The translations under genes and the position numbers were made by a program. Of a DNA stretch of 64,000 nucleotides, positions 1-64,000 are shown piece after piece (position 1 is the first letter of the stretch; every line of letters begins with the position of its first letter). Source of the DNA: Halosimplex salinum (lineage in GTDB: Archaea; Halobacteriota; Halobacteria; Halobacteriales; Haloarculaceae). The DNA lies in the NCBI RefSeq assembly GCF_003730195.1, contig NZ_QWGG01000001.1:310001-374000 (forward strand). The letters are read 5' to 3'. Under the pieces are notes generated by a model. The model made no database searches. It was not told where the DNA came from and saw nothing but the letters and a program-made list of their open reading frames with translations.

Positions 1-118
1 CAGCGCTGGGAGTCGCAGTGACGGGCCGACCGCTGGCGACGGCCAGTGCGGAGAGTCCCACCTCGCCGAGTCAGTCGACGACGGTATAGATTTACTCTGT
101 CACCACGAACGACGCGGT

Positions 119-505
119 ATGGACTCTCCCGAAGCCGACACCGGTACCGATCAGTTCTTCGATAGCCGGGCCGGGATCGCGGCTCTCGGGGCCGCGTTTC
201 TGGGCGTCGGAATCGGGCTGTTCTACAGTCTCGTCACGGACTCGATGGCGGTGTTTCGGGTCGTTCTCGTCGCTATCCTCGTTCTGGTGGCGCTGTCGCT
301 GTATATCCTCTACAGGCGGGAAGGGTTGCTGACCGCCGAGAACAGACTCGTCGGCGGCTTCGTTCTGCTGGCCATGGCGCTCCTGTTCGGACTCTCCGAA
401 CTCACGTCGCTCCCGTCGGAAGTCGTGATGGGGGTCGTCTTCCTGGTCGGAGTCATCGTCCCCGGGTTGCTCCTGCAGTACACCGAGTACGGGAGCCCCG
501 GCTGA
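119..505 (+). CDS. Small four-helix membrane protein, function unknown
   Basis: This 128-aa protein has a short acidic N-terminus and four hydrophobic segments at about residues 18-38, 44-64, 76-92 and 103-120, so it is an integral membrane protein. A basic loop (YRRE) lies between the second and third helices. No catalytic or cofactor motif is visible and I do not recognise the family. It stands alone; its stop faces the convergent MobB-MoaE gene about 70 bp away. An AT-rich stretch (tatagatttact, about 85-96) lies about 25-30 bp before the ATG, as expected for a leaderless haloarchaeal transcript. Confidence 0.75.
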   Translation: MDSPEADTGTDQFFDSRAGIAALGAAFLGVGIGLFYSLVTDSMAVFRVVLVAILVLVALSLYILYRREGLLTAENRLVGGFVLLAMALLFGLSELTSLPSEVVMGVVFLVGVIVPGLLLQYTEYGSPG

Positions 506-577
506 ACGAGACGAAGGTCGCGTCCCGGACGCACTCGACCACTCAGCAACGGCGTCGACAGGGGACAGATCGGTTTC

Positions 578-1411
578 CTACTCCGGGCGCTCGTGCGACC
601 AGAAGGCGTCGTCGACGGTGACCTCCTTCTTGAACAGCGGCACTTCGTCTTTCAGCCGGTCGATGCCGTCCTCGACCGTCTCGAAGGCCTCCCTGCGGTG
701 GCCCGCGAGGACGACCACGAAGACGATGTCCTCGCCGGCCTCGACGACGCCGGTCCGGTGGTGCATACGGACCTCGTGGACGCCGTCCCGGGCCTCCAGT
801 TCCGACCGGATGGTCGCCAGTCGCTCCTCGGCGACGCCGTCGTACTTCTCGAACTCGAGGTGCTCCGTCGGCTCGTCGTCGGCGTCCTCCTGCGTCCGAA
901 CGCGGCCCGTGAACGTCGCGATAGCGCCGGCGTAGCGGGCGTCGGGCGACGCTTTCACCTCGGCGACGAGCGAGCCCAGCGACTCGTAGGGTTCGAGCGC
1001 GTCGACGGCCGCGACGACCTCGTCGAGGTCGACCGCGTCGGCCTCCGGCGCGGTGGCGACCGTCTCGCCGGCGTGGTCGCGGCCGCCGAGGGCGACGGTC
1101 GGGAGCGGACTGGCGCTGTACCCCTCGACGAGCGCGTAGTCGGCGTCGGCGGCGACCTCGTCGAGGGTCTCGTCGAGCGAGCGGTCGGCGCCGGTGGCGA
1201 ACCACCCCGCGTCGTCGGTGATCCCGAACGTCACGGCCGCGCCGGCGGCGCGGTGGCGGGCGGTGTCTTTCCCCTCGGTGTCGACGGTCGGCTCCGTCTT
1301 GAGGTGTTTGACCGTCGCGACCCGCCCGTCGCCCGAGAGTCGTTCGGCGAGGCGTTCGACCAGCGTCGTCTTGCCCGAGTCCGACGGTCCGACGATCCCG
1401 AGGACCTGCAT
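578..1411 (-). CDS. MobB-MoaE fusion: molybdopterin-guanine dinucleotide protein B / molybdopterin synthase large subunit
   Basis: A 277-aa protein joining two molybdenum cofactor steps. The first ~140 residues are a MobB-type GTPase with P-loop GPSDSGKTT near the N-terminus and the 'KTxRH' region. The remaining residues are MoaE, the large subunit of molybdopterin synthase that converts cPMP to molybdopterin together with MoaD. MoaE hallmarks are the MHHRTGVVEAGE segment, the AGHRREAF segment and the lysine pair in PLFKKE near the C-terminus. The ATG at 1411 is chosen because it directly precedes the P-loop; the open frame continues upstream only through the antisense of mobA. Divergent from mobA, with about 120 bp between them. 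Cytoplasmic; the fusion couples synthesis of the cofactor to later nucleotide attachment. Confidence 0.9.
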   Translation of the reverse strand: MQVLGIVGPSDSGKTTLVERLAERLSGDGRVATVKHLKTEPTVDTEGKDTARHRAAGAAVTFGITDDAGWFATGADRSLDETLDEVAADADYALVEGYSASPLPTVALGGRDHAGETVATAPEADAVDLDEVVAAVDALEPYESLGSLVAEVKASPDARYAGAIATFTGRVRTQEDADDEPTEHLEFEKYDGVAEERLATIRSELEARDGVHEVRMHHRTGVVEAGEDIVFVVVLAGHRREAFETVEDGIDRLKDEVPLFKKEVTVDDAFWSHERPE

Positions 1412-1531
1412 ACCCGTTCTCGTGGTTCCTCGGGCTTGAACGTTCCTCATGACCTGTTCGGCCGTTCGTCCGGTCGAGCGCCTCGTCGCGATGGGACAGT
1501 ACCATATCCCGCGCCGCCCTAGGCAGAGAGA

Positions 1532-2212
1532 GTGACCGACACCGGATCGGACCGAGTCCGTGGCGTCGTCCTCGCCGGCGGCCGGAGCACCCGCTTCGGC
1601 GACGGCGACAAGGCGCTGGCGACGCTCGACGGCAGACCGCTCGTCGCTCGCGTCGTCGACGCGGTCGCGGACGCGACCGAGACCCCCCCGGTGCTCTCCG
1701 TGGCGACCGACGAACAGGCCGAGCGACTCCGAGACGCCCTCGGCGACCGGCCCGTCGAGACGGTCGCCGACAGCCCCGGCCGTTCCGGCCCGCTCGCGGG
1801 CCTCGCGGCGGCCGTCGACGTCGTCGACGCGCCCTGGCTGTTCGTCTGTGCCTGTGACATGCCGCTGGTCTCGCCCGAGAGCGTCGACGCGTTGCGGTCG
1901 CGGCTGCACGAGTCCGGAGGCGACGACTCCGATGCGGACGGCGCCGCGACGGCCGACTCCACGACCGTCGACGCCGTCGTGCCGGTCGTCGACGGCTTCG
2001 ACCAGCCGCTCCACGCGCTCTACCGGCGGTCCGCGCTCACTACCGCGTTACGTGACCACTCGGCCGGCGACTCGATGATGGCGCTGCTCGATGAACTCGC
2101 GGTCGAGCGGATCGCGGTCGACGACGCCGACGCGCCACTCGCCGCGGCGACGACGAACGTGAACACCAGGGCCGACCTCGACGCGGTTCGCGAGCGGGTC
2201 CGCGAGGAGTGA
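1532..2212 (+). CDS. mobA: MobA-like molybdenum cofactor guanylyltransferase
   Basis: A 226-aa NTP-transferase. The N-terminal nucleotide-binding signature LAGGRSTRFGDGDKAL is typical of MobA, which transfers GMP from GTP to molybdopterin to make the MGD cofactor. The FVCACDMPLVSPE segment (about residues 107-119) is the conserved metal/substrate site. The start is a GTG at 1532, the first start in frame before the signature. An acidic Asp/Ala-rich insertion at about residues 130-146 is a halophilic feature. Divergent from the MobB-MoaE gene, so this locus covers several late Moco steps. Confidence 0.88.
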   Translation: MTDTGSDRVRGVVLAGGRSTRFGDGDKALATLDGRPLVARVVDAVADATETPPVLSVATDEQAERLRDALGDRPVETVADSPGRSGPLAGLAAAVDVVDAPWLFVCACDMPLVSPESVDALRSRLHESGGDDSDADGAATADSTTVDAVVPVVDGFDQPLHALYRRSALTTALRDHSAGDSMMALLDELAVERIAVDDADAPLAAATTNVNTRADLDAVRERVREE

Positions 2213-2230
2213 GCGCGCCGCTATCCGCTG

Positions 2231-3223
2231 TTAGTCCGTCTCGCGGCTGTACGGTTCGAGCAGTGCGCTCGGAGCGCCCAGCCCGGCCTCGTCGAATCGG
2301 ACGACCGTGACCACGAGGACGAGAATCGTCGCGAGGTACGGGTACGTGGACATGATCGTCGGGTGCATCAGCAGTTCGAGGACGGGGTTGACGACGCCGG
2401 CCAGCGGCGTCGCGGCGTCCAGCGCGAGGTCGATGCCCTGCGAGCGCAACTGGAGGGCGTCGAGGAGGCCGAAGATGTACGCGCCGACGAGCGCCCGCTC
2501 GGGGCGCCACTGGGCGAAGATGACGAGCGCGACGGCGATCCACCCGCGCCCGGCGGTCATGCCCGTCGCCCAGAGCTGCGAGAACGCGAGCGAGAGGTGT
2601 GCGCCCGCTGCGCCGGCGAACGCGCCGCCGAGCAGGACACAGAGGTAGCGCATCTTGAACACGTCGACGCCCATCGTGTCGGCGGTCTCGGGGTCCTCGC
2701 CGACGGCGATGACCTCCAGCCCGAGGTTCGTCCGGAAGAGGAACCACCAGACGATCGGCACCAGCGCGAGCGCGATGAAGTCCGGCGCGGTGCTCCTGAA
2801 CAGCGCCTCGCCGACGATCGGGATCTCGACGAGGTACTGGCCGACGAGCGGGAGGGTCATCTGGGGGAAGCCGTCGATCGACCGGTCGACCCAGGCGGCG
2901 CCGAAGAACGTCGTGAGGCCGGTTCCGAGAAGCGTGAGCATGATGCCGCTGATGACCTGGCTCGATTTGAGCGTGATACAGAGGAAGGCGTGGACGAGCG
3001 CGAGCAGCGTGCCGAGCGCCATCCCGACGAGGAACCCGAGCCAGTAGTTGCCGGTGACGGCGGTCGTCGCGAACCCGCCGAGCGCGCCGACGAGCATCAT
3101 CCCCTCGACGCCGAGGTTGAGGACGCCGCCGCGCTCGCTGATGATCTCGCCGAGCGCGGCGAAGATGAACACCGTCGACGCCCGCACCGCCGCGTCGAGG
3201 AGTCCGGCGGTAAAGCCCACCAT
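2231..3223 (-). CDS. ABC transporter permease, BMP/nucleoside family (second permease)
   Basis: A 330-aa, very hydrophobic protein of the BPD_transp_2 type found in branched-chain/ribose/nucleoside importers. The N-terminal segment GEIISERGGVLNLGVEGMM (about residues 27-45) is highly characteristic of the second permease of BMP-dependent nucleoside systems (NupQ/YufQ-like). It is the last gene of a minus-strand operon; its ATG overlaps the stop of the upstream permease by one base (TGATG), implying translational coupling. The nearby purine phosphoribosyltransferase supports purine nucleoside or base as the substrate, which is inference. Confidence 0.9.
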   Translation of the reverse strand: MVGFTAGLLDAAVRASTVFIFAALGEIISERGGVLNLGVEGMMLVGALGGFATTAVTGNYWLGFLVGMALGTLLALVHAFLCITLKSSQVISGIMLTLLGTGLTTFFGAAWVDRSIDGFPQMTLPLVGQYLVEIPIVGEALFRSTAPDFIALALVPIVWWFLFRTNLGLEVIAVGEDPETADTMGVDVFKMRYLCVLLGGAFAGAAGAHLSLAFSQLWATGMTAGRGWIAVALVIFAQWRPERALVGAYIFGLLDALQLRSQGIDLALDAATPLAGVVNPVLELLMHPTIMSTYPYLATILVLVVTVVRFDEAGLGAPSALLEPYSRETD

Positions 3224-4314
3224 CAGGCCTCACCCGCCGGTCCGGCGGCCGGCTCTCGACCGAGTTCCACGTCGACCCGGTATCGCTTGACGAACTCGGC
3301 GGTGATCAAAAAGAGGATCACGAGTGCCTGGATCACGTCCACGAGCGCCGCCGGGACGCCGTAGGCGACCTCCAGTTTCGACCCGCCGACGAACAGCAGG
3401 GCGAAGAAGGCCGCCGCCAGGAGCACGCGAACGGCGCCGTTGCGCCCGAGGAGCGCGATGGGGATCGCGGTGAACCCGTACCCCGGCGAGAACTCCGGGA
3501 TGAGCCGCTCCTGCACCCCGGAGATCTCGTTGAAGCCGGCGATCCCCGCGAACGCGCCGCCGACGAGGAAGACGAAGAGATAGACGCGGAACGTGCTCAT
3601 CCCCGCCTGGACGCCCGCGAGCGGGTTCGATCCGACGAACGTCACTTCGAATCCCGCTCTGGTTCGGGCCAGCAGCACCGCGGTCGCCGCGACCGCGAGC
3701 AGTCCTACGAGGAAGCCGGCGTGTACGTCCAGCAGGGGGATCGCGGGGAACTGCGCCGCGTCGGGGAGGAGGTCGCTCCCGGGGAAGTTCCCGCTCCCGC
3801 CCTGCATCGGCCCGCGGACGAGGTAACTCGCGATCTGCGTCGCGACGAACGTGAGCAGGAGCGTCGTGATGATCTCGTTCACGTCCCACTTCGCCTTGAG
3901 ATAGCCGGGGATACCCGCCCAGAGACCGCCTGCCACCGCCGCGCCGAGGACGGCCAGCGGGATCAGCGCGACCATCGGGAGCGAGACGTTCAGCCCGATC
4001 CACGTCCCAGCGATCGCGCCCATGTACAGCTGGCCTTCCGCGCCGACGTTCCAGAGGCCGGCACGGAGGGGGAGATACACCGCCAGCCCCGTCAGCACCA
4101 GCGGCACGGTCCGCGTCGCGGTCTGTCGCAGGCCGAACGGGTCGGTCAGCGTCTCGACGAACATCGTGTTGTACGCCGCGATCGGGTCGACCGACAGCGC
4201 GACGAGCGCGACGGCACTCAGTGCGAGCGCGCCGAGCACGGTGAACACGGGCGTGCCGACAGCCAGCCATCTGGGCACGTCTTTGCGGGCGGAGAGCTCG
4301 ACCGAGACGTTCAC
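3223..4314 (-). CDS. ABC transporter permease, BMP/nucleoside family (first permease)
   Basis: A 363-aa polytopic membrane protein of the same superfamily, resembling NupP/YufP. Segment RAGLWNVGAEGQLYMGA (around residues 85-101) is the conserved core of these permeases. It starts with GTG at 4314 and overlaps the ATPase gene's stop by four bases (GTGA), so the three transporter genes form a coupled operon. With the other permease it should form the heterodimeric channel. Confidence 0.9.
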   Translation of the reverse strand: MNVSVELSARKDVPRWLAVGTPVFTVLGALALSAVALVALSVDPIAAYNTMFVETLTDPFGLRQTATRTVPLVLTGLAVYLPLRAGLWNVGAEGQLYMGAIAGTWIGLNVSLPMVALIPLAVLGAAVAGGLWAGIPGYLKAKWDVNEIITTLLLTFVATQIASYLVRGPMQGGSGNFPGSDLLPDAAQFPAIPLLDVHAGFLVGLLAVAATAVLLARTRAGFEVTFVGSNPLAGVQAGMSTFRVYLFVFLVGGAFAGIAGFNEISGVQERLIPEFSPGYGFTAIPIALLGRNGAVRVLLAAAFFALLFVGGSKLEVAYGVPAALVDVIQALVILFLITAEFVKRYRVDVELGREPAAGPAGEA

Positions 4315-6050
4315 CGCGCGTCACCTCCCTCTGTCCCCGCGGTGTCGACCGCCTCGGCGTCGCTCTCGCCACCTGTCTCGCCCCCGTCGGTCATCGCCGC
4401 ACCGGACGCGCTCGCGTCCGCGACGGCCTCGTCTCCGGCCGCGGGCGCGCCGCCCGTCATCCGCATGCCGACGCGCTCGCGGTCGGCTGCCTCCGGCGTC
4501 GTCTCGTGGACGAACTCGCCCTCGTAGATCACGAGCAGGCGGTCGCTCAGGTCGAACAGTTCGTCCAGATCCTCGGAGATGAGGACGACGCCGGTCCCGT
4601 CTTCGCGCTGGTCCAGGAGCGCCTCGCGGAGGAACTCGATGGCGCCCACGTCGACGCCGCGGGTCGGCTGGTGGGCGACCAGCAGGTCCGGGTCCCGGGC
4701 GAGTTCGCGCCCGAGGACGAGCTTCTGTAGGTTCCCGCCGGAGAGGTCGCCCGCCGGAACCTCGCGTACGTCGTGGACGCCGCGCACGTCGAACTCGTCG
4801 ACGATCGACTCCGCGTAGCGCGTCAGTTCGTCGTAGTCGAGGAACGGACCGTCGTCGAACCGACCGTCGCGGAACGCCTTCAGCGTGGCGTTGCGCATCA
4901 CCGAGAGCTCCTCGGCACAGCCGTACTCGTGGCGGTCCTCGGGGACGAACGAGACGCCCGCGTCGACGAACGTCCGGGTCGACTCGTCGGTGAGGTCCGT
5001 CCCCGCGACCGAGAGCGACCCCGCGGTCGGCGAGCGGACGCCGGCGAGGGCCTCCGCCAGTTCGCGCTGGCCGTTGCCGCTCACGCCGGCGATCCCCACG
5101 ATCTCGCCCTCGCGGACGGAGAGGTCGATCCCCGACAGCGCCTCGATACCGCGGTCGTCGTCCGCGCGCAGTCCGGTCGCGTCGAGGACCGGATCGCCGA
5201 GTTCGACGCGCTCCCTGTCGAGCGAGAACAGCACCTCGCGCCCGACCATCATCCGCGCCAGGTCCGCCTGGTCGACGGTGCTCGTCTCGACGGTGCCGAC
5301 GTTCTCGCCCTCCCTGAGGACGGTCACGCGGTCGGTGATCGCCGTCACCTCCGAGAGCTTGTGAGTGATGAAGATGATCGCGATGCCGCGGTCGGCCAGC
5401 GCCCGGAGCGTCTCGAAGAGGCGGTCGGCCTCCGTGGGCGTGAGGACGGCCGTCGGTTCGTCGAGAACGAGCACGTCCACGTCCCGGTACAGCGCCTTGA
5501 GGATCTCCACGCGCTGGCGCTCTCCCACGTCGAGTTCGCGGACCGGCGCGTGCACGTCGACGTCGAAGCCGTAGTCGTCGGCGAGCGCCTCGATCTCCGT
5601 CGCCGAGGCGTCGAGCCCGATCGAGAACCGCTCCGCGAGGGCGCGAGCGACGCGGCTGTCGCGGACCGCGTCCGGGAGCCAGCTATCCGCGCTGTCCGAC
5701 CCGCTCCGGCGGAACGCGCGGGCCGGTTCGCGCTCGCCGAGGACGACGTTCTCGGCGACGGTGAGGCGCGGGATGAGTTTGAAGTGCTGGTGGACCATCC
5801 CGATGCCGCTGTCGATGGCGTCCTGCGGCGAGTCCAGGTTCAGTCGGCGGTCGCCGAGGTGGACGCTGCCCCCGTCGGCGTCGTACAGGCCGTAGAGGAT
5901 CTTCATCAGCGTGCTCTTGCCGGCGCCGTTCTCGCCGAGGAGACCGTGGATCTCGCCGCGGCGGACGGAGAAGTCGACGTCGTCGTTGGCGACGACGCCC
6001 GGGAACGTTTTGCGGACGCCCGACATCCGGAGGAACGCGTCCTCGTCCAT
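4311..6050 (-). CDS. ABC transporter ATP-binding protein with two nucleotide-binding domains (nucleoside/sugar type)
   Basis: A 579-aa tandem ATPase. Domain one has Walker A GENGAGKST at residues 39-47, a signature LDVGERQRVEILKAL and Walker B VLVLDEPTAVLTP. Domain two has a degenerate Walker A (VSGNGQRE) and signature LSGGNLQKLVLGREL, the usual asymmetry of the RbsA/NupO-type proteins. The C-terminus carries an acidic, low-complexity tail of about 60 residues, a halophilic addition. The ATG at 6050 is used because residues upstream in the open frame do not resemble the family. First gene of the importer operon, divergent from the BMP lipoprotein. Confidence 0.92.
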   Translation of the reverse strand: MDEDAFLRMSGVRKTFPGVVANDDVDFSVRRGEIHGLLGENGAGKSTLMKILYGLYDADGGSVHLGDRRLNLDSPQDAIDSGIGMVHQHFKLIPRLTVAENVVLGEREPARAFRRSGSDSADSWLPDAVRDSRVARALAERFSIGLDASATEIEALADDYGFDVDVHAPVRELDVGERQRVEILKALYRDVDVLVLDEPTAVLTPTEADRLFETLRALADRGIAIIFITHKLSEVTAITDRVTVLREGENVGTVETSTVDQADLARMMVGREVLFSLDRERVELGDPVLDATGLRADDDRGIEALSGIDLSVREGEIVGIAGVSGNGQRELAEALAGVRSPTAGSLSVAGTDLTDESTRTFVDAGVSFVPEDRHEYGCAEELSVMRNATLKAFRDGRFDDGPFLDYDELTRYAESIVDEFDVRGVHDVREVPAGDLSGGNLQKLVLGRELARDPDLLVAHQPTRGVDVGAIEFLREALLDQREDGTGVVLISEDLDELFDLSDRLLVIYEGEFVHETTPEAADRERVGMRMTGGAPAAGDEAVADASASGAAMTDGGETGGESDAEAVDTAGTEGGDAR

Positions 6051-6290
6051 TACTATCGGGCAGGGCTTCGAGCCTCCTTGAAGATACCGTTTGGAGCGCG
6101 GGCGGGTGGCGCGTGTTCCCGCCACACACGACCGCAGGCGGCAGAACCTAGAGGGTCTCGATAGTCCTAAAAGGCCCCCGGTACAGCGCTATAGGCAGCC
6201 TTATCAATTCCCATAAATCTGTACCACACGAGGAGCGGTCGTCCGGCCCGGCGGCACGGGTCGCGGCCGGTTCGCGTTCGGAAAGTAACA
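6051..6290. promoter_or_regulatory. Divergent promoter region between importer operon and its binding protein
   Basis: This 240-bp region separates the ATPase gene (left) from the BMP lipoprotein gene (right). AT-rich stretches around 6195-6220 (ccttatcaattcccataaatc) are the only TATA-like sequence in an otherwise GC-rich spacer and could serve one or both directions. No clear operator palindrome was seen. Confidence 0.4.
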
Positions 6291-7388
6291 ATGTCGACAG
6301 GCATCACACGACGCAGGGCGATCAAGGCACTGGGACTCGCGGGCGCCACCGGACTTGCGGGCTGTTCGGGGTCGGGCGACGCCGCGACGGACGAGGGTGA
6401 AGACGGCGGATCCGACGGGAGCGACACCGTCAAGGCCGCGTTCGTCTACAACTCCGAGGTCGGCGACCAGGGGTGGTCGTGGGCCCACGAACAGGGGCGA
6501 CAGGCCGTCGCCGAGGAGTACGACTGGCTGGAGACGGGTCACACCGAGGCGGTCGAGCCCTCCGAGGCGAAGTCGGTGTTCGAGCAGTACGTCCAGGACG
6601 ACTACGACGTCGTCTTCGGCAACACCTTCGGCTACATGGACACGATGGTGTCGGTCGCCGAAGACAGCCCCGACACGCTCTTCGAGCACTGCTCGGGCTA
6701 CGAGACTCGCGAGAACATGGGTCGGTACTTCGGTCGGATGTACCAGGCGCGCTATCTGGCGGGAATCGCCGCGGGGATGCTCACCGAGGCGGACACGCTC
6801 GGCTACGTCGCGGCGCTCCCCATCGCGGAAGTCGTCCGCGGCATCAACGCGTTCACGCTCGGCGCGCGCTCGGTCAACGAGGACGTGACGACGAAGGTCC
6901 GCTGGACGAACACGTGGTACGACCCGCCCAAGGAGAAGGAGGCGGCGACCGCGCTCGTCGACGAGGGCGTCGACGTGATGGCCCAGCACCAGGACTCGGC
7001 GGCGGCGGTCCAGGCCGCGGCCGAGGCGGACATCTGGGCGACCGGCTACGACGCCCCGATGGCCGAACAGGGCGGCGACAGCTACGTCACCTCCCCGATC
7101 TGGCACTGGGAGGAGTTCTACGGCCCCACGCTCGAAGCCATCCACGACGGCTCGTGGGAGGCCGACTTCTACTGGGAGGGCCTCGGCGACGGCATCGTCG
7201 GCCTCTCCGACTGGGGTCCCGAGGTACCGGAGGACGTGAAATCGAGCGTCGACGACGCCCGCTCGGCCATCGAGAGCGGCGACACCGACGTGTGGGCGGA
7301 CAGCAAGTTCGCCGACGCCGACGACGAGACGCTGTTCCAGGACATGAGCAGCTACGTCGAGGGCGTCGAGGGCTCCGTCCCCGAGTAA
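6291..7388 (+). CDS. BMP family substrate-binding lipoprotein (purine nucleoside-type)
   Basis: A 365-aa extracytoplasmic binding protein of the basic membrane protein (PnrA/BmpA-like) family. A twin-arginine signal (RRR at residues 7-9) is followed by a lipobox ending at Cys25 (GLAGCSG), so it is predicted to be a Tat-exported lipoprotein. An acidic linker leads to [20 protein letters not shown], the conserved N-terminus of BMP proteins that bind purine nucleosides. Divergent from the matching permease/ATPase operon and followed by a purine phosphoribosyltransferase, giving a complete uptake-and-salvage unit. The exact ligand is not shown by the sequence. Confidence 0.92.
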
Positions 7389-7470
7389 TCCCCGGACGCG
7401 TTCGCACCGCCGTCGGCCACCGCGGCCGGCAAACAGGAACTTTTTCCCGACGCTCGGCGGACCGGACGGC

Positions 7471-8016
7471 ATGGAACGGCTCCGCGCGTCGCTACACGAG
7501 GCGCCCATCATCGACAAGGACGGCTACGAGTATCTCGTCCACCCGATCAGCAACGGCGTCCCGATGCTCGACCCCGCGCTCCTGCGCGAGGTCGTCGTCG
7601 GCATCGTCCGCAACGCCGACCTCGAAGTGGACAAGATCGTCGCCCCGGAGGCGATGGGCATCCACGTCGCCACCGCGCTCTCGCTCCAGACGGACATCCC
7701 GCTGGTCGTCATCCGAAAACGCGAGTACGGCCTCCCCGACGAGGTCGCGCTGGAGAAGTCGACCGGCTACTCCTCCTCCGAGATGTACATCAACGACATC
7801 GAGGAAGGCGACCGCGTGCTGATCGTCGACGACCTGCTCTCGACCGGCGGGACGCTCGCCGCGATCACGGAAGCGCTCGACGACATCGGCGCGGAGATCG
7901 CCGATATCGTCGTCGTCCTCCGGAAGGTCGGCGACAGCGCGCTCGACGACACCGACTACGAGGCGACCAGCCTCCTCGACATCACCGTCGAGGACGGCGA
8001 GGTCACGGTCCATTGA
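7471..8016 (+). CDS. hpt: Hypoxanthine/guanine (or adenine) phosphoribosyltransferase, archaeal type
   Basis: A 181-aa type I phosphoribosyltransferase with the PRPP-binding loop [13 protein letters not shown] at residues 116-128. The N-terminal MERLRASL and [19 protein letters not shown] region match archaeal Hpt/Apt-like purine PRTases that convert purine bases plus PRPP to nucleotides. A T-rich stretch (aactttttcc) about 30 bp before the ATG is a plausible TATA box for a leaderless transcript. It lies downstream of the nucleoside-type importer, consistent with purine salvage. Hypoxanthine/guanine versus adenine preference cannot be decided from sequence. Confidence 0.85.
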
Positions 8017-8064
8017 CGCGGGTCGGCGCCGGATCGCGCTCTCCGACCGGGAGATAGTCGCACG

Positions 8065-8079
8065 GTTTCTCTGTTCAGA
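8065..8079 (+). repeat. 15-bp inverted repeat, left copy
   Basis: The sequence gtttctctgttcaga occurs here and as its exact reverse complement at 9205-9219. The two copies face each other across the lipoprotein gene at 8317-9126. The 8017-8316 spacer otherwise shows only an AT-rich promoter-like stretch near 8287-8306 (ttaactgtatagttatc). Confidence 0.7.
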
Positions 8080-8316
8080 ATCGTCGTTGAGACTGAAACG
8101 GGAGATCTGGTAACCACGGCGCGCGTACTGACCGCTGGTGATTCTATCGGAACCGATTGATATACAGAGTTGTCTGTGAGAGACAGGGCGCGTCTCTTGT
8201 AATGGGTTCGGAACTGATTCTCCCGAGAGTCACAACACCGGGCTCGGGTGGCCCGCTCTATCTCTGATAGGTGGACGTAACCGAAGCGTTAACTGTATAG
8301 TTATCAACACTAGTCC

Positions 8317-9126
8317 ATGCGTGCGTCTCTGCTCTCGACGGTCGCCGTCGTCGCCCTCCTTGTCCTCGCGGGCTGTAGTGGACTTCCAGTCACGGGCGAG
8401 AACGAACCGACACCTGACGCATCCCCCAGCGATTTCCCGAACGCGTCGGCCATCAACCACACCGTGTTCGACACCCACGCGGCCGCGATGGGCAACGCGA
8501 GTTTCAACCTCACGACCGAGATGGTCCAGAAGGACGGCGCTCCGTGGAGTGATGAGAGGAACTTCACGTACTGGAACGACACGACGCAGTATCTCGCCGA
8601 GCCCGGCGATTCACAGTACATCCTCCACAGAAGCGGCAGCTACGAGGCGTTTAACGGCACCAGATACTCGAACGGGAGTACGGTATACGCGCTGTCACCG
8701 GAAGGTAATGTGACTGTGAAACCCGTCTTCATCACGTCGGTGCTCAACGAGTCAGGGGAGAATTATCTCTGGCGTGGTGGACTCCTCGGCGACGACCACG
8801 ATTCCGGCGCTATCAACGCCACTTACGAACGGAAGGGCGTCGAGATGTTCCAAGGCGTCCCAGTGATGCGGTACGAGGCAAACGACACCGACGCATTGAA
8901 CGGTAAATGGGCACCGAGGGAGAACGCGAGCTGGGCCTACCAGAACTTCTCCGCGACACTCCTGCTCGACGGAGACGGCATCGTCCGCCACTATCAGTAC
9001 ACGTTCGTCAGAACTCCCGAATTAATCGATAACGTGCGGTACTCACGGACATACACTCTCTCCGACGTGGGGAACACTGACGTCGAGAAACCAGACTGGG
9101 CGAAGAACGCGACAACCGGGTCGTAA
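8317..9126 (+). CDS. Haloarchaeal lipoprotein of unknown function
   Basis: A 269-aa protein with a Sec-type signal peptide and lipobox ending at Cys20 (VLAGC). The mature part is rich in Asn/Thr with many N-x-S/T sequons (for example NAS, NHT, NLT), which suggests an N-glycosylated surface lipoprotein. The overall pattern resembles haloarchaeal lipoproteins that look distantly like LolA/outer-membrane lipoprotein-sorting proteins, but I see no diagnostic motif. Asn/Thr content and weaker GC bias differ from neighbours, and the gene is bracketed by a 15-bp inverted repeat, so recent acquisition is possible. Confidence 0.75.
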   Translation: MRASLLSTVAVVALLVLAGCSGLPVTGENEPTPDASPSDFPNASAINHTVFDTHAAAMGNASFNLTTEMVQKDGAPWSDERNFTYWNDTTQYLAEPGDSQYILHRSGSYEAFNGTRYSNGSTVYALSPEGNVTVKPVFITSVLNESGENYLWRGGLLGDDHDSGAINATYERKGVEMFQGVPVMRYEANDTDALNGKWAPRENASWAYQNFSATLLLDGDGIVRHYQYTFVRTPELIDNVRYSRTYTLSDVGNTDVEKPDWAKNATTGS

Positions 9127-9204
9127 CCACTCCACCCGATACCGAGTGGGTCGCCCGGTTCGATCAATCCGTCCGCCACACTGACCGTGCGTTTCACGGC
9201 CAGC

Positions 9205-9219
9205 TCTGAACAGAGAAAC
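9205..9219 (-). repeat. 15-bp inverted repeat, right copy
   Basis: Exact reverse complement (tctgaacagagaaac) of the repeat at 8065-8079. It lies between the lipoprotein stop and the convergent beta-propeller gene; it could be a mobile-element end or, more simply, part of a shared terminator region. Confidence 0.7.
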
Positions 9220-9236
9220 AGTTTCGTCGACTACTG

Positions 9237-10562
9237 TTACAGCTCGTGGCCGCAGGCGCAGTTGCCGATACAGTAGGTCGTGTCCGCCTCGCCCACGTCG
9301 AGGCCGACCGCGGCCATCGCCGCGAGGATGCTGGCCGACTCGTCGGGGTCGGGCCGGACGCGGGCGGCCGTCGCGCCGTAGGGCGCCGACCCGACCGGGA
9401 TCCGCTCGACGAGTTCGCGCGAGGCGTTGTCGATCACCGCCACCTCGTCGTTCGTCTGGACGGGGACGTACAGTTTCTCGCGGCTCGGCCCCCACGTGCC
9501 GACGAACGCCGACCCGTCGAGCGAGATGCGCCCATCGACCGCCTCGGTCTCGATGTCGACGACCGACACGTCGTTCGTACCAGGCGTGAACACGTAGCCG
9601 AAGCGCGAGTCCGGCCCGATTTCGCTGGTGAGCGCGCCCTCGCCGAGGCCGTCCTCGGGCGTCAACTGCGCGAGGAGTTCGGGCGCCGCGGGCTCGCTGG
9701 TGTCCCAGACGCTCTCCGTTCCAGTTCTGTGTTCGACGATCAGACGGTCGCCACTGGGCGCGACCGTCCCCATCCAGGGGGCCGCGGTGTCGTCGCCGTC
9801 GACCGGCGGCACGTCGATTTGCGTCTCGATCTCGAACTCCGCCACGTCGAGGACGGTCAGCGTGTCGCCGAACAGGTCGGGGACGTACGCGTACGCACCG
9901 TCCGGGTGGACGGTCACGTCGCAGGGGCCGGGCCCGTCGTTGTCTCCGCGACCGCCCTCGTCCGTGCGGTCGATCTCGTCGACGACCTCGCCGAACGTCT
10001 CCGAGTCGCGGTCCGCGTCGATCCGGTAGTTGGTGTGTGCCGGTTCGCGGGCGCTGACGACGACCGACTCGCCGTCCGGCGTGAGTTCCTGCCAGTTCGA
10101 CCCCGACCCCGTCTCAGCGCGGGCGACTTCCGAGAGTGACCCGGCCGTGACCGCGCGCACGCCGCGGCCGACGTTCAGCCAGAGCGGGTCTTCCGGATCG
10201 GTGGTCAACGCCGGCGCGTACTGGTTCGACGGGAACGAGGCCGAGAGGCCGACGTGCTGGGTGTCGACCACCTCGTCGCGCTCCGGGTCGATCACGCTCA
10301 CCGTCGCGTCGTCGGTGTTGAACACGAAGACGGTGTCCTCGGCGTCGGAGCCGTCACCGGTCGCCGTCCCGTCGGTCCCGCTCCCGTCGCCGCTCGACCC
10401 GCTCGAACAGCCGGCCGCGAGCGCGGCGCCGGCGGTCGCCGACCCCGCGAGCAGGCCGCGCCGCGAGACGCCCGACTCGCCGCCCGGGCCGTCCGTCGCA
10501 TCGCCGTCCGCTCCGCCGCGATTCGGATACAGTCGGTCGGCGTCGCCGTCGCCGTCGGTCAT
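9237..10562 (-). CDS. YVTN beta-propeller-like Tat lipoprotein with C-terminal cysteine cluster
   Basis: A 441-aa secreted lipoprotein. Tat motif RRGLLAG (Arg34-Arg35) and lipobox Cys52 (AAGCSSG) are followed by an acidic linker. The body contains repeated blades such as VFVFNTDDATVSVIDPERD, VTVHPDGAYAYVPD, LTVLDVAEFEIETQI and VSVVDIETEAVDGRI, the pattern of YVTN/NHL beta-propellers. The protein ends in CIGNCACGHEL, with Cys431, Cys435 and Cys437 and a nearby His439, a compact potential metal or disulfide site at the extreme C-terminus. The role is unknown; surface sensing or a periplasm-like redox function are possible. Convergent with the upstream lipoprotein. Confidence 0.8.
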   Translation of the reverse strand: MTDGDGDADRLYPNRGGADGDATDGPGGESGVSRRGLLAGSATAGAALAAGCSSGSSGDGSGTDGTATGDGSDAEDTVFVFNTDDATVSVIDPERDEVVDTQHVGLSASFPSNQYAPALTTDPEDPLWLNVGRGVRAVTAGSLSEVARAETGSGSNWQELTPDGESVVVSAREPAHTNYRIDADRDSETFGEVVDEIDRTDEGGRGDNDGPGPCDVTVHPDGAYAYVPDLFGDTLTVLDVAEFEIETQIDVPPVDGDDTAAPWMGTVAPSGDRLIVEHRTGTESVWDTSEPAAPELLAQLTPEDGLGEGALTSEIGPDSRFGYVFTPGTNDVSVVDIETEAVDGRISLDGSAFVGTWGPSREKLYVPVQTNDEVAVIDNASRELVERIPVGSAPYGATAARVRPDPDESASILAAMAAVGLDVGEADTTYCIGNCACGHEL

Positions 10563-10667
10563 ATCTCACCCTCGAACCGTCGCCGAAAATACCTGCTGGT
10601 GGCGTGTGCGCGCCGCGCCGACCCGCTCGGAGTGCTGTCCGATCAGCCCGCAACGCCTCACTCGGCG

Positions 10668-11651
10668 CTACCCGGAGTCGGGACTCACGACCTGGTTTCG
10701 CAGGTCGCCGTAGGTGCCGGTCTCCTCGATCTGTTCGAGGTTCTCGACGAGGATGTCGGCGAGACGCGACCAGTACTCGGGGGTCGCACCGGAGTTGTGG
10801 GGGGTGATCCGGACGTTGTCGAACCCCCAGAGCGGGTGACCGGCGGGGAGGGGTTCCGGGTCGGTCACGTCCAGCCCAGCGCCGCCGAGTTTGTTCCCCC
10901 GGAGCGCGTCGACGAGCGCGTCCGTGTCGACGATCGGGCCGCGGCCCACGTTGACGAGCACGGCGTCGGTCGGCATCGCGGCCAGTTCCGACTCCCCGAT
11001 CAGGCCGCGCGTCTCGTCGGTCAGCGGCGCGGCGACGACGACGTAGTCCGACCGCGCGAGCGCACCTTCGAACTCGTCGTCGTCGGTGAACCCGACCACC
11101 TCGTCCGTGGGACCGCCCTTGTCGGGCGTGTAGCGAGCGCCGATCACCTCGACGCCGAAGCCGTCCAGTCGCTCGACGACCGCTTCTCCGATGGCGCCCA
11201 AGCCGACGACGGTGACGGTCGAGCCCCGGAACTCGCCGCCGCGGAAGTGCTGCCACAGTTCGTCCTGCTCGCGGCGCCACCCCTCGTCCAGGCGGCGAGC
11301 GAACGCGAGGAGCCAGCCGACGACGTGTTCGGCGATGTTCGGTCCGTGGACGCCGGAGGCGTTCGTGACCGCGACGCCGCGCTCCTCGAAGGCCTCCAGT
11401 GGCAGGTGACCGACGCCGGCCGACCCGCAGGCGAACAGTCGGAGCTCGCTGGCCCGCGCGAGCAGTTCCTCGTCCATGTGCAGTCCGGTGACGACCCGCG
11501 CCTGCCCCACCGCCTCGTGGGCCTCCCCGCTCGTCCGCGGGAGCGTCACGTGGTAGCTCGGGAGTCGATTTCGGAGTTCCGCGGCGTACTCGCTCGCGGG
11601 TATCCCGTGTGCTGGCTGGTTCAACACGACGATCCGCTCTGCTCCGGCCAT
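10668..11651 (-). CDS. D-2-hydroxyacid dehydrogenase (NAD-dependent)
   Basis: A 327-aa enzyme of the D-isomer specific 2-hydroxyacid dehydrogenase family. The Rossmann motif GLGAIGEAV lies in the middle, and the family catalytic triad is present: Arg in VNVGRGPIVD, Glu in DVTDPEPLP and His in ITPHNSGATP. The family reduces 2-oxoacids to D-2-hydroxyacids or the reverse with NAD(P)H. The substrate (glyoxylate, hydroxypyruvate, phosphoglycerate or other) cannot be inferred from neighbours. It is divergent from the small Cys-containing protein at 11752. Confidence 0.88.
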   Translation of the reverse strand: MAGAERIVVLNQPAHGIPASEYAAELRNRLPSYHVTLPRTSGEAHEAVGQARVVTGLHMDEELLARASELRLFACGSAGVGHLPLEAFEERGVAVTNASGVHGPNIAEHVVGWLLAFARRLDEGWRREQDELWQHFRGGEFRGSTVTVVGLGAIGEAVVERLDGFGVEVIGARYTPDKGGPTDEVVGFTDDDEFEGALARSDYVVVAAPLTDETRGLIGESELAAMPTDAVLVNVGRGPIVDTDALVDALRGNKLGGAGLDVTDPEPLPAGHPLWGFDNVRITPHNSGATPEYWSRLADILVENLEQIEETGTYGDLRNQVVSPDSG

Positions 11652-11751
11652 GGAACGTGGTCGGCCGTGACCGAAATAAACGTTCTCGACCGGTCGGGCC
11701 CGTAGCGGCCGACCACCGGGCCTTTACTCGTCTCGGCCCGTCGCCCCGAGT

Positions 11752-11919
11752 ATGGAAGCAGTTCACAACGAAGAGACGGGGACGTGGCACCTGATCGGTG
11801 TGCGCGGGTGCGGTGCAGAGCCCGACGGCGACACCGTCGACGGCACGTGGGCGGAGATCCGGGACCGGGTCGAACGCGATAGCGACGACCCCTGCGAGAA
11901 CTGTAACTGGCCGTCCTGA
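11752..11919 (+). CDS. Small (55-aa) cysteine-containing haloarchaeal protein
   Basis: This short ORF encodes 55 residues beginning MEAVHNEETGTWHL and ending DPCENCNWPS. Three cysteines are present: one in VRGCGAE and a CxxC pair (PCENC) at the C-terminus, which suggests zinc binding. Codon use matches the surrounding genes and the T-rich stretch ctttactcg (11722-11730) about 25 bp before the ATG is a plausible promoter. I do not recognise a named family. The following 11920-12202 interval contains no convincing gene. Confidence 0.65.
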   Translation: MEAVHNEETGTWHLIGVRGCGAEPDGDTVDGTWAEIRDRVERDSDDPCENCNWPS

Positions 11920-12202
11920 CTGGTTCTTCCGCGCGAGCTGAGACCGAACTCGGACACCGTCGCTCGACCGCTGGGCCTCCGCGCTCGAACGCGGCGGGAG
12001 AGACCGCTTCCGAACGGTTCGGTCCTCGAACGCGTCCGGTTTTCGCCGTTTTCGCGCCGAGCAAGGAGTGGCCGGAATCGCTCGGTCGGGTCTCCGGTCG
12101 CGGACTTCCCGATCGCACACGGGTCGACGAACGAAGCCAATTCGGTATCGTTACTGGCTTTCTATTAGTTACCGTTATGCCGGCGGCTGACGACCCGTTC
12201 GT

Positions 12203-12586
12203 ATGGACGACCCGAACGCGGACCCGTACGAGCGACTCGAAGTCTGGTGTGCAGGGGAGGAGTGGTGCCCCGTCACGACGACGGCGACGCTCATCGGCAA
12301 GAAGTGGCATCCGGTCATCGTGCACAGGCTGCTCGAAAACGGTCCGAGCGGATTCAACGAACTCCAGGAGGACGTCGACGGCATCTCGAGCAAGGTGCTC
12401 TCGGACAGCCTGGAGGACCTGGAGGAGAACGGGCTGGTGAACCGCGAGATCATCAGTGAGAAGCCGTTTCGAGTGAACTACTCGCTCACCGACCACGGCG
12501 AGTCCCTCCGGCCCGTCATCCACGCGATGCGCGACTGGGGGAAGCAGTACCTGACCGAGCCCGAGGGCGAGGAGCACTCGACCTGA
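12203..12586 (+). CDS. HxlR-type winged-helix transcriptional regulator
   Basis: A 127-aa DNA-binding protein. The core LIGKKWHPVIVHRLLENGPSGFNEL is characteristic of the HxlR family winged helix, followed by ISSKVLSDSLEDLEENGLV (recognition helix and wing). Two cysteines just before it (Cys16 and Cys22, the latter in WCPV) match the conserved redox-sensing cysteine position of several HxlR proteins, so thiol or aldehyde stress sensing is plausible but inferred. An AT-rich stretch at 12158-12176 (ttctattagttaccgtta) is the likely promoter. Its targets are not evident. Confidence 0.88.
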   Translation: MDDPNADPYERLEVWCAGEEWCPVTTTATLIGKKWHPVIVHRLLENGPSGFNELQEDVDGISSKVLSDSLEDLEENGLVNREIISEKPFRVNYSLTDHGESLRPVIHAMRDWGKQYLTEPEGEEHST

Positions 12587-12654
12587 GCGGCCGCGGTCGG
12601 TCGGCTGTCAGATCCGGGCGACCGCGACGCTCGCCGGCTTCGACGGCAGCGCTC

Positions 12655-13407
12655 TCACTGATACATGCGGAGCGACTCCGCTTTCGAGCTCTCGTCCGCT
12701 TCTGACTCGCGCATCCGCTCGGCGAGGGCCTGCTCGTTCTCACGGATCTCGGACGCGGCCTCGCGCAGGGGGTCGACGTCCACGTCGATGCCGGCGACCG
12801 GCACGATCCCGTCCTCGATGAGCGTACACGCCGCCTCGGGGTCGGGCCGCTCCGGATCCGCCTCCACGATCAGACCGAGCGACGTGATCCCCTCGGTGCG
12901 CGCGACGTTCAGCATCGCGCCGGTCGGGCCGCTCCAGAGGCCGGCTTCGGACGGCGGTTCGATGTCGAGGGCTGCCAGCGTCTCCTCGCCGCCGCCGGTC
13001 GCGACGCCACACAGCGAGCGCTCTTCGGCGGAGTCGGCGGTCTCGTCTCGCGCGATGCCGCTGAAGTTGATCGGGAGCGCGTTTCGCTCGACGAGGAAGC
13101 CGGTCAGACACGACGCGAAGTCCGAGACGGTCTGTGGCGACACCGCCACGTCGCTCTGGAGGGCCAGCAGGTCCCGCCGTTCGTCCGCGTAGATGCGGAC
13201 CGCGGGGAGGACTCTGTGGTCGTCACCGTGATACGCCCCGACCTGCGGCAGGCTCGGACACTCGATGCTCGCGTAGTAGGTCATCCCGAACTGGTCGATC
13301 AGGTGGTCGGTCGCGAGTTTGCCCACGAGGCCGAGTCCGGGAAGCCCCTCCACGAAGACGGGGTTGTTCAGCCTGAGGTGTTCGTTCCAGACGACTGCGT
13401 GACTCAT
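12655..13407 (-). CDS. PAC2-family protein (proteasome assembly chaperone-like)
   Basis: A 250-aa protein of the archaeal PAC2 superfamily (PbaB-like). The N-terminal VFVEGLPGLGLVGKLATDHL is the family signature, and the domain runs through about residue 210; the C-terminus is a charged helical tail (residues ~215-250) likely to form a coiled coil. Archaeal members include proteasome assembly chaperones that bind the 20S alpha ring, but several have other roles. Convergent with the HxlR regulator; upstream lies the nnrE gene about 100 bp away in the same direction. Confidence 0.82.
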   Translation of the reverse strand: MSHAVVWNEHLRLNNPVFVEGLPGLGLVGKLATDHLIDQFGMTYYASIECPSLPQVGAYHGDDHRVLPAVRIYADERRDLLALQSDVAVSPQTVSDFASCLTGFLVERNALPINFSGIARDETADSAEERSLCGVATGGGEETLAALDIEPPSEAGLWSGPTGAMLNVARTEGITSLGLIVEADPERPDPEAACTLIEDGIVPVAGIDVDVDPLREAASEIRENEQALAERMRESEADESSKAESLRMYQ

Positions 13408-13506
13408 ACACCAGTTTCGCGTTCGAACGGCAAAAGCGACACAGGCGCGTGCGGAGAACGCGACAGACCGCGCAGTTCCGGCGGTATCGCCCTCGACGCG
13501 ACGGAC

Positions 13507-14220
13507 TCACTCCGCGAGCGAGACCCGGTAGCCGTCGCGGAACGGGTTCGCGTACGGGATATCGAACGCCTCGTAGACGCCCGACGGGACCGCGATGTCC
13601 GCGAGCACCAGGTCGGCGTCGAGGCCCGCGAGCCCGGTCTTGGGGAGCGCGAGCGTGACGACGCTGTCGGAATCCGCGACGACGCCCGCTCGCTCCCCCG
13701 TGGTCGCGTTCAGCCCGGAGGGAACGTCGAGGGAGACGACGGTCGAGTCCTCGTCGACGGCCCGGAGCAGGTCGGCGGGCGTGCCGCGGAGCGGTCCCTC
13801 GAGGCCGTAGCCGACGAGCGCGTCCACGACTACTGCGGCGTCGCTGTCGGTCAGCGCGTCTGGCCCGCCGCCGACCGGGACGCCCATCGCGGCGAGGGTG
13901 TCGTACTGTGACCGCGCCGCGCCGTCGAGGTCGTCTGGATCGCGATCGAGGACGACGGAGACAGGGATCTCCCGGTTCGCGAGGTGGCGCGCGGCGCAGA
14001 GCCCGCCGCCGCCGTTGCCGCCGTTGCCGGCGAGCACCGTGACGCCCTCTCGCCCTCTCTCGCGGACGTGTGACGCGATATTTCGACCGGCGTTCTCCAT
14101 CATCTGCAGGAGTCCGAGCCCGAACGTCTCGACCGCGACGCGGTCGACCGCGCGCATCTCCTCGGCCGTCACCGCCGTCACCGACTGCCCCTGGCCCGTC
14201 TCGAACAGTGTCCGGTCCAT
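13507..14220 (-). CDS. nnrE: NAD(P)H-hydrate epimerase (YjeF N-terminal domain)
   Basis: A 237-aa stand-alone YjeF_N domain protein that epimerises damaged R-NAD(P)HX to the S form for repair. Conserved parts are the N-terminal TAEEMRAVDRVAVETFG, the glycine-rich loop GNGGNGGGGLCAARHL and VVVDALVGYGLEGPLRG with the active-site Asp. The dehydratase (NnrD) domain that is fused in many organisms is absent here and not found next to it. The ATG at 14220 is chosen because the upstream open frame lacks family resemblance. Confidence 0.88.
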   Translation of the reverse strand: MDRTLFETGQGQSVTAVTAEEMRAVDRVAVETFGLGLLQMMENAGRNIASHVRERGREGVTVLAGNGGNGGGGLCAARHLANREIPVSVVLDRDPDDLDGAARSQYDTLAAMGVPVGGGPDALTDSDAAVVVDALVGYGLEGPLRGTPADLLRAVDEDSTVVSLDVPSGLNATTGERAGVVADSDSVVTLALPKTGLAGLDADLVLADIAVPSGVYEAFDIPYANPFRDGYRVSLAE

Positions 14221-14300
14221 CGGTCGGACCGACGACCCGCTGTCGGTTGTAGCTTGTCGTGGATCGCGCAACCGACCGGCGAGAGCGAGCGGAAACCCGG

Positions 14301-15338
14301 TCAGTCGTAGGTGTGGAAGTCGACCGCCTGTTCGAGTAGTTCGTCGGGGACCCCGGGGACTTCCTCGGAGCGGACGGGGCCGAGTTCGTCGAGTGCTTCG
14401 GGGTCGCGCGGGAAGTCTCGCAACCGGAAGTGCACGTCGATGCCGGCTCTCGCGCCCTCTCCGAGCGCGACGGGGATCTGGTTGTGACCGGGCGTGCAGT
14501 CCCCCACGGCGTACACGTCGTCGACCGACGTCTTGCCGTGGTCGCCGACATCGATGGTCCCGTCGTCGTTGATCGCACAGCCGAGTTCGCTCGCCAGCCC
14601 GTTGTTGTACTCGGCGCCGTACATCGCGAACCCGCCCCTGTACTCGCGGACGGACCCGCTCTCGAACTCGAGGGCTTTCAGCCAGCCGTCCTCGCCGTTC
14701 TGGACGCCGGTCACGTCCTCGTGGACCACGTCGATCGGGTGCCGGTCCAGCACGTCGGCCGTCTCGTCGCTCCACTCGGGGTCCACACCGCGGGTCAGCA
14801 GGTCGACCTCGTCGGTGAAGTTCAGCATGATCATCGCCACGTGTGCGGCGCTCTCTCCGTGTCCCATGACGTAGACGGACTCGTCGACGAACATGTGAGC
14901 GTCACAGTGCAGGCAGTAGTGGAGGCCGCGACCGGTTCGCGGCAGCGGTGGCTCCGGTCGCACGTCGTTGAACCCCGTCGCGAGCACGACGATCTCGGCC
15001 CCGTAGTCCGCGTTGTTCCCCGACAGCCGTATCCGTTCGCCGTCCTCCTCGTCGCCGCCGCCGTCTCGGGAACACGACGTCACCATGTCTCGATGGATAT
15101 CACAGCCGTACTCCTCGAGTTGTTCCCGACCGATCTCGAGGAACTCGCCGCCGCTCGTCTCCTCGCGGACGCCCAGCAGGTTGTGCGTCTGTCGCATCAT
15201 CGCCGCGCGACCGCCGCCGCGACTCACGACCGCCGTCCGGTGTCCGAGTCGCGTGCTGTAGAGCGCGGCCGTCATCCCCGCCGGGCCGCCGCCCACGACG
15301 ACCACTTCGTACTCGTGGCTCTCGGTGGTCTCGCTCAT
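14301..15338 (-). CDS. Thioredoxin-reductase-like NAD(P)/FAD oxidoreductase
   Basis: A 345-aa flavoprotein. FAD-binding GGGPAGMTAALYSTRLG near the N-terminus and a C-terminal VYAVGDCTPGHNQIPVALGEGARAG are thioredoxin reductase family signatures. The expected CxxC redox site between the FAD and NAD domains appears as YCLHCDAHM, so the pair of cysteines is present. The NAD(P)-binding glycine motif is altered (VMGHGESAAHVA), suggesting an atypical reductant or a regulatory role. It could reduce thioredoxin or a related small thiol protein. It is the gene following nnrE on the same strand but 80 bp apart. Confidence 0.82.
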   Translation of the reverse strand: MSETTESHEYEVVVVGGGPAGMTAALYSTRLGHRTAVVSRGGGRAAMMRQTHNLLGVREETSGGEFLEIGREQLEEYGCDIHRDMVTSCSRDGGGDEEDGERIRLSGNNADYGAEIVVLATGFNDVRPEPPLPRTGRGLHYCLHCDAHMFVDESVYVMGHGESAAHVAMIMLNFTDEVDLLTRGVDPEWSDETADVLDRHPIDVVHEDVTGVQNGEDGWLKALEFESGSVREYRGGFAMYGAEYNNGLASELGCAINDDGTIDVGDHGKTSVDDVYAVGDCTPGHNQIPVALGEGARAGIDVHFRLRDFPRDPEALDELGPVRSEEVPGVPDELLEQAVDFHTYD

Positions 15339-15618
15339 GCGCTCGAACTACTCGGCGAGTCGACTAATAGCTGCGGCCGGAAACGTAAGCGTACGAGCCT
15401 CGCTGTCTCGTTTTGCCACTGATGGGCCGCTGTCGGTCCGCGCGGCACGTCCCGCTGTCCCCGTCGTGATTCGGAGACCGCAGGATCGAATCGGAGTTCA
15501 GAGACGTCAGGATCGAAACCGGACGGAGAGCCGAACAGGGTGTGGCGACCGAGCAGACCGGTCGCTTCGGGCGGACCGCTCTGGGTCCGACCGTCGGGGG
15601 TACCGACCAGTCGTCCGA

Positions 15619-15729
15619 TTACATCTCCATGTCGTGTTCCTCTCTCGCGTGGTCTTCGAGTTCCTCCTCCGTGTCGAACGTCTGGCCGCACTTGCCGCAC
15701 TCGTGAGTGCCTTTGCCGCCGTGTGACAT
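15619..15729 (-). CDS. Very small (36-aa) C2H2 zinc-finger protein
   Basis: A 36-residue ORF forming essentially a single C2H2 zinc finger: Cys11-x2-Cys14, then His27-x4-His32, with hydrophobic Phe18 and Leu24 at the expected core positions. Such single-finger mini-proteins are common in Halobacteria and some affect biofilm and other phenotypes. A histidine-glycine N-terminus (SHGGKG) is unusual. The ATG at 15729 lies about 30 bp from an AT-rich stretch (tatatc, 15757-15762) that would serve as TATA for a leaderless transcript. The interval 15339-15618 holds no other convincing gene. Confidence 0.75.
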   Translation of the reverse strand: MSHGGKGTHECGKCGQTFDTEEELEDHAREEHDMEM

Positions 15730-16019
15730 ACGATACCATCTATCGCCGTGGCCGGTATATCTGATCCGTGCATTTGCCACGTGTGGCTGTCGGGCGCCGC
15801 TGGGGCCGGTGTCTCGACCTTAGACGGTCAGACGAGGTCTGTGACGGCTCGCCCCGCGGTAGCTGTCGTCGGTCCGGCGAATAGAACGCGTAAGGCCCGT
15901 GGTCGTCCTGCCAGGCGGACGGGACCCGTCGACGAGCGGCGAGTCGTTCTGACGAGGACCGAGCGGGGTTACCGGGTGGTAACTCGCCGTTGATTAGTGA
16001 TGCGCTCGTACCGACGGTC

Positions 16020-17465
16020 ATGGAGACATTCGACTTCCTCTTCATCGGTTCCGGATCCGGACTGGACGTCGCGAACGTCGCGGCGAACCAGGGCCAGTCG
16101 GTCGCTGTCGTCGAGAGGGGACGCCTCGGCGGCACCTGTCTCAACCGCGGCTGTATCCCGTCGAAGCTACTGCTGTACCACGCGGACGTGCTGGAGACGA
16201 TCGAGCGCGCCGACGAGTTCAAGATCGACGCGACGGTCGAGGACGTCGACTTCGCCGAGATCGTCCGCGAAGTCAACGAGGAGGTCCACGGCGATTCGGA
16301 GTCGATCCGGAACGGGCTCAGTTCGTCGCCCCAGCACAGCCTGTTCGACGGCGAGGCCCGGTTCGTCGACGAACGGACCATCGAGGTGTCGGGCGGCGAA
16401 GACGACGGCGCCCGACTGCAGGCCGAGACGATCCTCGTCGCCGCCGGCTCGCGGCCCGCGATCCCCCCTATCGACGGGATCGAGTCCGTCGACTACGTGA
16501 CGAGCACGGAGGCGCTCCAGCTGGAGACGCCGCCCGACCACCTCGTGATCGTCGGTGGCGGCTACATCGCGGCCGAACTCGCCCAGTTCTTCGGGACGTT
16601 CGGAAGTGATATCACTATCGTCGGTCGGCGTCCGAATCTCCTCCCCGAGGCCGACGAGGAAGTCGCCGCGGCGTTCACCGACCGCTACAGTGACCGGTTC
16701 ACCGTCCACACCGGACACGCGGCCACGGCCGTCACCGAAGACGGGGGCGAGTTCACGGTCGAAGCGCACCCCTACGAGTACGGCGAGGCTGCGGGACTCG
16801 TCGAGGGCGCCGACACCGTCAGCGTGACCGGCGACGAACTGCTGGTCGCCGCCGGGCGCGTGTCGAACGCCGACACGCTGAACCTCGACGCGACGAGCGT
16901 CCAGACGGACGACCGCGGGTTTATCGAGACCGACGAATACCTCCGAACCGACGCGGAGGGCGTCTGGGCGCTGGGCGACATCGTCGGCGAGTACCTGCTG
17001 AAACACAGCGCCAACCACGAGGCCCAGACGGCCGCACGGAACATCTTCGGCAGCGAACTGCGGCCGGTCGACTACAGCGCGATGCCGTTCGCGGTCTTCG
17101 CCTCGCCGGAGGTCGCCGGCGTCGGCGCTCGGGAGGAGACACTCCGCGCCGAGGGCCGCGAGTACGCGACCAACACTTACCGCTACGAGGACACGGCTCG
17201 CGGCGACGCGATGAAAGCCGAGGGCTTCGTGAAGGTCATCGTCGACCTCGAGGGCGAGATACTGGGCTGTCACATCGTCGGCCCCGACGCGTCCACGGTG
17301 ATCCAGGAGGTCGTCGTCGCGATGAAGGCCGGGTCGGGGACTGTGCAGGACATCCGGGAGTCGGTCCACATCCACCCCGCGCTCCCCGAAGTCGTCCAGC
17401 GGGCGTTCTCCGGCCAGTTCAGCCGCGGCAGTGACCACGACCACGACCACGAGCACCACCATTGA
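16020..17465 (+). CDS. Dihydrolipoyl dehydrogenase-like pyridine nucleotide-disulfide oxidoreductase with His-rich tail
   Basis: A 481-aa class I disulfide oxidoreductase. FAD motif IGSGSGLDVANVAA, the redox disulfide GGTCLNRGCIPSK, NAD motif VGGGYIAAELAQFFGT, second FAD motif GVWALGDI and the C-terminal HIHPALPEVV active-site His are all present. These fit dihydrolipoyl dehydrogenase or the closely related mycothione/mercuric reductase group. The C-terminus ends in an Asp/His run (DHDHDHEHHH), a likely metal-binding tail not found in ordinary E3 subunits. No other 2-oxoacid dehydrogenase genes adjoin it, except a stand-alone E2 core at 19609. The ATG at 16020 is preferred over an upstream in-frame start. 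Confidence 0.85.
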   Translation: METFDFLFIGSGSGLDVANVAANQGQSVAVVERGRLGGTCLNRGCIPSKLLLYHADVLETIERADEFKIDATVEDVDFAEIVREVNEEVHGDSESIRNGLSSSPQHSLFDGEARFVDERTIEVSGGEDDGARLQAETILVAAGSRPAIPPIDGIESVDYVTSTEALQLETPPDHLVIVGGGYIAAELAQFFGTFGSDITIVGRRPNLLPEADEEVAAAFTDRYSDRFTVHTGHAATAVTEDGGEFTVEAHPYEYGEAAGLVEGADTVSVTGDELLVAAGRVSNADTLNLDATSVQTDDRGFIETDEYLRTDAEGVWALGDIVGEYLLKHSANHEAQTAARNIFGSELRPVDYSAMPFAVFASPEVAGVGAREETLRAEGREYATNTYRYEDTARGDAMKAEGFVKVIVDLEGEILGCHIVGPDASTVIQEVVVAMKAGSGTVQDIRESVHIHPALPEVVQRAFSGQFSRGSDHDHDHEHHH

Positions 17466-17588
17466 CCGTCAGTTCGACGACCACGACCGCCATCACCGAC
17501 CGCGACCGGGGGCGATAACACTCGTGTAACCCGGTTACCGGGGCGTTCGCGCGGCCTTTAGTGGTCGACCCTCCCAGTGACGGACGTA

Positions 17589-17945
17589 ATGACGAACGCA
17601 GCAGTCATCGTACTCGCCGGAACGGAATCGCACGCGGACACGGGTCGACTCGTCAACGGACTCGAGACGGCCAAGGAGTTCGCAGAGACCGAGGGCGACG
17701 AGGTGGAACTGATCTTCGACGGCGCCGGGACGCAGTGGATCCCCGAACTCGAAGACGAGGACAGCGACTACCACGACCTCTATCAGGCAGTCAGGGGCGA
17801 CACGTCGGTCTGTGACTTCTGTGCCGGCGCGTTCGGCGTGGAAGACGCGGTCGCCGACGCGGGCGTCGTCACCCTCGACGACCACGACGGCCACCCGAGC
17901 ATCCGCTCGCTCGTCGACGACGACTACGAGATCATCACGTTCTGA
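17589..17945 (+). CDS. DsrE-family protein
   Basis: A 118-aa DsrE/DsrF-like protein (VIVLAGTESHADTGRLVNGL at the start). The CDFCAGAFG segment (CxxC-like, about residues 75-83) contains the cysteines often used for sulfur handling. Family members act as sulfurtransferases or sulfur carriers, though many haloarchaeal versions are uncharacterised. The ATG at 17589 is chosen over an upstream GTG. It follows the disulfide oxidoreductase on the same strand with a 123-bp gap, suggesting a shared thiol or sulfur context. Confidence 0.82.
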   Translation: MTNAAVIVLAGTESHADTGRLVNGLETAKEFAETEGDEVELIFDGAGTQWIPELEDEDSDYHDLYQAVRGDTSVCDFCAGAFGVEDAVADAGVVTLDDHDGHPSIRSLVDDDYEIITF

Positions 17946-18088
17946 ACGGGGCTCGCCGTTCGCTCCCTGAACGGGCCCCGTCGTCCGCCCGGACGCGGGT
18001 CGTCAGACCGTCGACGCCGTGAACTGGGAGACGCCGGTCCGTGCGTTCAGACGACCACGACCGCGACGGAGTCCCGTCTCTCACGCCC

Positions 18089-18931
18089 TCATATGGGCGA
18101 GTTCAACGTCCCGAAGTAGACCTGCCACGCGAGGAGGGACTTCGCGACGAGGCTGAGGACGATGTAGGTCTTCTCTCCGAAGAGGTAGTCGGTCCAGCGC
18201 CAGGTCTCGCGGTACTGCAGGACCATGTTCAGCGCGAAGAGATTGAAGAACACGAAGATGGAGACGTAGATGTAGATCACGAACTCTGGGAACTCGCTGC
18301 CCGCCGCGACCACGCTTCCGACGAACGTGACACCGATGACGACCCACGGGATCAGTCCGGCGAGCGTTCCGACGTAGTACGCCGTCCAGTCGGTCCGGTC
18401 GGTCGCCTGATTGCGCTGTTCCATCAACAGCCCGCAGAGGTTCATCACCGCGACGAGCCCGAACAGGGCGATCAGGGTTCCGAGGTCCCAGACCCCCGCG
18501 AGCATCGCGATGACGACGATCATCAGCGACGCACTCACGGAGTACTCGTACCACCGGTAGGGATTCATCCCTCGCTCGAGGTACTCGACGTACGCCCCGT
18601 AGCGAACGGTGGCGATGAGCGCGTGTGCCAGCGCGGAGAGAAAGAGAAACCCGGCGACCAGCAGCGGGAGCTGTACGTCGACCCACGGCACAGTCGCCGG
18701 TGCGAGCGTCTCGCTGGCGACGTCGAACTCGTATCGCGTGCGAGTGATCGGCCAGCGGACGTCCTCGGCCAGGACGACCATCAGGACACCCTGAACGAAG
18801 TGCAAGACGGCCATCACCGCGTTCCACCGACGGAGACGCCGATACCGCGGGGCAGTGACCGGCGGCGTCGCCGCTTCAGCCCGCCGCGGCTCCCCGGCCG
18901 CATCGGCGTTCGAGGATTCTGTCTGTGACAC
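18089..18931 (-). CDS. Heliorhodopsin
   Basis: A 280-aa seven-helix protein with the signatures of heliorhodopsin. Helix C holds RWYEYSVSASLMIVVIAML with Glu129 at the Schiff-base counterion position. The last helix holds YIVLSLVAKSLLAWQ with Lys264 as the retinal-binding lysine. Histidines at 44 (helix A) and 103 (helix B) sit where the conserved His pair lies in characterised heliorhodopsins. Heliorhodopsins are inverted relative to ordinary rhodopsins, have a long photocycle and are thought to signal or regulate partners rather than pump ions. The ~35-residue N-terminal extension is acidic and disordered. It stands alone, convergent with the DsrE gene; no retinal biosynthesis gene is in the window. 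Confidence 0.93.
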   Translation of the reverse strand: MSQTESSNADAAGEPRRAEAATPPVTAPRYRRLRRWNAVMAVLHFVQGVLMVVLAEDVRWPITRTRYEFDVASETLAPATVPWVDVQLPLLVAGFLFLSALAHALIATVRYGAYVEYLERGMNPYRWYEYSVSASLMIVVIAMLAGVWDLGTLIALFGLVAVMNLCGLLMEQRNQATDRTDWTAYYVGTLAGLIPWVVIGVTFVGSVVAAGSEFPEFVIYIYVSIFVFFNLFALNMVLQYRETWRWTDYLFGEKTYIVLSLVAKSLLAWQVYFGTLNSPI

Positions 18932-19608
18932 GTTAGTAGACGGGTCGGCTACAGGGCCCAGTTGCAGTATCCGGGATCTGTGCGAGACCGCTCTCGTCGA
19001 GCCCTCGAAGCTCTTCGGTCACTCCGTCAGGTAGATACGACACGGGAACACTTGTGCCCGGAGTTACATCAATCGTGGCTGTTGTTACGATCGTTCTAAC
19101 TGTGAACGGGCGAGTGACGCTCGACGGACGAAGAATCCCTCGGGGAGGCGGAGAACAAACTCCTCACGGACGCCGGGCCGCCCCTGCGATCGGTGACCGC
19201 GACGTGAATTTTCGCGAATCCAGGTGGAACTAACTCTGCCGTTCGGATCCTTCGCAGCGTCCTGTGGCTGTTCGGGTCCGTTCCCAGTACGACGGCCGTT
19301 GCGGGCTGGTGTTCCAGCCTCGGAGGTATCCTCTGTTCGGCCATGAGACGGATAATCTCGGTTTCGAGACGGCTGATTTCGGATTCGAGACGGCTGATAT
19401 CGGATTCGAGACGGCTGATTTCGGGAGCCGAAATCTGGCTGCAGAGGGAGCCGTCGAACGGTGGCGTCCGAACGCTGCCCGTCCGTTCACTCGGTGGTTT
19501 CCTCGAACCGCGATGGCCTGCCGGTCTCCTCCGCCAGTCACTCCGCTACGGTTCGAAACTCCCCCACCGCAGGTCAAGAAGTATGGTTCTACCGGAGTAA
19601 CCAGAGGT
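18932..19608. other. Long intergenic region between heliorhodopsin and E2-like gene
   Basis: About 680 bp with no convincing gene. It contains the upstream region of the heliorhodopsin gene (18932-19090, including an AT-richer part near 19075-19105) and a tandem 21-bp repeat at 19339-19422. Open frames across it lack conserved protein features. Confidence 0.5.
19339..19422. repeat. Four tandem 21-bp units with heptad periodicity
   Basis: Units at 19339-19359, 19360-19380, 19381-19401 and 19402-19422 share the core cgagacggctgatttc; the first is most diverged. Because 21 bp equals seven codons, the minus strand reads as near-perfect leucine-zipper heptads (EISRLES repeated, ending ETEIIRLMA). 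No start codon or supporting sequence precedes this frame, so it may be a remnant of a coiled-coil gene or a non-coding repeat. Confidence 0.75.
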
Positions 19609-20400
19609 ATGAGCAACGGTGGAGACCGGATCGAGCCGTTCTCTCCTCGCCGTCGGGGGACCGTCGATTACATGCGAACTGCGGGCAAGCGAAGCAACGT
19701 CCACGGCCTCGTAGAGGTCGACGTCACCGAGGCGAAACGACGCATCCGAACTATCGAAGAGGAGACGGGGGAGCGGCTCTCGTTCACCGCGTTTCTCACC
19801 TTCTGTCTCGCCCACGCCATCGACGACCACCCCGAGATCAACGCCTATCGAGACTGGCGGGGACGAGTACACGTCTTCGACGAGGTCGACGTGAACGTGC
19901 TCGTCGAGACGACGATCCGGGGCGAGCGAATCGGCGTCCCGCACGTCATTCGAGGAGCCAACCGACGGTCGGTACGGTCGCTTCACGACGAGATTCGGTC
20001 CGCTCAGGAGTCACCGGACCCGACGGAACTCTCCCGATGGGGACAGGTGGGGCTCCGACTCCCCGGATTCGCTCGGCGGCTGATCTGGCGGCTGCCGCAG
20101 TGGTTTCCCCGGCGGTGGAAAGACGTCGCGGGAACCGTCGCTATCACCGCTGTGGGAATGTTCGGCGGGGGCGGCGGATGGGCGATCAGCCCCACGAACT
20201 ACACGCTGCAACTGACCGTCGGCGGAATCAGCGAAAAACCGCGGCTCGTCGACGGGGAACTCGAGAGCCGGGAGTTGCTCGATCTGACGGTCACGTTCGA
20301 TCACGACGTCGTCGACGGCGCGCCCGCGACCCGGTTCGTTCGTCGACTGACGGAACTCGTCGAAGACGCCTCCGGGTTACGGACACAGGACGAACCGTGA
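19609..20400 (+). CDS. Stand-alone 2-oxoacid dehydrogenase E2-type acyltransferase core
   Basis: A 263-aa protein corresponding to only the catalytic domain of dihydrolipoamide acyltransferase. Features are the N-terminal RRGTVDYMRTAGKRSNVHGL (equivalent to the E2 core start), LSFTAFLTFCLAHAI, and the C-terminal active-site region TFDHDVVDGAPATRFV, where the catalytic His and Asp of the HxxxDG motif are retained. There is no lipoyl domain or peripheral-subunit-binding domain, so it cannot work like a normal E2 alone. Such lone cores occur in haloarchaea and their function is unknown. An E3-like dehydrogenase lies 2 kb upstream. Confidence 0.85.
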   Translation: MSNGGDRIEPFSPRRRGTVDYMRTAGKRSNVHGLVEVDVTEAKRRIRTIEEETGERLSFTAFLTFCLAHAIDDHPEINAYRDWRGRVHVFDEVDVNVLVETTIRGERIGVPHVIRGANRRSVRSLHDEIRSAQESPDPTELSRWGQVGLRLPGFARRLIWRLPQWFPRRWKDVAGTVAITAVGMFGGGGGWAISPTNYTLQLTVGGISEKPRLVDGELESRELLDLTVTFDHDVVDGAPATRFVRRLTELVEDASGLRTQDEP

Positions 20401-20448
20401 TCCATCGTCGCCGATTGCGAAACCGACCGGCATCTCCACGGAGACTGT

Positions 20449-22629
20449 TCACCCACGGAAGCCGAGCAAGCGAAGGCCGTTCAGCGAGACGAGGACCGTC
20501 GACCCCTCGTGACCGACCACCGCGAGCGGTAGCGGGATCCCTCGGAGGAGGATCGTCCCGACCATGAGTGCGATCGCGCCGAAGGCGATCGCGAGATTGA
20601 CGGTGAGCGTCCGGCGGGTCTCGCGTCCGAGGCCGAGGACGTATGGGATCTTACTGAGGTCGTCACCCATCAACACCACGTCGGCAGTGTCGAGCGCGAC
20701 GTCTGTCCCCGCGCCGCCCATCGCCACGCCGAGGGTCGCTGTGGCGAGCGCCGGCGCGTCGTTGACGCCGTCGCCGACCATCGCGACGTTCTCGTATCGT
20801 TCGACCAGGGCTTCGATGGTCGCCACTTTCTCCTCCGGTAGCAGTTCCGCCTGAACTTCGTCGATACCGACCTGATCGGCGATCCGCTGTGCGACCCGCT
20901 CGTTGTCGCCCGTCAGCATGACGACGTTCCTCACGCCGAGTTCGCGGAGATCCTCGATCATCTCGGCAGCGCCCGGGCGGACCGTGTCGGTGAAGGCGAG
21001 CCACCCCAGCACGGTGACTTCGCCGCGGGCCTCTCGGGCGACCATGACGCTCGTTTTCCCCTCCGCCGCGACCGTCTGGAGCCGGTCGAGACCGGGTTCG
21101 AGGCCCTCGACCGCTGCGTCTTCGAGGACAGTCCGGAAGTAGCTCCGGTTCCCGATGTGGATGGTCGCGTCTTCGACGTCGGCCCGGACGCCTTTCCCGG
21201 CGACTGACTGAAACCGCTGTGCGTGGGGGACGTCGAGCGACCGGTCGTCCGCCGCTGTCACGGTCGCACGAGCGAGGTGATGCTCCGAGCGGGCCTGCAC
21301 CGCGGCGGCGAGGGACAGCAGCCCGTCGGAAGTCAGCGCTTCGTCTGCAGCACCGTCACGGACGAGAACGTCCGTCAACTGCGTGTCGCCCTGCGTGAGC
21401 GTTCCCGTCTTGTCGAACGCGACCGCGTCGATGTTCGCCGCCGCCTCCACGTGCTCGCCGCCCTTGAACAGGACGCCCTGTCTGCCCCCGGAGGCGATCG
21501 CCGAAAGGACCGCCGCGGGCGTCGAAATGATGACTGCACAGGGCGAGGCGGCGACCATGAGCGTCATCGCTCGGTAGAACGTACTGGTGAACTCGCTCCC
21601 GAGCGCGAGCGGAACAGCGATAGCTGCGAACGTGAGTGCGAACACGCCGACGACGTACGGTTGCTCGAGGCGGTCGATGAGCCGCTGTGTCGGCGCCTTC
21701 TCGCTCTGCGCCCGCTCGACCATGTGGATGAGACGGCTGATCGCCGACTCGTGGGCCTGCCGCGTGACTTCGATTTCGAGGCTCCCGCTCTCGTTGATCG
21801 TTCCGCCGAACACCTCGTCGCCTGACTCCTTCGGAACGGGCACGGACTCGCCGGTGAGCGAGGCCTGGTCGACCGTCCCCGTGCCGGACGCGACGACGCC
21901 GTCCAGCGGGATTTTGTCGCCGGGGCGGACGACGAACACGTCGCCGACGGCGACTTCGTCGATGGGGACGGTGACCTCCTCGCCGTCGCGTAGCACCTGC
22001 GCTTCGTCCGGCCGCATCTCGACGAGGGACTCGATCGCCCGACGCGAGCGACCGATCGCGTAGTGCTGGAGCGTATTCGACAGCGAGAACAGGAAGAGCA
22101 ACATCGCGCCTTCGAACGGCGCTCCGATCGAGAGCGCACCGAGCGCGGCGACGATCATCAACAGGTCGATGTCGACCGCACCGTGGCGGAGCGTCTCGAC
22201 CGCTCCTACGAGCCCGTACCAGCCGCCGAAGACGTACGCGACGCCGTAGCCGGTCCACAGAAGGAGCGACGGTCCGTCGAGCCACCCCGTTACGAGCCCT
22301 GTCGCCATCCCGAGCAGCGTCAGGCCGACGAACACCGCCTCCCGCTTGAGTTCCGAGCGGGTGCTCACGTCGTCCGTCGCCGGCCCGGAGTCGTCCCGGA
22401 TCGAGACGTCCCGGTCGCGGACTGCTTCTCGAATCGTTTCTTCGGCGGTGACGCTCTCGTCGTAGGTGATCCGAGCGTCTCCCGTTCGGAACGAGACGTC
22501 GACGTCGTGGACGCCCGATACACTCCGGAGGTGTCGTTCGAGCGCCCGCGCTCCCGCTTCGCCACGACCACCCCGTCGTTCGATTCGAATCGTACACGTG
22601 GATAGCGGAGATGATTCAGTAACGGCCAC
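20449..22629 (-). CDS. Heavy-metal P1B-type ATPase (P1B-4-like, SPC/HEGST motifs)
   Basis: A 726-aa metal-transporting P-type ATPase. TGES lies at about residues 259-262, the phosphorylation site DKTGT at Asp406 and GDGVNDAPA near residue 637. The transmembrane metal site is SPC at 362-364, and the last helix carries HEGSTVLVSLN near residue 707; SPC with HEG(S/G)T is the pattern of the P1B-4 group, linked to Co, Fe(II), Zn or Cd efflux. The N-terminal ~80 residues resemble a ferredoxin-like metal-binding domain but lack the CxxC pair. It precedes nothing co-directional; a UspA gene lies 130 bp upstream on the same strand. Confidence 0.92.
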   Translation of the reverse strand: MAVTESSPLSTCTIRIERRGGRGEAGARALERHLRSVSGVHDVDVSFRTGDARITYDESVTAEETIREAVRDRDVSIRDDSGPATDDVSTRSELKREAVFVGLTLLGMATGLVTGWLDGPSLLLWTGYGVAYVFGGWYGLVGAVETLRHGAVDIDLLMIVAALGALSIGAPFEGAMLLFLFSLSNTLQHYAIGRSRRAIESLVEMRPDEAQVLRDGEEVTVPIDEVAVGDVFVVRPGDKIPLDGVVASGTGTVDQASLTGESVPVPKESGDEVFGGTINESGSLEIEVTRQAHESAISRLIHMVERAQSEKAPTQRLIDRLEQPYVVGVFALTFAAIAVPLALGSEFTSTFYRAMTLMVAASPCAVIISTPAAVLSAIASGGRQGVLFKGGEHVEAAANIDAVAFDKTGTLTQGDTQLTDVLVRDGAADEALTSDGLLSLAAAVQARSEHHLARATVTAADDRSLDVPHAQRFQSVAGKGVRADVEDATIHIGNRSYFRTVLEDAAVEGLEPGLDRLQTVAAEGKTSVMVAREARGEVTVLGWLAFTDTVRPGAAEMIEDLRELGVRNVVMLTGDNERVAQRIADQVGIDEVQAELLPEEKVATIEALVERYENVAMVGDGVNDAPALATATLGVAMGGAGTDVALDTADVVLMGDDLSKIPYVLGLGRETRRTLTVNLAIAFGAIALMVGTILLRGIPLPLAVVGHEGSTVLVSLNGLRLLGFRG

Positions 22630-22761
22630 GCTCTCTACACCTCCGCTCTGTCTGGGGCTTCAGTTTTCGGGACGCCAGCGGATATTCGTTCGACCGTCTG
22701 CGAACCCGGGTTCCTCTCCCCGCAGAGACTGCCACAGTGTCGTTTCCCTGTCGTGGACCGG

Positions 22762-23190
22762 TCATCCGACGATCGTCACCGGGATCCGTGCTCGACGGGT
22801 GACTGTCTCGGCGACGCTTCCGAGGAGCGTACGTTCGATTCCCGAGCGGCCGTGGCTCCCCGCGACGATCTGGTCGATACCGTGGTCGTCCGCGTATTCG
22901 AGGATCGCTCGCGCCGGCCTGCCGACTTCGGTGACCGTATTCAGTTCGATATCGTACTCTCCAGCGAGGTCCGTGGCCGTCGTGTGGATTATGGTTGCGC
23001 GTTCCCGGGCGTTGTCGTACCAGTCCTCGGCGACTGGTAAACCGCCGGCCTCCACGTCGACAACCGAGTCGATCGGATCGATGACGTAAATCGTGGTGAT
23101 GGTCGCGTCCGAGAAGTTCTCGATAGCGTACGTGAGCGCACGCTGGGAGAGCGGCGACCCGTCGAAGGCGACGAGAACGTTCTCTGGCAT
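22762..23190 (-). CDS. Universal stress protein, UspA family
   Basis: A 142-aa single-domain Usp. The N-terminal VLVAFDGSPLSQRALTYAI and the C-terminal ATP-binding pattern GSHGRSGIERTLLGSVAETV are classic for ATP-binding UspA proteins. These cytoplasmic proteins respond to stress, with unknown biochemical output. An AT-rich stretch (gataatatatagcgg, 23195-23209) just before the ATG is a strong TATA candidate. It lies upstream of the metal ATPase in the same direction. Confidence 0.9.
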   Translation of the reverse strand: MPENVLVAFDGSPLSQRALTYAIENFSDATITTIYVIDPIDSVVDVEAGGLPVAEDWYDNARERATIIHTTATDLAGEYDIELNTVTEVGRPARAILEYADDHGIDQIVAGSHGRSGIERTLLGSVAETVTRRARIPVTIVG

Positions 23191-23368
23191 ACGGAGATAA
23201 TATATAGCGGATCGAAATGAGTCTACTGCTCAGCGCACCGCGCGTCCGCTCGTACACTGTTTCGAGGATCGAGACGCCACCCGAGACCACGGTACGACGA
23301 CTGCGCCTCTGTGCTCGTTCGACCGATAATCCCCGGACGATCGGGTGATTATCCCGGCGCAACTGTGT

Positions 23369-23433
23369 GGGCGCTGCAGGCTCCGGTTCGACTGTCGAAC
23401 GAATCGCCCTCGCAGGCGTGAGGCGACTGAATT
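23369..23433 (+). repeat. tRNA-Arg tail copy abutting dispersed repeat B (copy 1); candidate island border
   Basis: Positions 23369-23380 read gggcgctgcagg, identical to the 3'-terminal 12 bases of the tRNA-Arg gene at 35530-35603 on this strand. It directly joins a 53-bp element (23381-23433) that recurs at 29564-29616 (46 of 53 matching by eye) and, more diverged, at 34363-34415. The arrangement tail-plus-B repeats at 34351, in the same orientation. Confidence 0.65.
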
Positions 23434-23480
23434 TGACCCCTCACCGTTTCACAATGGTCACAAGGATCGGCCTACAGACG

Positions 23481-24377
23481 TTACTGATCCACCGAGCTGT
23501 CGAATGGAGCCGAGTCCGCTTTGATCGACGCGTAGACGCGTTCGGCCCACTCACGAGCCATGGGAGAGTCCGTATCGACGAACACCTGCATCAACCCCGT
23601 GTCGTCGTCGTATCCTCCGAGTCCGACGCGTTCGTCGAAGATTGCGAGTCCGTAGGGTAACTTTTCGCGGGTCCGAACGAGTAACTGTCCGCGATCGACT
23701 GCCTCCGTCACGCGGGTCGGATAGGTCTCACGGAGTGTCTCGGCGACGGGTGGCGTGTAAATGAGTTCGGCCTCCGTACCGTCGAACACCCGCTGGTAGA
23801 ACTCACCTATCATCAACGGCGCCAGGTGTGTCGAGTTGAACCCCCGGAACGTCTCCGAGTCGGTGACGAGCGAGATAAACCGCTCGACCGGCCGGTCCGG
23901 GACGGCCGGTTCAGCGACCGTCACGGTCGAATCGATCATCGGTTCGATGGCGAACTCCGCGTGATGCGGACAGATGACGTCCAGCAGCGGACCCATCCGG
24001 TGGACGGTGCTCACGTTCGCCTCGAACCGGAGCACCTCGTCGGTGACCGCCTCCCCACGGCCCGTCAACTGGAAGCGGCCGTCGGTCTTCTCGACGAATC
24101 CCTGTTCGTCGAGCCACTTCGTCAAGCGGTGGCTCGTCGCCCGCGAGACGTCGAGACGGTCCTCGATCTCGCGGCGGTCTAACGGCTCCGCCCGGAGTGC
24201 TTCGAGAACCGGACCGTGACGGACGATGTCGCCGAGATGGTCCGGGTCGGCGCGGTCGCCCGCTGCGTCGAGGCGCTTGCTGAGATACTGCTGATTCCGC
24301 GCGTTCTGCATGACGGCCTCCACGATCGGCGATGCCGGTGGATTGAACGTGAGCCGGTCGTCTTCGGAAGTGTCCAT
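23481..24377 (-). CDS. Winged-helix regulator with C-terminal sensor domain (FilR1/DUF1724-like), copy 1
   Basis: A 298-aa regulator. A helix-turn-helix near residues 60-100 (LDRREIEDRLDVSRATSHRLTKWLDEQGFV) is followed by a ~180-residue domain that resembles the haloarchaeal/methanogen FilR1-type effector domain (FDERVGLGGYDDDTGLMQVFVDTDSP near the end). Two close relatives lie at 28534 and 29788. It is divergent from the methyltransferase gene at 24529, its likely target. The ATG at 24377 was chosen by alignment with the paralogue; an alternative start lies at 24407. Confidence 0.85.
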   Translation of the reverse strand: MDTSEDDRLTFNPPASPIVEAVMQNARNQQYLSKRLDAAGDRADPDHLGDIVRHGPVLEALRAEPLDRREIEDRLDVSRATSHRLTKWLDEQGFVEKTDGRFQLTGRGEAVTDEVLRFEANVSTVHRMGPLLDVICPHHAEFAIEPMIDSTVTVAEPAVPDRPVERFISLVTDSETFRGFNSTHLAPLMIGEFYQRVFDGTEAELIYTPPVAETLRETYPTRVTEAVDRGQLLVRTREKLPYGLAIFDERVGLGGYDDDTGLMQVFVDTDSPMAREWAERVYASIKADSAPFDSSVDQ

Positions 24378-24528
24378 GTCATCCTCTATCTTGGGGTACG
24401 CTGGCACGTGTAGTAGTTCTATCCCGTACGCGACGCGAAACCCCTCTCACGTCCTGAAACGGCATGTCACGCCGTCGAACGTCGTCTCCGTGAATGAGGC
24501 CAATAGGTCTCGGGCCCACGGTCCCGAT

Positions 24529-25611
24529 ATGGTATCATCGACTACCGCGGACGAACCGATCGACGGAGAACGACTGGACGAACTCGTCGGAATGGCCGTG
24601 AACGAGCTCGGAGCGGCCTATTACGCGCCACTGATCGTCATCGGCGACAGGATCGGCCTCTACGAGGCGCTGGCCGACGACGGACCACTCCTGCCCGCGG
24701 AGTTGGCCGAGCGAACCGACACTGCGGAACCGTACGTCGCCGAGTGGCTCGCCGCCGGAGCGGCTGGTGGATACGTCACGTACGACCCCGAGACGGGGCG
24801 CTACAGCCTCACCCCTGAGCAGGTGGCGCTGCTGGCCGACGAGGACAGCCCCGCGTTCCTCGTGGGCGCGTTCCAGGGGTTGATGGGGTATCAGAAGTCC
24901 CTCTCAGAGATCGAGGCCGACTTCAGAACCGGTGAGGGCGTGGGCTGGCACGAGCACGACGAGGACGTGTGTCACGGGACGGAGCGCTTCTTCCGGCCCA
25001 GCTATGCGACGAATCTCGTTGCCGAGTGGATTCCCGCGCTCGATGGAGTGGACGCGAAGCTCGGGGAGGGTGCGCGCGTGGCCGACGTCGGCTGTGGACA
25101 CGCTGCCTCGACGATCATCGTGGCCGAGGCCTATCCCGAGTCGGAGTTCACCGCTATCGATTACCACGACGACTCGATCGATGTCGCCCGCGAGCGCGCC
25201 GAAGAAGCCTGTGTCGCGGACCGTATCAGCTTCGAGGCGGCGACCGCGAAGGAATACGACGGGGGCGATTACGACCTGGTGATGACGTTCGACGCATATC
25301 ACGACATGGGTGATCCGGTCGGTGTGGCCTCACACGTTCGTGCGACGCTCGCCGACGACGGGACGTGGATGCTGGTCGAGCCGTTCGCCAACGATCGAGT
25401 CGAGGAAAACCTGAACCCGGTGGGCAGGGCGTTCTACTGCGCCTCGACGATGGCCTGTGTCCCGAACTCGCTCGCCCAGGGCGGCGACCCGGTCCTGGGA
25501 GACCAGGCCGGCGAAGCGCGTCTCCGTGAGGTGATCACTGAGGGAGGGTTCACCAGCGTCCGCCGGGCGACCGAGACACCGTTCAATCTGGTACTCGAAG
25601 CCAGGCCGTGA
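24529..25611 (+). CDS. SAM-dependent methyltransferase with N-terminal winged helix (Rv2258c-like), copy 1
   Basis: A 360-aa class I methyltransferase. The N-terminal ~90 residues form a winged-helix/dimerisation domain (GLYEALADDGPLLPAELAERT ... RYSLTPEQVALLADE), as in O-methyltransferase-like and Rv2258c-like proteins. The SAM motif ADVGCGHAASTIIVAEAYP is at about residue 190 and the post-I Asp in FTAIDYHDDS. The substrate is unknown. A paralogue lies at 31041 with strongly conserved blocks (GEGVGWHEHDEDV, YHDMGDPVGVASHVR). It is divergent from a FilR1-like regulator. Confidence 0.88.
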   Translation: MVSSTTADEPIDGERLDELVGMAVNELGAAYYAPLIVIGDRIGLYEALADDGPLLPAELAERTDTAEPYVAEWLAAGAAGGYVTYDPETGRYSLTPEQVALLADEDSPAFLVGAFQGLMGYQKSLSEIEADFRTGEGVGWHEHDEDVCHGTERFFRPSYATNLVAEWIPALDGVDAKLGEGARVADVGCGHAASTIIVAEAYPESEFTAIDYHDDSIDVARERAEEACVADRISFEAATAKEYDGGDYDLVMTFDAYHDMGDPVGVASHVRATLADDGTWMLVEPFANDRVEENLNPVGRAFYCASTMACVPNSLAQGGDPVLGDQAGEARLREVITEGGFTSVRRATETPFNLVLEARP

Positions 25612-25666
25612 CGACGACCTCCCTGACTGGACGCGGTTTTCGGCGGCGGTCTCCCCGCGTCGGTCG

Positions 25667-26656
25667 CTAGTGATTCAGTGGCGGCGACCGCTGTCGATTC
25701 GCTCTGAGCGCAGTGACCGACGCGCGGACGATCGCACCACTGACCAGGACCGCGGTCCCAAAGATGAGGACAGCGCTCACGGTTTCGAGCATCTCGACGC
25801 CGTACACCACACTTACCTGCTTACTTGCGGTGGCGACACTCCCCGAGAGCAACGTCACTGCGAAGTATCCCCTGACGTCACCTTCGTTTACCAGTCGCGT
25901 CGCGCTCGTCCCGATGCGAGCGCCCAGCGCACTGCCGACGAGTAACACGGCGACAACGGGGACGTCGACGGCGTTCGACTGGGCGTAGACGAACGTCCCG
26001 AACGCGCCCGAAACCGTGATCTGGAGGATGCTGGTCCCAGCAGCGATCGCAGCGGGAAGGCCGAACCCGTATATCGTGACGGGGAGCAGAAGGAATCCCC
26101 CACCGACGCCGAGACATCCAGAGAGAACGCCGACGACCGACCCGACAACCAGGACGACCCACACGGAGACGGTCGCACCGCCAGGTAGCGACAGCATCGG
26201 TGGGAACGCGATGGCCTGCACCGCGGTAGCGACTCGGCCCGTTCCCACACCGGTGTCGTCGATACGGGCGTCTCGGAGGACGAAGAGCCCGACTGCACCG
26301 AGCAGTCCGACGTACGCCGCGCTGACGAGGGCGTCGGCACTGCCGAGTTCCGCGAGCACGAACACGATTCGCGCACCGACCTCGACACCGAACGTCATTC
26401 CGAGAGTCGTCACTGCCGCCAGTGGGTAGCTGACCTGGCCGTGGTCGCGGTGTCCGAGCGCGCCGATGACACTGGTACCGAAGACGAACGCGAGTCCGCT
26501 CCCGACAGCCACCGATGCCGGATAGCCGACCACCAGAAGCGCTGGCGTCACGAGGAACGACCCGCCCATCCCGAAGAACCCGAAGAGGATGCCGACGAGC
26601 AGGCCGAACGCGACGAGGAGACCGATCGTCGAGAGACCGAGGCCGAGGGGTTCCAC
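25667..26656 (-). CDS. TauE/SafE family sulfite/organosulfonate exporter-like permease
   Basis: A 329-aa integral membrane protein with about eight hydrophobic helices in two related halves. Each half has a glycine-rich loop: FGFFGMGGSFLVTPALLV near the N-terminus and GCLGVGGGFLLLPVTIYGFG in the second half, the TauE/SafE signature. The family exports small anions such as sulfite, sulfoacetate or thiosulfate. It is the last gene of a minus-strand set with a small membrane protein and an FAD oxidase, spaced by 2 bp from the former, hence an operon. Confidence 0.9.
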   Translation of the reverse strand: MEPLGLGLSTIGLLVAFGLLVGILFGFFGMGGSFLVTPALLVVGYPASVAVGSGLAFVFGTSVIGALGHRDHGQVSYPLAAVTTLGMTFGVEVGARIVFVLAELGSADALVSAAYVGLLGAVGLFVLRDARIDDTGVGTGRVATAVQAIAFPPMLSLPGGATVSVWVVLVVGSVVGVLSGCLGVGGGFLLLPVTIYGFGLPAAIAAGTSILQITVSGAFGTFVYAQSNAVDVPVVAVLLVGSALGARIGTSATRLVNEGDVRGYFAVTLLSGSVATASKQVSVVYGVEMLETVSAVLIFGTAVLVSGAIVRASVTALRANRQRSPPLNH

Positions 26657-26658
26657 GG

Positions 26659-26901
26659 TCAGGTTCTCACGAGGATCGCACGGGCGGCCGGGCCAGAAAC
26701 CCGCGCCAGCGCCCCGTATCCGACGTACAGCACGAGCGCCTCCGCCAGAACGTACCCGACCGTGGCAGCGGCCTGCCCGGACTCGCCGAGTACGGGAGCG
26801 ATCAGCAGGACGCTCGGTGGTACTACCAGTATCCCCAACAGTACGACCCGGACTGTCGATACCTGCCGGACTCCTTCGAACTCGGCGTCTCGATCACTCA
26901 T
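26659..26901 (-). CDS. Small two-helix membrane protein linked to TauE/SafE
   Basis: An 80-aa protein (ATG at 26901; an alternative ATG at 26916 would add five residues) with two hydrophobic segments, VRVVLLGILVVPPSVLLIAPV and VGYVLAEALVLYVGYGALA. Similar small proteins seem to accompany TauE-type permeases in haloarchaea (from memory, DUF7512-like). The start overlaps the stop of the upstream FAD oxidase by a few bases and its end is 2 bp from the permease, so the three are translationally coupled. It may be an accessory subunit of the permease. Confidence 0.75.
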   Translation of the reverse strand: MSDRDAEFEGVRQVSTVRVVLLGILVVPPSVLLIAPVLGESGQAAATVGYVLAEALVLYVGYGALARVSGPAARAILVRT

Positions 26902-28384
26902 GTCGTTCCCCGCCATCGGCCCGGGCGCTCTCGGACGGCGCGACGTTCTGATTGAGGCGGAACAGGTTCGTCGGGTCGTACTCGTCCTTGAGCGCGACCA
27001 ACCGCTCGTACGTCGGTCCGAACGTGGACCGCATCATGTCGTCTCCCTCTTCGAGGAATCCCGGGAAGTTCAGGTACACCGACCCGTCCGAGAACCGGCG
27101 CATGTCGTCGAGACAATCGCGCACCCACTCGACGTTGGCGTCGTCGTCCTCCGGGCGTTGCCAGTTCGCTTCGACACCGAGCAGGAACGGCGCGTGTCGC
27201 CCCGCGAACGCGCTGTCCTCGACGCCAACCTGGGTGATCGCGCCACCCAACTGCCAGACGTCCACTGTCGAGAGCGGTGACGGTGCCACATCGGACCAGT
27301 ACGCGATTCGGTCGATGGCGGACTCCGACAGGCCGTCGAGGTACAGCGACTTCCAGTAGTAGCGCATCCCGTCGGGGTAGTCCTCGTCGAAGAGTTGCTG
27401 TAACTCGACGTACGCCATCGGTCCGCTGAAGTCTGCGATCGGCTCGGCGATCTCTCGCAAGGGTGCCAGTGCGCGTTCGCCGTCCGCGACCGGGCCCGCG
27501 TAACAGCCCGCGATCGCTATCTTGGATTCGTGCACCGCGGCTGTCGGGAAGAGATCCTCGTCGGGCATCACACCGGACAGGGTGAGCAAGCTGACTTCCG
27601 GGGGAGCATCCGCGACGTAGTCGCGGTAGGCTTCCAGTATCTCGACCGTCCGGTCACTCGAATAGAAGACGAGGCAAACCGCCACGTCCGGGCCGACCGG
27701 GTGGAGGTCGAACTCGAAGCCGGTGACCACCCCGAGGTTGCCGCCGCCACCGCGGAGCCCCCAGAAGAGGTCCGGGTTCTCGTCCCCGCTGGCGGTCAGG
27801 TACTCGCCGTCCGCCGTGACCAGATTGACCGATGCGAGGTTGTCGCACGTCAAGCCGTACTTGCAGCGGAGATGACCGATGCCACCACCGAGCGTCAGTC
27901 CCGCGACCCCCGTCTCCGAGACGACTCCACCGGGCGTTGCCAGCCCGAAGACCTGAGTTTCGTGGTCCACGTCTGCCCACGTGGCACCGGCCTGGACCCG
28001 TGCAGTCCGTGCGTCAAGGTCTACCCACACGCCCCTCATCTCGGAGAGATCGATCACCAGCCCGTCGTCGCAGACGGCGGTTCCGGCGACGTTGTGGCCA
28101 CCGCCGCGGACCGCGACCAGCAGGTCGTTCTCGCGCGCGAAGTCCACTGCGCTGACGACGTCTCCGACGCTTCGACAGCGGGCGATCAGGGCCGGACGCT
28201 TGTCGATCATCCCGTTCCACACCGCGCGGGCGTCGTCGTAGTCGACGTCCGCGGAACGGCTGCGCCGTTCTGCCGGGTCCGAAGGAGCGGAGTTTTTTCG
28301 AACGCCGTCGGGACGAATCAGGTCTCCGTGGAATCCCGCTTCGAACTGTTCGATCTGTTCGACAGGGATCGCGTGGTGTGCCAT
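26894..28384 (-). CDS. FAD-linked oxidase, berberine-bridge-enzyme type
   Basis: A 496-aa flavoprotein. The FAD_binding_4 domain includes VRGGGHNVAGTAVCDDGLV, where His in GGGHN is the usual covalent FAD site, and the PGGVVSETGVAGLTLGGGIG loop. The C-terminus YDPTNLFRLNQNV is the BBE domain signature. Such enzymes oxidise sugars, alcohols or aromatic compounds with oxygen. No signal peptide is visible, so it should be cytoplasmic. First gene of the minus-strand operon with the small membrane protein and TauE-like permease, and divergent from regulator copy 2. Confidence 0.9.
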   Translation of the reverse strand: MAHHAIPVEQIEQFEAGFHGDLIRPDGVRKNSAPSDPAERRSRSADVDYDDARAVWNGMIDKRPALIARCRSVGDVVSAVDFARENDLLVAVRGGGHNVAGTAVCDDGLVIDLSEMRGVWVDLDARTARVQAGATWADVDHETQVFGLATPGGVVSETGVAGLTLGGGIGHLRCKYGLTCDNLASVNLVTADGEYLTASGDENPDLFWGLRGGGGNLGVVTGFEFDLHPVGPDVAVCLVFYSSDRTVEILEAYRDYVADAPPEVSLLTLSGVMPDEDLFPTAAVHESKIAIAGCYAGPVADGERALAPLREIAEPIADFSGPMAYVELQQLFDEDYPDGMRYYWKSLYLDGLSESAIDRIAYWSDVAPSPLSTVDVWQLGGAITQVGVEDSAFAGRHAPFLLGVEANWQRPEDDDANVEWVRDCLDDMRRFSDGSVYLNFPGFLEEGDDMMRSTFGPTYERLVALKDEYDPTNLFRLNQNVAPSESARADGGERHE

Positions 28385-28533
28385 ACAATATCAGACGACG
28401 GCACAGCTGTTGGCCTCACCTATCGAGACGTGTTCGGTGAGGAGAGGACCGTTTCAGGGAGTGAGACGAGTCTCGGAGCGCGGACGAGATAGAGTTACTA
28501 TCTGTGACACCCACTCTCTAGTGAGTGAGTTAC

Positions 28534-29445
28534 ATGATCCGTGACCGAGACGACCGATCGGAGGACGATGGTCGCCCGCCACCCGGCTCGCCGGTCTTCG
28601 AGGCTATCCTGGAGAACGAGCGAAACCGCCGCTATCTCGGCAAGCGTCTGGACGCCGCGGGTGATCGCGTCGATACGGAACTCCTCGGAGACATCGTCAG
28701 ACACGAGCCCGTCCTCGAAGCGCTGCTGGAAGGACCGCTCGATCGCCGGGAGATCGAACAGCGACTCGACGTCTCGCGGGCGACGAGCCACCGCTACACG
28801 CGGTGGCTCGACGAGCACGGACTCGTCGAGAAGAGAGACGGCCGATTCCAGCTGACCTGGCGCGGCGAGGTCGTCGCGGAGGAGGTGCTCCGGTTCGAAG
28901 CGAACATACAGACGGCGCACAGACTCACCCCGCTCCTCGACGTGATCTGTGAGGATCACCGGGAGTTCGTCGTCGAACCGTTCGTCGACGCGACGATCAC
29001 CGTCGCCGAACCTGACGACCCGTACCGGCCGGTCGAGCGGTTCGTCGCGCTCGCCACCGAATCGGAGACGTTCCGGGGGTTCAACACGACGCACATGGCG
29101 CCGCTGGTCCTCGGCGAGTTCCACCAGCGGGTGTTCGACGATACCGACACCGAGATCATCTATCTTCCACAGATCGTGGAGAAACTGTTCGAGACGTACC
29201 CGGAGCGCGCCCTGGAAGCGATCGACCGCGGGCACCTGACACTCCGGACGCGTGACGAACTGCCGTACGGCCTCGCTCTCTTCGACGAGCGTGTCGGTAT
29301 CGGCGGCTACGACGAAACCACCGGGCTCATGCAGGTGTTCGCCGATACGGATTCACCGATCGCGCGTGAGTGGGCAGAGCGCGTCTACACGTCGGTCAGA
29401 GCAGATTCGAACCCGCTCGACGAGAAGACGGGTCTGATCCGGTGA
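28534..29445 (+). CDS. Winged-helix regulator (FilR1/DUF1724-like), copy 2
   Basis: A 303-aa close paralogue of the regulator at 23481-24377; blocks such as GKRLDAAGDR, DVSRATSHR, LTWRGEVVAEEVLRFEAN and FDERVGIGGYDETTGLMQVF are nearly the same. The N-terminal half carries the winged helix; the C-terminal half is the ligand-sensing domain. It is divergent from the FAD oxidase-TauE operon, its likely target. The ATG at 28534 is used; a GTG at 28525 is in frame. The nearly identical recognition helices of the two paralogues suggest overlapping operators. Confidence 0.86.
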   Translation: MIRDRDDRSEDDGRPPPGSPVFEAILENERNRRYLGKRLDAAGDRVDTELLGDIVRHEPVLEALLEGPLDRREIEQRLDVSRATSHRYTRWLDEHGLVEKRDGRFQLTWRGEVVAEEVLRFEANIQTAHRLTPLLDVICEDHREFVVEPFVDATITVAEPDDPYRPVERFVALATESETFRGFNTTHMAPLVLGEFHQRVFDDTDTEIIYLPQIVEKLFETYPERALEAIDRGHLTLRTRDELPYGLALFDERVGIGGYDETTGLMQVFADTDSPIAREWAERVYTSVRADSNPLDEKTGLIR

Positions 29446-29787
29446 TCTGTTCTCGGTGTGGGCGGAACCACTCGTCCTGTGTTCCCGTTACGCCACCACG
29501 ACTCCGACACCTGCAAATTTCACAAGCCCGGCCCGTGTTTGCAGGTCGAACGTCGAAACGTCTCTCCGGTTCGACTGTCGACCGAATCGGCCTTTCAGTC
29601 GTGAGACGTCTGAATTCGAGGGTCTGCGTATCCAGAGTTTGACGCTCTGTATACGGTTCTGTGACCAGTTGAAAGACACACGGCACACAGTTCCCTGAAT
29701 CGGCTGCTCAGGCAACGAACGCAAGTGACTCGGCATCGTCGTGTAAGTGGGATCAATCGTTTTCTAGTTCGTATACGTAGTTGAGTC
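29446..29787. other. Intergenic region carrying dispersed repeat B (copy 2)
   Basis: A 342-bp spacer with no supported gene. It contains repeat B copy 2 (29564-29616), an AT-rich patch at 29512-29523 (caaatttcacaa) and a promoter-like stretch before the third regulator (cgttttctagttcgtatacg, 29758-29777). Confidence 0.55.
29564..29616 (+). repeat. Dispersed repeat B, copy 2
   Basis: This 53-bp element begins ctccggttcgactgtcga and ends ctgaatt; it differs from the copy at 23381-23433 at about seven positions. Unlike copies 1 and 3 it is not preceded by the tRNA-Arg tail 12-mer, although a related tttgcaggtcgaac lies just upstream. Confidence 0.65.
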
Positions 29788-30600
29788 ATGGGTCACGACA
29801 GCATACCACGCTCGAATGCGGAGTCACCAATCGGTGACATCGCGTATCTCGCGCGGTCCGAACACCGCGTCCCGACGCTCGTCGCGCTGACAGAGCGCCC
29901 CCGGAGTCGGTCCGAACTCTGTGAGTTGGTCGGTGTTTCGTCCTCCACGATACGGCGGACGCTGGGCGAGTTCGAAGACCGGGTCTGGATCCGCAAAGAC
30001 GGGTACCAGTTTTCAGCAACCCGGCTTGGGGAGGTGGTCGCTTCCGGGATGGAGGACCTGATCGAACAGGTCGAAACAGAGCGAAAATTGCGTGATATCT
30101 GGCGCTGGCTTCCCGGTGAGGTCAGCGAGTTCACCATCGAGACGTGGGAAGCGATGACCGTCACTGTTGCCGAACCCGATTCACCGTACCGCCCGATCAC
30201 CCGATTCGAGTCGCTTCTCGAGGAGACGAACGAACTTCGACTGGTTCGCCCCGAGATCGCCTTGATGGAGCCGTGCTTCGAGGTTCTCGTTCAACTGGTC
30301 GACGAGGGGGTCGACGTCGTCTTGGTGGCTCGACCAGAGAGCCATACGTACTTTCTTTCGACGTACCCGGAGCGCAGCTTCGAGATGATGCAACGGGACA
30401 ATTTCACCGTTCTGGAGCACGATTCGCTCCCCCGATGCGGAATCGGTCTCCTCGACGAGCGCGTCGCTATCAGTTGTTACGAACAAGACAGTGGCACGGT
30501 CCACGTACTGATCGACACCGACGTAGCGGCTGTCCGCGAGTGGGCGCAATCGGTGTTCGAAACGCACACGTCGGAGGCTACGCCAGTCGAACCCACGTAG
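29788..30600 (+). CDS. Winged-helix regulator (FilR1/DUF1724-like), copy 3, divergent member
   Basis: A 270-aa regulator of the same architecture as those at 23481 and 28534 but much more diverged. The N-terminal helix-turn-helix is RSRSELCELVGVSSSTIRRTLGEFE; the C-terminal sensor domain retains MTVTVAEPDSPYRPITRFESL and LLDERVAISCYEQDSGTVHVLIDTD. It precedes the DUF1059-methyltransferase-OsmC cluster on the same strand and is a plausible controller. A TATA-like tctagttcgtatacg lies about 25 bp before the ATG. Confidence 0.84.
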   Translation: MGHDSIPRSNAESPIGDIAYLARSEHRVPTLVALTERPRSRSELCELVGVSSSTIRRTLGEFEDRVWIRKDGYQFSATRLGEVVASGMEDLIEQVETERKLRDIWRWLPGEVSEFTIETWEAMTVTVAEPDSPYRPITRFESLLEETNELRLVRPEIALMEPCFEVLVQLVDEGVDVVLVARPESHTYFLSTYPERSFEMMQRDNFTVLEHDSLPRCGIGLLDERVAISCYEQDSGTVHVLIDTDVAAVREWAQSVFETHTSEATPVEPT

Positions 30601-30759
30601 AGTGGAGACTACGGATTCCGTTGCTTGATCTGATCGATGCGTAGGCTGCTGTAATCTCGGCTCGGTCCGAGGGGTTCGTCCCGGAGCCGGGCGGGGAAAC
30701 GTTCGGTCCCGACCGTCCTCGGATCGCAGGAGGTGATACTTTTGCAGTGACTGCCAGGC

Positions 30760-30830
30760 CAGCAGTTCCTGGCGAACGGTCACGAAGTAACTACAGTATC
30801 TTCGCCGTCGTATCGTCGCTGGCGGGGAGG
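30760..30830 (+). promoter_or_regulatory. 71-bp promoter/leader repeat, copy 1 (upstream of DUF1059 gene)
   Basis: A 71-bp sequence beginning cagcagttcctggcgaacgg and ending ggcggggagg, identical except for one base to 32355-32425. It ends 8 bp before the ATG at 30839, so it spans the promoter-to-ribosome-binding-site region (ggggagg resembles a Shine-Dalgarno). The similarity continues weakly for about 25 bp upstream and into the first codons of both genes (MTDD). Confidence 0.85.
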
Positions 30831-30838
30831 CAATCCAC

Positions 30839-31024
30839 ATGACTGACGACCAGCAACACGCACACAGGCTCGATTGTGAAGCGGCAGCAGCCGATTGCCG
30901 GTTCATCATACAATCGGAAACCGAAGAAGAGGCGATCGAACTGGCGAAGACGCATATGCGCGACGTTCACGGCCGGGACTACACGGATGAAGAACTCCGG
31001 AGTGAACACCTGAAGGTCGTGTAA
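30839..31024 (+). CDS. DUF1059 small metal-binding-like protein
   Basis: A 61-aa protein resembling DUF1059: RLDCEAAAADCRFIIQSETEEEAIELAKTHMRDVHG with two cysteines (Cys13, Cys20) and the Glu/His-rich segment before HGRDY. Family members are predicted small metal-binding proteins of unknown role. It ends 16 bp before the methyltransferase gene, indicating an operon. The 71-bp repeat and a ggggagg ribosome-binding-like sequence precede it. Confidence 0.85.
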   Translation: MTDDQQHAHRLDCEAAAADCRFIIQSETEEEAIELAKTHMRDVHGRDYTDEELRSEHLKVV

Positions 31025-31040
31025 CTACGGAAGCGACCCT

Positions 31041-32117
31041 ATGTCATTAGAAACCCAAGCAGACCCGATCGACGAAGAAAAGCTGAACGAGCTCGTGGAA
31101 ACGTCACTCGTTGACCTCGGCGCGACAGTCCACGCCGCCCTGGCCACCATCGGCGACGATCTCGGACTCTATGCGGCGCTGGACGAGACCGGCCCGCTCA
31201 CGTCTGCCGAGCTGGCCGAGGAAACCGATACCTCTGAACGCTACGTCCGCGAATGGCTTCGCTCACAGGCTGCGGGCGAGTACGTGGCTTACGACCCCGA
31301 GACCGACCGCTACGATCTCACCCCCGAGCAGGCGTACGTGTTAGCCGACGAAGAGAGCCCGGTGTTCATGCCGGGCGCGTTCCAACTCGTCGCGTCGTTG
31401 GCCAAAATCGAACCCGACATTCGGGAGGCGTTTCGAACGGGCGAGGGCGTCGGCTGGCACGAACACGACGAGGACGTGTTCCACGGCACCGAACGCTTCT
31501 TCGGTCCGGCCTACGGGAACTTCCTCCTCGACTGGATCGAGGCGCTCGACGGTGTAGCCGGGACGCTGGACGCGGGCGGGCGGATCGCCGACATCGGCTG
31601 TGGCCACGGCGCTCCGACGATTCGCATGGCCGAAGCGTATCCCGACGCGACGGTCGTCGGTGTCGACTACCACGAGGCATCGATCGAGACGGCGCGCGAG
31701 CGAGCGGAATCGGCAGGTGTCGCCGACCGCGTCGACTTCGAGGCGGCGACTGCGCGGGAGTACGACGGTTCCGACTACGATCTCGTGACGATGTTCAACT
31801 GCTATCACGACATGGGCGACCCCGTCGGCGTGGCGTCCCACGTCAGAGAGACACTGGCCGACGACGGCACCTGGATGATCGTCGAACCGTATGCCGACGA
31901 CCGGGTCGAAGACAACCTCACTCCGTTCGGTCGTCTCGCGTACTCGATCTCGACCGTGGCTTGTACGCCGAACTCGCTCAGTCAGGAGGTCGGTTACGGG
32001 ATGGGCGCACAGGCGGGGGAAGAACAAACACGTGAGGTTGTCACCGAGGGAGGGTTCACGCGATTCCGTCGGGCCGCCGAGACGAAGACGAGTCTCGTCT
32101 TCGAAGCGAAGCCGTAG
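31041..32117 (+). CDS. SAM-dependent methyltransferase with N-terminal winged helix, copy 2
   Basis: A 358-aa paralogue of the methyltransferase at 24529. The N-terminal winged-helix domain (GLYAALDETGPLTSAELAEET) is followed by the SAM motif ADIGCGHGAPTIRMAEAYP at about residue 190 and YHDMGDPVGVASHVRETLADDGTW in the core. Copy 2 keeps the canonical GCGHG whereas copy 1 has GCGHA. Co-transcribed with DUF1059. The substrate is unknown. Confidence 0.88.
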   Translation: MSLETQADPIDEEKLNELVETSLVDLGATVHAALATIGDDLGLYAALDETGPLTSAELAEETDTSERYVREWLRSQAAGEYVAYDPETDRYDLTPEQAYVLADEESPVFMPGAFQLVASLAKIEPDIREAFRTGEGVGWHEHDEDVFHGTERFFGPAYGNFLLDWIEALDGVAGTLDAGGRIADIGCGHGAPTIRMAEAYPDATVVGVDYHEASIETARERAESAGVADRVDFEAATAREYDGSDYDLVTMFNCYHDMGDPVGVASHVRETLADDGTWMIVEPYADDRVEDNLTPFGRLAYSISTVACTPNSLSQEVGYGMGAQAGEEQTREVVTEGGFTRFRRAAETKTSLVFEAKP

Positions 32118-32433
32118 TCAACTATCTATCGAGTGATTTCTGACCTATATTTTCGGACAGCAACGAGCGCTAATGTGTCGTCTGTTTACGCGCGCTGCAT
32201 CCACGGCCCTGTCAAAATAACAGCGCTGTGTCGGGAATGGCAGCGTTACTTTTGCAGGTAGTACGGTCGACGCCTCCAGAGAGACACGGGAACGCAGACG
32301 GTCCAAACCACCTTCGAATCACAGGTGGTGACTGGTTTTCAACGACTGCGAAGACAGCAGTTCCTGGCGAACGGTCACGAAGTAACTACAGTATCTTCGC
32401 CGTCGTATCGTCGCTGGCAGGGAGGAGACCTCG
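32118..32433. other. Intergenic region with second promoter module
   Basis: A 316-bp spacer after the methyltransferase. It holds a tacttttgcag motif (32247-32257) also found before the DUF1059 gene (30737-30747), and the second copy of the 71-bp repeat. No gene is supported. Confidence 0.55.
32355..32425 (+). promoter_or_regulatory. 71-bp promoter/leader repeat, copy 2 (upstream of OsmC gene)
   Basis: Differs from 30760-30830 at a single base (ggcaggg for ggcgggg). It ends 8 bp before the ATG at 32434, exactly the same spacing as in copy 1, so it looks like a duplicated promoter and leader that places osmC under the same control as the DUF1059-methyltransferase pair. Confidence 0.85.
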
Positions 32434-33039
32434 ATGACTGACGATAAGCAAACCGCACACGGTATCGACCTCGAAACACTCGAAGGGTTCGCCGAACACG
32501 CAGCCGAGGAGCCCGAAGCCGTCCAGCTTGGCCTCGGGGCGTCAGCGACCTACGAAGGGACGGCTGCCCACAGCCTGGCGAAGATCGATAGCTACGATCT
32601 CGGGGGCGAGACGATCGCTCGTGACACGCGCGAATACACGATTCCATACGGCGGCTGGAAGGAAGTGTTGGATGCGGGTGGATGGATCGGCGCGACCGAC
32701 CGATTAGAGCCGGTCGAAGGGGCGCTATCGGCACTGGCCGCCTGTATCAACGTCGGCATCACCATCAACGCCGCCGCCAACGGCGTGGACGTCGACCACC
32801 TCCAGACGCGCGTCCAGACGGATTTCGATCCAGCAGTTCTCTTCAGCCTCACGGAACTCAAAGAGGCCGACTCAGTGTTCGAGAACCTGACCGCCGAAGT
32901 CGAGATCGACGGCGAGGACCTCGATCAGGACCAGATCGACGAGTGGGCACGGCGGGCACCCGTCTACACGCTCGTCTCACTCGCTCAGGACGTGGAGATG
33001 ACCGTCGCCACCCCGGCCGAGGTGGCCGGAGACGACTGA
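32434..33039 (+). CDS. OsmC-family protein lacking the second conserved cysteine
   Basis: A 201-aa OsmC/Ohr-fold protein. The central helix EGALSALAACINVGITI contains the first conserved cysteine (Cys104). At the position of the usual second cysteine (CPV) the sequence is RRAPVYTLVSL, with Ala175 in place of Cys. Classical OsmC/Ohr proteins use both cysteines to reduce organic hydroperoxides, so this protein may have a changed mechanism or bind a ligand instead. Its first residues MTDDKQTAHGI resemble those of the DUF1059 protein, part of the duplicated leader. First gene of a four-gene run. Confidence 0.86.
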   Translation: MTDDKQTAHGIDLETLEGFAEHAAEEPEAVQLGLGASATYEGTAAHSLAKIDSYDLGGETIARDTREYTIPYGGWKEVLDAGGWIGATDRLEPVEGALSALAACINVGITINAAANGVDVDHLQTRVQTDFDPAVLFSLTELKEADSVFENLTAEVEIDGEDLDQDQIDEWARRAPVYTLVSLAQDVEMTVATPAEVAGDD

Positions 33040-33052
33040 CAGGTGATCACCG

Positions 33053-33178
33053 ATGAGCGAATCTCTCGACATGACGAACGTCCGAGAGAACACACGGTAC
33101 GAATTCGTCTCGGATCGGGCGGCCAACGCGTGTGACAAGTACGGTGTCAAGAGCATCTCACTCGGGGGAACCAAGTAA
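33053..33178 (+). CDS. Possible 41-aa protein in the OsmC operon
   Basis: A short ORF (MSESLDMTNVRENTRYEFV ... ISLGGTK) starting 13 bp after the osmC stop, preceded by aggtgatc, and ending 5 bp before the next gene. The tight spacing and haloarchaeal codon use favour a real gene. It has one cysteine and no recognisable family; it could also be the truncated start of a longer ancestral gene. Confidence 0.5.
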   Translation: MSESLDMTNVRENTRYEFVSDRAANACDKYGVKSISLGGTK

Positions 33179-33183
33179 TTACT

Positions 33184-33681
33184 ATGGCGACAGATAAATC
33201 AGTCGTGGACGAGCGGGGAGAACAGGTTCAGTACAGGTCACAGCTCCGGAACGGAGCACTGTTGATGGCACTCGCAGGGATCGCGTTCGTCGGCTACGGT
33301 GTCGTATTTCTCGTGCTGAATTTCGTGGGGAGCGGCTTCGAACTCGGCGTCGGTACGCTGGCCGGGATGACGAGCGGCGATCTCGAACCGACGGTGGCGT
33401 ACTACATCAGTCACCTCCACGTCGCCACTGCTGCGTTCATCATCTCGACGGGCATCGCCGTCACGAGCCTCTCGTGGTACGGCGTGCGCCAGCGGCTCAC
33501 GTGGGCGTGGGCGACGGCGATCGTCAGCGCCGTCGTCGGCCTGGCGCTCGCGTTACCGATGCACTGGACGGGAGATGCGTTCACTCACGATTGGGTGGCG
33601 CATCTCGGACCGATCTACCTGGCGACGATCGTCTTCGTGGTCGGAGTCGTACTGTCGTACCGAGGAGTTCAGACTACGTAG
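33184..33681 (+). CDS. Four-helix membrane protein with histidines in or near helices
   Basis: A 165-aa protein with four hydrophobic segments at about residues 24-47, 74-98, 104-127 and 139-160. Histidines cluster at helix edges: His77 and His79 (SHLHV), His127 (MHWTG), His135 and His140 (THDWVAHLG), a layout that could bind heme or metal, which is inference. It follows osmC and the 41-aa ORF closely and is likely co-transcribed. I do not recognise the family. Confidence 0.72.
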   Translation: MATDKSVVDERGEQVQYRSQLRNGALLMALAGIAFVGYGVVFLVLNFVGSGFELGVGTLAGMTSGDLEPTVAYYISHLHVATAAFIISTGIAVTSLSWYGVRQRLTWAWATAIVSAVVGLALALPMHWTGDAFTHDWVAHLGPIYLATIVFVVGVVLSYRGVQTT

Positions 33682-33709
33682 CTGAATTTAGCGAGCCCGA
33701 CCTTCATTT

Positions 33710-33901
33710 ATGAGTTCAACACCGAGCGTCGTCCTGCATACTGGCCAGGGACTGATCCTCGGGGGGTGCCTGTTTCGGGCGATCTTCCATCTCCTCGCCG
33801 TCGTCGGCATCGGTGCGACCGTCCACTGGTTCGTCCGAGCGATCGAAACCACCCGGTCGGAGAACGGCAGGCGGGGAAGAGTCGATGACAACGAGCCGTG
33901 A
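33710..33901 (+). CDS. Small single-helix membrane protein
   Basis: A 63-aa ORF with one hydrophobic stretch (LILGGCLFRAIFHLLAVVGIGATVHWF) and a charged C-terminus (RSENGRRGRVDDNEP). It begins 28 bp after the previous membrane protein and an AT-rich gaatttagcg lies between them. A plausible real gene by codon use, but without a recognised family. Confidence 0.5.
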   Translation: MSSTPSVVLHTGQGLILGGCLFRAIFHLLAVVGIGATVHWFVRAIETTRSENGRRGRVDDNEP

Positions 33902-34235
33902 ATCAGAATGGACCGCTGAGGCGTTCGCGGGAACCCGTGTCGTCAGAACCTCGCCCCACGCAGAACCGTGGCCACAATTCTCCTGTGAACCGTCTATTAC
34001 GAAGGGCGGGAAGAACACGAGTGAGTGTGAGTCCACACCTACCGTCTAGTTTCTGCCCTCACAAGCACAACTACGGCCATTCGTCGATCGGCGATCGAGT
34101 TTGTCGATGGAGATCAACTTGGCTGTACGCGATTCCTGGTTTAAATCACCTACCGTTCCGAACAAACGCGAGATCAGGTCCGTTCGGCGGATAATCCCGA
34201 CGCTGTCAGGCCATTATAACCGCCAAAATCAATGG

Positions 34236-34340
34236 ACGCTACAGGATTGTGAACTACGCCCGAGAACCTGCGCGTGCGGCGCAGACCCTCGGTCTAGTTC
34301 GAATCCTTCGCGGATGCTTCTCGCACCTCACATTCGTTCG
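34236..34340 (+). repeat. Palindromic tRNA-tail-derived repeat A, copy 1
   Basis: A 105-bp element about 91% identical by eye to 35290-35394. It opens with acgctacaggattgtgaac, a degenerate version of the tRNA-Arg 3' end (ctgcaggatttgaac on this strand), and its middle ends in tagttcgaatcc, the inverted partner of ggattgtgaacta. The result is a long imperfect hairpin derived from a tRNA T-arm. Confidence 0.75.
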
Positions 34341-34350
34341 CAGGACAAGT

Positions 34351-34415
34351 GGGCGCTGCAGGCCCCGGATCAGTTATCGAACGAATCGTCTTCTGAGCCG
34401 TGAGGCGGCCAAAAC
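34351..34415 (+). repeat. tRNA-Arg tail copy abutting dispersed repeat B (copy 3); candidate island border
   Basis: Positions 34351-34362 read gggcgctgcagg, identical to the 3' tail of the tRNA-Arg and to 23369-23380. It joins a diverged B element (34363-34415, roughly 70% like copy 1). Same orientation as copy 1, with about 11 kb between them. Confidence 0.65.
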
Positions 34416-34472
34416 CGCTGGATTCTATACACACCGAAAGACACAGTATTCTGTGTTCACATAGGTTCCTGT

Positions 34473-34703
34473 ATGCCGACTATCACGGTCAACGTTGACG
34501 ACGACCTCAAAGAACGCATGGACAAGCGCCCCGAAATCAACTGGAGTGAGGTCACGCGACAGGCCATCCAGGAGAAGATCGAGACGCTCGAAGTGATGGA
34601 CGAACTCACCACCGAGAGCGAACTCACTGCGAGCGACGTGCAGGAGATCGCCGACAAAATAAACGAGAGTGGACGCAAGCGCGTTGACGAGGAATCGGTC
34701 TAG
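34473..34703 (+). CDS. VapB-like antitoxin
   Basis: A 76-aa protein whose first ~45 residues (ITVNVDDDLKERMDKRPEINWSEVTRQAIQEKI) form a ribbon-helix-helix DNA-binding domain. The rest is a charged helical tail of the kind that neutralises a PIN toxin. The stop is 9 bp before the PIN gene. Antitoxins of this type repress their own promoter; an AT-rich stretch (cagtattctgtgttcacata, 34444-34463) precedes the gene. Confidence 0.86.
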   Translation: MPTITVNVDDDLKERMDKRPEINWSEVTRQAIQEKIETLEVMDELTTESELTASDVQEIADKINESGRKRVDEESV

Positions 34704-34712
34704 AGACGACGA

Positions 34713-35129
34713 ATGAAGCTGGCCATCGATGCCAACGTCGTCATCTCTGCACTTATCGCCGATTCGAAAACGAGGGAGCTCATCGTCACACTAGAACCCG
34801 ACCTCCTGACGCCCGCGTTCGTGTACGATGAGATCGAGAACTACGAAGACCTGATCGTGGAGAAGTCCGGGATGGAGCCGGACCGAGTGGCACAGTTCAT
34901 CGACCTCCTGTTCCAGTATATCGAGGTTGTGCCTTCCGACGAATTCTATCCAGCGATCGAAACAGCAGACGAAGCAATCGGCGACACCGACCCTGACGAC
35001 GTACTCTATTTGGCGTGTGCGCTCGCTAATGATACAGCCATCTGGAGTGACGATTCTGACTTCGACGAACAGGATTTGGTCGAGACGTACTCAACGAGCG
35101 ATGTGATCGACTCGTTCGACACACACTGA
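34713..35129 (+). CDS. VapC-like PIN-domain ribonuclease toxin
   Basis: A 138-aa PIN domain. Acidic catalytic residues are visible: Asp6 in AIDANVVISAL, Glu in VYDEIENYED, Asp in DTDPDDVLYLACALAND and Asp in IWSDDSDF. Such toxins cleave RNA when not bound by their antitoxin. The pair sits between tRNA-tail repeats inside the island, as expected for addiction modules that stabilise integrated elements. Confidence 0.87.
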   Translation: MKLAIDANVVISALIADSKTRELIVTLEPDLLTPAFVYDEIENYEDLIVEKSGMEPDRVAQFIDLLFQYIEVVPSDEFYPAIETADEAIGDTDPDDVLYLACALANDTAIWSDDSDFDEQDLVETYSTSDVIDSFDTH

Positions 35130-35289
35130 CTCAATGAACGATTGATTTTCTCTATTGCACTGGTTCGGATGTACGTGAACCTCGGTGGAAACCAACTGTC
35201 GCTCAACCATCGACCGAAAGCAACGGCGCTCCGTTCGATAGGAGGACCACCCCGTCGCTGTCGAGTGAATCGGCCCCTCGAAAATACGG
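35130..35289. other. Intergenic remnant before repeat array
   Basis: No gene is supported. It contains a degraded B-like stretch (gtcgctgtcgagtgaatcggcccctcg, near 35251-35277). Confidence 0.4.
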
Positions 35290-35394
35290 CCGCTGCAGGA
35301 TTGTGAACTACGCTCGAGAACCTGCGCCTGCGGCGCAGAACCTCGGTCTAGTTCGAATCCTTCGCGGACGCTTCTCGCTCCTCACGTCCGTTCG
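35290..35394 (+). repeat. Palindromic tRNA-tail-derived repeat A, copy 2
   Basis: Second copy of the 105-bp element (see 34236-34340). It starts ccgctgcaggattgtgaac, closer to the tRNA-Arg tail than copy 1. It is followed after 12 bp by a further unit at 35407. Confidence 0.75.
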
Positions 35395-35406
35395 TCGCAG
35401 AGAAGT

Positions 35407-35529
35407 GGGCGCTGCAGGATTGTGAACCTCCGAGAGACGGTCGCCTCGTTTCACTCGGCGCTGCGACTCTCGTGGTTCAAATCCTTTGACCCAGATTTAG
35501 CTCGTCACGTCCGTTCCTCACAAAATCAT
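35407..35529 (+). repeat. Third tRNA-tail palindromic unit, directly adjoining the tRNA-Arg gene
   Basis: Begins gggcgctgcaggattgtgaa (tRNA tail with one inserted base) and includes ggattgtgaacc and, 46 bp on, ggttcaaatcc as inverted partners, so it forms a T-arm-like hairpin with the intervening sequence. Its length (~120 bp) matches the spacing between the earlier units, giving a tandem array that ends at the intact tRNA. Confidence 0.7.
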
Positions 35530-35603
35530 GGGCGCTGCAGGATTTGAACCCGCGACAGCTTGGTCCGAAGCCAAGCACTCTGTCCAAACTGAGCTAAGCG
35601 CCC
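35530..35603 (-). tRNA. tRNA-Arg (anticodon UCG)
   Basis: A 74-nt cloverleaf on the minus strand: acceptor GGGCGCT pairing with AGCGCCC, D-arm GCTC/GAGT, anticodon stem CTTGG/CCAAG around loop CTTCGGA (anticodon TCG), five-base variable region and T-arm GCGGG-TTCAAAT-CCTGC. The CCA end is not encoded. A TATA-like gtttaaac on the minus strand lies about 30 bp upstream (35630-35637). The 3' end faces the repeat array and island, as expected for a tRNA used as an integration site. Confidence 0.95.
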
Positions 35604-35628
35604 GACGTACATTCCTACACGGGCATCG

Positions 35629-35680
35629 GTGTTTAAACTCCTCGGTTCGCGACGGCGCCGTCCCGCGTCATTTATACGCT
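35629..35680. promoter_or_regulatory. Back-to-back promoters of tRNA-Arg and the DGGGP synthase gene
   Basis: Within the ~97-bp divergent spacer, tttaaa (35631-35636) is spaced correctly for the tRNA, and catttatacg (35668-35677) lies about 25-30 bp before the ATG at 35701, as for a leaderless archaeal gene. Confidence 0.55.
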
Positions 35681-35700
35681 CCTCGCCGAACGGGAGTCAC

Positions 35701-36540
35701 ATGGTCCAGGCCAGGGGGTTGCTGGAACTGACGCGCCCGGGCAACGCCGTGGCGGCGGGCGCGCTGACGGGCATCGGTGCGTTCGTCGCGAGCGCATCCG
35801 CCGACGAACTCCCGCTCGTCGCGGCGGCCGTCGCCGCGACCGTCTTCGCTACCGCGGCGGGCAACGCCATCAACGACTACTTCGACCGCGACATCGACCG
35901 GATCAACGCGCCCGAGCGGCCGATCCCCAGCGGCGCGGTCTCGCCGCGCGGCGCGCTCGGCTTCAGCGCCCTCCTCTTCGCACTGGCGGCCGGATGCGCG
36001 CTGTTGCTCCCACCGCTCGCGCTCGGAATCGCCGTCGTCAACCTCCTCCTGCTCGTCGCCTACACGAAGTTCTTCAAGGGGACGCCCGGGGCCGGGAACG
36101 CACTGGTCGCCGGCCTCGGCGGGAGCACGTTCCTCTTCGGCGGGGCGACGGTCGGCAACCCGGAACCGACGGTCGTGCTCGCGCTCCTGGCGGCCGTCTC
36201 GACGCTCGCCCGCGAGATCATCAAGGACGTGGAAGACGTCGACGGCGACCGTGAGGAGGGGCTCAGCACGCTCCCGGTCGTCGTCGGGGAGCACCGCGCA
36301 CTCGTCCTGGCGCTGGCGCTCCTCGTGGTGGCAGCGCTCGCGAGTCCACTCCCGTACCTGCTCGACATGCTCGGCCTCTCGTATCTCGTCGTCGTCGCGC
36401 CGGCGGTCGCCGTCATGCTCTACGCCGGCTACGAGGGATTCGACGACCCGACCGCCGGACAGGGCCACCTCAAGTACGGGATGTTCCTCGCGATCCTCTC
36501 GTTCGTGGTCGGCCGAGCGACGCTGGTGTTCTCGATCTGA
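35701..36540 (+). CDS. Digeranylgeranylglyceryl phosphate synthase (UbiA family)
   Basis: A 279-aa prenyltransferase that adds the second geranylgeranyl chain to GGGP in archaeal ether-lipid synthesis. Both aspartate-rich motifs are present: NAINDYFDRDIDRINAPERP (about residues 55-74) and IKDVEDVDGDREEGLSTLP in the second half. About eight to nine hydrophobic helices place it in the membrane. The ATG at 35701 lies just after a TATA box. It is followed by a RAD55-like gene in the same direction. Confidence 0.92.
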   Translation: MVQARGLLELTRPGNAVAAGALTGIGAFVASASADELPLVAAAVAATVFATAAGNAINDYFDRDIDRINAPERPIPSGAVSPRGALGFSALLFALAAGCALLLPPLALGIAVVNLLLLVAYTKFFKGTPGAGNALVAGLGGSTFLFGGATVGNPEPTVVLALLAAVSTLAREIIKDVEDVDGDREEGLSTLPVVVGEHRALVLALALLVVAALASPLPYLLDMLGLSYLVVVAPAVAVMLYAGYEGFDDPTAGQGHLKYGMFLAILSFVVGRATLVFSI

Positions 36541-36653
36541 CGAGGCCGGGCGTCCGCGGGCCCATAATAAAGATTTTAACGACCGCCGCGACTAATCGAA
36601 ATATATCGCACGGCCTCGTGGTGGGAGAGTGCGACGGTGGTGACCTCGAAGGA

Positions 36654-37289
36654 ATGTACGAACTCGGACCGACGTTCGGAAACGCGACGCTGCCCCCCGG
36701 CACGAACCTGCTGGTGTCCGGGCCGCCGCTGTCCGGCAAGCGGCGCATGGCGCTCGACATCCTCGCAGCGGGGTCCGAGCGCGGTGAAGGCGTCATCGTC
36801 GTCACCACTCGCGACAGCGCGAGTCGTGTCCTCAACGACTACGAAGCGCTCGTCTCCGACCCCGAGTCGGTCGACATCGGGATCGTCGACTGCGTCACGA
36901 AACACCAGGGCCGGTCCGCGCGCGACACGGACATCGTGAAGTACGCCTCGTCGCCGGAGGACATGACCGGGATCGGTATCAAGTTCTCCGAGTTCGTCGA
37001 GGAGTTCCGCCAGGAGCGCGGCATCGAGAACGTCCGCGTCATGGTCGACTCGCTCTCGACGCTGTTGATGTACTCCGACGTGCAGACCGTCTTCCGCTTC
37101 ATGCACGTGTTCACGAGCCGGATCGAGAACGCCGACGCGCTCGGCGTCCACGTCATCGAGTCGACGGCCCACGAGGAGGAGACGCTGAACACGCTTCGCC
37201 AGCTATTCGACCAGGCCGTCACCGTCGAGGAGGACGGGACGGTCGCGACGACCATCCCCGACGCATCGCCGCCGCCGCTCGACCGCTGA
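36654..37289 (+). CDS. RAD55/KaiC-like ATPase with altered Walker A
   Basis: A 211-aa RecA-superfamily protein of the haloarchaeal RAD55 family. The Walker A region reads SGPPLSGKRRMALDIL, where the usual Ser/Thr after the P-loop lysine is Arg, so ATP binding may be weak. Walker B is VMVDSLSTLLMY. The C-terminal part (HVIESTAHEEETLNTLRQLFDQAV) is typical for this family. The ATG at 36654 is used; an in-frame GTG lies at 36618. AT-rich tataataaagattttaacg (36565-36583) and aaatatatcg (36599-36608) are promoter candidates. Its role is unknown. Confidence 0.8.
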   Translation: MYELGPTFGNATLPPGTNLLVSGPPLSGKRRMALDILAAGSERGEGVIVVTTRDSASRVLNDYEALVSDPESVDIGIVDCVTKHQGRSARDTDIVKYASSPEDMTGIGIKFSEFVEEFRQERGIENVRVMVDSLSTLLMYSDVQTVFRFMHVFTSRIENADALGVHVIESTAHEEETLNTLRQLFDQAVTVEEDGTVATTIPDASPPPLDR

Positions 37290-37358
37290 CCCGTCGACAA
37301 CGCCGATCGAGTGCGGCCCGTCGGCAGTCTTTTCCTCGTCTCGGCCGAACTACCGGGT

Positions 37359-37769
37359 ATGCCCGTCGACTCCGACGACCGACTCCGCGAGATTCTCGAC
37401 GCCGACACTATCGCAGTCGTCGGCCTGTCGAGCACGCCAGGCAAAGCCGCCCACGACATCCCCGCGTACATGCGCGAGCACGGCTACGACGTGATCCCGG
37501 TCAACCCGTACGCCGACGAGATATTCGGCCGCGAACCGTACGACTCGCTGGCCGACGTCGAGGAGTCCGTGGACCTCGTGGACGTGTTCCGACCGACGGA
37601 CGAGGTCCCGGGAATCGTCGACGAGGCGCTCGACCGCGACGACGTCGAGACGGTGTGGCTCCAGCTCGGCATCACGCACGACGAGGCCGGCCAGCGCGTC
37701 GAGGCCGACGGGAGGGAGTTCGTCCAGGACCGCTGTCTCAAGGTCGAACACCAGCGACTGGTGGGGTGA
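37359..37769 (+). CDS. CoA-binding domain protein
   Basis: A 136-aa Rossmann-fold CoA_binding (YccU-like) protein: TIAVVGLSSTPGKAAHDIPAYM, GYDVIPVNPYADEIFGREPY and VDLVDVFRPTDEVPGIVDEAL match the family. The function is unknown; related domains form part of succinyl-CoA synthetase. The ATG at 37359 lies about 35 bp after a T-rich tcttttcctcg. Confidence 0.88.
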   Translation: MPVDSDDRLREILDADTIAVVGLSSTPGKAAHDIPAYMREHGYDVIPVNPYADEIFGREPYDSLADVEESVDLVDVFRPTDEVPGIVDEALDRDDVETVWLQLGITHDEAGQRVEADGREFVQDRCLKVEHQRLVG

Positions 37770-37835
37770 AACGACCGGGCGTTCGGACCCCGAACGCCCG
37801 CGGAGAACGACACCGCGCGATCTGTCCGAAGCGAC

Positions 37836-38249
37836 TCAGTCGCTCGCTTCCTCGGACGCCGTCCCGTCCGATCCGTCGTCCTGCGTGGCCGCGTCGTCAG
37901 TCGTAGCCGAGTCGTCCGGTGAGTCCGCCGCCTCACCGCCGGTTTCGCCCGCTTCGGTGTCTGTTCCCTGCCCCTCGGCGACTTCGTCCGCCTCCGTCTC
38001 GGATTCGGGGTCGGGGAACGCTTCCTCGACGACGGCGTCCGTGTCGACGCCCTGCTGTTCGGCCAGCGCTTCGACGATGACGCGCTGTTCGGCGAGTTCG
38101 CGGTCGATCGACTCGATCTGGTCGCTGGTCGACTCGACTCGCTCGCGGACCTCCTGGACCTGTTCGACGATCTGGTTGACTCGCTCGTAGAGTTTCTCGG
38201 CCAGCTCCGTCACGCGCTGGACTTTCTTGGCGGTGTCTCCGAATGGCAT
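37836..38249 (-). CDS. Coiled-coil protein with acidic disordered tail (DUF5798-like)
   Basis: A 137-aa protein. Residues ~8-65 form a long helix (KVQRVTELAEKLYERVNQIV ... IDRELAEQRVIVEALAEQQG) with heptad pattern, and the last ~60 residues are Asp/Glu/Thr-rich low complexity. The layout matches a conserved haloarchaeal family, which I recall as DUF5798, of unknown function. Confidence 0.75.
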   Translation of the reverse strand: MPFGDTAKKVQRVTELAEKLYERVNQIVEQVQEVRERVESTSDQIESIDRELAEQRVIVEALAEQQGVDTDAVVEEAFPDPESETEADEVAEGQGTDTEAGETGGEAADSPDDSATTDDAATQDDGSDGTASEEASD

Positions 38250-38376
38250 GGTCGGGCGTTCGGGCCCCCCTGTTGTCGGCTTTTCGACTCGTGGGCCGCG
38301 TTCGAGCGGCGCGCGGCCGTCCCGAGTACGGACGCAGACCACCGCGATTAAACCCGCAGCGTCCGCAGTCCTCGCT

Positions 38377-38796
38377 ATGAAGCAGACGCGGCTCGCACCG
38401 CTGGTCGGTGTCGTCGGGTGTGTGCTCGTGCTCGTGTCGCTCCTCGCCCCGTACCTGCTGGTGCGGTCGGCCGTCGGGTCGGCCGTCGGAGTCTACTACG
38501 GCGAGGGCGTGTTGAATCCGCTGGTCGGTGCCGTGTTCGCGCTCGTGACGGCCATCGTGCTCGCGGCCGGCCGCGACGAGCGGACCGACCCGCCGCTCGC
38601 AGCAGGGGTCGGGATCGCTCTCGGCGGGTTCGTTTTCATCGCCATCGCGCTGTGGGCCGTGACGGTCCCCCAGCAGGTCGTCTTCGATATGGACGCGCCG
38701 GCGATCATCACCTACCACCGCTGGGCGAGCAGCGTCGTCGCGCTGACGATTCCGGTCGCCAGTCTCTGGTGGTCGCGGACGCTCGGGCTGATCTGA
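38377..38796 (+). CDS. Haloarchaeal four-helix membrane protein, function unknown
   Basis: A 139-aa integral membrane protein with four hydrophobic segments (about residues 7-29, 46-64, 75-96 and 116-133). The sequence resembles an uncharacterised haloarchaeal family; no active-site motif is visible. Divergent from the coiled-coil gene, upstream of the SRP RNA gene. Confidence 0.75.
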   Translation: MKQTRLAPLVGVVGCVLVLVSLLAPYLLVRSAVGSAVGVYYGEGVLNPLVGAVFALVTAIVLAAGRDERTDPPLAAGVGIALGGFVFIAIALWAVTVPQQVVFDMDAPAIITYHRWASSVVALTIPVASLWWSRTLGLI

Positions 38797-38877
38797 ACCG
38801 GCGCCGTGAGGAGTCCAGAAATCGCGTGACTGGACGGACCCGAAAGGCCCTTATGGGGGACGGCAGTATCTCGAGAT

Positions 38878-39183
38878 GGACTAGGCCGGGCAGCTAGGCC
38901 CTGCTCGTTACCCGCGGTATGGCCTTCAGCGGGGGCCGAACACCGGGGGCGTCCGGACCGACGGGCGTGGGCCCCGCGAGCCAACGTGGAAGCCTCGTCC
39001 TGCGGGGACGGCGGTCCACGGCTTCGCGTCTGCAGGGACGCGCGGCCGTGGTTGATCGAGGGCACTCCGTCAGGCGCGGAAGCGAGCAGCGGACCCTCGG
39101 ACACCCGTCGCTCGCAGGATCGCGGGGTGGAGGAGGCAAGCGGGATTCCCCACGTCCGAACGACCGGGCAACCCCGGGAGTCC
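38878..39183 (+). ncRNA. ffs: SRP RNA (archaeal 7S RNA)
   Basis: About 306 nt. The ends can pair: GGACT..CCGGG at 38878-38890 with CCCGG..AGTCC at 39173-39183 (helix 1). The 5' domain begins with the archaeal pattern ggccgggcagctaggccc. Near the 3' side, gtcaggcgcggaagcgagca (39069-39088) is the conserved helix 8 with a GGAA tetraloop and the asymmetric loop that binds SRP54. A TATA-like ccttatg (38849-38855) lies about 25 bp upstream. The RNA, with SRP19 and SRP54 encoded elsewhere, targets secretory proteins. Long open frames across it are coincidental. Confidence 0.92.
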
Positions 39184-39499
39184 GTTCATTCATACCATCT
39201 TTTTCATCGTCGCCTTTCCTCGCGAGCCTCCGGCTCGCGGGTCACTTCGTTCCCCGCTCGGCCTCGCGCTCGCTGCGGGAAGGCTTCTCGAAAAACATGG
39301 GTGAAAAAGGGCCGACGCTCGGCCTTCGGCCTCGCGTCGGTGAACCGCGCCTCACTCTGTTCGGCGCGGACAATCAATTGTACGACCGTGCACTGAACGA
39401 CCCAGAATCGCACCGCATAGTCCCGCACAGCCCCGAACCCCTCCGCACAGCACCGCACCCAGTGACGACGTTATCCCCGCCGAGGGCGTACTATCTCCC
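39184..39499. other. Intergenic region with GC-rich hairpins
   Basis: About 315 bp after the SRP RNA. Contains the terminator, hairpin-forming gcgagcctccggctcgc (39221-39237) and cgctcggccttcggcctcgcg (near 39316-39336) and no supported gene. Confidence 0.5.
39197..39206 (+). terminator. T-rich terminator of SRP RNA
   Basis: The run catctttttca shortly after the mature 3' end is the usual archaeal oligo-T termination signal. Confidence 0.55.
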
Positions 39500-40357
39500 A
39501 TGCCCACCGTCCGTACCAACGACGTCGAGACGTACTACGAGCGCCGCGGCGAGGGGCCGCCGGTCGTGTTCGTGCACGGCGCCATCGTCGACCACTCGCA
39601 GTGGGACCCACAGGTCGACGTGCTCAGCGACGACTACGAGACCATCGCCTACGACGTGCGCGGCCACGGCCGAACCGGCGGTTCACCCCGCGGGCGCTAC
39701 TCCGTCGACCTGTTCGCCGACGACCTCGGCGCGTTGCTCGACGCGCTCGACGTCGAGCGGGCGGTCATCTGCGGCCTCTCCACCGGCGGCTGTATCGCAC
39801 AGGTGTTCGCCGCGCGCCACCCCGACCGAGTGGCCGGGCTGGTGCTCGCCGACACGTTCGGGCCGGAACTCCTCTCGCGGAGCGAGTGGCTCCAGCGGTC
39901 GGTGATGCTCCGGGCGACCGTGCCCCCGGTCCGACTGTTCGGCTACGAGCGCGTCGAGCGGGTCATGGTCTGGATACAGGAGCGAATCTCCGGCGAGGGC
40001 GTCAGCGGCGACTACGAGCAGATAGAGCGCATCCGCGAGACGGGCCCGAAGATGGCGACCGACGAGTTCGCGAAGGTGATCCGCGCCGTCGCCGCGTTCC
40101 ACCGGACGGAGATCGATTTCTCGGCCATCACGGCGCCGACGCTCGTCCTCTACGGCGAGCACGAGGCGCCGTTCATGCGGAAACAGGCGGCGAAACTCGG
40201 CGCCGAAATCGACGGGGCGACCCTCCGAGCGGTCCCCGGCGGCGGCCACGCCTCGAACCTCGACAACCCCGAGTTCTTCACGGACGCCGTCCGGGAGTTG
40301 CTGGCCGAAGCGTATCCTGCAGCGGGTGTCGAAGTGAGCGGCGAGAGCGAGGAGTAG
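39500..40357 (+). CDS. Alpha/beta-fold hydrolase
   Basis: A 285-aa alpha/beta hydrolase. The oxyanion region VVFVHGAIVDHSQWD, the nucleophile elbow GLSTGGC (Ser94), an acidic residue in VLYGEHEAPF and the catalytic His in PGGGHASNLDNPE complete the triad. Possible roles are esterase, lactonase or related; the substrate is unknown. Cytoplasmic, monocistronic. Confidence 0.88.
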   Translation: MPTVRTNDVETYYERRGEGPPVVFVHGAIVDHSQWDPQVDVLSDDYETIAYDVRGHGRTGGSPRGRYSVDLFADDLGALLDALDVERAVICGLSTGGCIAQVFAARHPDRVAGLVLADTFGPELLSRSEWLQRSVMLRATVPPVRLFGYERVERVMVWIQERISGEGVSGDYEQIERIRETGPKMATDEFAKVIRAVAAFHRTEIDFSAITAPTLVLYGEHEAPFMRKQAAKLGAEIDGATLRAVPGGGHASNLDNPEFFTDAVRELLAEAYPAAGVEVSGESEE

Positions 40358-40598
40358 GGCGCCCTGTGGGACGGAGGCGTTGCTATCAGCGTAGTGACGG
40401 TGCTGTCGATGCGGTCGCAGTGGCCGGGAGGCCGTCTCGTCGGCCGACCCGGGGAAGGGCAGGTCTACCACTATCGTTCGGCGAGCGAAGCGAGGTGCAA
40501 CCGGAGGGAGCACCTCGATGCGAACGGCGCGAAGCGCCGTGAGCGGAGCGAGCGAGGAAACCCCCCGCAGTAAAAAGTGGGTACGAAAGTGGGTTCTG
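40358..40598. terminator. Convergent intergenic region with inverted repeats
   Basis: Between the hydrolase and mscS-like genes lie gaggtgcaaccggagggagcacctc (about 40491-40515) and ggcgcgaagcgcc (40528-40540), stem-loops of the repetitive gcgagcgaagcgag type common between convergent haloarchaeal genes. They may act in termination. Confidence 0.4.
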
Positions 40599-41543
40599 TT
40601 AGTCGTCCCCGGCGGTCGGTTCGGCGATGCCCTCGACGTTGCCGAGTTCGATGCCGCCGGAGATGTCCCGCTGGGGGTACGGGATGTTGATGCCGGCGTC
40701 GTCGAAGCGGTTCTTGACGGCGGTGACGTACTCCCCCTGGATGCGGACGAAGTCGGACCGACTCGGATTGTCGATCCAGATGCGCGACTGGAGGCCGACG
40801 TAGGAGTCGGCGAGTTCGGTGAGCCTGACGGAGGGCTCGGGGTCGCCGAGGATGCCCTCGTGCGCCGCGGCCTCCTCGAGGATGATCTCGGTGGCCTCGT
40901 CGATGTCGTCCTCGTAGCCGATGCCGAAGACGAACTTCATGCGGAGTTGCTCCTTCGCGACCGGGTTCTTGATGACGTCCTCGGTGAGGTTCGAGTTCGG
41001 GACCGTCAACAGTTCGTTGTCGAACGTGCGGACGCGGGAGACGCGGAGGCTGATGTCCTCGACGACGCCCGCGTGGTCGCCCCACTCGATCCAGTCGCCG
41101 ATACGGAACGGCTTGTCGGTGAAGATGAAGATGCCGGCGACGAAGTTCTTCAGGACGTCCTGCATCGCGAAGCCGATGGCGAGCGTGGCGGCCGCGCCGA
41201 TGGTCGCCAGCGCGGTGAGGATGTTGCCGTAGCCGGCGAAGGCGAACGCGGCGCCGATGGCGACGAAGACGATGAGGATGCCGACGAGTTTCTGCAGGGG
41301 CTTGCGGGCGTGACTGTCCAGGTCGCGCGCGCTCAGCACGCGGTTGACGACGGGCATCACGATGATCCGCCCGAGGAGATAGATCGCGACGAAGGCGACG
41401 ACGAACGTGATCGCGGAGCCGAGGGCGTTGGCCAGCGACGGGTCCAGCCCGGCCCCCTCGATCAGGAAGTCCGCGACCGGGCCGGGCGGGTCGCCCGCGA
41501 CCGGGTCTTGCTGGAGCGGGACGGCCGAGCCGGCCCCTGTCAT
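40599..41543 (-). CDS. MscS-family mechanosensitive channel
   Basis: A 314-aa channel. Three hydrophobic helices in the first ~120 residues, the third being the pore helix ILTALATIGAAATLAIGFAMQDVLKNFVAG, followed by the beta domain FIFTDKPFRIGDWIEWGDHAGVVEDISLRVSRVRTFDNELL, are characteristic of MscS. It releases solutes under osmotic downshock. The ATG at 41543 overlaps the yhbY-like stop by four bases (ATGA), so it is translationally coupled to RNA-related genes. Confidence 0.92.
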   Translation of the reverse strand: MTGAGSAVPLQQDPVAGDPPGPVADFLIEGAGLDPSLANALGSAITFVVAFVAIYLLGRIIVMPVVNRVLSARDLDSHARKPLQKLVGILIVFVAIGAAFAFAGYGNILTALATIGAAATLAIGFAMQDVLKNFVAGIFIFTDKPFRIGDWIEWGDHAGVVEDISLRVSRVRTFDNELLTVPNSNLTEDVIKNPVAKEQLRMKFVFGIGYEDDIDEATEIILEEAAAHEGILGDPEPSVRLTELADSYVGLQSRIWIDNPSRSDFVRIQGEYVTAVKNRFDDAGINIPYPQRDISGGIELGNVEGIAEPTAGDD

Positions 41544-41788
41544 CGCTCGAACACCGCGGTGTGGCCGCGCGACCGGACGACCTCGGCGTTCACCCGGTCT
41601 GCCAGTTCCGCGGCGAGCTCTTCCGTGGTCGTGCCGCCGCGTGCGGCCCGGAGGAACTTCGCCTTCACGAAGTCGCTCTCCGCCAGCTGGTCGTTGAGTT
41701 CGTCTTCGACGGGGTCGATACCGTTCTTGCCGACCCAGACCGTCACGTCGAGTTCGTGGAGACGTTGTGCCCGTGTGCTGTCGCTCAT
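41540..41788 (-). CDS. YhbY-like CRM-domain RNA-binding protein
   Basis: An 82-aa protein comprising one CRM domain (TVWVGKNGIDPVEDELNDQL; KAKFLRAARGGTTTEELAAELADR; VVRSRGHTAVFER). Bacterial YhbY binds pre-50S ribosomal subunits; archaeal homologues often lie next to RNase P genes, as here. Overlaps the mscS-like gene by four bases. Confidence 0.9.
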   Translation of the reverse strand: MSDSTRAQRLHELDVTVWVGKNGIDPVEDELNDQLAESDFVKAKFLRAARGGTTTEELAAELADRVNAEVVRSRGHTAVFER

Positions 41789-41870
41789 GATACGATCCCT
41801 TGGGGCGAAGCCGTTCAAAGGTTACGGGTGCTGACGCCCGGAATTCGGCGAGCGATTCGCGAACTGCCGC

Positions 41871-42155
41871 TCAGTCGTAGGGGTACCGCGCCTGCTCGCC
41901 GCAGTCGCAGGTCACGACCACGTGGCCGTCTCGCGTGCGAACGCGGGCGTTCAGGCCGGGACGGAGGTACGCGTCACAGCTATCGCAGGTGAAACGGGTG
42001 AACTCGCGCGGGAGGCGGAGGCGGTTGCGCTCGGCGATGCGTCGCGCTCGACGGACGTAGTTCCGTGCGCGTGCGTCCTCGCCCGCGACAGTGGCCTCCC
42101 TGGCGAGGTCACACAGTCGGTCGATGCGCTCGCGAGCGATCGTCTCGGTATCCAT
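41871..42155 (-). CDS. rnp4: Ribonuclease P protein component 4 (Rpp21 homologue)
   Basis: A 94-aa archaeal RNase P subunit. N-terminal helices (ARERIDRLCDLAREATVAGEDARARNYVRRARRIAERNR) and a C-terminal zinc ribbon (FTCDSC ... VTCDCGEQARYPYD) match Rpr2/Rpp21. It assists the RNase P RNA in 5' processing of tRNA precursors. First gene of the rnp4-yhbY-mscS cluster (82 bp before yhbY). Confidence 0.93.
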   Translation of the reverse strand: MDTETIARERIDRLCDLAREATVAGEDARARNYVRRARRIAERNRLRLPREFTRFTCDSCDAYLRPGLNARVRTRDGHVVVTCDCGEQARYPYD

Positions 42156-42283
42156 CCGGTCGTGGGTACGTCCCGCCGAACGGCAGGTATACTTTGCGTT
42201 CGGCGCTCGAGCCCGCGCCCCCGGTTCGGTGCCAGCAGTCGATATGGTAACGCATTAAGCCCCGGTTAGCATACGATGGCCCG

Positions 42284-43387
42284 ATGGACCTGCCCAGGGT
42301 GGCTGCGTTCACGGACACTTACCTGCCGACGCACAACGGCGTCACCTACACCGTCCAGACGTGGCGGGACCGCTGGCACCGTCGCGGCGGCCGCATGGAC
42401 GTCGTCTATCCCGACGGCGACCACGAGGCCGGCGAGGGGGAGTACCCCGTCAGCAGCCTCCCGTTCCCCTTCTACGAGGGCTTTCGCGTCGGGGTCCCCG
42501 GCGTCCCCGAAGCGGTGGACAACGCCGAGATCGTCCACGCGCACTCCCCCTTCAGTCTCGGCCTCGCCGGGATGCGCCTCGCCCGGAAACACGACCTGCC
42601 GATGGTCGCCTCCTACCACACGCCGACGAGCGAGTACGCCAACTACCTCGCGTTCACCCGACCGATCGAGCGAGCCGTCGAACGGAGCGCCGAGGAGTAC
42701 GAACGGCGCTTCCTCGACCGGACGGACGTGGTCGTCGCGCCGAGCGACCGAACCGCCGAACACATCCGGGACACCGTCGCGACGAAGACGCCCGTCGAGG
42801 TCGTCTCGAACGGCGTCGACGTCGACTTCTTCCGGCCGGTCGAGACCGAGCGGTTCCGCGCCCGTCACGACCTGCCCGACGGACCGATCGTCGGCTACAC
42901 CGGCCGCCACGGCTACGAGAAGAACCTCGAAGCGATCGTCGACGCGACCGAGGGACTCGACGTGACGCTCCTGTTCGGCGGCGACGGTCCCGCCCGCGGT
43001 GACCTGGAGCGGGCCGCCGACGACGCCGACGTGGACGCGTACTTCCTCGGCTGGCTCGACCGGGAGGAACTCCCCTCCTTCTACTCGCTGCTCGACGTCT
43101 TCGCCTTCCCCAGCCCGGTGGAGACCCAGGGGATCGCGGCGCTGGAGGCCAACGCCTGCGGGACGCCCGTGGCCGGGATCGCGAGCGCCGCGCTCGCGGA
43201 CACGATCGTTCAGGGCGAGACCGGCTACAAGGCGCCCCCGGACGACGTGAGCGCCTTCCGCGACGTCATCGAGCGGACCTTCGACGAGCGCGACCGACTC
43301 GGCGAGGCGTGTCTCGCCCGCCGCGAGTCGATCAGCGTCGAACGCTCCGTCGACCGGCTCGCCGAGGTCTACGAGCAGATCCTGTAG
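42284..43387 (+). CDS. Glycosyltransferase family 4
   Basis: A 367-aa GT-B fold glycosyltransferase. The N-terminal AFTDTYLPTHNGVTYTVQTW and C-terminal FAFPSPVETQGIAALEANACGTPVAG (with the catalytic EX7E region) are typical of GT4 enzymes. It transfers a sugar from a nucleotide or phosphate donor to a lipid or glycan; donor and acceptor are unknown. A TATA-like gatatggtaacgcattaag (42241-42259) lies about 30 bp upstream. Its stop abuts the convergent small gene. Confidence 0.9.
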   Translation: MDLPRVAAFTDTYLPTHNGVTYTVQTWRDRWHRRGGRMDVVYPDGDHEAGEGEYPVSSLPFPFYEGFRVGVPGVPEAVDNAEIVHAHSPFSLGLAGMRLARKHDLPMVASYHTPTSEYANYLAFTRPIERAVERSAEEYERRFLDRTDVVVAPSDRTAEHIRDTVATKTPVEVVSNGVDVDFFRPVETERFRARHDLPDGPIVGYTGRHGYEKNLEAIVDATEGLDVTLLFGGDGPARGDLERAADDADVDAYFLGWLDREELPSFYSLLDVFAFPSPVETQGIAALEANACGTPVAGIASAALADTIVQGETGYKAPPDDVSAFRDVIERTFDERDRLGEACLARRESISVERSVDRLAEVYEQIL

Positions 43388-43615
43388 TCAGTCCCCGTCG
43401 CTGTCCGACTGATCCATCGCCACGCCGAGAGCGACGCCCACCGCGATTCCCATCCCCATCCCGAGCGCCACGTCGTCGAAGGCGACGCCGAACGAGGCAC
43501 CGAGCGCGACCCCGATAGCGATGCCCACGCCCATCTTCGAGGCGTCGGGCCCGTCGCTGTCGTCGCCACTGTCGAGTTCGTTCCCTTCGTCGTCAGCCGG
43601 CGTCCCACCGCTCAT
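43388..43615 (-). CDS. Small glycine-zipper membrane protein
   Basis: A 75-aa protein with an acidic N-terminus and two glycine-rich hydrophobic stretches (MGVGIAIGVALGASFGVAFDD and MGMGIAVGVALGVAMDQ) with GxxxG-type spacing, a glycine-zipper layout for helix packing. Family unknown. The stop codon follows immediately after the stop of the convergent glycosyltransferase gene. Confidence 0.7.
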   Translation of the reverse strand: MSGGTPADDEGNELDSGDDSDGPDASKMGVGIAIGVALGASFGVAFDDVALGMGMGIAVGVALGVAMDQSDSDGD

Positions 43616-43692
43616 GAGTGGAGCGACGAATCCGACCCGGTTAACTACCGCTGTGCGGCGGCGTCGCTCGGGCGGAAAACTGGCGCAAGCCG

Positions 43693-43830
43693 TCAGGTCC
43701 TGTCCGCTTCGGGATTGTTCGCGCGTCGGTAGCTGCCGACCATCTTCCAGAGGGTCTTGTCCACGTCGCCGTCCGCACACTCCGTCTGGATCTGGCTGTA
43801 CAGTTCCTCCGAGACTGTGATCTCGGGCAT
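43693..43830 (-). CDS. Small (45-aa) RHH-like haloarchaeal protein (DUF7557-like)
   Basis: A 45-aa protein, MPEITVSEELYSQIQTECA followed by DKTLWKMVGSYRRANNPE. The beta strand plus two helices resemble a minimal ribbon-helix-helix fold; I recall a haloarchaeal family of this type. The ATG at 43830 lies close to an AT-rich patch (tacatacacgatagatgatgataaa, 43838-43862) that supplies a promoter. Confidence 0.7.
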   Translation of the reverse strand: MPEITVSEELYSQIQTECADGDVDKTLWKMVGSYRRANNPEADRT

Positions 43831-43910
43831 CACCCGTACATACACGATAGATGATGATAAACCTCCTGTGAGTCGCGAACGAGTTAACGTTTCGAGCGGC
43901 GGTCCCGGGA

Positions 43911-44732
43911 TCAGTTCTGGGGGCGCGGGTAGGCGGTGAACACGGAGGTGACGACCGAGAAGGGGTCGTACACCGACTGGTGACACTGGCAGTAGACGGC
44001 GTTCTCGGCCCCGTCGACTGTGGCCGACTGTTTGAACCCTGCGGGGACACAACAGAGGTGGGTACAGCTGTTGAGCCAGGCGAGGAATCCCTTCTCGGTG
44101 CTGGCAGCCAACCACTCGTCGTCTTCGGCCGCCGCCTCGATCTCCGGGCTCCGGATCACCTGGACAGGCAGCGACGAGTCGGTCTCCGTCGAACGCCACG
44201 TCGCCGCCGCGGGCTTGCCCAGCCCGTCGTCGCCCACGCCGTTGCCCCACTCCTCGTAGTCGTCGAACTCTTCGACTGCCAGTTTCGCCCCCGATTCGAG
44301 CGCCGACTGCCACTCGTAGGCGCCGCCGTCGTCCACCCGGAGAAAGTTGTCCGCCTCGCTGTCGGGTTCGAGCTTCGGGTGGGTCTGGTTGCCGCAGTAC
44401 TGGAACCACTTGCTGGAGTAGGTCACCCCGCCGAGCGTCGTCTGGACGGCGTCGTCTTCGGTCGTCGCACCCTCGGTCGAACCGGGCCAGACCCCCTTGA
44501 GATAGCCGTCCTCGATCGTGACCGGGATCTGTGACATCCCGCGGTCGGCCGGGCCGTCCGTGTTCTCGATGACCTTCGCCTCGATACTCCCGCCACCGAC
44601 GCCGCTCCGGTTCGTCGGAACCTCCGTGAGTCCGGCACCGGCGGTGCCGAGCGACCCCAGCGCGGCGCTCCCGACGATTCCCTTGACGAAACGACGGCGA
44701 CTCGACGGCGCGGGATACCTGTCCTCGTCCAT
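43911..44732 (-). CDS. Tat-exported Rieske iron-sulfur protein
   Basis: A 273-aa protein with a twin-arginine signal (SRRRFVKGIVG, Arg12-Arg14) and a C-terminal Rieske domain. Cluster ligands are Cys223 and His225 (SCTHLCC) and Cys248 and His251 (CQCHQSVYDP); Cys228 and Cys250 can form the usual disulfide, and Cys227 is an extra cysteine. Such proteins pass electrons in cytochrome bc-type complexes. No cytochrome b or other complex gene adjoins it. The C-terminus ends FTAYPRPQN, close to other haloarchaeal Rieske proteins. Confidence 0.9.
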   Translation of the reverse strand: MDEDRYPAPSSRRRFVKGIVGSAALGSLGTAGAGLTEVPTNRSGVGGGSIEAKVIENTDGPADRGMSQIPVTIEDGYLKGVWPGSTEGATTEDDAVQTTLGGVTYSSKWFQYCGNQTHPKLEPDSEADNFLRVDDGGAYEWQSALESGAKLAVEEFDDYEEWGNGVGDDGLGKPAAATWRSTETDSSLPVQVIRSPEIEAAAEDDEWLAASTEKGFLAWLNSCTHLCCVPAGFKQSATVDGAENAVYCQCHQSVYDPFSVVTSVFTAYPRPQN

Positions 44733-44752
44733 ACGGGCGCTCCGCCCACCAC

Positions 44753-44783
44753 ACTGTTAAATTATAATATATTTTATGTGTAG
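44753..44783. promoter_or_regulatory. AT-rich promoter region of Rieske gene
   Basis: The stretch gttaaattataatatattttatg (44755-44777) is the most AT-rich in this neighbourhood and sits about 25-45 bp before the Rieske start codon, giving a strong TATA element in minus orientation; it may also serve the divergent regulator, 140 bp away. Confidence 0.6.
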
Positions 44784-44920
44784 TCGCGGACGGAGGGTGT
44801 ATCGTTCCACGACCCGTGGAACGTCACAGGACGCGTGAACGTCGAGAAACCGGCGTCAGCGGCGGCGGTCGTGTCATCGGACCGGGCGGATTAAGGGACG
44901 GGCCCCCAAAGTTATCGGGT

Positions 44921-45697
44921 ATGAAAGGTGATTCCCTGGTCACCTACGTGGCGCGGTCGGACCTGCGCTCCGCTGTGTTGCGTGCGGTCGAACGCGACCC
45001 CCGGTCGACCGCCGCCCTCCACGACCACCTGTCGGTGAGCCAGTCCGGCGTCTACAAGACCCTCGACGAACTCGCCGGCCGCGGACTCGTCCGCGAACGG
45101 GAGACGTGGGAGTTGACCGCCCGCGGGCGTCTCGTCGTCGACGAACTGGACCGCCAGCGGACGGTCGAGGACCTCCTCGACGACGAGTTCTGGGAGGCCC
45201 ACGACGTGTCCGTCCTCCCCCGTCGGTTCAGACAGCGCCTCGCGGGCGCCGGCGACTGGGAACTCTACCGGAACCCCGCCCGGAACCCGCAGTATCTCGA
45301 ACGCTGGGCGGTCGAACTGTTCCGCGAGGCGGACTGGCTCCGCGTCGGCGCGCAGGTGTACTACCCCCGCTTCGCCCGGATGGTCGACGAACTCGCCGAC
45401 CGGGGCGTCCTCGACGCGCAGGTCATCGTCGACGACCGCCTCGTCGACGAGGCCATCGAGCGCTACGCCGACGGCGACCCGCCCTCCCGCATCGACGAAC
45501 GCGTCGCCGACCTGCCCTTCTCCTTCACCGTCACCGCCGACCTCGTCGCGCTCTCCCTGCCGACACGGGACGGCGTCTCCGACCTCGACGCGGTGCTCGT
45601 CGGGTCCGGCGAGGGCGCCGTCGCGCTCGGCCGCGACATCCACGCCCACTACTGGGACCGGGCCGTTCCCGCCGAGGACTACCTCGCGACGGTCTGA
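44921..45697 (+). CDS. Winged-helix transcriptional regulator (haloarchaeal HTH family)
   Basis: A 258-aa protein. The N-terminal helix-turn-helix (STAALHDHLSVSQSGVYKTLDELAGRGLVRE) is followed by a ~180-residue effector-like domain (YRNPARNPQYLERWAVELFREADWLRVGAQVYY). It resembles, distantly, the FilR1-like regulators but is a separate subfamily. The ATG at 44921 is chosen because the N-terminus fits a leaderless gene. Divergent from the Rieske gene. Confidence 0.78.
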   Translation: MKGDSLVTYVARSDLRSAVLRAVERDPRSTAALHDHLSVSQSGVYKTLDELAGRGLVRERETWELTARGRLVVDELDRQRTVEDLLDDEFWEAHDVSVLPRRFRQRLAGAGDWELYRNPARNPQYLERWAVELFREADWLRVGAQVYYPRFARMVDELADRGVLDAQVIVDDRLVDEAIERYADGDPPSRIDERVADLPFSFTVTADLVALSLPTRDGVSDLDAVLVGSGEGAVALGRDIHAHYWDRAVPAEDYLATV

Positions 45698-45710
45698 ACC
45701 GGCCGGTTCG

Positions 45711-46616
45711 CTACCCGCTCCCCTCGTTCGCGGGGCGCCGCTCGTACTCGATCACGTCGAGGGCCCCGTCGAGCGTCAGATCGAGCGCTTCGCCATCGAC
45801 TTCGACCGTCGTCTCCACGCGGAGCGGGTCCTCGGAGACGATCTCACCGGGTGCATCTATCAGCGCGACCAGCTCCCAGATCGGCGTCTCTCGAACGTCG
45901 ATTCCGGCCTCGTGGAACAGGGAAACGACTGCGGGATGGTCGATTACCGCCGCTCCCACCGCCGATTCGACGGTGCCGCCGCACTCGCGGCACGCGTAGA
46001 CGACGTTGAGGAACCCGTCGAACCCGTCGACGTCCGGCGCCTCCGTCTTCTCGACGGACGCGTCGATCCGCCCGTGGCAGTACGGACAGAACCCGCGGTT
46101 GATTCGCTCGATCTCGCTGAGGAGGTGTTTGTTGTACACCTCTGGGAGCCGGTCCGCGTCGCGGCGGGCGGCGAGGATCGGTGGCGCCGCCATGTCCGTG
46201 ATCGTCACGTCGCAGTCGACGCACGCCACGTCCATCTGCCCGTCCGCGTACCCGGCCTCGATGGTCCCGTCGCAGATCGGACAGTCTCCGACCGGACGCG
46301 GTTCGACAGCCGTCTCGTCGTCGGTGTAGACGCCCGAGACGACCGCACCGACGAGTCGCGACCCGGCGTGAGTCGGTTCGTATCCCTGCCCGGTCTTCCG
46401 GACGAACCGCGGTCGCAGCTCCTGCAGGTGGTAGTTGAACTGGCCGGAGTCCCGCACGCCCGCCGCGTCCCTGACGTCCGCGAACGACGCGGCGGCGTCG
46501 CCCTCCGCGGTCTTCGTCAGGTCCCAGACGGCACGGAGGATCGAGAAGCGCGTCTCGTTCGCGACGGCGCCGAACACCTCGTCCGGGTTCGCCCGCCCGT
46601 CCGATCCATCGCTCAT
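45711..46616 (-). CDS. ArsR-type regulator with zinc-ribbon-like C-terminus (DUF7351-like)
   Basis: A 301-aa regulator. An N-terminal winged helix (VFGAVANETRFSILRAVWDL ... GQFNYHLQELRPRFVRKTGQGY) is followed by two cysteine pairs (CPICDG, CVDC) and later CPYCHG and CREC, together two zinc-ribbon-like units, then a C-terminal domain. This matches a haloarchaeal regulator family (from memory DUF7351). Ligand and targets unknown. Convergent with the preceding regulator. Confidence 0.8.
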   Translation of the reverse strand: MSDGSDGRANPDEVFGAVANETRFSILRAVWDLTKTAEGDAAASFADVRDAAGVRDSGQFNYHLQELRPRFVRKTGQGYEPTHAGSRLVGAVVSGVYTDDETAVEPRPVGDCPICDGTIEAGYADGQMDVACVDCDVTITDMAAPPILAARRDADRLPEVYNKHLLSEIERINRGFCPYCHGRIDASVEKTEAPDVDGFDGFLNVVYACRECGGTVESAVGAAVIDHPAVVSLFHEAGIDVRETPIWELVALIDAPGEIVSEDPLRVETTVEVDGEALDLTLDGALDVIEYERRPANEGSG

Positions 46617-46695
46617 GGGATCCGTATCTGCGACACGAACCTTGAAAATTGGCGTCCCCGGACGAGGGCGGGGTCGCACGCTGCCCGCCGGAAAC

Positions 46696-47988
46696 TCAGG
46701 CCAGCGCGCTCCCGGCGCGAATGATCTCTTTCTCGCCGAACGCCGGTCCCACGAGCTGCAGCCCGACGGGGAGGCCGTCGCCCGTCTCGCCCGCGGGGAC
46801 GGAGATGGCGGGCAGGTTCGCGAGGTTCACCGGCGTCGTGTTCGCGTCGGCGAGGTACATCTTCAGCGGGTCCTCCAGGCTCTCGCCCATCTCCATCGGC
46901 GGAACGGGCATCGTCGGCGAGGCCAGCACGTCCGCGTCGTCCAGCGCGTCGTTGATGTCCCGCTTGATCCAGGCGCGAGCGTCCTGGGCTTTCTTGTAGT
47001 ACTTGTCGTGGTAGCCCGCCGAGAGGGCGTACGTGCCCAGCAGGATCCGGGACTTGACCTCCTCGCCGAAGCCCTCCTCGCGGGCCCGGGCGAACGTCTC
47101 GTTCCAGTTGCCGTCGTAGCCGCCCGACTGGCCGTAGCGGACGCCGTCGAAGCGGGCGAGGTTCGACGAGGCCTCGCTCATCGCCGTCACGTAGTAGGCC
47201 TCGACCGCGTAGCGCAGGCACTCCAGATCTACCTCGTGGTAGCTGGCGCCCTGGGCTTCGAGGTCGTCGATGGCGTCCCAGAACACCTCGGTGACCTGCT
47301 CGTCGGCACCGTCCAGCAGTTCCATCGGGATGCCGATGTCCAGTCCGTCTACGTCGCCGTCGGCCGCCCCAGTGTAGTCGTAGGCGTCCGCGCCGCGTTC
47401 CTCCGTGGCGTCACGGACCGTCGCGTCGCTCGGGTCCGGGCCGGCGATCACTTCCAGCAACTGGGCGGCCTCCTCGACGGTGGGGGCGATCGGTCCGACC
47501 TGCTCCAGCGAGTTGGCGTAGGCGACGACCCCGTACCGCGACACCAGCCCGTACGTGGGCTTGATGCCGACGACGCCGCAGAACGCGGCGGGCGCGCGAA
47601 CCGACCCGCCGGTGTCGGTGCCCAGCGCCATGTCCGCGTCGCCCGCCGCGACGACGGCGGCCGACCCGCCGGACGAGCCGCCGGGGACGTGCCCCTCGGC
47701 CACGGGGTTCTCGGTGGGGCCGAACGCCGACGTCTCGGTGGTCGTCCCCATCCCGAACTCGTCCATGTTGGTCTTGCCGGGGATGGTCGCGCCGGCCGCT
47801 TTCAGGCGTTCGACGACCGTCGCGTCGTACGGCGGGACGTAGTCCTCGAGCATGGCCGACCCGCAGGTCGTGCGCACGCCCTCCGTCGAGATGTTGTCCT
47901 TGACCGCGACGGTCGCGTCCACGAGCGGACCGTCGGTTGCGCCCTCGATTCGCTCCGTCGTGATGTAGCCGTTGTACTCCGTGCTCAT
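46696..47988 (-). CDS. gatA: Glutamyl-tRNA(Gln) amidotransferase subunit A
   Basis: A 430-aa amidase-signature enzyme. The catalytic Lys lies in VAVKDNIST, the Ser-cisSer-Lys region in VPGGSSGGSAAVVAAG and GTDTGGSVRAPAAFCG. GatA releases ammonia from glutamine for amidation of Glu-tRNA(Gln) or Asp-tRNA(Asn) in the GatCAB complex. It follows gatC on the same strand with a 16-bp gap; gatB is elsewhere, which is common in haloarchaea. Confidence 0.95.
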   Translation of the reverse strand: MSTEYNGYITTERIEGATDGPLVDATVAVKDNISTEGVRTTCGSAMLEDYVPPYDATVVERLKAAGATIPGKTNMDEFGMGTTTETSAFGPTENPVAEGHVPGGSSGGSAAVVAAGDADMALGTDTGGSVRAPAAFCGVVGIKPTYGLVSRYGVVAYANSLEQVGPIAPTVEEAAQLLEVIAGPDPSDATVRDATEERGADAYDYTGAADGDVDGLDIGIPMELLDGADEQVTEVFWDAIDDLEAQGASYHEVDLECLRYAVEAYYVTAMSEASSNLARFDGVRYGQSGGYDGNWNETFARAREEGFGEEVKSRILLGTYALSAGYHDKYYKKAQDARAWIKRDINDALDDADVLASPTMPVPPMEMGESLEDPLKMYLADANTTPVNLANLPAISVPAGETGDGLPVGLQLVGPAFGEKEIIRAGSALA

Positions 47989-48004
47989 GTGTAGAGAGTC
48001 GTCG

Positions 48005-48289
48005 TCACGAGACGTTCGGGCCCTTGAAGTAGCCGTCCTCGGTCTCGGGGGCGTTGTCGAGCGCCTCCGCCTGCGAGAGGCAGTCGCGCACCTCGTCGGG
48101 GCGCATCACGTTGGCCAGCTCCTCGTCCTCGTCGACCTCGGGCACTTCGTCCAGCGTCTCGAAGTACTCCAGGATGTCGGCGAACTGCTCGGTGAAGCGG
48201 TCGACCTCCTCGTCGTCGAGGTCGATGCGCGCCAGATCCGCGACGTGGCGCACCTCCTCGGGGTCGACCACGCGATCCGTGTCGCTCAT
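48005..48289 (-). CDS. gatC: Glutamyl-tRNA(Gln) amidotransferase subunit C
   Basis: A 94-aa GatC: VRHVADLARIDLDDEEVDRFTEQFADILEYFETLDEVPE and the C-terminal APETEDGYFKGPNV are conserved. It bridges GatA and GatB. First gene of the gatC-gatA operon. The start at 48289 is the first ATG matching the family length. Confidence 0.94.
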   Translation of the reverse strand: MSDTDRVVDPEEVRHVADLARIDLDDEEVDRFTEQFADILEYFETLDEVPEVDEDEELANVMRPDEVRDCLSQAEALDNAPETEDGYFKGPNVS

Positions 48290-48648
48290 GCGCGAGCCGA
48301 GGCGTGGCCCGGCGGTAAGGGTTTCGATGCCTGCCCCGCACACGCCGCCACACGGCCCCGGGATCGCCGGTTCCCACCGCCTCAGCTACCACGACGCACA
48401 CCGACCTGTCTCCGAACGAACCACTCGACGCGGGAAACCGCACGCCTCGGCGCTCAAGAACGCCGATACCGACCGTTTCAGCGGCCGGAATTCGTCACGC
48501 TCATCGGCCCGAACCGATACATTAACTATGGTCCAGCACAGACGTTTGAAGTTGAGCCATTTTTGGAAAAGATTTAAGTCGTTTGCACCGCAACAGATAA
48601 TTCGGTGAGGCGGTTTTGGCGGGGATACCCCCGCGTAGTTTGCAACCA
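48290..48648. promoter_or_regulatory. Upstream region of the tfb gene
   Basis: About 360 bp between gatC and tfb (divergent). The AT-rich stretch ttttggaaaagatttaagtcg (48562-48582) contains a good BRE/TATA (aaaagatttaa); transcription would start near 48600, leaving a leader of about 45-50 nt. No gene is supported in the interval. Confidence 0.55.
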
Positions 48649-49623
48649 ATGACCGACACCTCAATCAGACAATACACGAGCGAGCGTGAAGAGGACCGCG
48701 AGCGAGAGGAGGAGAACGAGGAGACGCTCGTCTGTCCGGAATGTGGGGGGAACCTCGCGTCCGACGCGGAGCACGGCGAGACGGTGTGTTCCGAGTGCGG
48801 CCTCGTCGTCGAGGAAGACGAGATCGACCCGGGTCCCGAGTGGCGCGCGTTCGACGCCGCAGAGAAAGACGAGAAGTCCCGCGTCGGCGCGCCGACGACG
48901 AACATGATGCACGACAAGGGCCTCTCCACGAACATCGGCTGGCAGGACAAAGACGCCTACGGCAACTCCCTGTCCTCCCGCCAGCGTGAGAAGATGCAGC
49001 GGTTGCGCACCTGGAACGAGCGGTTCCGTACCCGCGACTCCAAGGAGCGCAACCTCAAGCAGGCACTCGGCGAGATCGACCGCATGGCCTCGGCGCTCGG
49101 CCTGCCCGAGAACGTCCGCGAGACCGCGAGCGTCATCTATCGACGCGCGCTCGACGAAGACCTGTTGCCCGGCCGCTCCATCGAGGGCGTCGCCACCTCC
49201 GCGCTGTACGCCGCCGCCCGGCAGGCCGGCACCCCGCGGAGTCTCGACGAGATAGCCGCCGTGTCCCGCGTCGGCAAGGACGAGATCGCCCGCACGTACC
49301 GATACGTCGTCCGCGAGTTGAGCCTCGAGATCCAGCCCGCGGACCCCGAGAGCTACGTCCCGCGGTTCGTCTCGGATCTGGACCTCCCGGAGGAAGTCGA
49401 GCGGCGCGCGCGCCAGCTCCTGAACACGGCCAAAGAGCAGGGCGTCCACTCGGGCAAGTCGCCCGTCGGCCTCGCGGCCGCGGCCGTCTACGCCGCCTCC
49501 CTGCTCGCCAACGAGAAGGTCACCCAGAGCGAGGTCAGCGAAGTCGCCAACATCTCCGAGGTCACTATCCGAAACCGCTACCACGAGCTCCTCGAAGCGG
49601 AAGAGGACTTCACGGCGCCCTGA
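48649..49623 (+). CDS. tfb: Transcription initiation factor TFB
   Basis: A 324-aa archaeal TFIIB. The N-terminal zinc ribbon (CPECGG ... CSECG), B-finger/linker (EWRAFDAAEKDEKSRVGAPTT) and two cyclin-like repeats (SALGLPENVRETASVIYRRA; SDLDLPEEVERRARQLLNTA) are all clear. It recognises BRE/TATA promoters with TBP. Haloarchaea carry several tfb genes, so which paralogue this is cannot be assigned. ATG at 48649 is preferred over an upstream in-frame start at 48616. Confidence 0.95.
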   Translation: MTDTSIRQYTSEREEDREREEENEETLVCPECGGNLASDAEHGETVCSECGLVVEEDEIDPGPEWRAFDAAEKDEKSRVGAPTTNMMHDKGLSTNIGWQDKDAYGNSLSSRQREKMQRLRTWNERFRTRDSKERNLKQALGEIDRMASALGLPENVRETASVIYRRALDEDLLPGRSIEGVATSALYAAARQAGTPRSLDEIAAVSRVGKDEIARTYRYVVRELSLEIQPADPESYVPRFVSDLDLPEEVERRARQLLNTAKEQGVHSGKSPVGLAAAAVYAASLLANEKVTQSEVSEVANISEVTIRNRYHELLEAEEDFTAP

Positions 49624-49683
49624 CGCCCGTTTTTCAGCGAGTCGATCCGTAACGCCGAAGCCGCAGGTGCGCTTCCGGCCGGT

Positions 49684-50154
49684 ATGGAGACGACCCGACA
49701 CGTCACTGCCACGGTGTACGTCGTCCACGACGGCGCCGTCGCACTCCACGAACACGACGGCCTCGGCAAGTGGCTTCCGCCCGGCGGCCACGTCGACCGC
49801 GACGAACTCCCTCACGAGGCCGGCCTCCGCGAAGTCCGGGAAGAGACCGGTCTCGACCCCGAACTCGTCGCCGACACGGACAACATCGGCTCCCCGACCG
49901 TCGAACCGCTACCCAAGCCACAGCACTTCCAGCTCGCCGACGTGAACGTCCACGACGAGTTCGTCGGCCACCAGCACGTCGACGCCGTCTACTACGCCCG
50001 GGCCGACTCCCGAACGATCGACCCGGCCGACGGCGAACAGCCCGCCGACGCCTGGCGCTGGTTCACGCTCGATGAAATCGACGAGAACGAGTCGCTGCTC
50101 GATCCCGACGTGGCCGAGATCGGGCGCCGAGCTATCGAGACCGTCTCTCAGTGA
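49684..50154 (+). CDS. NUDIX hydrolase
   Basis: A 156-aa NUDIX protein. The box GGHVDRDELPHEAGLREVRE with following ETGL fits Gx5Ex7REUxEExGU. Such enzymes hydrolyse nucleoside diphosphate derivatives (substrate not predictable). Located 60 bp after tfb on the same strand; its stop faces the pilin-like gene. Confidence 0.88.
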   Translation: METTRHVTATVYVVHDGAVALHEHDGLGKWLPPGGHVDRDELPHEAGLREVREETGLDPELVADTDNIGSPTVEPLPKPQHFQLADVNVHDEFVGHQHVDAVYYARADSRTIDPADGEQPADAWRWFTLDEIDENESLLDPDVAEIGRRAIETVSQ

Positions 50155-50184
50155 CGCGTCCGCCCCGCATTTCTCGCGCGTCGC

Positions 50185-50736
50185 TCAGTCGACGACGTCG
50201 ATCCGCTCTCTCGCGAGCCTCGTCTCGGACTCCGTGTGACGGATCTCTACGTCGACCGTCTGCCCGGGTTCGAGGTCGACGCGGCGCTGTTCGATCCGGA
50301 AGGCGATCTCGTCGCTGGCCTCGAACATCCCGTCGCTGCCGTCCTCGTCGACGACGACGCCGTCGATCCCCTTTCGACCCCGCGTGAAGACGTGGTTCCC
50401 GGAGTAGTCGTCCTGCGTCAACCGGGCGGTCGGGAGCCCGTGCAGACGGGCCCGTTTGTCGTGGTCGGGGAGCCTGACGACCACGTCGATGTCCGCGACG
50501 GCGACGCTGTCTCCGCTGGAGTGTTTCACCCGCACCCACTGACTGTCCTCGCCGGTCGCCGAAACCGGCTCCGCGCTCGTCGAGACGATCGGCCCGCCGT
50601 CCGAGAGCGAGTCGCTCGTCTGCATCAACAGGCCGCCGACGACGGCCATCATCACCACCGTGAGGCCGAACCCGACCGCGGCCATCCCCTCCTTCGAGAT
50701 GCCCCGGTCGGCGGCCCGGAGTGTTCCTCGCTTCAT
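50185..50736 (-). CDS. Pilin/archaellin-like secreted protein with class III signal
   Basis: A 183-aa protein. The N-terminus MKRGTLRAADRGISKEGMAA then VGFGLTVVMMAVVGGLLMQ is a short charged leader followed by a hydrophobic helix, the arrangement processed by archaeal prepilin peptidase (cleavage probably around RG|IS). The mature part is acidic and beta-rich (DSQWVRVKHSSGDSVAVADI). Likely an accessory pilin; it is isolated from any pilus secretion genes. Confidence 0.68.
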   Translation of the reverse strand: MKRGTLRAADRGISKEGMAAVGFGLTVVMMAVVGGLLMQTSDSLSDGGPIVSTSAEPVSATGEDSQWVRVKHSSGDSVAVADIDVVVRLPDHDKRARLHGLPTARLTQDDYSGNHVFTRGRKGIDGVVVDEDGSDGMFEASDEIAFRIEQRRVDLEPGQTVDVEIRHTESETRLARERIDVVD

Positions 50737-50848
50737 CGAACCGGTACGTTCACGCCGAGCGTACCACACCGACCGCCTTAGCTCCCCGTGAAACTGGACT
50801 TACAGGAACCGCCGGGCCGGCTCACCGAACGGACCCCACTCGGACCGC

Positions 50849-51979
50849 TCAGACCAGCGAGTCGACGTACTGCCCGATGTGGTCGTCCATGCGGCGCTTG
50901 TACCCCGCCTGTCGGGCGAGCCGGTCGAGTTCGCGCGACACGAGACTCCCATACTGGACCGCTTTCTTCTCGCGGAAGGCGACGGGGTCGGGCACCCACT
51001 CGCGGACCGCGAGGCGGAGCGCCCACTTGCGCTCGCCCCGGTCGGTCACGAGCAGCCGCCCGGGCAGGTCGAGCGCCGCGGCCACGACGTCGTCGTCGAG
51101 GAGCGGCGCGACGGGCTCGACGCCCGCCCCCCGGAGCGCCAGTACGTCCCGTTCGAGCTGGTCGGGGAGCGTCTCGACGACTTCGCGGCGCGCGCCGCGC
51201 ACGGTGTCGGCGGCGACGCGCTCGTCTTCGGGAGCCCGGGCCACCTTCGCGTAGCCACCGAACAGTTCGTCGGCGCCCTGCCCGACTGCGAGCCGGTCGA
51301 AGCCATCCGCCGCCGCGCGCTCGGCGACCAGATACAGCGGGAGCGCGATGTTCACGTCCATCGCGTTCGCCCGGCCGGTCGCCGCGACGACCTCGGGGAC
51401 GGCCCGCTCGAGGTCCTCGTGTGCGAGTTCGACGACCCGAAGCTCTCGCCCGAGCTTCGCGGCCGCGGTCCGGGCCGCCTCGACGTCGTGACTCCCCGGG
51501 AACCCCACCACGTACAGCGGCGCGTCCAGCCGTGCGGCCAGCGCCGCCGAGTCCACGCCCCCGGAGAAGGCCACTGCCAGCCCGTCCGTCGCCGTTTCGT
51601 CGATCGCCGAACGGACCGCAGTTCGGACCTTCTCCACGGCCGCGCGATCGTCGGTCGCGGGGTCCGGATCCGGGAGCGACCAGAGCCGGTCGTCGCCCGT
51701 CGCTGAGCGCGCGTGCCCGGCGAGGACAGCGTCTGGCTCGTCGAGCGTCGCGGGGTCGAAGCTCCACGCAGTCGGATCTGCCGATTCCGTGAACACCGGA
51801 AGGCGGCCGAGCACGTCCCGGACGACGCGTCCGTCGACCGCCCCTGCGAACCCGCTGGTTCCGGGGAGCGGGTCGTCCGTTTCGACGGCGCGGCGGGCCG
51901 TCTCGACGGACGCGCCGTCGATCAGGTCCTCGCTCACGTCCCTGGGTCTCCGTGTCGCCGCGCCGCCGGTGTCGCTCAT
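50849..51979 (-). CDS. Asparagine-synthase-like (adenylating) protein without glutaminase domain
   Basis: A 376-aa protein of the asparagine synthase C-terminal family. The PP-loop LAVAFSGGVDSAALAARL and GQGADELFGGYAKV are conserved in AsnB-type ATP-pyrophosphatases. The N-terminal ~125 residues do not start with the catalytic Cys of the glutaminase domain (start MSDTGGAATRRP), so it cannot use glutamine in the standard way; it could amidate with free ammonia or a partner. Overlaps the upstream PHP gene by four bases (ATGA), in an operon with a deacetylase. Confidence 0.85.
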   Translation of the reverse strand: MSDTGGAATRRPRDVSEDLIDGASVETARRAVETDDPLPGTSGFAGAVDGRVVRDVLGRLPVFTESADPTAWSFDPATLDEPDAVLAGHARSATGDDRLWSLPDPDPATDDRAAVEKVRTAVRSAIDETATDGLAVAFSGGVDSAALAARLDAPLYVVGFPGSHDVEAARTAAAKLGRELRVVELAHEDLERAVPEVVAATGRANAMDVNIALPLYLVAERAAADGFDRLAVGQGADELFGGYAKVARAPEDERVAADTVRGARREVVETLPDQLERDVLALRGAGVEPVAPLLDDDVVAAALDLPGRLLVTDRGERKWALRLAVREWVPDPVAFREKKAVQYGSLVSRELDRLARQAGYKRRMDDHIGQYVDSLV

Positions 51980-52662
51980 CGAAACAGCCCGTCCAGCGCG
52001 AGGCGGACGCGCCGGCGCGTGTTGCCCACGGCCTGCCGGAAGCTCACCAGCCAGGGCGTCCGCCGCGTCTGGAGGGTCGTTCGCCCGTCGGCGACCGCCG
52101 CACAGATCCCGTCCGCCGTCCGCTCGTCCGCGTCGACGAGCGTCACCGCGCGCCCGACCATGTCGCTGACGTGCGCGTCGCTTCCGGCGGTGATCGGCAA
52201 CTCGTGGCGCTCGGCGAACCGCCGCGCCTGTCGGTTGGAGTAGCCGGTCACCAGCCGCGAGTTGTACACCTCGATAGCGTCGGCGTCCCGCAGTTCCTCG
52301 CGGGAGACGTTCGCGAGGACGCCACTGCGCATCTCCTGGAAGGGGTGCGGCACGACGGCGATCCCGCCCTGCTCGCGGATCCGCTGGACGGTCTCGGCGA
52401 AGGAGAGTCCCGGATCGACCGCCTCGGTGACGTTGATCCCGAGGACGTGGCCGGCGGCGCTCGACACCTCGATCCCGGGGATGCCGACGAGGTCGTACGC
52501 CGCCGCGCGCTCGGCGACCTCGCGGCCGCCCGAGATCTCGTCGTGGTCGGTGACCGCCAGCGCGTCGAGCCCGACCGCCGCCGCTCGCTCCAGCAGCATG
52601 TCCACGGAGTCGCGACCGTCGTAGGAGGCCGCCGAGTGGGCGTGGAGTTCGACCGATAGCAC
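51976..52662 (-). CDS. PHP-domain phosphoesterase
   Basis: A 228-aa PHP-domain protein. Metal ligands are visible in ELHAHSAAS (HxH near residues 6-8), TDHDEISGG, VPHPFQEM and AGSDAHVSD. Related proteins hydrolyse phosphoesters (for example polymerase-associated or histidinol phosphatase types). A GTG start at 52662 is used. Its end overlaps the asparagine-synthase-like gene, implying coupling. Confidence 0.86.
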   Translation of the reverse strand: MLSVELHAHSAASYDGRDSVDMLLERAAAVGLDALAVTDHDEISGGREVAERAAAYDLVGIPGIEVSSAAGHVLGINVTEAVDPGLSFAETVQRIREQGGIAVVPHPFQEMRSGVLANVSREELRDADAIEVYNSRLVTGYSNRQARRFAERHELPITAGSDAHVSDMVGRAVTLVDADERTADGICAAVADGRTTLQTRRTPWLVSFRQAVGNTRRRVRLALDGLFR

Positions 52663-52705
52663 GGCCGACGATTGCGTGGGTGTCGGCAAAAGCGACTCGG
52701 TCCGC

Positions 52706-53380
52706 TCAGTCCCCCGCTGCGTCGCGCTCGGCGACCAGATCCAGCGGGTCGCCGAACGTCCCGCCGCGCTCGGCCAGCAGTTCGAGATAGTGTTCGAACT
52801 GCGCCGGCGAGTTGCCACCGTCGTGGAAGAGGAGGACGTCGGACGAGTCGGCGTCGAGGCGCTCTCCGGCCTCGGCGACGTTCTCGGCGAGCTCGTCCTT
52901 CGTGTCGACGTTGTAGTCCTCGACGTCGACGGTCCAGAACCAGTCGCGACCGCCCGCGCGGTCGGCCCACCAGTCGTAGTCGATCAGGTCCCCGTCGGGC
53001 GGACTGAACCCGTGGTCAGCGAGCACGGACTGAAACTCGTCGGCGCGGTCGCCGCCGTCGTCGCCGTAGGGGAACCGGAACACCCTGGCCGGCCGCTCGA
53101 CGGCGGCGGCCTCGTACACCTCGTCGATGGCCGTCTCCGTCCGTTCTACCTCGTCCGCGAAGTCCTCGACGGGCATCTCGGAGGCGTGCCGGTGTGAGTA
53201 GGCGTGATTTCCGAGGAGGTGACCGGCCTCGACGGCCTGTCGGGCGTGGTCCGCGTACTCCGCGAGTCGCTTCCCTTCACAGAAGAAGAGCGCGGGCACG
53301 TCGCGCCGGTCGAGCGTGGCGAGTTTCTCCGGGAGCGTCTCGGACGGTGCGTCGTCGACGGTGAGATACGCGAGCGCCAT
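52706..53380 (-). CDS. Polysaccharide deacetylase (NodB-like)
   Basis: A 224-aa NodB-homology protein. The catalytic Asp pair (YLTVDDAPSE), the metal-binding GNHAYSHRHAS (H-x3-H type) and RFPYGDD are conserved. It may deacetylate an N-acetylated sugar or a small amide. No signal peptide, so cytoplasmic. First gene of a three-gene operon (43 bp before the PHP gene). Confidence 0.85.
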   Translation of the reverse strand: MALAYLTVDDAPSETLPEKLATLDRRDVPALFFCEGKRLAEYADHARQAVEAGHLLGNHAYSHRHASEMPVEDFADEVERTETAIDEVYEAAAVERPARVFRFPYGDDGGDRADEFQSVLADHGFSPPDGDLIDYDWWADRAGGRDWFWTVDVEDYNVDTKDELAENVAEAGERLDADSSDVLLFHDGGNSPAQFEHYLELLAERGGTFGDPLDLVAERDAAGD

Positions 53381-53519
53381 TCACTCCGAGTCTCTCGGGC
53401 ATCGCCGAAAGCGTTGCGGCCGTTCGCAACCGTGCTGGACGACTTCGTCGACCGCTCCGTGGTCGGCCGGCAGTCGGTTTCGTATCGCGGATAGCGATAT
53501 ATGCGCGGTGGCGGGGCGG

Positions 53520-54734
53520 TCAGTCGGCGGCACCGGGAGACCGCGCAGCGTCGCCGACGCCGCGCTCTTCGGGCGTGAGATAGCACTGCGGGTCTGGTCC
53601 GAACGGGTCGTCGCCGTCGGCGAGCGCCCGCAGCCGCGAGCCGCCGCGACAGATCGCCTGGTACTGGCAGTCGGCGCACTTGCCGGTCAGGTGGTCCTCG
53701 CGCTCGCGGAGCGCCCGCAGGAGCGGGTTGGACTCGTCGGTCCAGATGTCGCCGAACGGCCGGTCGCGGACGTTCCCCAGCGAGTAGCCCTGCCAGAACT
53801 GCGTGAGGTGGACGTTGCCCTGGTAGTCCACGTCAGCGATGCGCTCGCCGGTGGGATCGCCGCCGTTGCGTCGGAGGTACTGGTAGACGCGCTCGGCCTG
53901 CTCGGTGCCGAGTTCTCGACGGGCGTACTCGACGAGATACGCCGCGTCGGCGTAGTTCCCGACGAGTAGCGTCTCGATCTCGTGGCCGTCGTCGTGGTAC
54001 TCGCGGGTCATCTCACACACCCGCCGGACCGCGTCTCGCCGTTCTTCGGGCGTGAGGTCCACGTCCTGGATGTCGGCCCCGCGGCCGCCGTAGTCGAGGT
54101 GGTAGAAACAGAAGCGGTCGACGCCGCGGTCGGCCAGCAGTTCGACCACGTCCTCCAGGTCGTCGGCGTTGTGTCGAGTGATCGTGTACCGGAGACCGGT
54201 CTTCAGCCCGGCGGCCTGCGAGGCTTCGATGCCCTCCAGGGCACGTTCGAAGGCGCCCTCCTGCCCGCGGAACGCGTCGTTCCGGTCGGGCATCCCGTCG
54301 ACGGAGACGCCGGCGTACTGCAGTCCCGCGTCCCGGAGCGCGGCGGCGCGGTCCTCGGTGAGGAGCGTCCCGTTCGTCGAGAGCACGGGTCGGAGCCCGG
54401 CGTCGCTGGCGTGGTCGACGAGCGCCGTCAGGTCGTCGCGAGCCAGGGGTTCGCCCCCGGAGAAGAGGACGACGGGCGCGCCGAAGTCGGCGAGTTCGTC
54501 GAGGAACTGTTTCCCCTCCGCGGTGGTCATCTCGCCGGGCGCCGGTTCGGTCTCGGCCGCGGCGTAGCAGTGCTCACAGTAGAGGTTGCACTGTTTGGTG
54601 CAGTTCCAGACGACGACGGGACGGCGCTGCTTGCGCTCGCGGATCTGCTCTTTCGAGGACTCGTCGGCCGCGTCGTACCTGAGCCCGTCGCCCTCGGCGT
54701 CGAGGTCACAGAGCAGTTTGCTGACCGAGATCAC
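53520..54734 (-). CDS. Radical SAM/SPASM protein, AhbC/NirJ-like
   Basis: A 404-aa radical SAM enzyme. The [4Fe-4S] motif Cx3Cx2C is Cys49, Cys53, Cys56 (QCNLYCEHCY), followed by FSGGEPLARDD. A C-terminal SPASM-type domain has KCADCQYQAICRGGSR and a final Cys before LTPEE. The pattern resembles NirJ/AhbC enzymes of alternative haem synthesis, which remove acetate side chains from didecarboxysiroheme, but peptide-modifying rSAM/SPASM proteins look similar. It starts with GTG at 54734, overlapping the upstream small gene by four bases (GTGA). Confidence 0.85.
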   Translation of the reverse strand: MISVSKLLCDLDAEGDGLRYDAADESSKEQIRERKQRRPVVVWNCTKQCNLYCEHCYAAAETEPAPGEMTTAEGKQFLDELADFGAPVVLFSGGEPLARDDLTALVDHASDAGLRPVLSTNGTLLTEDRAAALRDAGLQYAGVSVDGMPDRNDAFRGQEGAFERALEGIEASQAAGLKTGLRYTITRHNADDLEDVVELLADRGVDRFCFYHLDYGGRGADIQDVDLTPEERRDAVRRVCEMTREYHDDGHEIETLLVGNYADAAYLVEYARRELGTEQAERVYQYLRRNGGDPTGERIADVDYQGNVHLTQFWQGYSLGNVRDRPFGDIWTDESNPLLRALREREDHLTGKCADCQYQAICRGGSRLRALADGDDPFGPDPQCYLTPEERGVGDAARSPGAAD

Positions 54735-55039
54735 GCCTCCTCACCCCCGGGTTCGTCGGGGCCGGTCGCGTCGGCCCGGTCGCCGAGGCCGACGCCGTCG
54801 GCGGCGAACCGTCGGGTCTCGTCGGCGGGACAGACCCACAGGGTCTCGACGGTCCAGTCGAACAGCTGTGCGGCCTGCTCGCGTGCGATCTCGGCCGTGG
54901 GGGCGCTCACGCTCCCCGCGTGGCGGAGCGGGTCGCCGGACGTCTCGCGGACGAACAGTTCCCACTCCCGGGTCACGTCACCGCGCGGGGCGTCGACCGG
55001 CGCGTCGAGGGCTGACGAGCCGTGTTCGGGGTCGGACAT
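54731..55039 (-). CDS. Small rSAM-partnered protein (Htur_1727-like, PaaB-like fold)
   Basis: A 102-aa protein. Its centre WELFVRETSGDPLRHAGSV ... AREQAAQLFDW ... LWVCPADETRRF resembles the PaaB-like small-subunit fold and, from memory, a haloarchaeal family named after Htur_1727 that is strictly paired with radical SAM genes and has been suggested as a modified peptide. Its stop overlaps the start of the radical SAM gene, so the two are coupled. The acidic ends are typical of halophiles. Confidence 0.75.
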   Translation of the reverse strand: MSDPEHGSSALDAPVDAPRGDVTREWELFVRETSGDPLRHAGSVSAPTAEIAREQAAQLFDWTVETLWVCPADETRRFAADGVGLGDRADATGPDEPGGEEA

Positions 55040-55139
55040 ATCGGGCGAGACGGACCGCCACCGTATACCCTCGACTCGTATTTTCACTCGCTGGGAACGC
55101 GACCGACCCCTTAGGTTACCGAGTTCGAATCTCGGCACG

Positions 55140-55238
55140 ATGACCGAGACTCGGACGGGAACGCGGACCGAGTGCGACGGGCCGAGCGCCGGACACGGGC
55201 ACGGCGGGACCGACCGCGGGTCGCGGAGGTGGCGCTGA
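55140..55238 (+). CDS. Candidate 32-aa peptide preceding the second radical SAM gene
   Basis: A short ORF (MTETRTGTRTECDGPSAGHG ... RWR) whose TGA overlaps the ATG of the radical SAM gene (TGATG). It has one cysteine and an HGHGG segment. It may be a leader for translational coupling, a modified peptide precursor or no gene at all. Its ATG closely follows the divergent promoter region. Confidence 0.4.
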   Translation: MTETRTGTRTECDGPSAGHGHGGTDRGSRRWR

Positions 55239-56359
55239 TGCGGCCGCCGGTCGACACCGCCGAGCGACCGATGGTTCTCATCTGGGAGGTGACCCAGGCC
55301 TGCGAACTCAACTGTGACCACTGCCGCGCTGACGCGGAGCCGGCGCGTCACCCCGACGAACTCTCGACGGCGGAGGGCAAACAGCTCCTCGACCAGGTCG
55401 CCGAGTTCGACGAGCGCCAGCTCGTCGTCCTCTCCGGCGGCGACCCGATGAAACGCCCGGATCTGGTGGATCTCGTCGACTACGGGACGGACCAGGGGCT
55501 CGTCATCTCGCTCACCCCAAGCGGGACGCAGGAACTCGACGCGGACTCGATACGATCGCTGGCCGACGCCGGTCTCAAGCGGATGGCGTTGAGCCTCGAC
55601 GGCGGCGATCCGACCAGTCACGACGAGTTCCGCGGCGAATCGGGCAGCTTCGAGGCGACGATGCGAGCCGCGAAACAGGCCCAGGACGCCGGGATCCCCC
55701 TGCAGATCAACACGACAGTCTCGGCGAGCACGGTGGACGAACTGCCGGCTATCCGCGATGTCGTCGCGGACCTCGGCGCGGTGCTCTGGAGCGTCTTCTT
55801 CCTCGTCCCCGTCGGCCGCGGCCGGGTGCTCGACCCGGTCTCGCCCGAACGGGCCGAGCGCGTCATGGAGTGGCTCTCGGACGTCGCCGACGAGGCCCCG
55901 TTCGGTCTGAAGACCACGGAAGCGCCCCACTACCGGCGGGTTCGCAGGCAAGCCGCCGCCGAGGCGGCGGACGGGGGGACCGACGCACCGACAGCGGACG
56001 AGAACCAGCGGGCGAGCGTCCTCGCGGGCGACGGGTTCGCGTTCGTGAGTCACACGGGCGAGGTGTTCCCGTCGGGGTTCCTGCCCAAATCGGTGGGGAC
56101 GGTCCCGGAAGACGACCTCACCGAACTGTACCGCGAGTCGGACCTGTTCACCGCGCTCCGCGACCGCGACGAGTTACAGGGGAAATGCGGTGCGTGCCCC
56201 TTCAAGCAGGTCTGTGGCGGGAGTCGCTCCCGGGCCTACGCGTACACCGGGGATCCGCTTGCGAGTGACCCGCTCTGTGGGTACGTCCCGCCGGGGTACG
56301 ACGGGCCGCTACCGTGGGACGAGGCCGCCCAGGCGCCTCGATCGGACGGCCGCCCGTGA
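55238..56359 (+). CDS. Radical SAM/SPASM protein, AhbD-like
   Basis: A 373-aa enzyme. Cys22, Cys26 and Cys29 (ACELNCDHCR) bind the SAM cluster; VLSGGDPMKRPD follows. The C-terminus has CGACPFKQVCGGSRSRAYAY and LCGYVPPG, a SPASM-type auxiliary cluster region. It resembles the AhbD-like haem synthase (Fe-coproporphyrin III to haem) or the TIGR04053 family. Together with the divergent AhbC-like gene, a role in siroheme-dependent haem synthesis is likely, but a peptide-modifying role cannot be ruled out. Confidence 0.85.
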   Translation: MRPPVDTAERPMVLIWEVTQACELNCDHCRADAEPARHPDELSTAEGKQLLDQVAEFDERQLVVLSGGDPMKRPDLVDLVDYGTDQGLVISLTPSGTQELDADSIRSLADAGLKRMALSLDGGDPTSHDEFRGESGSFEATMRAAKQAQDAGIPLQINTTVSASTVDELPAIRDVVADLGAVLWSVFFLVPVGRGRVLDPVSPERAERVMEWLSDVADEAPFGLKTTEAPHYRRVRRQAAAEAADGGTDAPTADENQRASVLAGDGFAFVSHTGEVFPSGFLPKSVGTVPEDDLTELYRESDLFTALRDRDELQGKCGACPFKQVCGGSRSRAYAYTGDPLASDPLCGYVPPGYDGPLPWDEAAQAPRSDGRP

Positions 56360-56506
56360 CTGCGAGTCACCTGTTCGGAACGGACATGTTCGAAACGTGT
56401 GATCTGATCGAACGGTTCAGCGGCTCCGTGCTCGGCGAATCCCGGGCGGACGTGGCCGATGCGTGTCGGTGCGATTATAACGGTCGTCGGGTAAATAGTC
56501 GATAGA

Positions 56507-56884
56507 ATGGTCCGTGACCCGTTCGCGGACGACGAGGCGCCGGATCTACAGGACGTCCTGGACGCGCTGGACGACCCGGACTGTCGGGCCATCGTCACGT
56601 CGCTCGACGAACCGATGACCGCGAGCGAGATCTCCGAGGCCAGCGACATCCCGCTGTCGACGACCTACCGGAAGATCGACCGTCTCGAGGAGGCGCAACT
56701 GCTGTTCGAGGGGACGGAGATCCGTCCCGACGGCCAGCACGCCAGCATCTACGAGGTCGACTTCGAGGAGGTCGTCATCGCTTTGACCGAGGACCGCGAG
56801 TTCGAAACTGAGATCTCCCGTCGGCCCCGGACGCCGGACCAGCGCCTCGAATCGCTCTGGTCGGAGGTGCGCAAAGAAACATGA
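56507..56884 (+). CDS. ArsR-type winged-helix regulator
   Basis: A 125-aa regulator: LDDPDCRAIVTSLDEPMTASEISEASDIPLSTTYRKIDRLEEAQLL is a clear winged helix with recognition helix STTYRKIDRL. Its stop overlaps the ATG of the downstream membrane gene (ATGA), so it likely regulates its own operon. AT-rich gattataacgg (56473-56483) precedes it. Confidence 0.86.
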   Translation: MVRDPFADDEAPDLQDVLDALDDPDCRAIVTSLDEPMTASEISEASDIPLSTTYRKIDRLEEAQLLFEGTEIRPDGQHASIYEVDFEEVVIALTEDREFETEISRRPRTPDQRLESLWSEVRKET

Positions 56885-57225
56885 GCCCACACACCACACC
56901 CGCCACCGCGCTACTCGTCGCACTGAAAACGATCACGCTCCTGCTCGGTGGGCTGATAACGTACTTCTCGTACAAGGCCTACTCCCGGAGTGGGGCCAGG
57001 CCACTGTGGTATCTGGCCGTCGGATTCGGCATCGTTACGATAGGGACGTTGATGGCGGGGTTCGTCGACCAGCTACTGCGATTCTCGCTGGTCGGCGCCG
57101 GCGTGCTCCCGTTCACCGGCGGGGACGGGAGCGACATGGCGGTCACCGACATCGCGCTCGTCCTCGAGAGCACGCTGACGGCCGCCGGATTCGCCGTCAT
57201 CGTCTACTCGCTGTACTCGGAGTGA
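56881..57225 (+). CDS. Three-helix membrane protein (DUF7521-like), copy 1
   Basis: A 114-aa membrane protein with hydrophobic segments at about residues 9-30, 42-61 and 88-111. Conserved ITYFSYKAYSRSG and VESTLTAAGFAVIVYSLY-like segments match the next gene. Overlaps the regulator by four bases. Such proteins commonly accompany ArsR-like regulators in haloarchaea; possibly a signalling partner. Confidence 0.78.
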   Translation: MSPHTTPATALLVALKTITLLLGGLITYFSYKAYSRSGARPLWYLAVGFGIVTIGTLMAGFVDQLLRFSLVGAGVLPFTGGDGSDMAVTDIALVLESTLTAAGFAVIVYSLYSE

Positions 57226-57322
57226 GTCGTCCGCCGTTGTTCGGCCTCGTTCTCACAGCGTGGGAACACGTCTCGGGGTATTTCGGTACCCGTCTGGTAC
57301 CCGTGTGCACGGAGTACTACCC

Positions 57323-57643
57323 GTGTTCACCACGACGTTCGTCCTCGCACTGACCAAGGCAGCCACCCTGTCGTTCGGCGCGATACTGACGGGGTTGTCC
57401 TGGCGCGCGTACCGCCGCACGGCCGACCCCGCACTGCGTGCGCTCGCGGTCGGGATCGGCCTCGTGACCATCGGCGCGATCCTCGGTGGAGTCCTCCACA
57501 GAGTGGTCGCGGTCGACCTCGTCGTCGCCGTCAGCGTTCAGAGCGTCTTCACCGCCTGTGGCTTCGCCGTCTTGACCTACTCGCTGTACTCCGGCCAGGA
57601 GTCCGGCCACGAGTCGCGGAGCCCGAGCCGTCAAAACGCCTGA
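57323..57643 (+). CDS. Three-helix membrane protein (DUF7521-like), copy 2
   Basis: A 106-aa paralogue of the preceding protein (LTGLSWRAYRRT, IGLVTIGAILGGVLHRVV, SVFTACGFAVLTYSLYSG). It starts with GTG at 57323 after a ggag sequence; in-frame GTGs at 57305 and 57260 would extend it. Duplicate membrane partners behind one regulator are unusual enough to note. Confidence 0.7.
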   Translation: MFTTTFVLALTKAATLSFGAILTGLSWRAYRRTADPALRALAVGIGLVTIGAILGGVLHRVVAVDLVVAVSVQSVFTACGFAVLTYSLYSGQESGHESRSPSRQNA

Positions 57644-57850
57644 AATCCTCGTGTAACCGTTTCTGACGGCAGTCGAGTGCCGAGCAGTGAGCGGCGTCGA
57701 TCGGGCGATGTATCTTATTTCGCTATATCGAATCGGCAGGGGAGAGCTGACCGGTTCGACCGTAGAGGCGTGGTCCGACGCCCGGTCTCCGGGCTCGCCG
57801 CTATCGGGCGTGGCGGCGGAAAATAGAGTCCTGCGGTCGTCCAGGCGCGA

Positions 57851-58279
57851 TCAGGTCATGTCGGCGAGCGGGCCGAAGTCGTCGACGGGGAGCACGGAGT
57901 AGTCGATGGTGAGGGTGTCCTTCGTGGCGCGGATCTTCCCGACGAACGAGGAGATCTCCTCGAGCGACCCCTCGAGGATGAACAGTTCCATGCAGTGGTG
58001 GCCGCCGACGTGGCTGTGGAAGTTCGAGGCGACGATGTCCTCGTGTTCGTGGCGGAGGTGCATCATCTTCTCCTCGACGCTCGTCGTCTCGTAGTCGAAC
58101 ACGACCGTGACGACGCCCATCAGCTCGCGGCCCTCGAGTTTCTTGTCCTCGAACTCGCCGAGGAGGTTCCGACTGGCCTCCCTGACGACCTCGCTCCGAC
58201 CGGTGTAGCCGTGTTCGTCCGCGAACTGGTCGATCCGTTCGAGCAACTCCTCCGGCATCGAGACGCTGACGACGCTCAT
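57851..58279 (-). CDS. nikR: Nickel-responsive regulator NikR
   Basis: A 142-aa ribbon-helix-helix regulator. The N-terminal [36 protein letters not shown] binds DNA; the C-terminal ACT-like domain holds the Ni site with [24 protein letters not shown] (His residues and Cys). NikR represses nickel uptake or other metal genes when Ni is bound. An AT-rich region before it (gaatattaaacattggtataatcg, about 58301-58324) provides promoter and possible operator. Confidence 0.93.
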
Positions 58280-58335
58280 ATGTTAACTCAGTGCCGTTCG
58301 AATATTAAACATTGGTATAATCGATCGACTCCGTC

Positions 58336-58947
58336 TCAGACGGCCGCGGGGTCGACCTGCCGGCCCACGAGCACGAGGCCGGCGAGCAACAGGAGCACGG
58401 CGAGGGGAAGCAGGAACTGGAAGGTGGTGAGCAGGACGCCCGACGCCTGGACGCCGACGGCGATCAGGACGACCGGTCCGCAGCAGGCGGTCCCCGACAG
58501 GAGCGCCGGCAGGCCGGCGAGGACGCCCGCGGAGGGCCTGCCGATCCCGCAACTGGCGGGCTGGGTCCAGGCGAGATACGTCAGCGCGAGATTGAGGCCG
58601 ACGAGTCCGGCCACCCCCGCACCGAGGACCGTGTTCGCCGAGAACAGGTAGGTCAGCGGGCCGAGACTCACCCTGGCGACCGGGGTGAACGAGAGCGGGC
58701 CCAGCGCCGGCCGGAAGAACTTCTCGGCCGCACCGTCGACGACGGTCACGCCGAACCCCCCGAGCCCGGGCGCGAGATGGCCGAGCGCGTAGAGGTAGAC
58801 GGTCAGGTAGGCGGCGCTCGTCGCCGCGAAGACGAGCGCGGCGTCCCTCCGGTGGAGCGGGAGCGTCGCGGCCGTTCGGGTCCGGGTGAGCGCTCCTCGA
58901 ACGTCGGCGAGCAGGCCGCCTCTCCCGCCGTCCGCCGTCTCAGGCAT
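58336..58947 (-). CDS. Membrane protein with CCGP motif
   Basis: A 203-aa polytopic protein (about five to six helices) with a short cysteine motif LSGTACCGPVVLIAVGVQ, as in mercury/metal transport proteins such as MerT-like families, plus a Cys in ASCGIG. It sits between NikR and a DUF3179 protein, overlapping the latter by eight bases. A metal- or copper-related role is plausible but not proven. Confidence 0.75.
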   Translation of the reverse strand: MPETADGGRGGLLADVRGALTRTRTAATLPLHRRDAALVFAATSAAYLTVYLYALGHLAPGLGGFGVTVVDGAAEKFFRPALGPLSFTPVARVSLGPLTYLFSANTVLGAGVAGLVGLNLALTYLAWTQPASCGIGRPSAGVLAGLPALLSGTACCGPVVLIAVGVQASGVLLTTFQFLLPLAVLLLLAGLVLVGRQVDPAAV

Positions 58948-60148
58948 AGACGTTCGTGTCCGGGTAGTAGCCGCTCCACGCGAACCACATCGCGTCGAAC
59001 GCGTGGACGCGCGTCAGCGGCAGGTCGTCGGGGGCGTACGTCCCGTCCGCACCGCGGACCTCCGCGTCGACGAGCGAGAACTCGCGCCCGTCCGGGTTCA
59101 GGTACACGTATCCGGTGGAGAGCCGCGGGTCGGCGACGGCGACGACGGGGGTTCCGCCGAGTTCGCCGGCCATCGTCCCGGCGTCGAGGAGAGCGTTCTC
59201 GTCGAACGCGACGGCCCCGTCGGGCGTTCGAGCACCCAGGAAGACGCGTTTAGCCTGGTACCGGTCGTCGTCGCCGAGCGACGGGAAGAGCGTCCGCCCG
59301 TTGGCGTAGTACCCCTCCCTCGGGTTGTACGAGCCGTACGGATCTCTGGTGTAGTTGCGCGCGTAGCCGGTGTCGGTGGAGAGGGCTCGCGTCTCCGGGT
59401 ACTGGTCGGTCCACTCCAGCCACGTCGTCCAGACGAGGCGGAACTCCCGCAGGGACGCCGTCGGCGGGTCCTCGTTCCAGGGCCCGGGGATCGCAGTCGC
59501 GAGGATCTGGGGCCACCACGTCTCGGTCGCGCGGTCGTACATCACGAGGTTGTTGTTGATCAGTCGGCCCGAGACGCCGAGGGTCGTGTCGCCGCGCTCG
59601 AACCCCTGGGCGGTGCCCGTCAGCGGGCAGTAGGTGACGGCGACCGGAGTCCCGTCGACGGTGTCGTTTGTGATCTCGTGTTGCACCAGGATCTTCTGGG
59701 GGTAGGCCTTGACCGTGTCGCCGCGCGCGACGCCGAACACGGGGTCGCCGGGGGCGAGGAAGTCCACGTCCCCGGCGTCGACGAACGAGGGGTCGTCGAT
59801 GGCGGGGATGCCGTCCTTGGGCGGGCCGCCCGACTGGGCCTCCGACGTGAGTTCGCCGGGCGACATCGGTAGCGGGAGCGTCCGGTCGGCTGTCGGGAGC
59901 GAGGTCGTCGGGTCGCGCGCTGGGGTCGCGGTCGGGACGGCGCTCTCGTCGGGTTCGGAACTGGTGTCGGATTCGGGGTCTCGGTCCGAGTCCGGGCCGG
60001 TGTCCCCGCTCGACGATCTGTCTGCACCGTCCCCACCGCCCCCACTGTCACGGGCGGCGCCGGACCCCGGAACTGCGCAACCGGCCGCCGCGCCGACGGA
60101 CGCGGCGCTCGCGGCCGCGAGAAATCGGCGCCTGGTAAACGCTGTCAT
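58940..60148 (-). CDS. DUF3179-domain Tat lipoprotein
   Basis: A 402-aa protein. Signal TRRRFLAAASAASVGAAAGC gives a Tat lipoprotein (Cys24). After a long acidic linker comes a DUF3179 domain (AYPQKILVQHEITNDTVDGT; VTYCPLTGTAQGFERGD; NNNLVMYDRATETWWPQILATAI). A conserved single cysteine in TYCPLTGTA is typical. The function is unknown; genes overlap the CCGP protein and likely form an operon. Confidence 0.88.
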   Translation of the reverse strand: MTAFTRRRFLAAASAASVGAAAGCAVPGSGAARDSGGGGDGADRSSSGDTGPDSDRDPESDTSSEPDESAVPTATPARDPTTSLPTADRTLPLPMSPGELTSEAQSGGPPKDGIPAIDDPSFVDAGDVDFLAPGDPVFGVARGDTVKAYPQKILVQHEITNDTVDGTPVAVTYCPLTGTAQGFERGDTTLGVSGRLINNNLVMYDRATETWWPQILATAIPGPWNEDPPTASLREFRLVWTTWLEWTDQYPETRALSTDTGYARNYTRDPYGSYNPREGYYANGRTLFPSLGDDDRYQAKRVFLGARTPDGAVAFDENALLDAGTMAGELGGTPVVAVADPRLSTGYVYLNPDGREFSLVDAEVRGADGTYAPDDLPLTRVHAFDAMWFAWSGYYPDTNVYA

Positions 60149-60289
60149 ACCCCGAGGTACGGGAATAGACGGAATAACGGTGGGCCGCCTGTGCGAGGTG
60201 CGCGCCATGGCACCGTCGCGTCGCCGGGCCGTGCGGCGGCGGCCAGTTCGCGGTGGTCGACCTCGGTACCGGACGCGATTTCGGCCCGG

Positions 60290-61981
60290 TCAGTACTCGT
60301 AGACGACGGCTTCGAAGGGGCGGAACTCGGCCCCGAGCGGTGCCGTCGGCGCGTCGTCGTAGTTCCCGATCATGACCGTCGCGTCGGCCGCGGCGAGTTC
60401 GGCGCTCTCGAAGACGGCGGGTTCTGCCGACCAGTTCAGGACGACGAGGCGGCGGTCGTCGCCGAGCGTGCGGGTGAACGCGTAGATCTGCTCGTCGTCG
60501 GGCGCGAGCAGGTCGTAGTCGCCGTAGACCAGCGCGGGGTCGTCGCCCCGGAGTTCGACCAGTCGACGGTAGTGGTGCCACACCGAGTCGGTGTCGTCGA
60601 CGGCGTCCTCGACGTTGATCCGGGTGTAGTTGTCGTTGACCGCCAGCCACGGCTCGCCCTCGGTGAAGTCCGCGCCGTCCTGTGCGGCCCACTGCATCGG
60701 TGTGCGGGCGTGGTCGCGACTCCGGTAGTTGACGGCCTCGCGGACCTCGTCGAAGGAGTCGACGGCGCCGTCGGCGAGCAGTTCCTCGACGATGCCGACC
60801 GTCATCGCGTCGTCTATCTCGCCGAGCGCGTCGAACTCCGTGTTGGTCATCCCGATCTCCTGACCCTGGTAGAGGTAGGGCGTCCCGCGCATCGTCAGCA
60901 GGAACGTGCCGACGAGTTTGGCCGACTTCTCGCGGTAGTCGTCGTGCCCGAACCGCGAGACGATACGGGGATGGTCGTGGTTGCCGAGGAAGAGCGCCTC
61001 CCAGGTCCGGCGAGCGACTTCCCGCTGGTTGCGCGTCATCAGCTCTTTGAACTCCGGGAGGCTCCACTCGCCCCAGTCGTCGCCGGTCCAGTCGCCGCCC
61101 TGGTCGACGCCGAGGTGGTCGAAGTGGAACACCATGTCGAGGCAGTCGCCGCGCTCGATGTACTCCCGGGCGTCCTCGGCGGAGGCGCCGCCCATCTCGC
61201 CGGCTGTCATCGATTCCTCGGGGATCACCTCGCCGAGTTCGTCGAGGTACTCGCCCAGTCGCGGGCCGAGGGTGTAGTGCTCGGACCCGAGGGGACCGTC
61301 TTCGTCCGGGTCGCCGTTCGGGTACCCCTCGGGCTTCGAGAGGTGGCTGATGGCGTCCATGCGGAAGCCGTCGATGCCGCGGTCCAGCCACCACGTGACG
61401 ACGGATTTCACCGCCTCGCGCACGTCCGGGTTGCGCCAGTTCAGGTCCGGCTGGTTCTCGTTGAAGACGTGGAGGTACCAGGCGCCGCGCTCCTCGTCGT
61501 AGCTCCAGGCGGGGCCGCCGAACAGCGACTCCCAGTTGTTCGGCGGCTCGTCGGGCGAGCCCTCGACCCAGTGGTAGTAGTCGGCGTACTCGCCCTCCTC
61601 GCGCCGGGAGCGCTGGAACCACTCGTGTTCGTTCGAGGTGTGGTTGACCACGAGGTCCATGATGATCTTCATGTCGCGGTCGTGGAGTTCGTCGCGCAGG
61701 CGCTCCCAGTCGGCCATGTCGCCGAACTCGTCGAGGATCGCGCGGTAGTCGCGGATGTCGTAGCCGTTGTCGTGGTTCGGCGAGTCGTAGACGGGACAGA
61801 GCCAGACCACGTCGACGCCCAGCGCGTCGAGGTAGTCGACGCGCTCGGTGATGCCGGGGATGTCGCCGACGCCGTCGCCGTCGCTGTCGTTGAAGCTCCG
61901 CGGGTAGATCTGGTAGACGACTGCCTCCTTCCACCACTCGCGGTCGATGCGTTCGTCCGTACTGGGTATGGTCTGTGTCAT
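60290..61981 (-). CDS. GH13 alpha-glucosidase, copy 1
   Basis: A 563-aa GH13 (subfamily 31-like) enzyme. Catalytic nucleophile Asp in GFRMDAISH, acid/base Glu in MTAGEMGG and stabiliser Asp in LGNHDHPR are present; the N-terminus WWKEAVVYQIYPRSFNDSDG is typical. Ala after the nucleophile Asp is usually associated with alpha-1,4 preference in this group, whereas Val indicates alpha-1,6 (family knowledge). No signal peptide, so cytoplasmic. Overlaps the second gene by four bases (ATGA at 61978-61981). Confidence 0.92.
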   Translation of the reverse strand: MTQTIPSTDERIDREWWKEAVVYQIYPRSFNDSDGDGVGDIPGITERVDYLDALGVDVVWLCPVYDSPNHDNGYDIRDYRAILDEFGDMADWERLRDELHDRDMKIIMDLVVNHTSNEHEWFQRSRREEGEYADYYHWVEGSPDEPPNNWESLFGGPAWSYDEERGAWYLHVFNENQPDLNWRNPDVREAVKSVVTWWLDRGIDGFRMDAISHLSKPEGYPNGDPDEDGPLGSEHYTLGPRLGEYLDELGEVIPEESMTAGEMGGASAEDAREYIERGDCLDMVFHFDHLGVDQGGDWTGDDWGEWSLPEFKELMTRNQREVARRTWEALFLGNHDHPRIVSRFGHDDYREKSAKLVGTFLLTMRGTPYLYQGQEIGMTNTEFDALGEIDDAMTVGIVEELLADGAVDSFDEVREAVNYRSRDHARTPMQWAAQDGADFTEGEPWLAVNDNYTRINVEDAVDDTDSVWHHYRRLVELRGDDPALVYGDYDLLAPDDEQIYAFTRTLGDDRRLVVLNWSAEPAVFESAELAAADATVMIGNYDDAPTAPLGAEFRPFEAVVYEY

Positions 61982-63729
61982 CGGTCGGCGCTCGTGGGTT
62001 CTGCGCGGTCGGTCGCGTCGCTGCCGTCGGAGTCGTCGGGCGTCAGGTAGACGCGCGCCTCCCACGGCCCGAGTTCGAACGAACGGCCCGGAACTGCGGG
62101 TGCGTCGTCGTTGGCGAGCGCGAGTTCGAGGCCGTCCACAGTCACGTCGGCGGGCGCCTCGAACGTCGTCGGCTCGTCGTCGAAGTTCAGGACGACGAGC
62201 GCGCGCTCGGTCGCGCCCTCGCTCTCGCCGTCGTCCCCGTCGACTTCGAGCGTCCGCGTGTAGGCGAACAGCGAGGGGTGGTCCGGGTAGAGCAACTCGA
62301 AGTCGCCGTAGACGACGAGGTCGCGGTCGCGGAGGGCGATCAGGTCGCGATAGTAGTGAAACACCGAGTCGGGATCCTCGCGGGCGCGCTCGACGTTGAC
62401 CTCGGTGTAGTTGGGGTTCACGTCGATCCAGGGCTCGCCGTCGGTGAAGCCGGCGTGTTCGTCGCCGGACCACTGCATCGGCGTCCGTGCGTTGTCCCGG
62501 CCGATCGCCTCGACGGCGTCGCGGACGTCCGCGTACGACTCCGCGGCGGTGTCGGGGTCCTCGATGGTCGCGTCGACGTAGTTCAGCGCCTCGACGTCCC
62601 GCAGGTCCTCGCGCGTCTCGAACGGCGCGTTCGTCATGCCGAGTTCCTCGCCTTGGTAGACGAACGGCGTCCCGCAGAGGGTGTGGGTGAGCGTCCCCAG
62701 AAGCTCGGCCGACTTCCGTCGGTACTCGTCGTCGTTTCCGAACCGCGAGACCATCCGGGGCTGGTCGTGGTTGTTCAGGTACAGGGAGTTCCAGCCGTCC
62801 TCGGCGAGGCCGGTCTGCCACTTGGCGAGGATCTGCTTGAACTCGACGAGGTCGGGGTCGCGGGCGTCCCACTTGTGCTCGTCGTGGTCGAACGTGACGT
62901 GCTCGAACTGGAACACCATCGAGAGGCCGTCCTCGCCGACGTACCGCCTCGCGTCCGCGACCGAGGCGCCGGGCGTCTCGCCGACGGTGAGTATCTCCTC
63001 GTCGGCCAGCACCTCGTCGACCATCTCGCCGACGTACTCGTGGACGCGGGGGCCGTTCATGAAGTGCTCACCGCCGCCGTCGGGGTAGCCCTCGGCCTTG
63101 GAGATCATGTTGATGACGTCCATGCGGAAGCCGTCGATGCCGCGGTCGAGCCACCAGCGCATCATGTCGTAGACGGCTTCGCGCACGTCCGGGTTCGTCC
63201 AGTTCAGGTCCGGCTGGGCCTCGTCGAAGAGGTGGAGGTACCAGGCGCCGCGCTCCTCGTCGTAGCTCCAGGCGGGGCCGCCGAAGACGGACTGCCAGTC
63301 GTTCGGCGGTTCCTCGGGCGAGCCCTCGACCCAGTGGTAGTAGTCGGCGTACTCGCCCTCTTCGCGCCGGGAGCGCTGGAACCACTCGTGCTGGTCGGAC
63401 GTGTGGTTGACGACCAGATCCATGATCAGGCGCATGTCGCGGTCGTGGAGTTCGTCGCGCAGGCGCTCCCAGTCGGCCATGTCGCCGTAGCCGTCGGCGA
63501 TCGACCGGTAGTCGCTGATGTCGTAGCCGTTGTCGACCTGCGGCGAGTCGTAGACGGGGTTGAGCCAGACGGCGTCGACGCCGAGGTCGTCGAGGTAGTC
63601 GACGCGGTCGACGAGTCCCCGCAGGTCACCGACGCCGTCGCCGTCGCTGTCCCGGAAACTCTTCGGGTACACCTGGTAGACGACCGCTTCCTTCCACCAG
63701 ACCCGCTCGGCCTCGCTGACGCCGCTCAT
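61978..63729 (-). CDS. GH13 alpha-glucosidase, copy 2 (probable oligo-1,6-glucosidase type)
   Basis: A 583-aa paralogue. Catalytic residues lie in GFRMDVINM, LTVGETPG and LNNHDQPR; Val after the nucleophile Asp suggests alpha-1,6 (isomaltose-type) specificity. It shares blocks such as NHTSDQHEWFQRSRREEGEY with copy 1, indicating duplication. First gene of the pair, divergent from the gene at the right edge; together they would hydrolyse imported malto- and isomalto-oligosaccharides. Confidence 0.92.
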   Translation of the reverse strand: MSGVSEAERVWWKEAVVYQVYPKSFRDSDGDGVGDLRGLVDRVDYLDDLGVDAVWLNPVYDSPQVDNGYDISDYRSIADGYGDMADWERLRDELHDRDMRLIMDLVVNHTSDQHEWFQRSRREEGEYADYYHWVEGSPEEPPNDWQSVFGGPAWSYDEERGAWYLHLFDEAQPDLNWTNPDVREAVYDMMRWWLDRGIDGFRMDVINMISKAEGYPDGGGEHFMNGPRVHEYVGEMVDEVLADEEILTVGETPGASVADARRYVGEDGLSMVFQFEHVTFDHDEHKWDARDPDLVEFKQILAKWQTGLAEDGWNSLYLNNHDQPRMVSRFGNDDEYRRKSAELLGTLTHTLCGTPFVYQGEELGMTNAPFETREDLRDVEALNYVDATIEDPDTAAESYADVRDAVEAIGRDNARTPMQWSGDEHAGFTDGEPWIDVNPNYTEVNVERAREDPDSVFHYYRDLIALRDRDLVVYGDFELLYPDHPSLFAYTRTLEVDGDDGESEGATERALVVLNFDDEPTTFEAPADVTVDGLELALANDDAPAVPGRSFELGPWEARVYLTPDDSDGSDATDRAEPTSADR

Positions 63730-63842
63730 CGCCGGTCACCGTTCCTCGGACGGGCCGGTTCACGGCGACGGCGCTCGGACCGCCCGCGCCGCGATCCGTC
63801 GCGAGACTCCTCCTCGATACGATGTTGGTGTCTCCTCGTCAT
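63726..63842 (-). CDS. Possible 38-aa Arg-rich leader ORF of the GH13 operon
   Basis: A short ORF (MTRRHQHRIEEESRDGSRRG ... GDRR) whose stop overlaps the GH13 start (ATGA). It is very basic, unlike other haloarchaeal proteins, and could act only as a coupling leader. Low confidence. Confidence 0.25.
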   Translation of the reverse strand: MTRRHQHRIEEESRDGSRRGRSERRRREPARPRNGDRR

Positions 63843-63980
63843 GACTTGTCCAGGGAGTCCGACGCGGACTCCGCTCACGAGATACCCAGAGGAACGACCC
63901 ACTTAATTCTGACGAGGATTATGAAGAACGGGTTCAACCAAAGTTTTTATTGCATGGTCCTTCATGATACTGAACGAGCG
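63843..63980. promoter_or_regulatory. Divergent promoter region of GH13 operon and right-edge gene
   Basis: AT-rich patches at 63900-63911 (acttaattctga) for the minus strand and 63941-63952 (agtttttattgc) about 30 bp before the ATG at 63981 for the plus strand. A short palindromic atggtccttcatgat at 63954-63968 lies near the plus-strand start. Confidence 0.45.
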
Positions 63981-64000
63981 ATGTCTGACAATCAGCGACA
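63981..64000 (+). CDS. Start of a gene cut by the window edge
   Basis: Only seven codons (MSDNQR) are present after a good promoter. Position divergent from sugar-hydrolase genes suggests a sugar transporter or regulator, but nothing in the residues shows it. Confidence 0.45.

What the first reader, a model, noticed from the sequence alone, without database searches (positions are those of the whole stretch)
18089..18931. Heliorhodopsin in a haloarchaeal chromosome, isolated from retinal and rhodopsin genes
Seen: Lys264 in the last-helix block LVAKSLLAWQ, Glu129 in RWYEYS, and histidines at 44 and 103 match the diagnostic residues of heliorhodopsins rather than type-1 rhodopsins. Known: heliorhodopsins are inverted, non-pumping and lack a firm function. 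Here it neighbours redox and sulfur proteins (disulfide oxidoreductase, DsrE), a lone E2 core and a metal ATPase. Inference: it may act as a light sensor tied to redox control.
Basis: partly seen in the sequence, partly recalled or inferred. Interest (0 to 1): 0.8.

Follow-up and report, generated by a model that had tools for sequence, protein, structure and literature searches.

The report
Ordinary haloarchaeal heliorhodopsin, solitary gene
This salt-loving archaeon carries an intact, ordinary heliorhodopsin gene, predicted to make an upside-down light-sensing membrane protein; the redox genes beside it do not accompany the gene in the related genomes examined, so they are not evidence that it controls redox chemistry.

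Summary
In detail: window 18089-18931 (-) is an intact heliorhodopsin (NCBIfam NF038020 363 bits, cut-off 100; nearest solved structure TaHeR), with Lys264, Glu129, His44 and His103 aligned to K241, E107, H23 and H80 of 48C12. It is not rare: 42 of 391 genomes of the class have one, and a Halorhabdus one has been expressed (536 nm, PMC7807009). The redox inference does not hold. Both neighbours are on the opposite strand; DsrE, the E2 core and the thioredoxin-reductase-like gene were found beside heliorhodopsin in 0 of 51 other haloarchaeal genomes; in Halosimplex carlsbadense the oxidoreductase/DsrE pair stands without it. The gene is 'isolated' only in the window: the genome has a Blh/Brp-type gene and three type-1 rhodopsins on other contigs. 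Heliorhodopsins of this genus fall in different clades, as expected of a horizontally exchanged gene. A redox role was already proposed in 2021 (PMC8612252). Most likely it is an ordinary photosensor acting on a partner encoded elsewhere (inferred). Side result: heliorhodopsin lies within 20 kb of a type-1 rhodopsin in 7 of 43 haloarchaeal genomes (1.2 expected).

The parts
18089..18931 (-). heliorhodopsin (HeR), 280 aa, GTG start; Lys264 Schiff-base lysine position, Glu129 counterion position, His44/His103; first ~26 residues modelled with low confidence
17577..17945 (+).
   Evidence: 92% identical copy in G392 on another contig than its HeR
16020..17465 (+). pyridine nucleotide-disulfide oxidoreductase (NCBIfam dihydrolipoyl dehydrogenase subfamily PRK06292); forms a pair with DsrE that H. 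carlsbadense keeps without HeR
19672..20400 (+). stand-alone 2-oxoacid dehydrogenase E2 catalytic core, divergent from HeR with about 0.7 kb between (start uncertain); not part of the unit
20449..22629 (-). heavy-metal P-type ATPase; not part of the unit

Best explanation
Window 18089-18931 (-) encodes a complete member of the heliorhodopsin family that likely works as a stand-alone light sensor: it is predicted to bind retinal at Lys264 with Glu129 as counterion and, on absorbing green light, would change the shape of its cytoplasmic side and so act on a partner probably encoded elsewhere in the genome. Shown by sequence: family, intact frame, diagnostic residues, opposite-strand neighbours on both sides, a BCD (Blh/Brp-type) gene in the same genome. 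Predicted: the heliorhodopsin fold (AF2 model). Inferred: retinal binding, inverted topology, colour (a Halorhabdus relative absorbs at 536 nm), lack of pumping, transcription as a single gene, and a partner acting in trans. The gene appears to be exchanged horizontally among haloarchaea and to sit in unrelated neighbourhoods.
For: Family and residues. Model matches solved heliorhodopsins, with a two-stranded AB loop. 13 K/R in loops on the N-terminal side against 3 on the other, which fits a cytoplasmic N terminus. Opposite-strand neighbours. BCD gene and three type-1 rhodopsins, by motif BR-, sensory- and HR-like, in the genome. Third-position-biased change, suggesting purifying selection. 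Neighbours not conserved; no redox domain in excess. The four heliorhodopsins of the genus are rejected as one clade, p-AU 4.5e-70. A haloarchaeal heliorhodopsin was expressed and its pigment measured at 536 nm (PMC7807009, abstract start and passages). Sensor role argued by Bulzu et al. (PMC8612252).
Against: No partner, transducer or regulon was identified here, so 'sensor' rests on the family and not on this locus. Some heliorhodopsins do other things: a viral one transports protons (PMC9448325, abstract start). The positive-inside rule is a weak topology test. Five of 43 heliorhodopsin genomes have neither a BCD gene nor a type-1 rhodopsin, so retinal use cannot be taken for granted in every relative.
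Confidence: 0.62

Rival explanations
1. The heliorhodopsin controls, or is controlled with, the adjacent redox and sulfur genes (disulfide oxidoreductase, DsrE, E2 core): a light-to-redox switch at this locus.
For: The genes do lie side by side. Redox genes near heliorhodopsins are reported in other phyla (PMC8612252). H. carlsbadense also has an oxidoreductase paralogue (45%) about 3 kb from its heliorhodopsin.
Against: Opposite strands on both sides; DsrE, E2 and TrxR-like gene near HeR in 0 of 51 genomes; the oxidoreductase/DsrE pair is kept without HeR in H. carlsbadense; Pyr_redox_2 in 2 of 150 near against 4 of 139 far proteins.
Confidence: 0.07
2. In haloarchaea the heliorhodopsin works together with the type-1 rhodopsin systems (sensory rhodopsin or halorhodopsin), adjusting their amount or output.
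For: HeR lies within 20 kb of a type-1 rhodopsin in 7 of 43 genomes and 5 of 19 genera, expected 1.2 and 0.6, simulated p 0.0001 and 0.0002. Type-1 rhodopsins occur in 37 of 42 HeR+ against 243 of 349 HeR- genomes, Fisher p 0.011.
Against: Not at this locus: the three type-1 rhodopsins here are on other contigs. Five of 43 HeR+ genomes have no type-1 rhodopsin. The distance limits were chosen after seeing the data; kinship is corrected only by counting genera, and not at all in the Fisher test.
Confidence: 0.14
3. It is a light-gated or light-driven ion transporter rather than a sensor.
For: A viral heliorhodopsin, V2HeR3, is reported to transport protons (PMC9448325, abstract start).
Against: The residues that I compared are those of the prokaryotic heliorhodopsins, and no pumping had been demonstrated for heliorhodopsins by 2021 (PMC8612252 abstract). 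I did not compare with V2HeR3 itself.
Confidence: 0.06
4. It is a passing horizontally acquired gene with little or no function in this host.
For: Patchy distribution (42 of 391), genus mates in different clades, broken copies in some relatives (G041 in two pieces, G355 with an in-frame TAG).
Against: Intact frame, the functional residues examined all kept, and third-position-biased change against four relatives.
Confidence: 0.11

Closest known systems
Haloarchaeal heliorhodopsins (Halobacterium sp. TGN-42-S1 L036, Salinibaculum litoreum L037; Halorhabdus tiamatea, expressed, 536 nm, PMC7807009)
   Same: L036 and L037 81 and 85% identical over the matched region, same residues, a similar N-terminal extension in L036
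   Different: different neighbours; the H. tiamatea sequence itself was not fetched here
Thermoplasmatales archaeon heliorhodopsin TaHeR (6is6, 7u55)
   Same: about 50% identity, TM 0.80-0.81 of the query, rmsd 2.0-2.3
   Different: the window's protein has a longer N terminus and five more residues in the EF region (alignment)
48C12 heliorhodopsin (6su3, 6su4, 6uh3)
   Same: diagnostic residues aligned; rmsd 2.9-3.4
   Different: 39-40% identity in the structural alignment
Operon-type heliorhodopsins (AbHeR with glutamine synthetase, TfHeR with photolyase, OcHeR with an ABC transporter)
   Same: same protein family; contact with a partner protein is the proposed way of acting (abstract starts; PMC11109279 section 6)
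   Different: none of those partners is next to this gene, whose two neighbours are on the opposite strand

Membership tests
heliorhodopsin (type-3 rhodopsin) | match to the curated family models above cut-off | tested here: met
   PF18761 332 bits (cut-off 26.7), NF038020 363 bits (cut-off 100)
heliorhodopsin (type-3 rhodopsin) | SxxxK motif in helix 7 (as in PMC8612252 and PMC9601134) | tested here: met
   S260-LVA-K264, S and K invariant in the 27-row alignment
heliorhodopsin (type-3 rhodopsin) | ESL motif in helix 3 (PMC9601134 passage) | tested here: inconclusive
   E129 and S133 are there and invariant, but the third place, which aligns with L118 of 48C12 by my count, is Val140; TaHeR has Ile there, and it varies in the alignment, so the L does not look defining
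heliorhodopsin (type-3 rhodopsin) | two histidines of the inner cavity (H23, H80 in 48C12; role recalled) | tested here: met
   H44 and H103 align with them
heliorhodopsin (type-3 rhodopsin) | seven helices with a stranded AB loop, fold as in solved heliorhodopsins | tested here: met
   AF2 model pLDDT 84, strands 59-70 and 75-87; first 10 PDB matches are all heliorhodopsins
heliorhodopsin (type-3 rhodopsin) | inverted topology, N terminus in the cytoplasm | tested here: inconclusive
   positive-inside count 13 against 3 K/R agrees with it but is only a rule of thumb
heliorhodopsin (type-3 rhodopsin) | binds retinal as a protonated Schiff base, long photocycle, no pumping | not testable with these tools
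   needs expression; a Halorhabdus relative was expressed, purified and measured at 536 nm (PMC7807009, abstract start and passages)
type-1 microbial rhodopsin | match to PF01036 (Bac_rhodopsin) | tested here: not met
   no PF01036 hit at E <= 0.001; PF01036 in this genome finds three other genes; the type-1 structures among the 50 listed matches align at 7-16% identity with E above 0.001
operon-coupled heliorhodopsin | same-strand neighbour in one transcription unit | tested here: not met
   both neighbours on the opposite strand

The most novel reading that the evidence does not exclude
Haloarchaeal heliorhodopsins are an auxiliary light channel of the type-1 rhodopsin systems. They travel as a mobile single gene that tends to land beside halorhodopsin or sensory rhodopsin, share their retinal supply, and tune them. 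In the Halosimplex genome here the same gene would act in trans on the bacteriorhodopsin-, halorhodopsin- and sensory-rhodopsin-like set found on other contigs.
Probability: 0.1. Interest if true: 0.55.

Novelty: new member of a known kind. Interest (0 to 1): 0.2.

Why it matters
It adds one more haloarchaeal heliorhodopsin and, more usefully, warns against reading its function from the genes beside it: in the loci of this class examined here, I found no neighbour kept widely across genera. A genus whose members have type-1 rhodopsins together with, or without, heliorhodopsin would be a good place to ask what heliorhodopsin does when the other light systems are present. The 5 genomes with a heliorhodopsin but no BCD gene and no type-1 rhodopsin pose a simple question about where their retinal comes from.

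Tried and rejected
Redox unit with the neighbours: rejected on strand, on lack of conservation and on the separated locus in H. carlsbadense. Conserved heliorhodopsin partner in haloarchaea: gene families within 5 genes of HeR over 53 loci (my own gene calls and BLAST clusters); the commonest, an ABC ATPase family by its sequence, is in 8 of 53. Only genus-level units appear: one family (PNPOx-like by its look, name recalled) after HeR in 3 loci of genus g36, and one (glycosyltransferase-like, name recalled) in 5 loci of genus g6, the Halorhabdus group. Two-component enrichment near HeR, as reported for other phyla: no clear excess. Among the 25 commonest domains near HeR are PAS_3 in 3 and three other PAS families in 2 each of 150; among those far are HATPase_c, Response_reg, GAF and PAS_4 in 3 each of 139. 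Those lists show 25 of 275 and 25 of 213 families, so a small excess could be missed. Bac_rhodopsin is in 2 of the 150 near proteins. Conserved upstream element: the 769 bases upstream of the gene match nothing but this genome's own copies among the fetched loci. Clean empty site: not obtained; in H. carlsbadense similarity ends just after DsrE and what follows is different. Heliorhodopsin and BCD gene: 31 of 42 HeR+ against 212 of 349 HeR- genomes, Fisher p 0.13, no association shown.

In one search two of my type-1 rhodopsin queries (L033, L034) were translated on the wrong strand. The rhodopsins near HeR were recounted from genome coordinates, and the types read.

Rows dropped. Near/far comparison: 11 of 53 loci left out (L141, L130, L145, L154, L155, L125 and L126 as near kin, L134 and L135 as broken or fragmentary, L060 and L073 as short or divergent); 150 of 163 near and 139 of 140 far proteins used (those under 1100 aa, and for the near set the first 150). 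Tree: 56 rows given; L157 (G355, under 200 aa to its stop) was left out before, and L073 and L105 by the program, so 54 were used. Rhodopsin linkage: 99 of the 100 matches used; the one under the cut-off (G050) was left out; genome sizes are the rounded ones printed. Residue counts: 114 rows (window plus 113 of the 121 loci with a match, those matched over more than 200 residues).

Full report
WHAT IS THERE. The reading frame at 18089-18931 on the minus strand is intact (280 aa, GTG start). It matches the curated heliorhodopsin models of Pfam and NCBIfam far above their cut-offs and no other Pfam family at E <= 0.001. The six PDB sequences it hits up to E = 1 are all heliorhodopsins. His44, His103, Glu129, Ser260 and Lys264 fall on H23, H80, E107, S237 and K241 of 48C12 when the printed alignment is counted. 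They are fixed or nearly so in 114 aligned rows, some of which hold the same gene twice. An AF2 model (27-sequence alignment, pLDDT 84) has seven helices and a two-stranded AB loop. Its ten best PDB matches are heliorhodopsins (TM 0.75-0.82 of the query); the next, type-1 rhodopsins, reach 0.45-0.61 among the 50 listed. Loops on the N-terminal side hold 13 Lys/Arg against 3 on the other side, in keeping with a cytoplasmic N terminus. Against four relatives, changes are about two to four times commoner in third codon positions than in the other two.

WHERE IT IS. The window lies on contig 11 of a 5.07-Mb genome in 28 contigs. One genome of the same genus, G392, has its heliorhodopsin on a contig of 203,802 bases, the length of contig 28 of Halosimplex carlsbadense 2-9-1. 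The genome has one heliorhodopsin and one BCD (Blh/Brp-type) gene about 1.1 kb from a type-1 rhodopsin on contig 21. Two more type-1 rhodopsins lie on contigs 23 and 26. By their helix-C letters the three look bacteriorhodopsin-like, sensory-like and halorhodopsin-like (motif reading from recall). The gene is therefore isolated from these genes only within the window.

IS IT UNUSUAL. No. In a draw of 391 genomes of the class, 42 have a heliorhodopsin, in 19 of 86 genera. Within the genus 4 of 8 have one. A haloarchaeal heliorhodopsin, from Halorhabdus tiamatea, has been expressed and absorbs at 536 nm (PMC7807009, abstract start and passages).

NEIGHBOURHOOD. DsrE (17577-17945, +) is convergent and the E2 core (about 19672-20400, +) is divergent, so neither is read in the same direction as the heliorhodopsin. 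The loci hold up to 10 kb each side, some much less. DsrE, E2, the thioredoxin-reductase-like gene and TauE were found in none. The disulfide oxidoreductase was found in one (H. carlsbadense, 45% identity). The metal ATPase was found in three: 88% identical in G266, and 40% in two genomes of genus g6 (the Halorhabdus group). In H. carlsbadense the oxidoreductase/DsrE pair is kept at 79% DNA identity, the match ends just after DsrE, and the heliorhodopsin lies on another contig. Over 53 loci the most recurrent gene family within five genes of heliorhodopsin is in 8, and is of ABC ATPases. Pfam domains of 150 proteins within two genes of heliorhodopsin, against 139 proteins six or more genes away, show no excess of redox domains (Pyr_redox_2: 2 of 150 near, one of them the window's own; 4 of 139 far). 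The lists show 25 families each, so rare domains are not tested.

HISTORY. In a 54-row tree the haloarchaeal heliorhodopsins split into two main groups. G161 and G275 of the same genus fall in one; the window's gene and that of G392 fall in the other, G392 inside a 100/100 set that excludes the window's gene. Holding the four genus members together is rejected (p-AU 4.5e-70). Cautions: one very long branch, L060, was in the tree, 16 of 51 inner branches are drawn open, and the bootstrap was not fully settled. Closest by identity in the tree is the gene of G023, in another family (86% over 256 columns). Horizontal exchange is the simplest reading; old duplication with many losses is not excluded.

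HOW IT MOST LIKELY WORKS. From the family as described by others: retinal on the helix-7 lysine and inverted orientation (PMC9601134 passages; PMC8612252 abstract), slow photocycle (recalled), and in some cases an effect on a partner protein (glutamine synthetase, PMC9529153; photolyase, PMC9769723; abstract starts; ABC transporter, PMC11109279, passages and section 6). For this gene I infer the same kind of action with a partner not encoded next door. The steps not shown are retinal binding, topology, photocycle, and the partner. The oxidative-stress reading is not new: Bulzu et al. (PMC8612252; abstract, part 1 of the results, gene-context section and discussion read) argued it from glutaredoxin, catalase and histidine-kinase neighbours in other lineages. 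Words beginning Halobacteri or Haloarch do not occur in its main text.

SIDE RESULTS. Among 43 heliorhodopsin genomes, a type-1 rhodopsin lies within 20 kb of heliorhodopsin in 7 genomes (5 of 19 genera), against 1.2 (0.6) expected from genome size and number of rhodopsins; simulated p is 0.0001 and 0.0002. At limits of 5, 10, 30 and 50 kb, p by genus is 0.010, 0.00015, 0.0013 and 0.012. In the five closest loci the type-1 partners look halorhodopsin-like (G101, G043, G136) or sensory-like (G139, G023) (motif reading from recall). BCD genes are missing in 11 of 43 heliorhodopsin genomes, and in 5 of these there is no type-1 rhodopsin either (G003, G053, G071, G261, G266). A bacterium making functional rhodopsin without a known retinal gene is in print (PMC7734400, title and abstract start), so this does not show lack of retinal. 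I saw no paper on the neighbours of haloarchaeal heliorhodopsins in the listings of searches (open-licence PMC papers only; 40 of 99, 8 of 8, 3 of 3, 15 of 43 and 15 of 48 hits were listed), and I opened four of the papers.

CHECK.

VERDICT. A correct and well-argued observation of an ordinary gene; the functional inference from neighbours does not hold. Interest 0.2.

Noticed in passing
L121, L124, L129, L142, L146 (and G362, G165): Heliorhodopsin lies within 20 kb of a type-1 rhodopsin gene in 7 of 43 haloarchaeal genomes, 1.2 expected; in the five closest it looks halorhodopsin- or sensory-like.
   Followed up: partly
genomes G003, G053, G071, G261, G266: Heliorhodopsin present but neither a BCD (Blh/Brp) gene nor a type-1 rhodopsin found: source of retinal unclear.
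   Followed up: partly
window 20449-22629 and L116:10960-13137: The metal P-type ATPase near heliorhodopsin is 87% identical in DNA to one directly downstream of the heliorhodopsin in G266, of another family, while the two heliorhodopsins are only 62% identical in protein; the order differs.
   Followed up: partly
window 19345-19424: A 21/42-base tandem repeat between heliorhodopsin and E2; in one minus-strand frame it reads as a heptad-like EISRLES repeat. No match in other genomes among the fetched loci.
   Followed up: partly
G041:C1:843348-845152 (L134), G355:C11:37648-38379 (L157), G268:C9:18545-18787 (L135): Broken or partial heliorhodopsin genes: one in two pieces, one with an in-frame TAG, and one C-terminal fragment in a genome that has an intact copy on another contig.
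   Followed up: no
L120, L121, L125 and L128, L130, L141, L144, L145: Genus-level units: a PNPOx-like gene 49-79 bp after heliorhodopsin in 3 loci of genus g36, and a glycosyltransferase-like gene 53-74 bp after it in 5 loci of genus g6 (names by look, recalled).
   Followed up: no
window 19672-20400: Stand-alone E2 catalytic core; the only Pfam hit is the catalytic domain, in two stretches, and the genome has one full-length match on contig 21.
   Followed up: no
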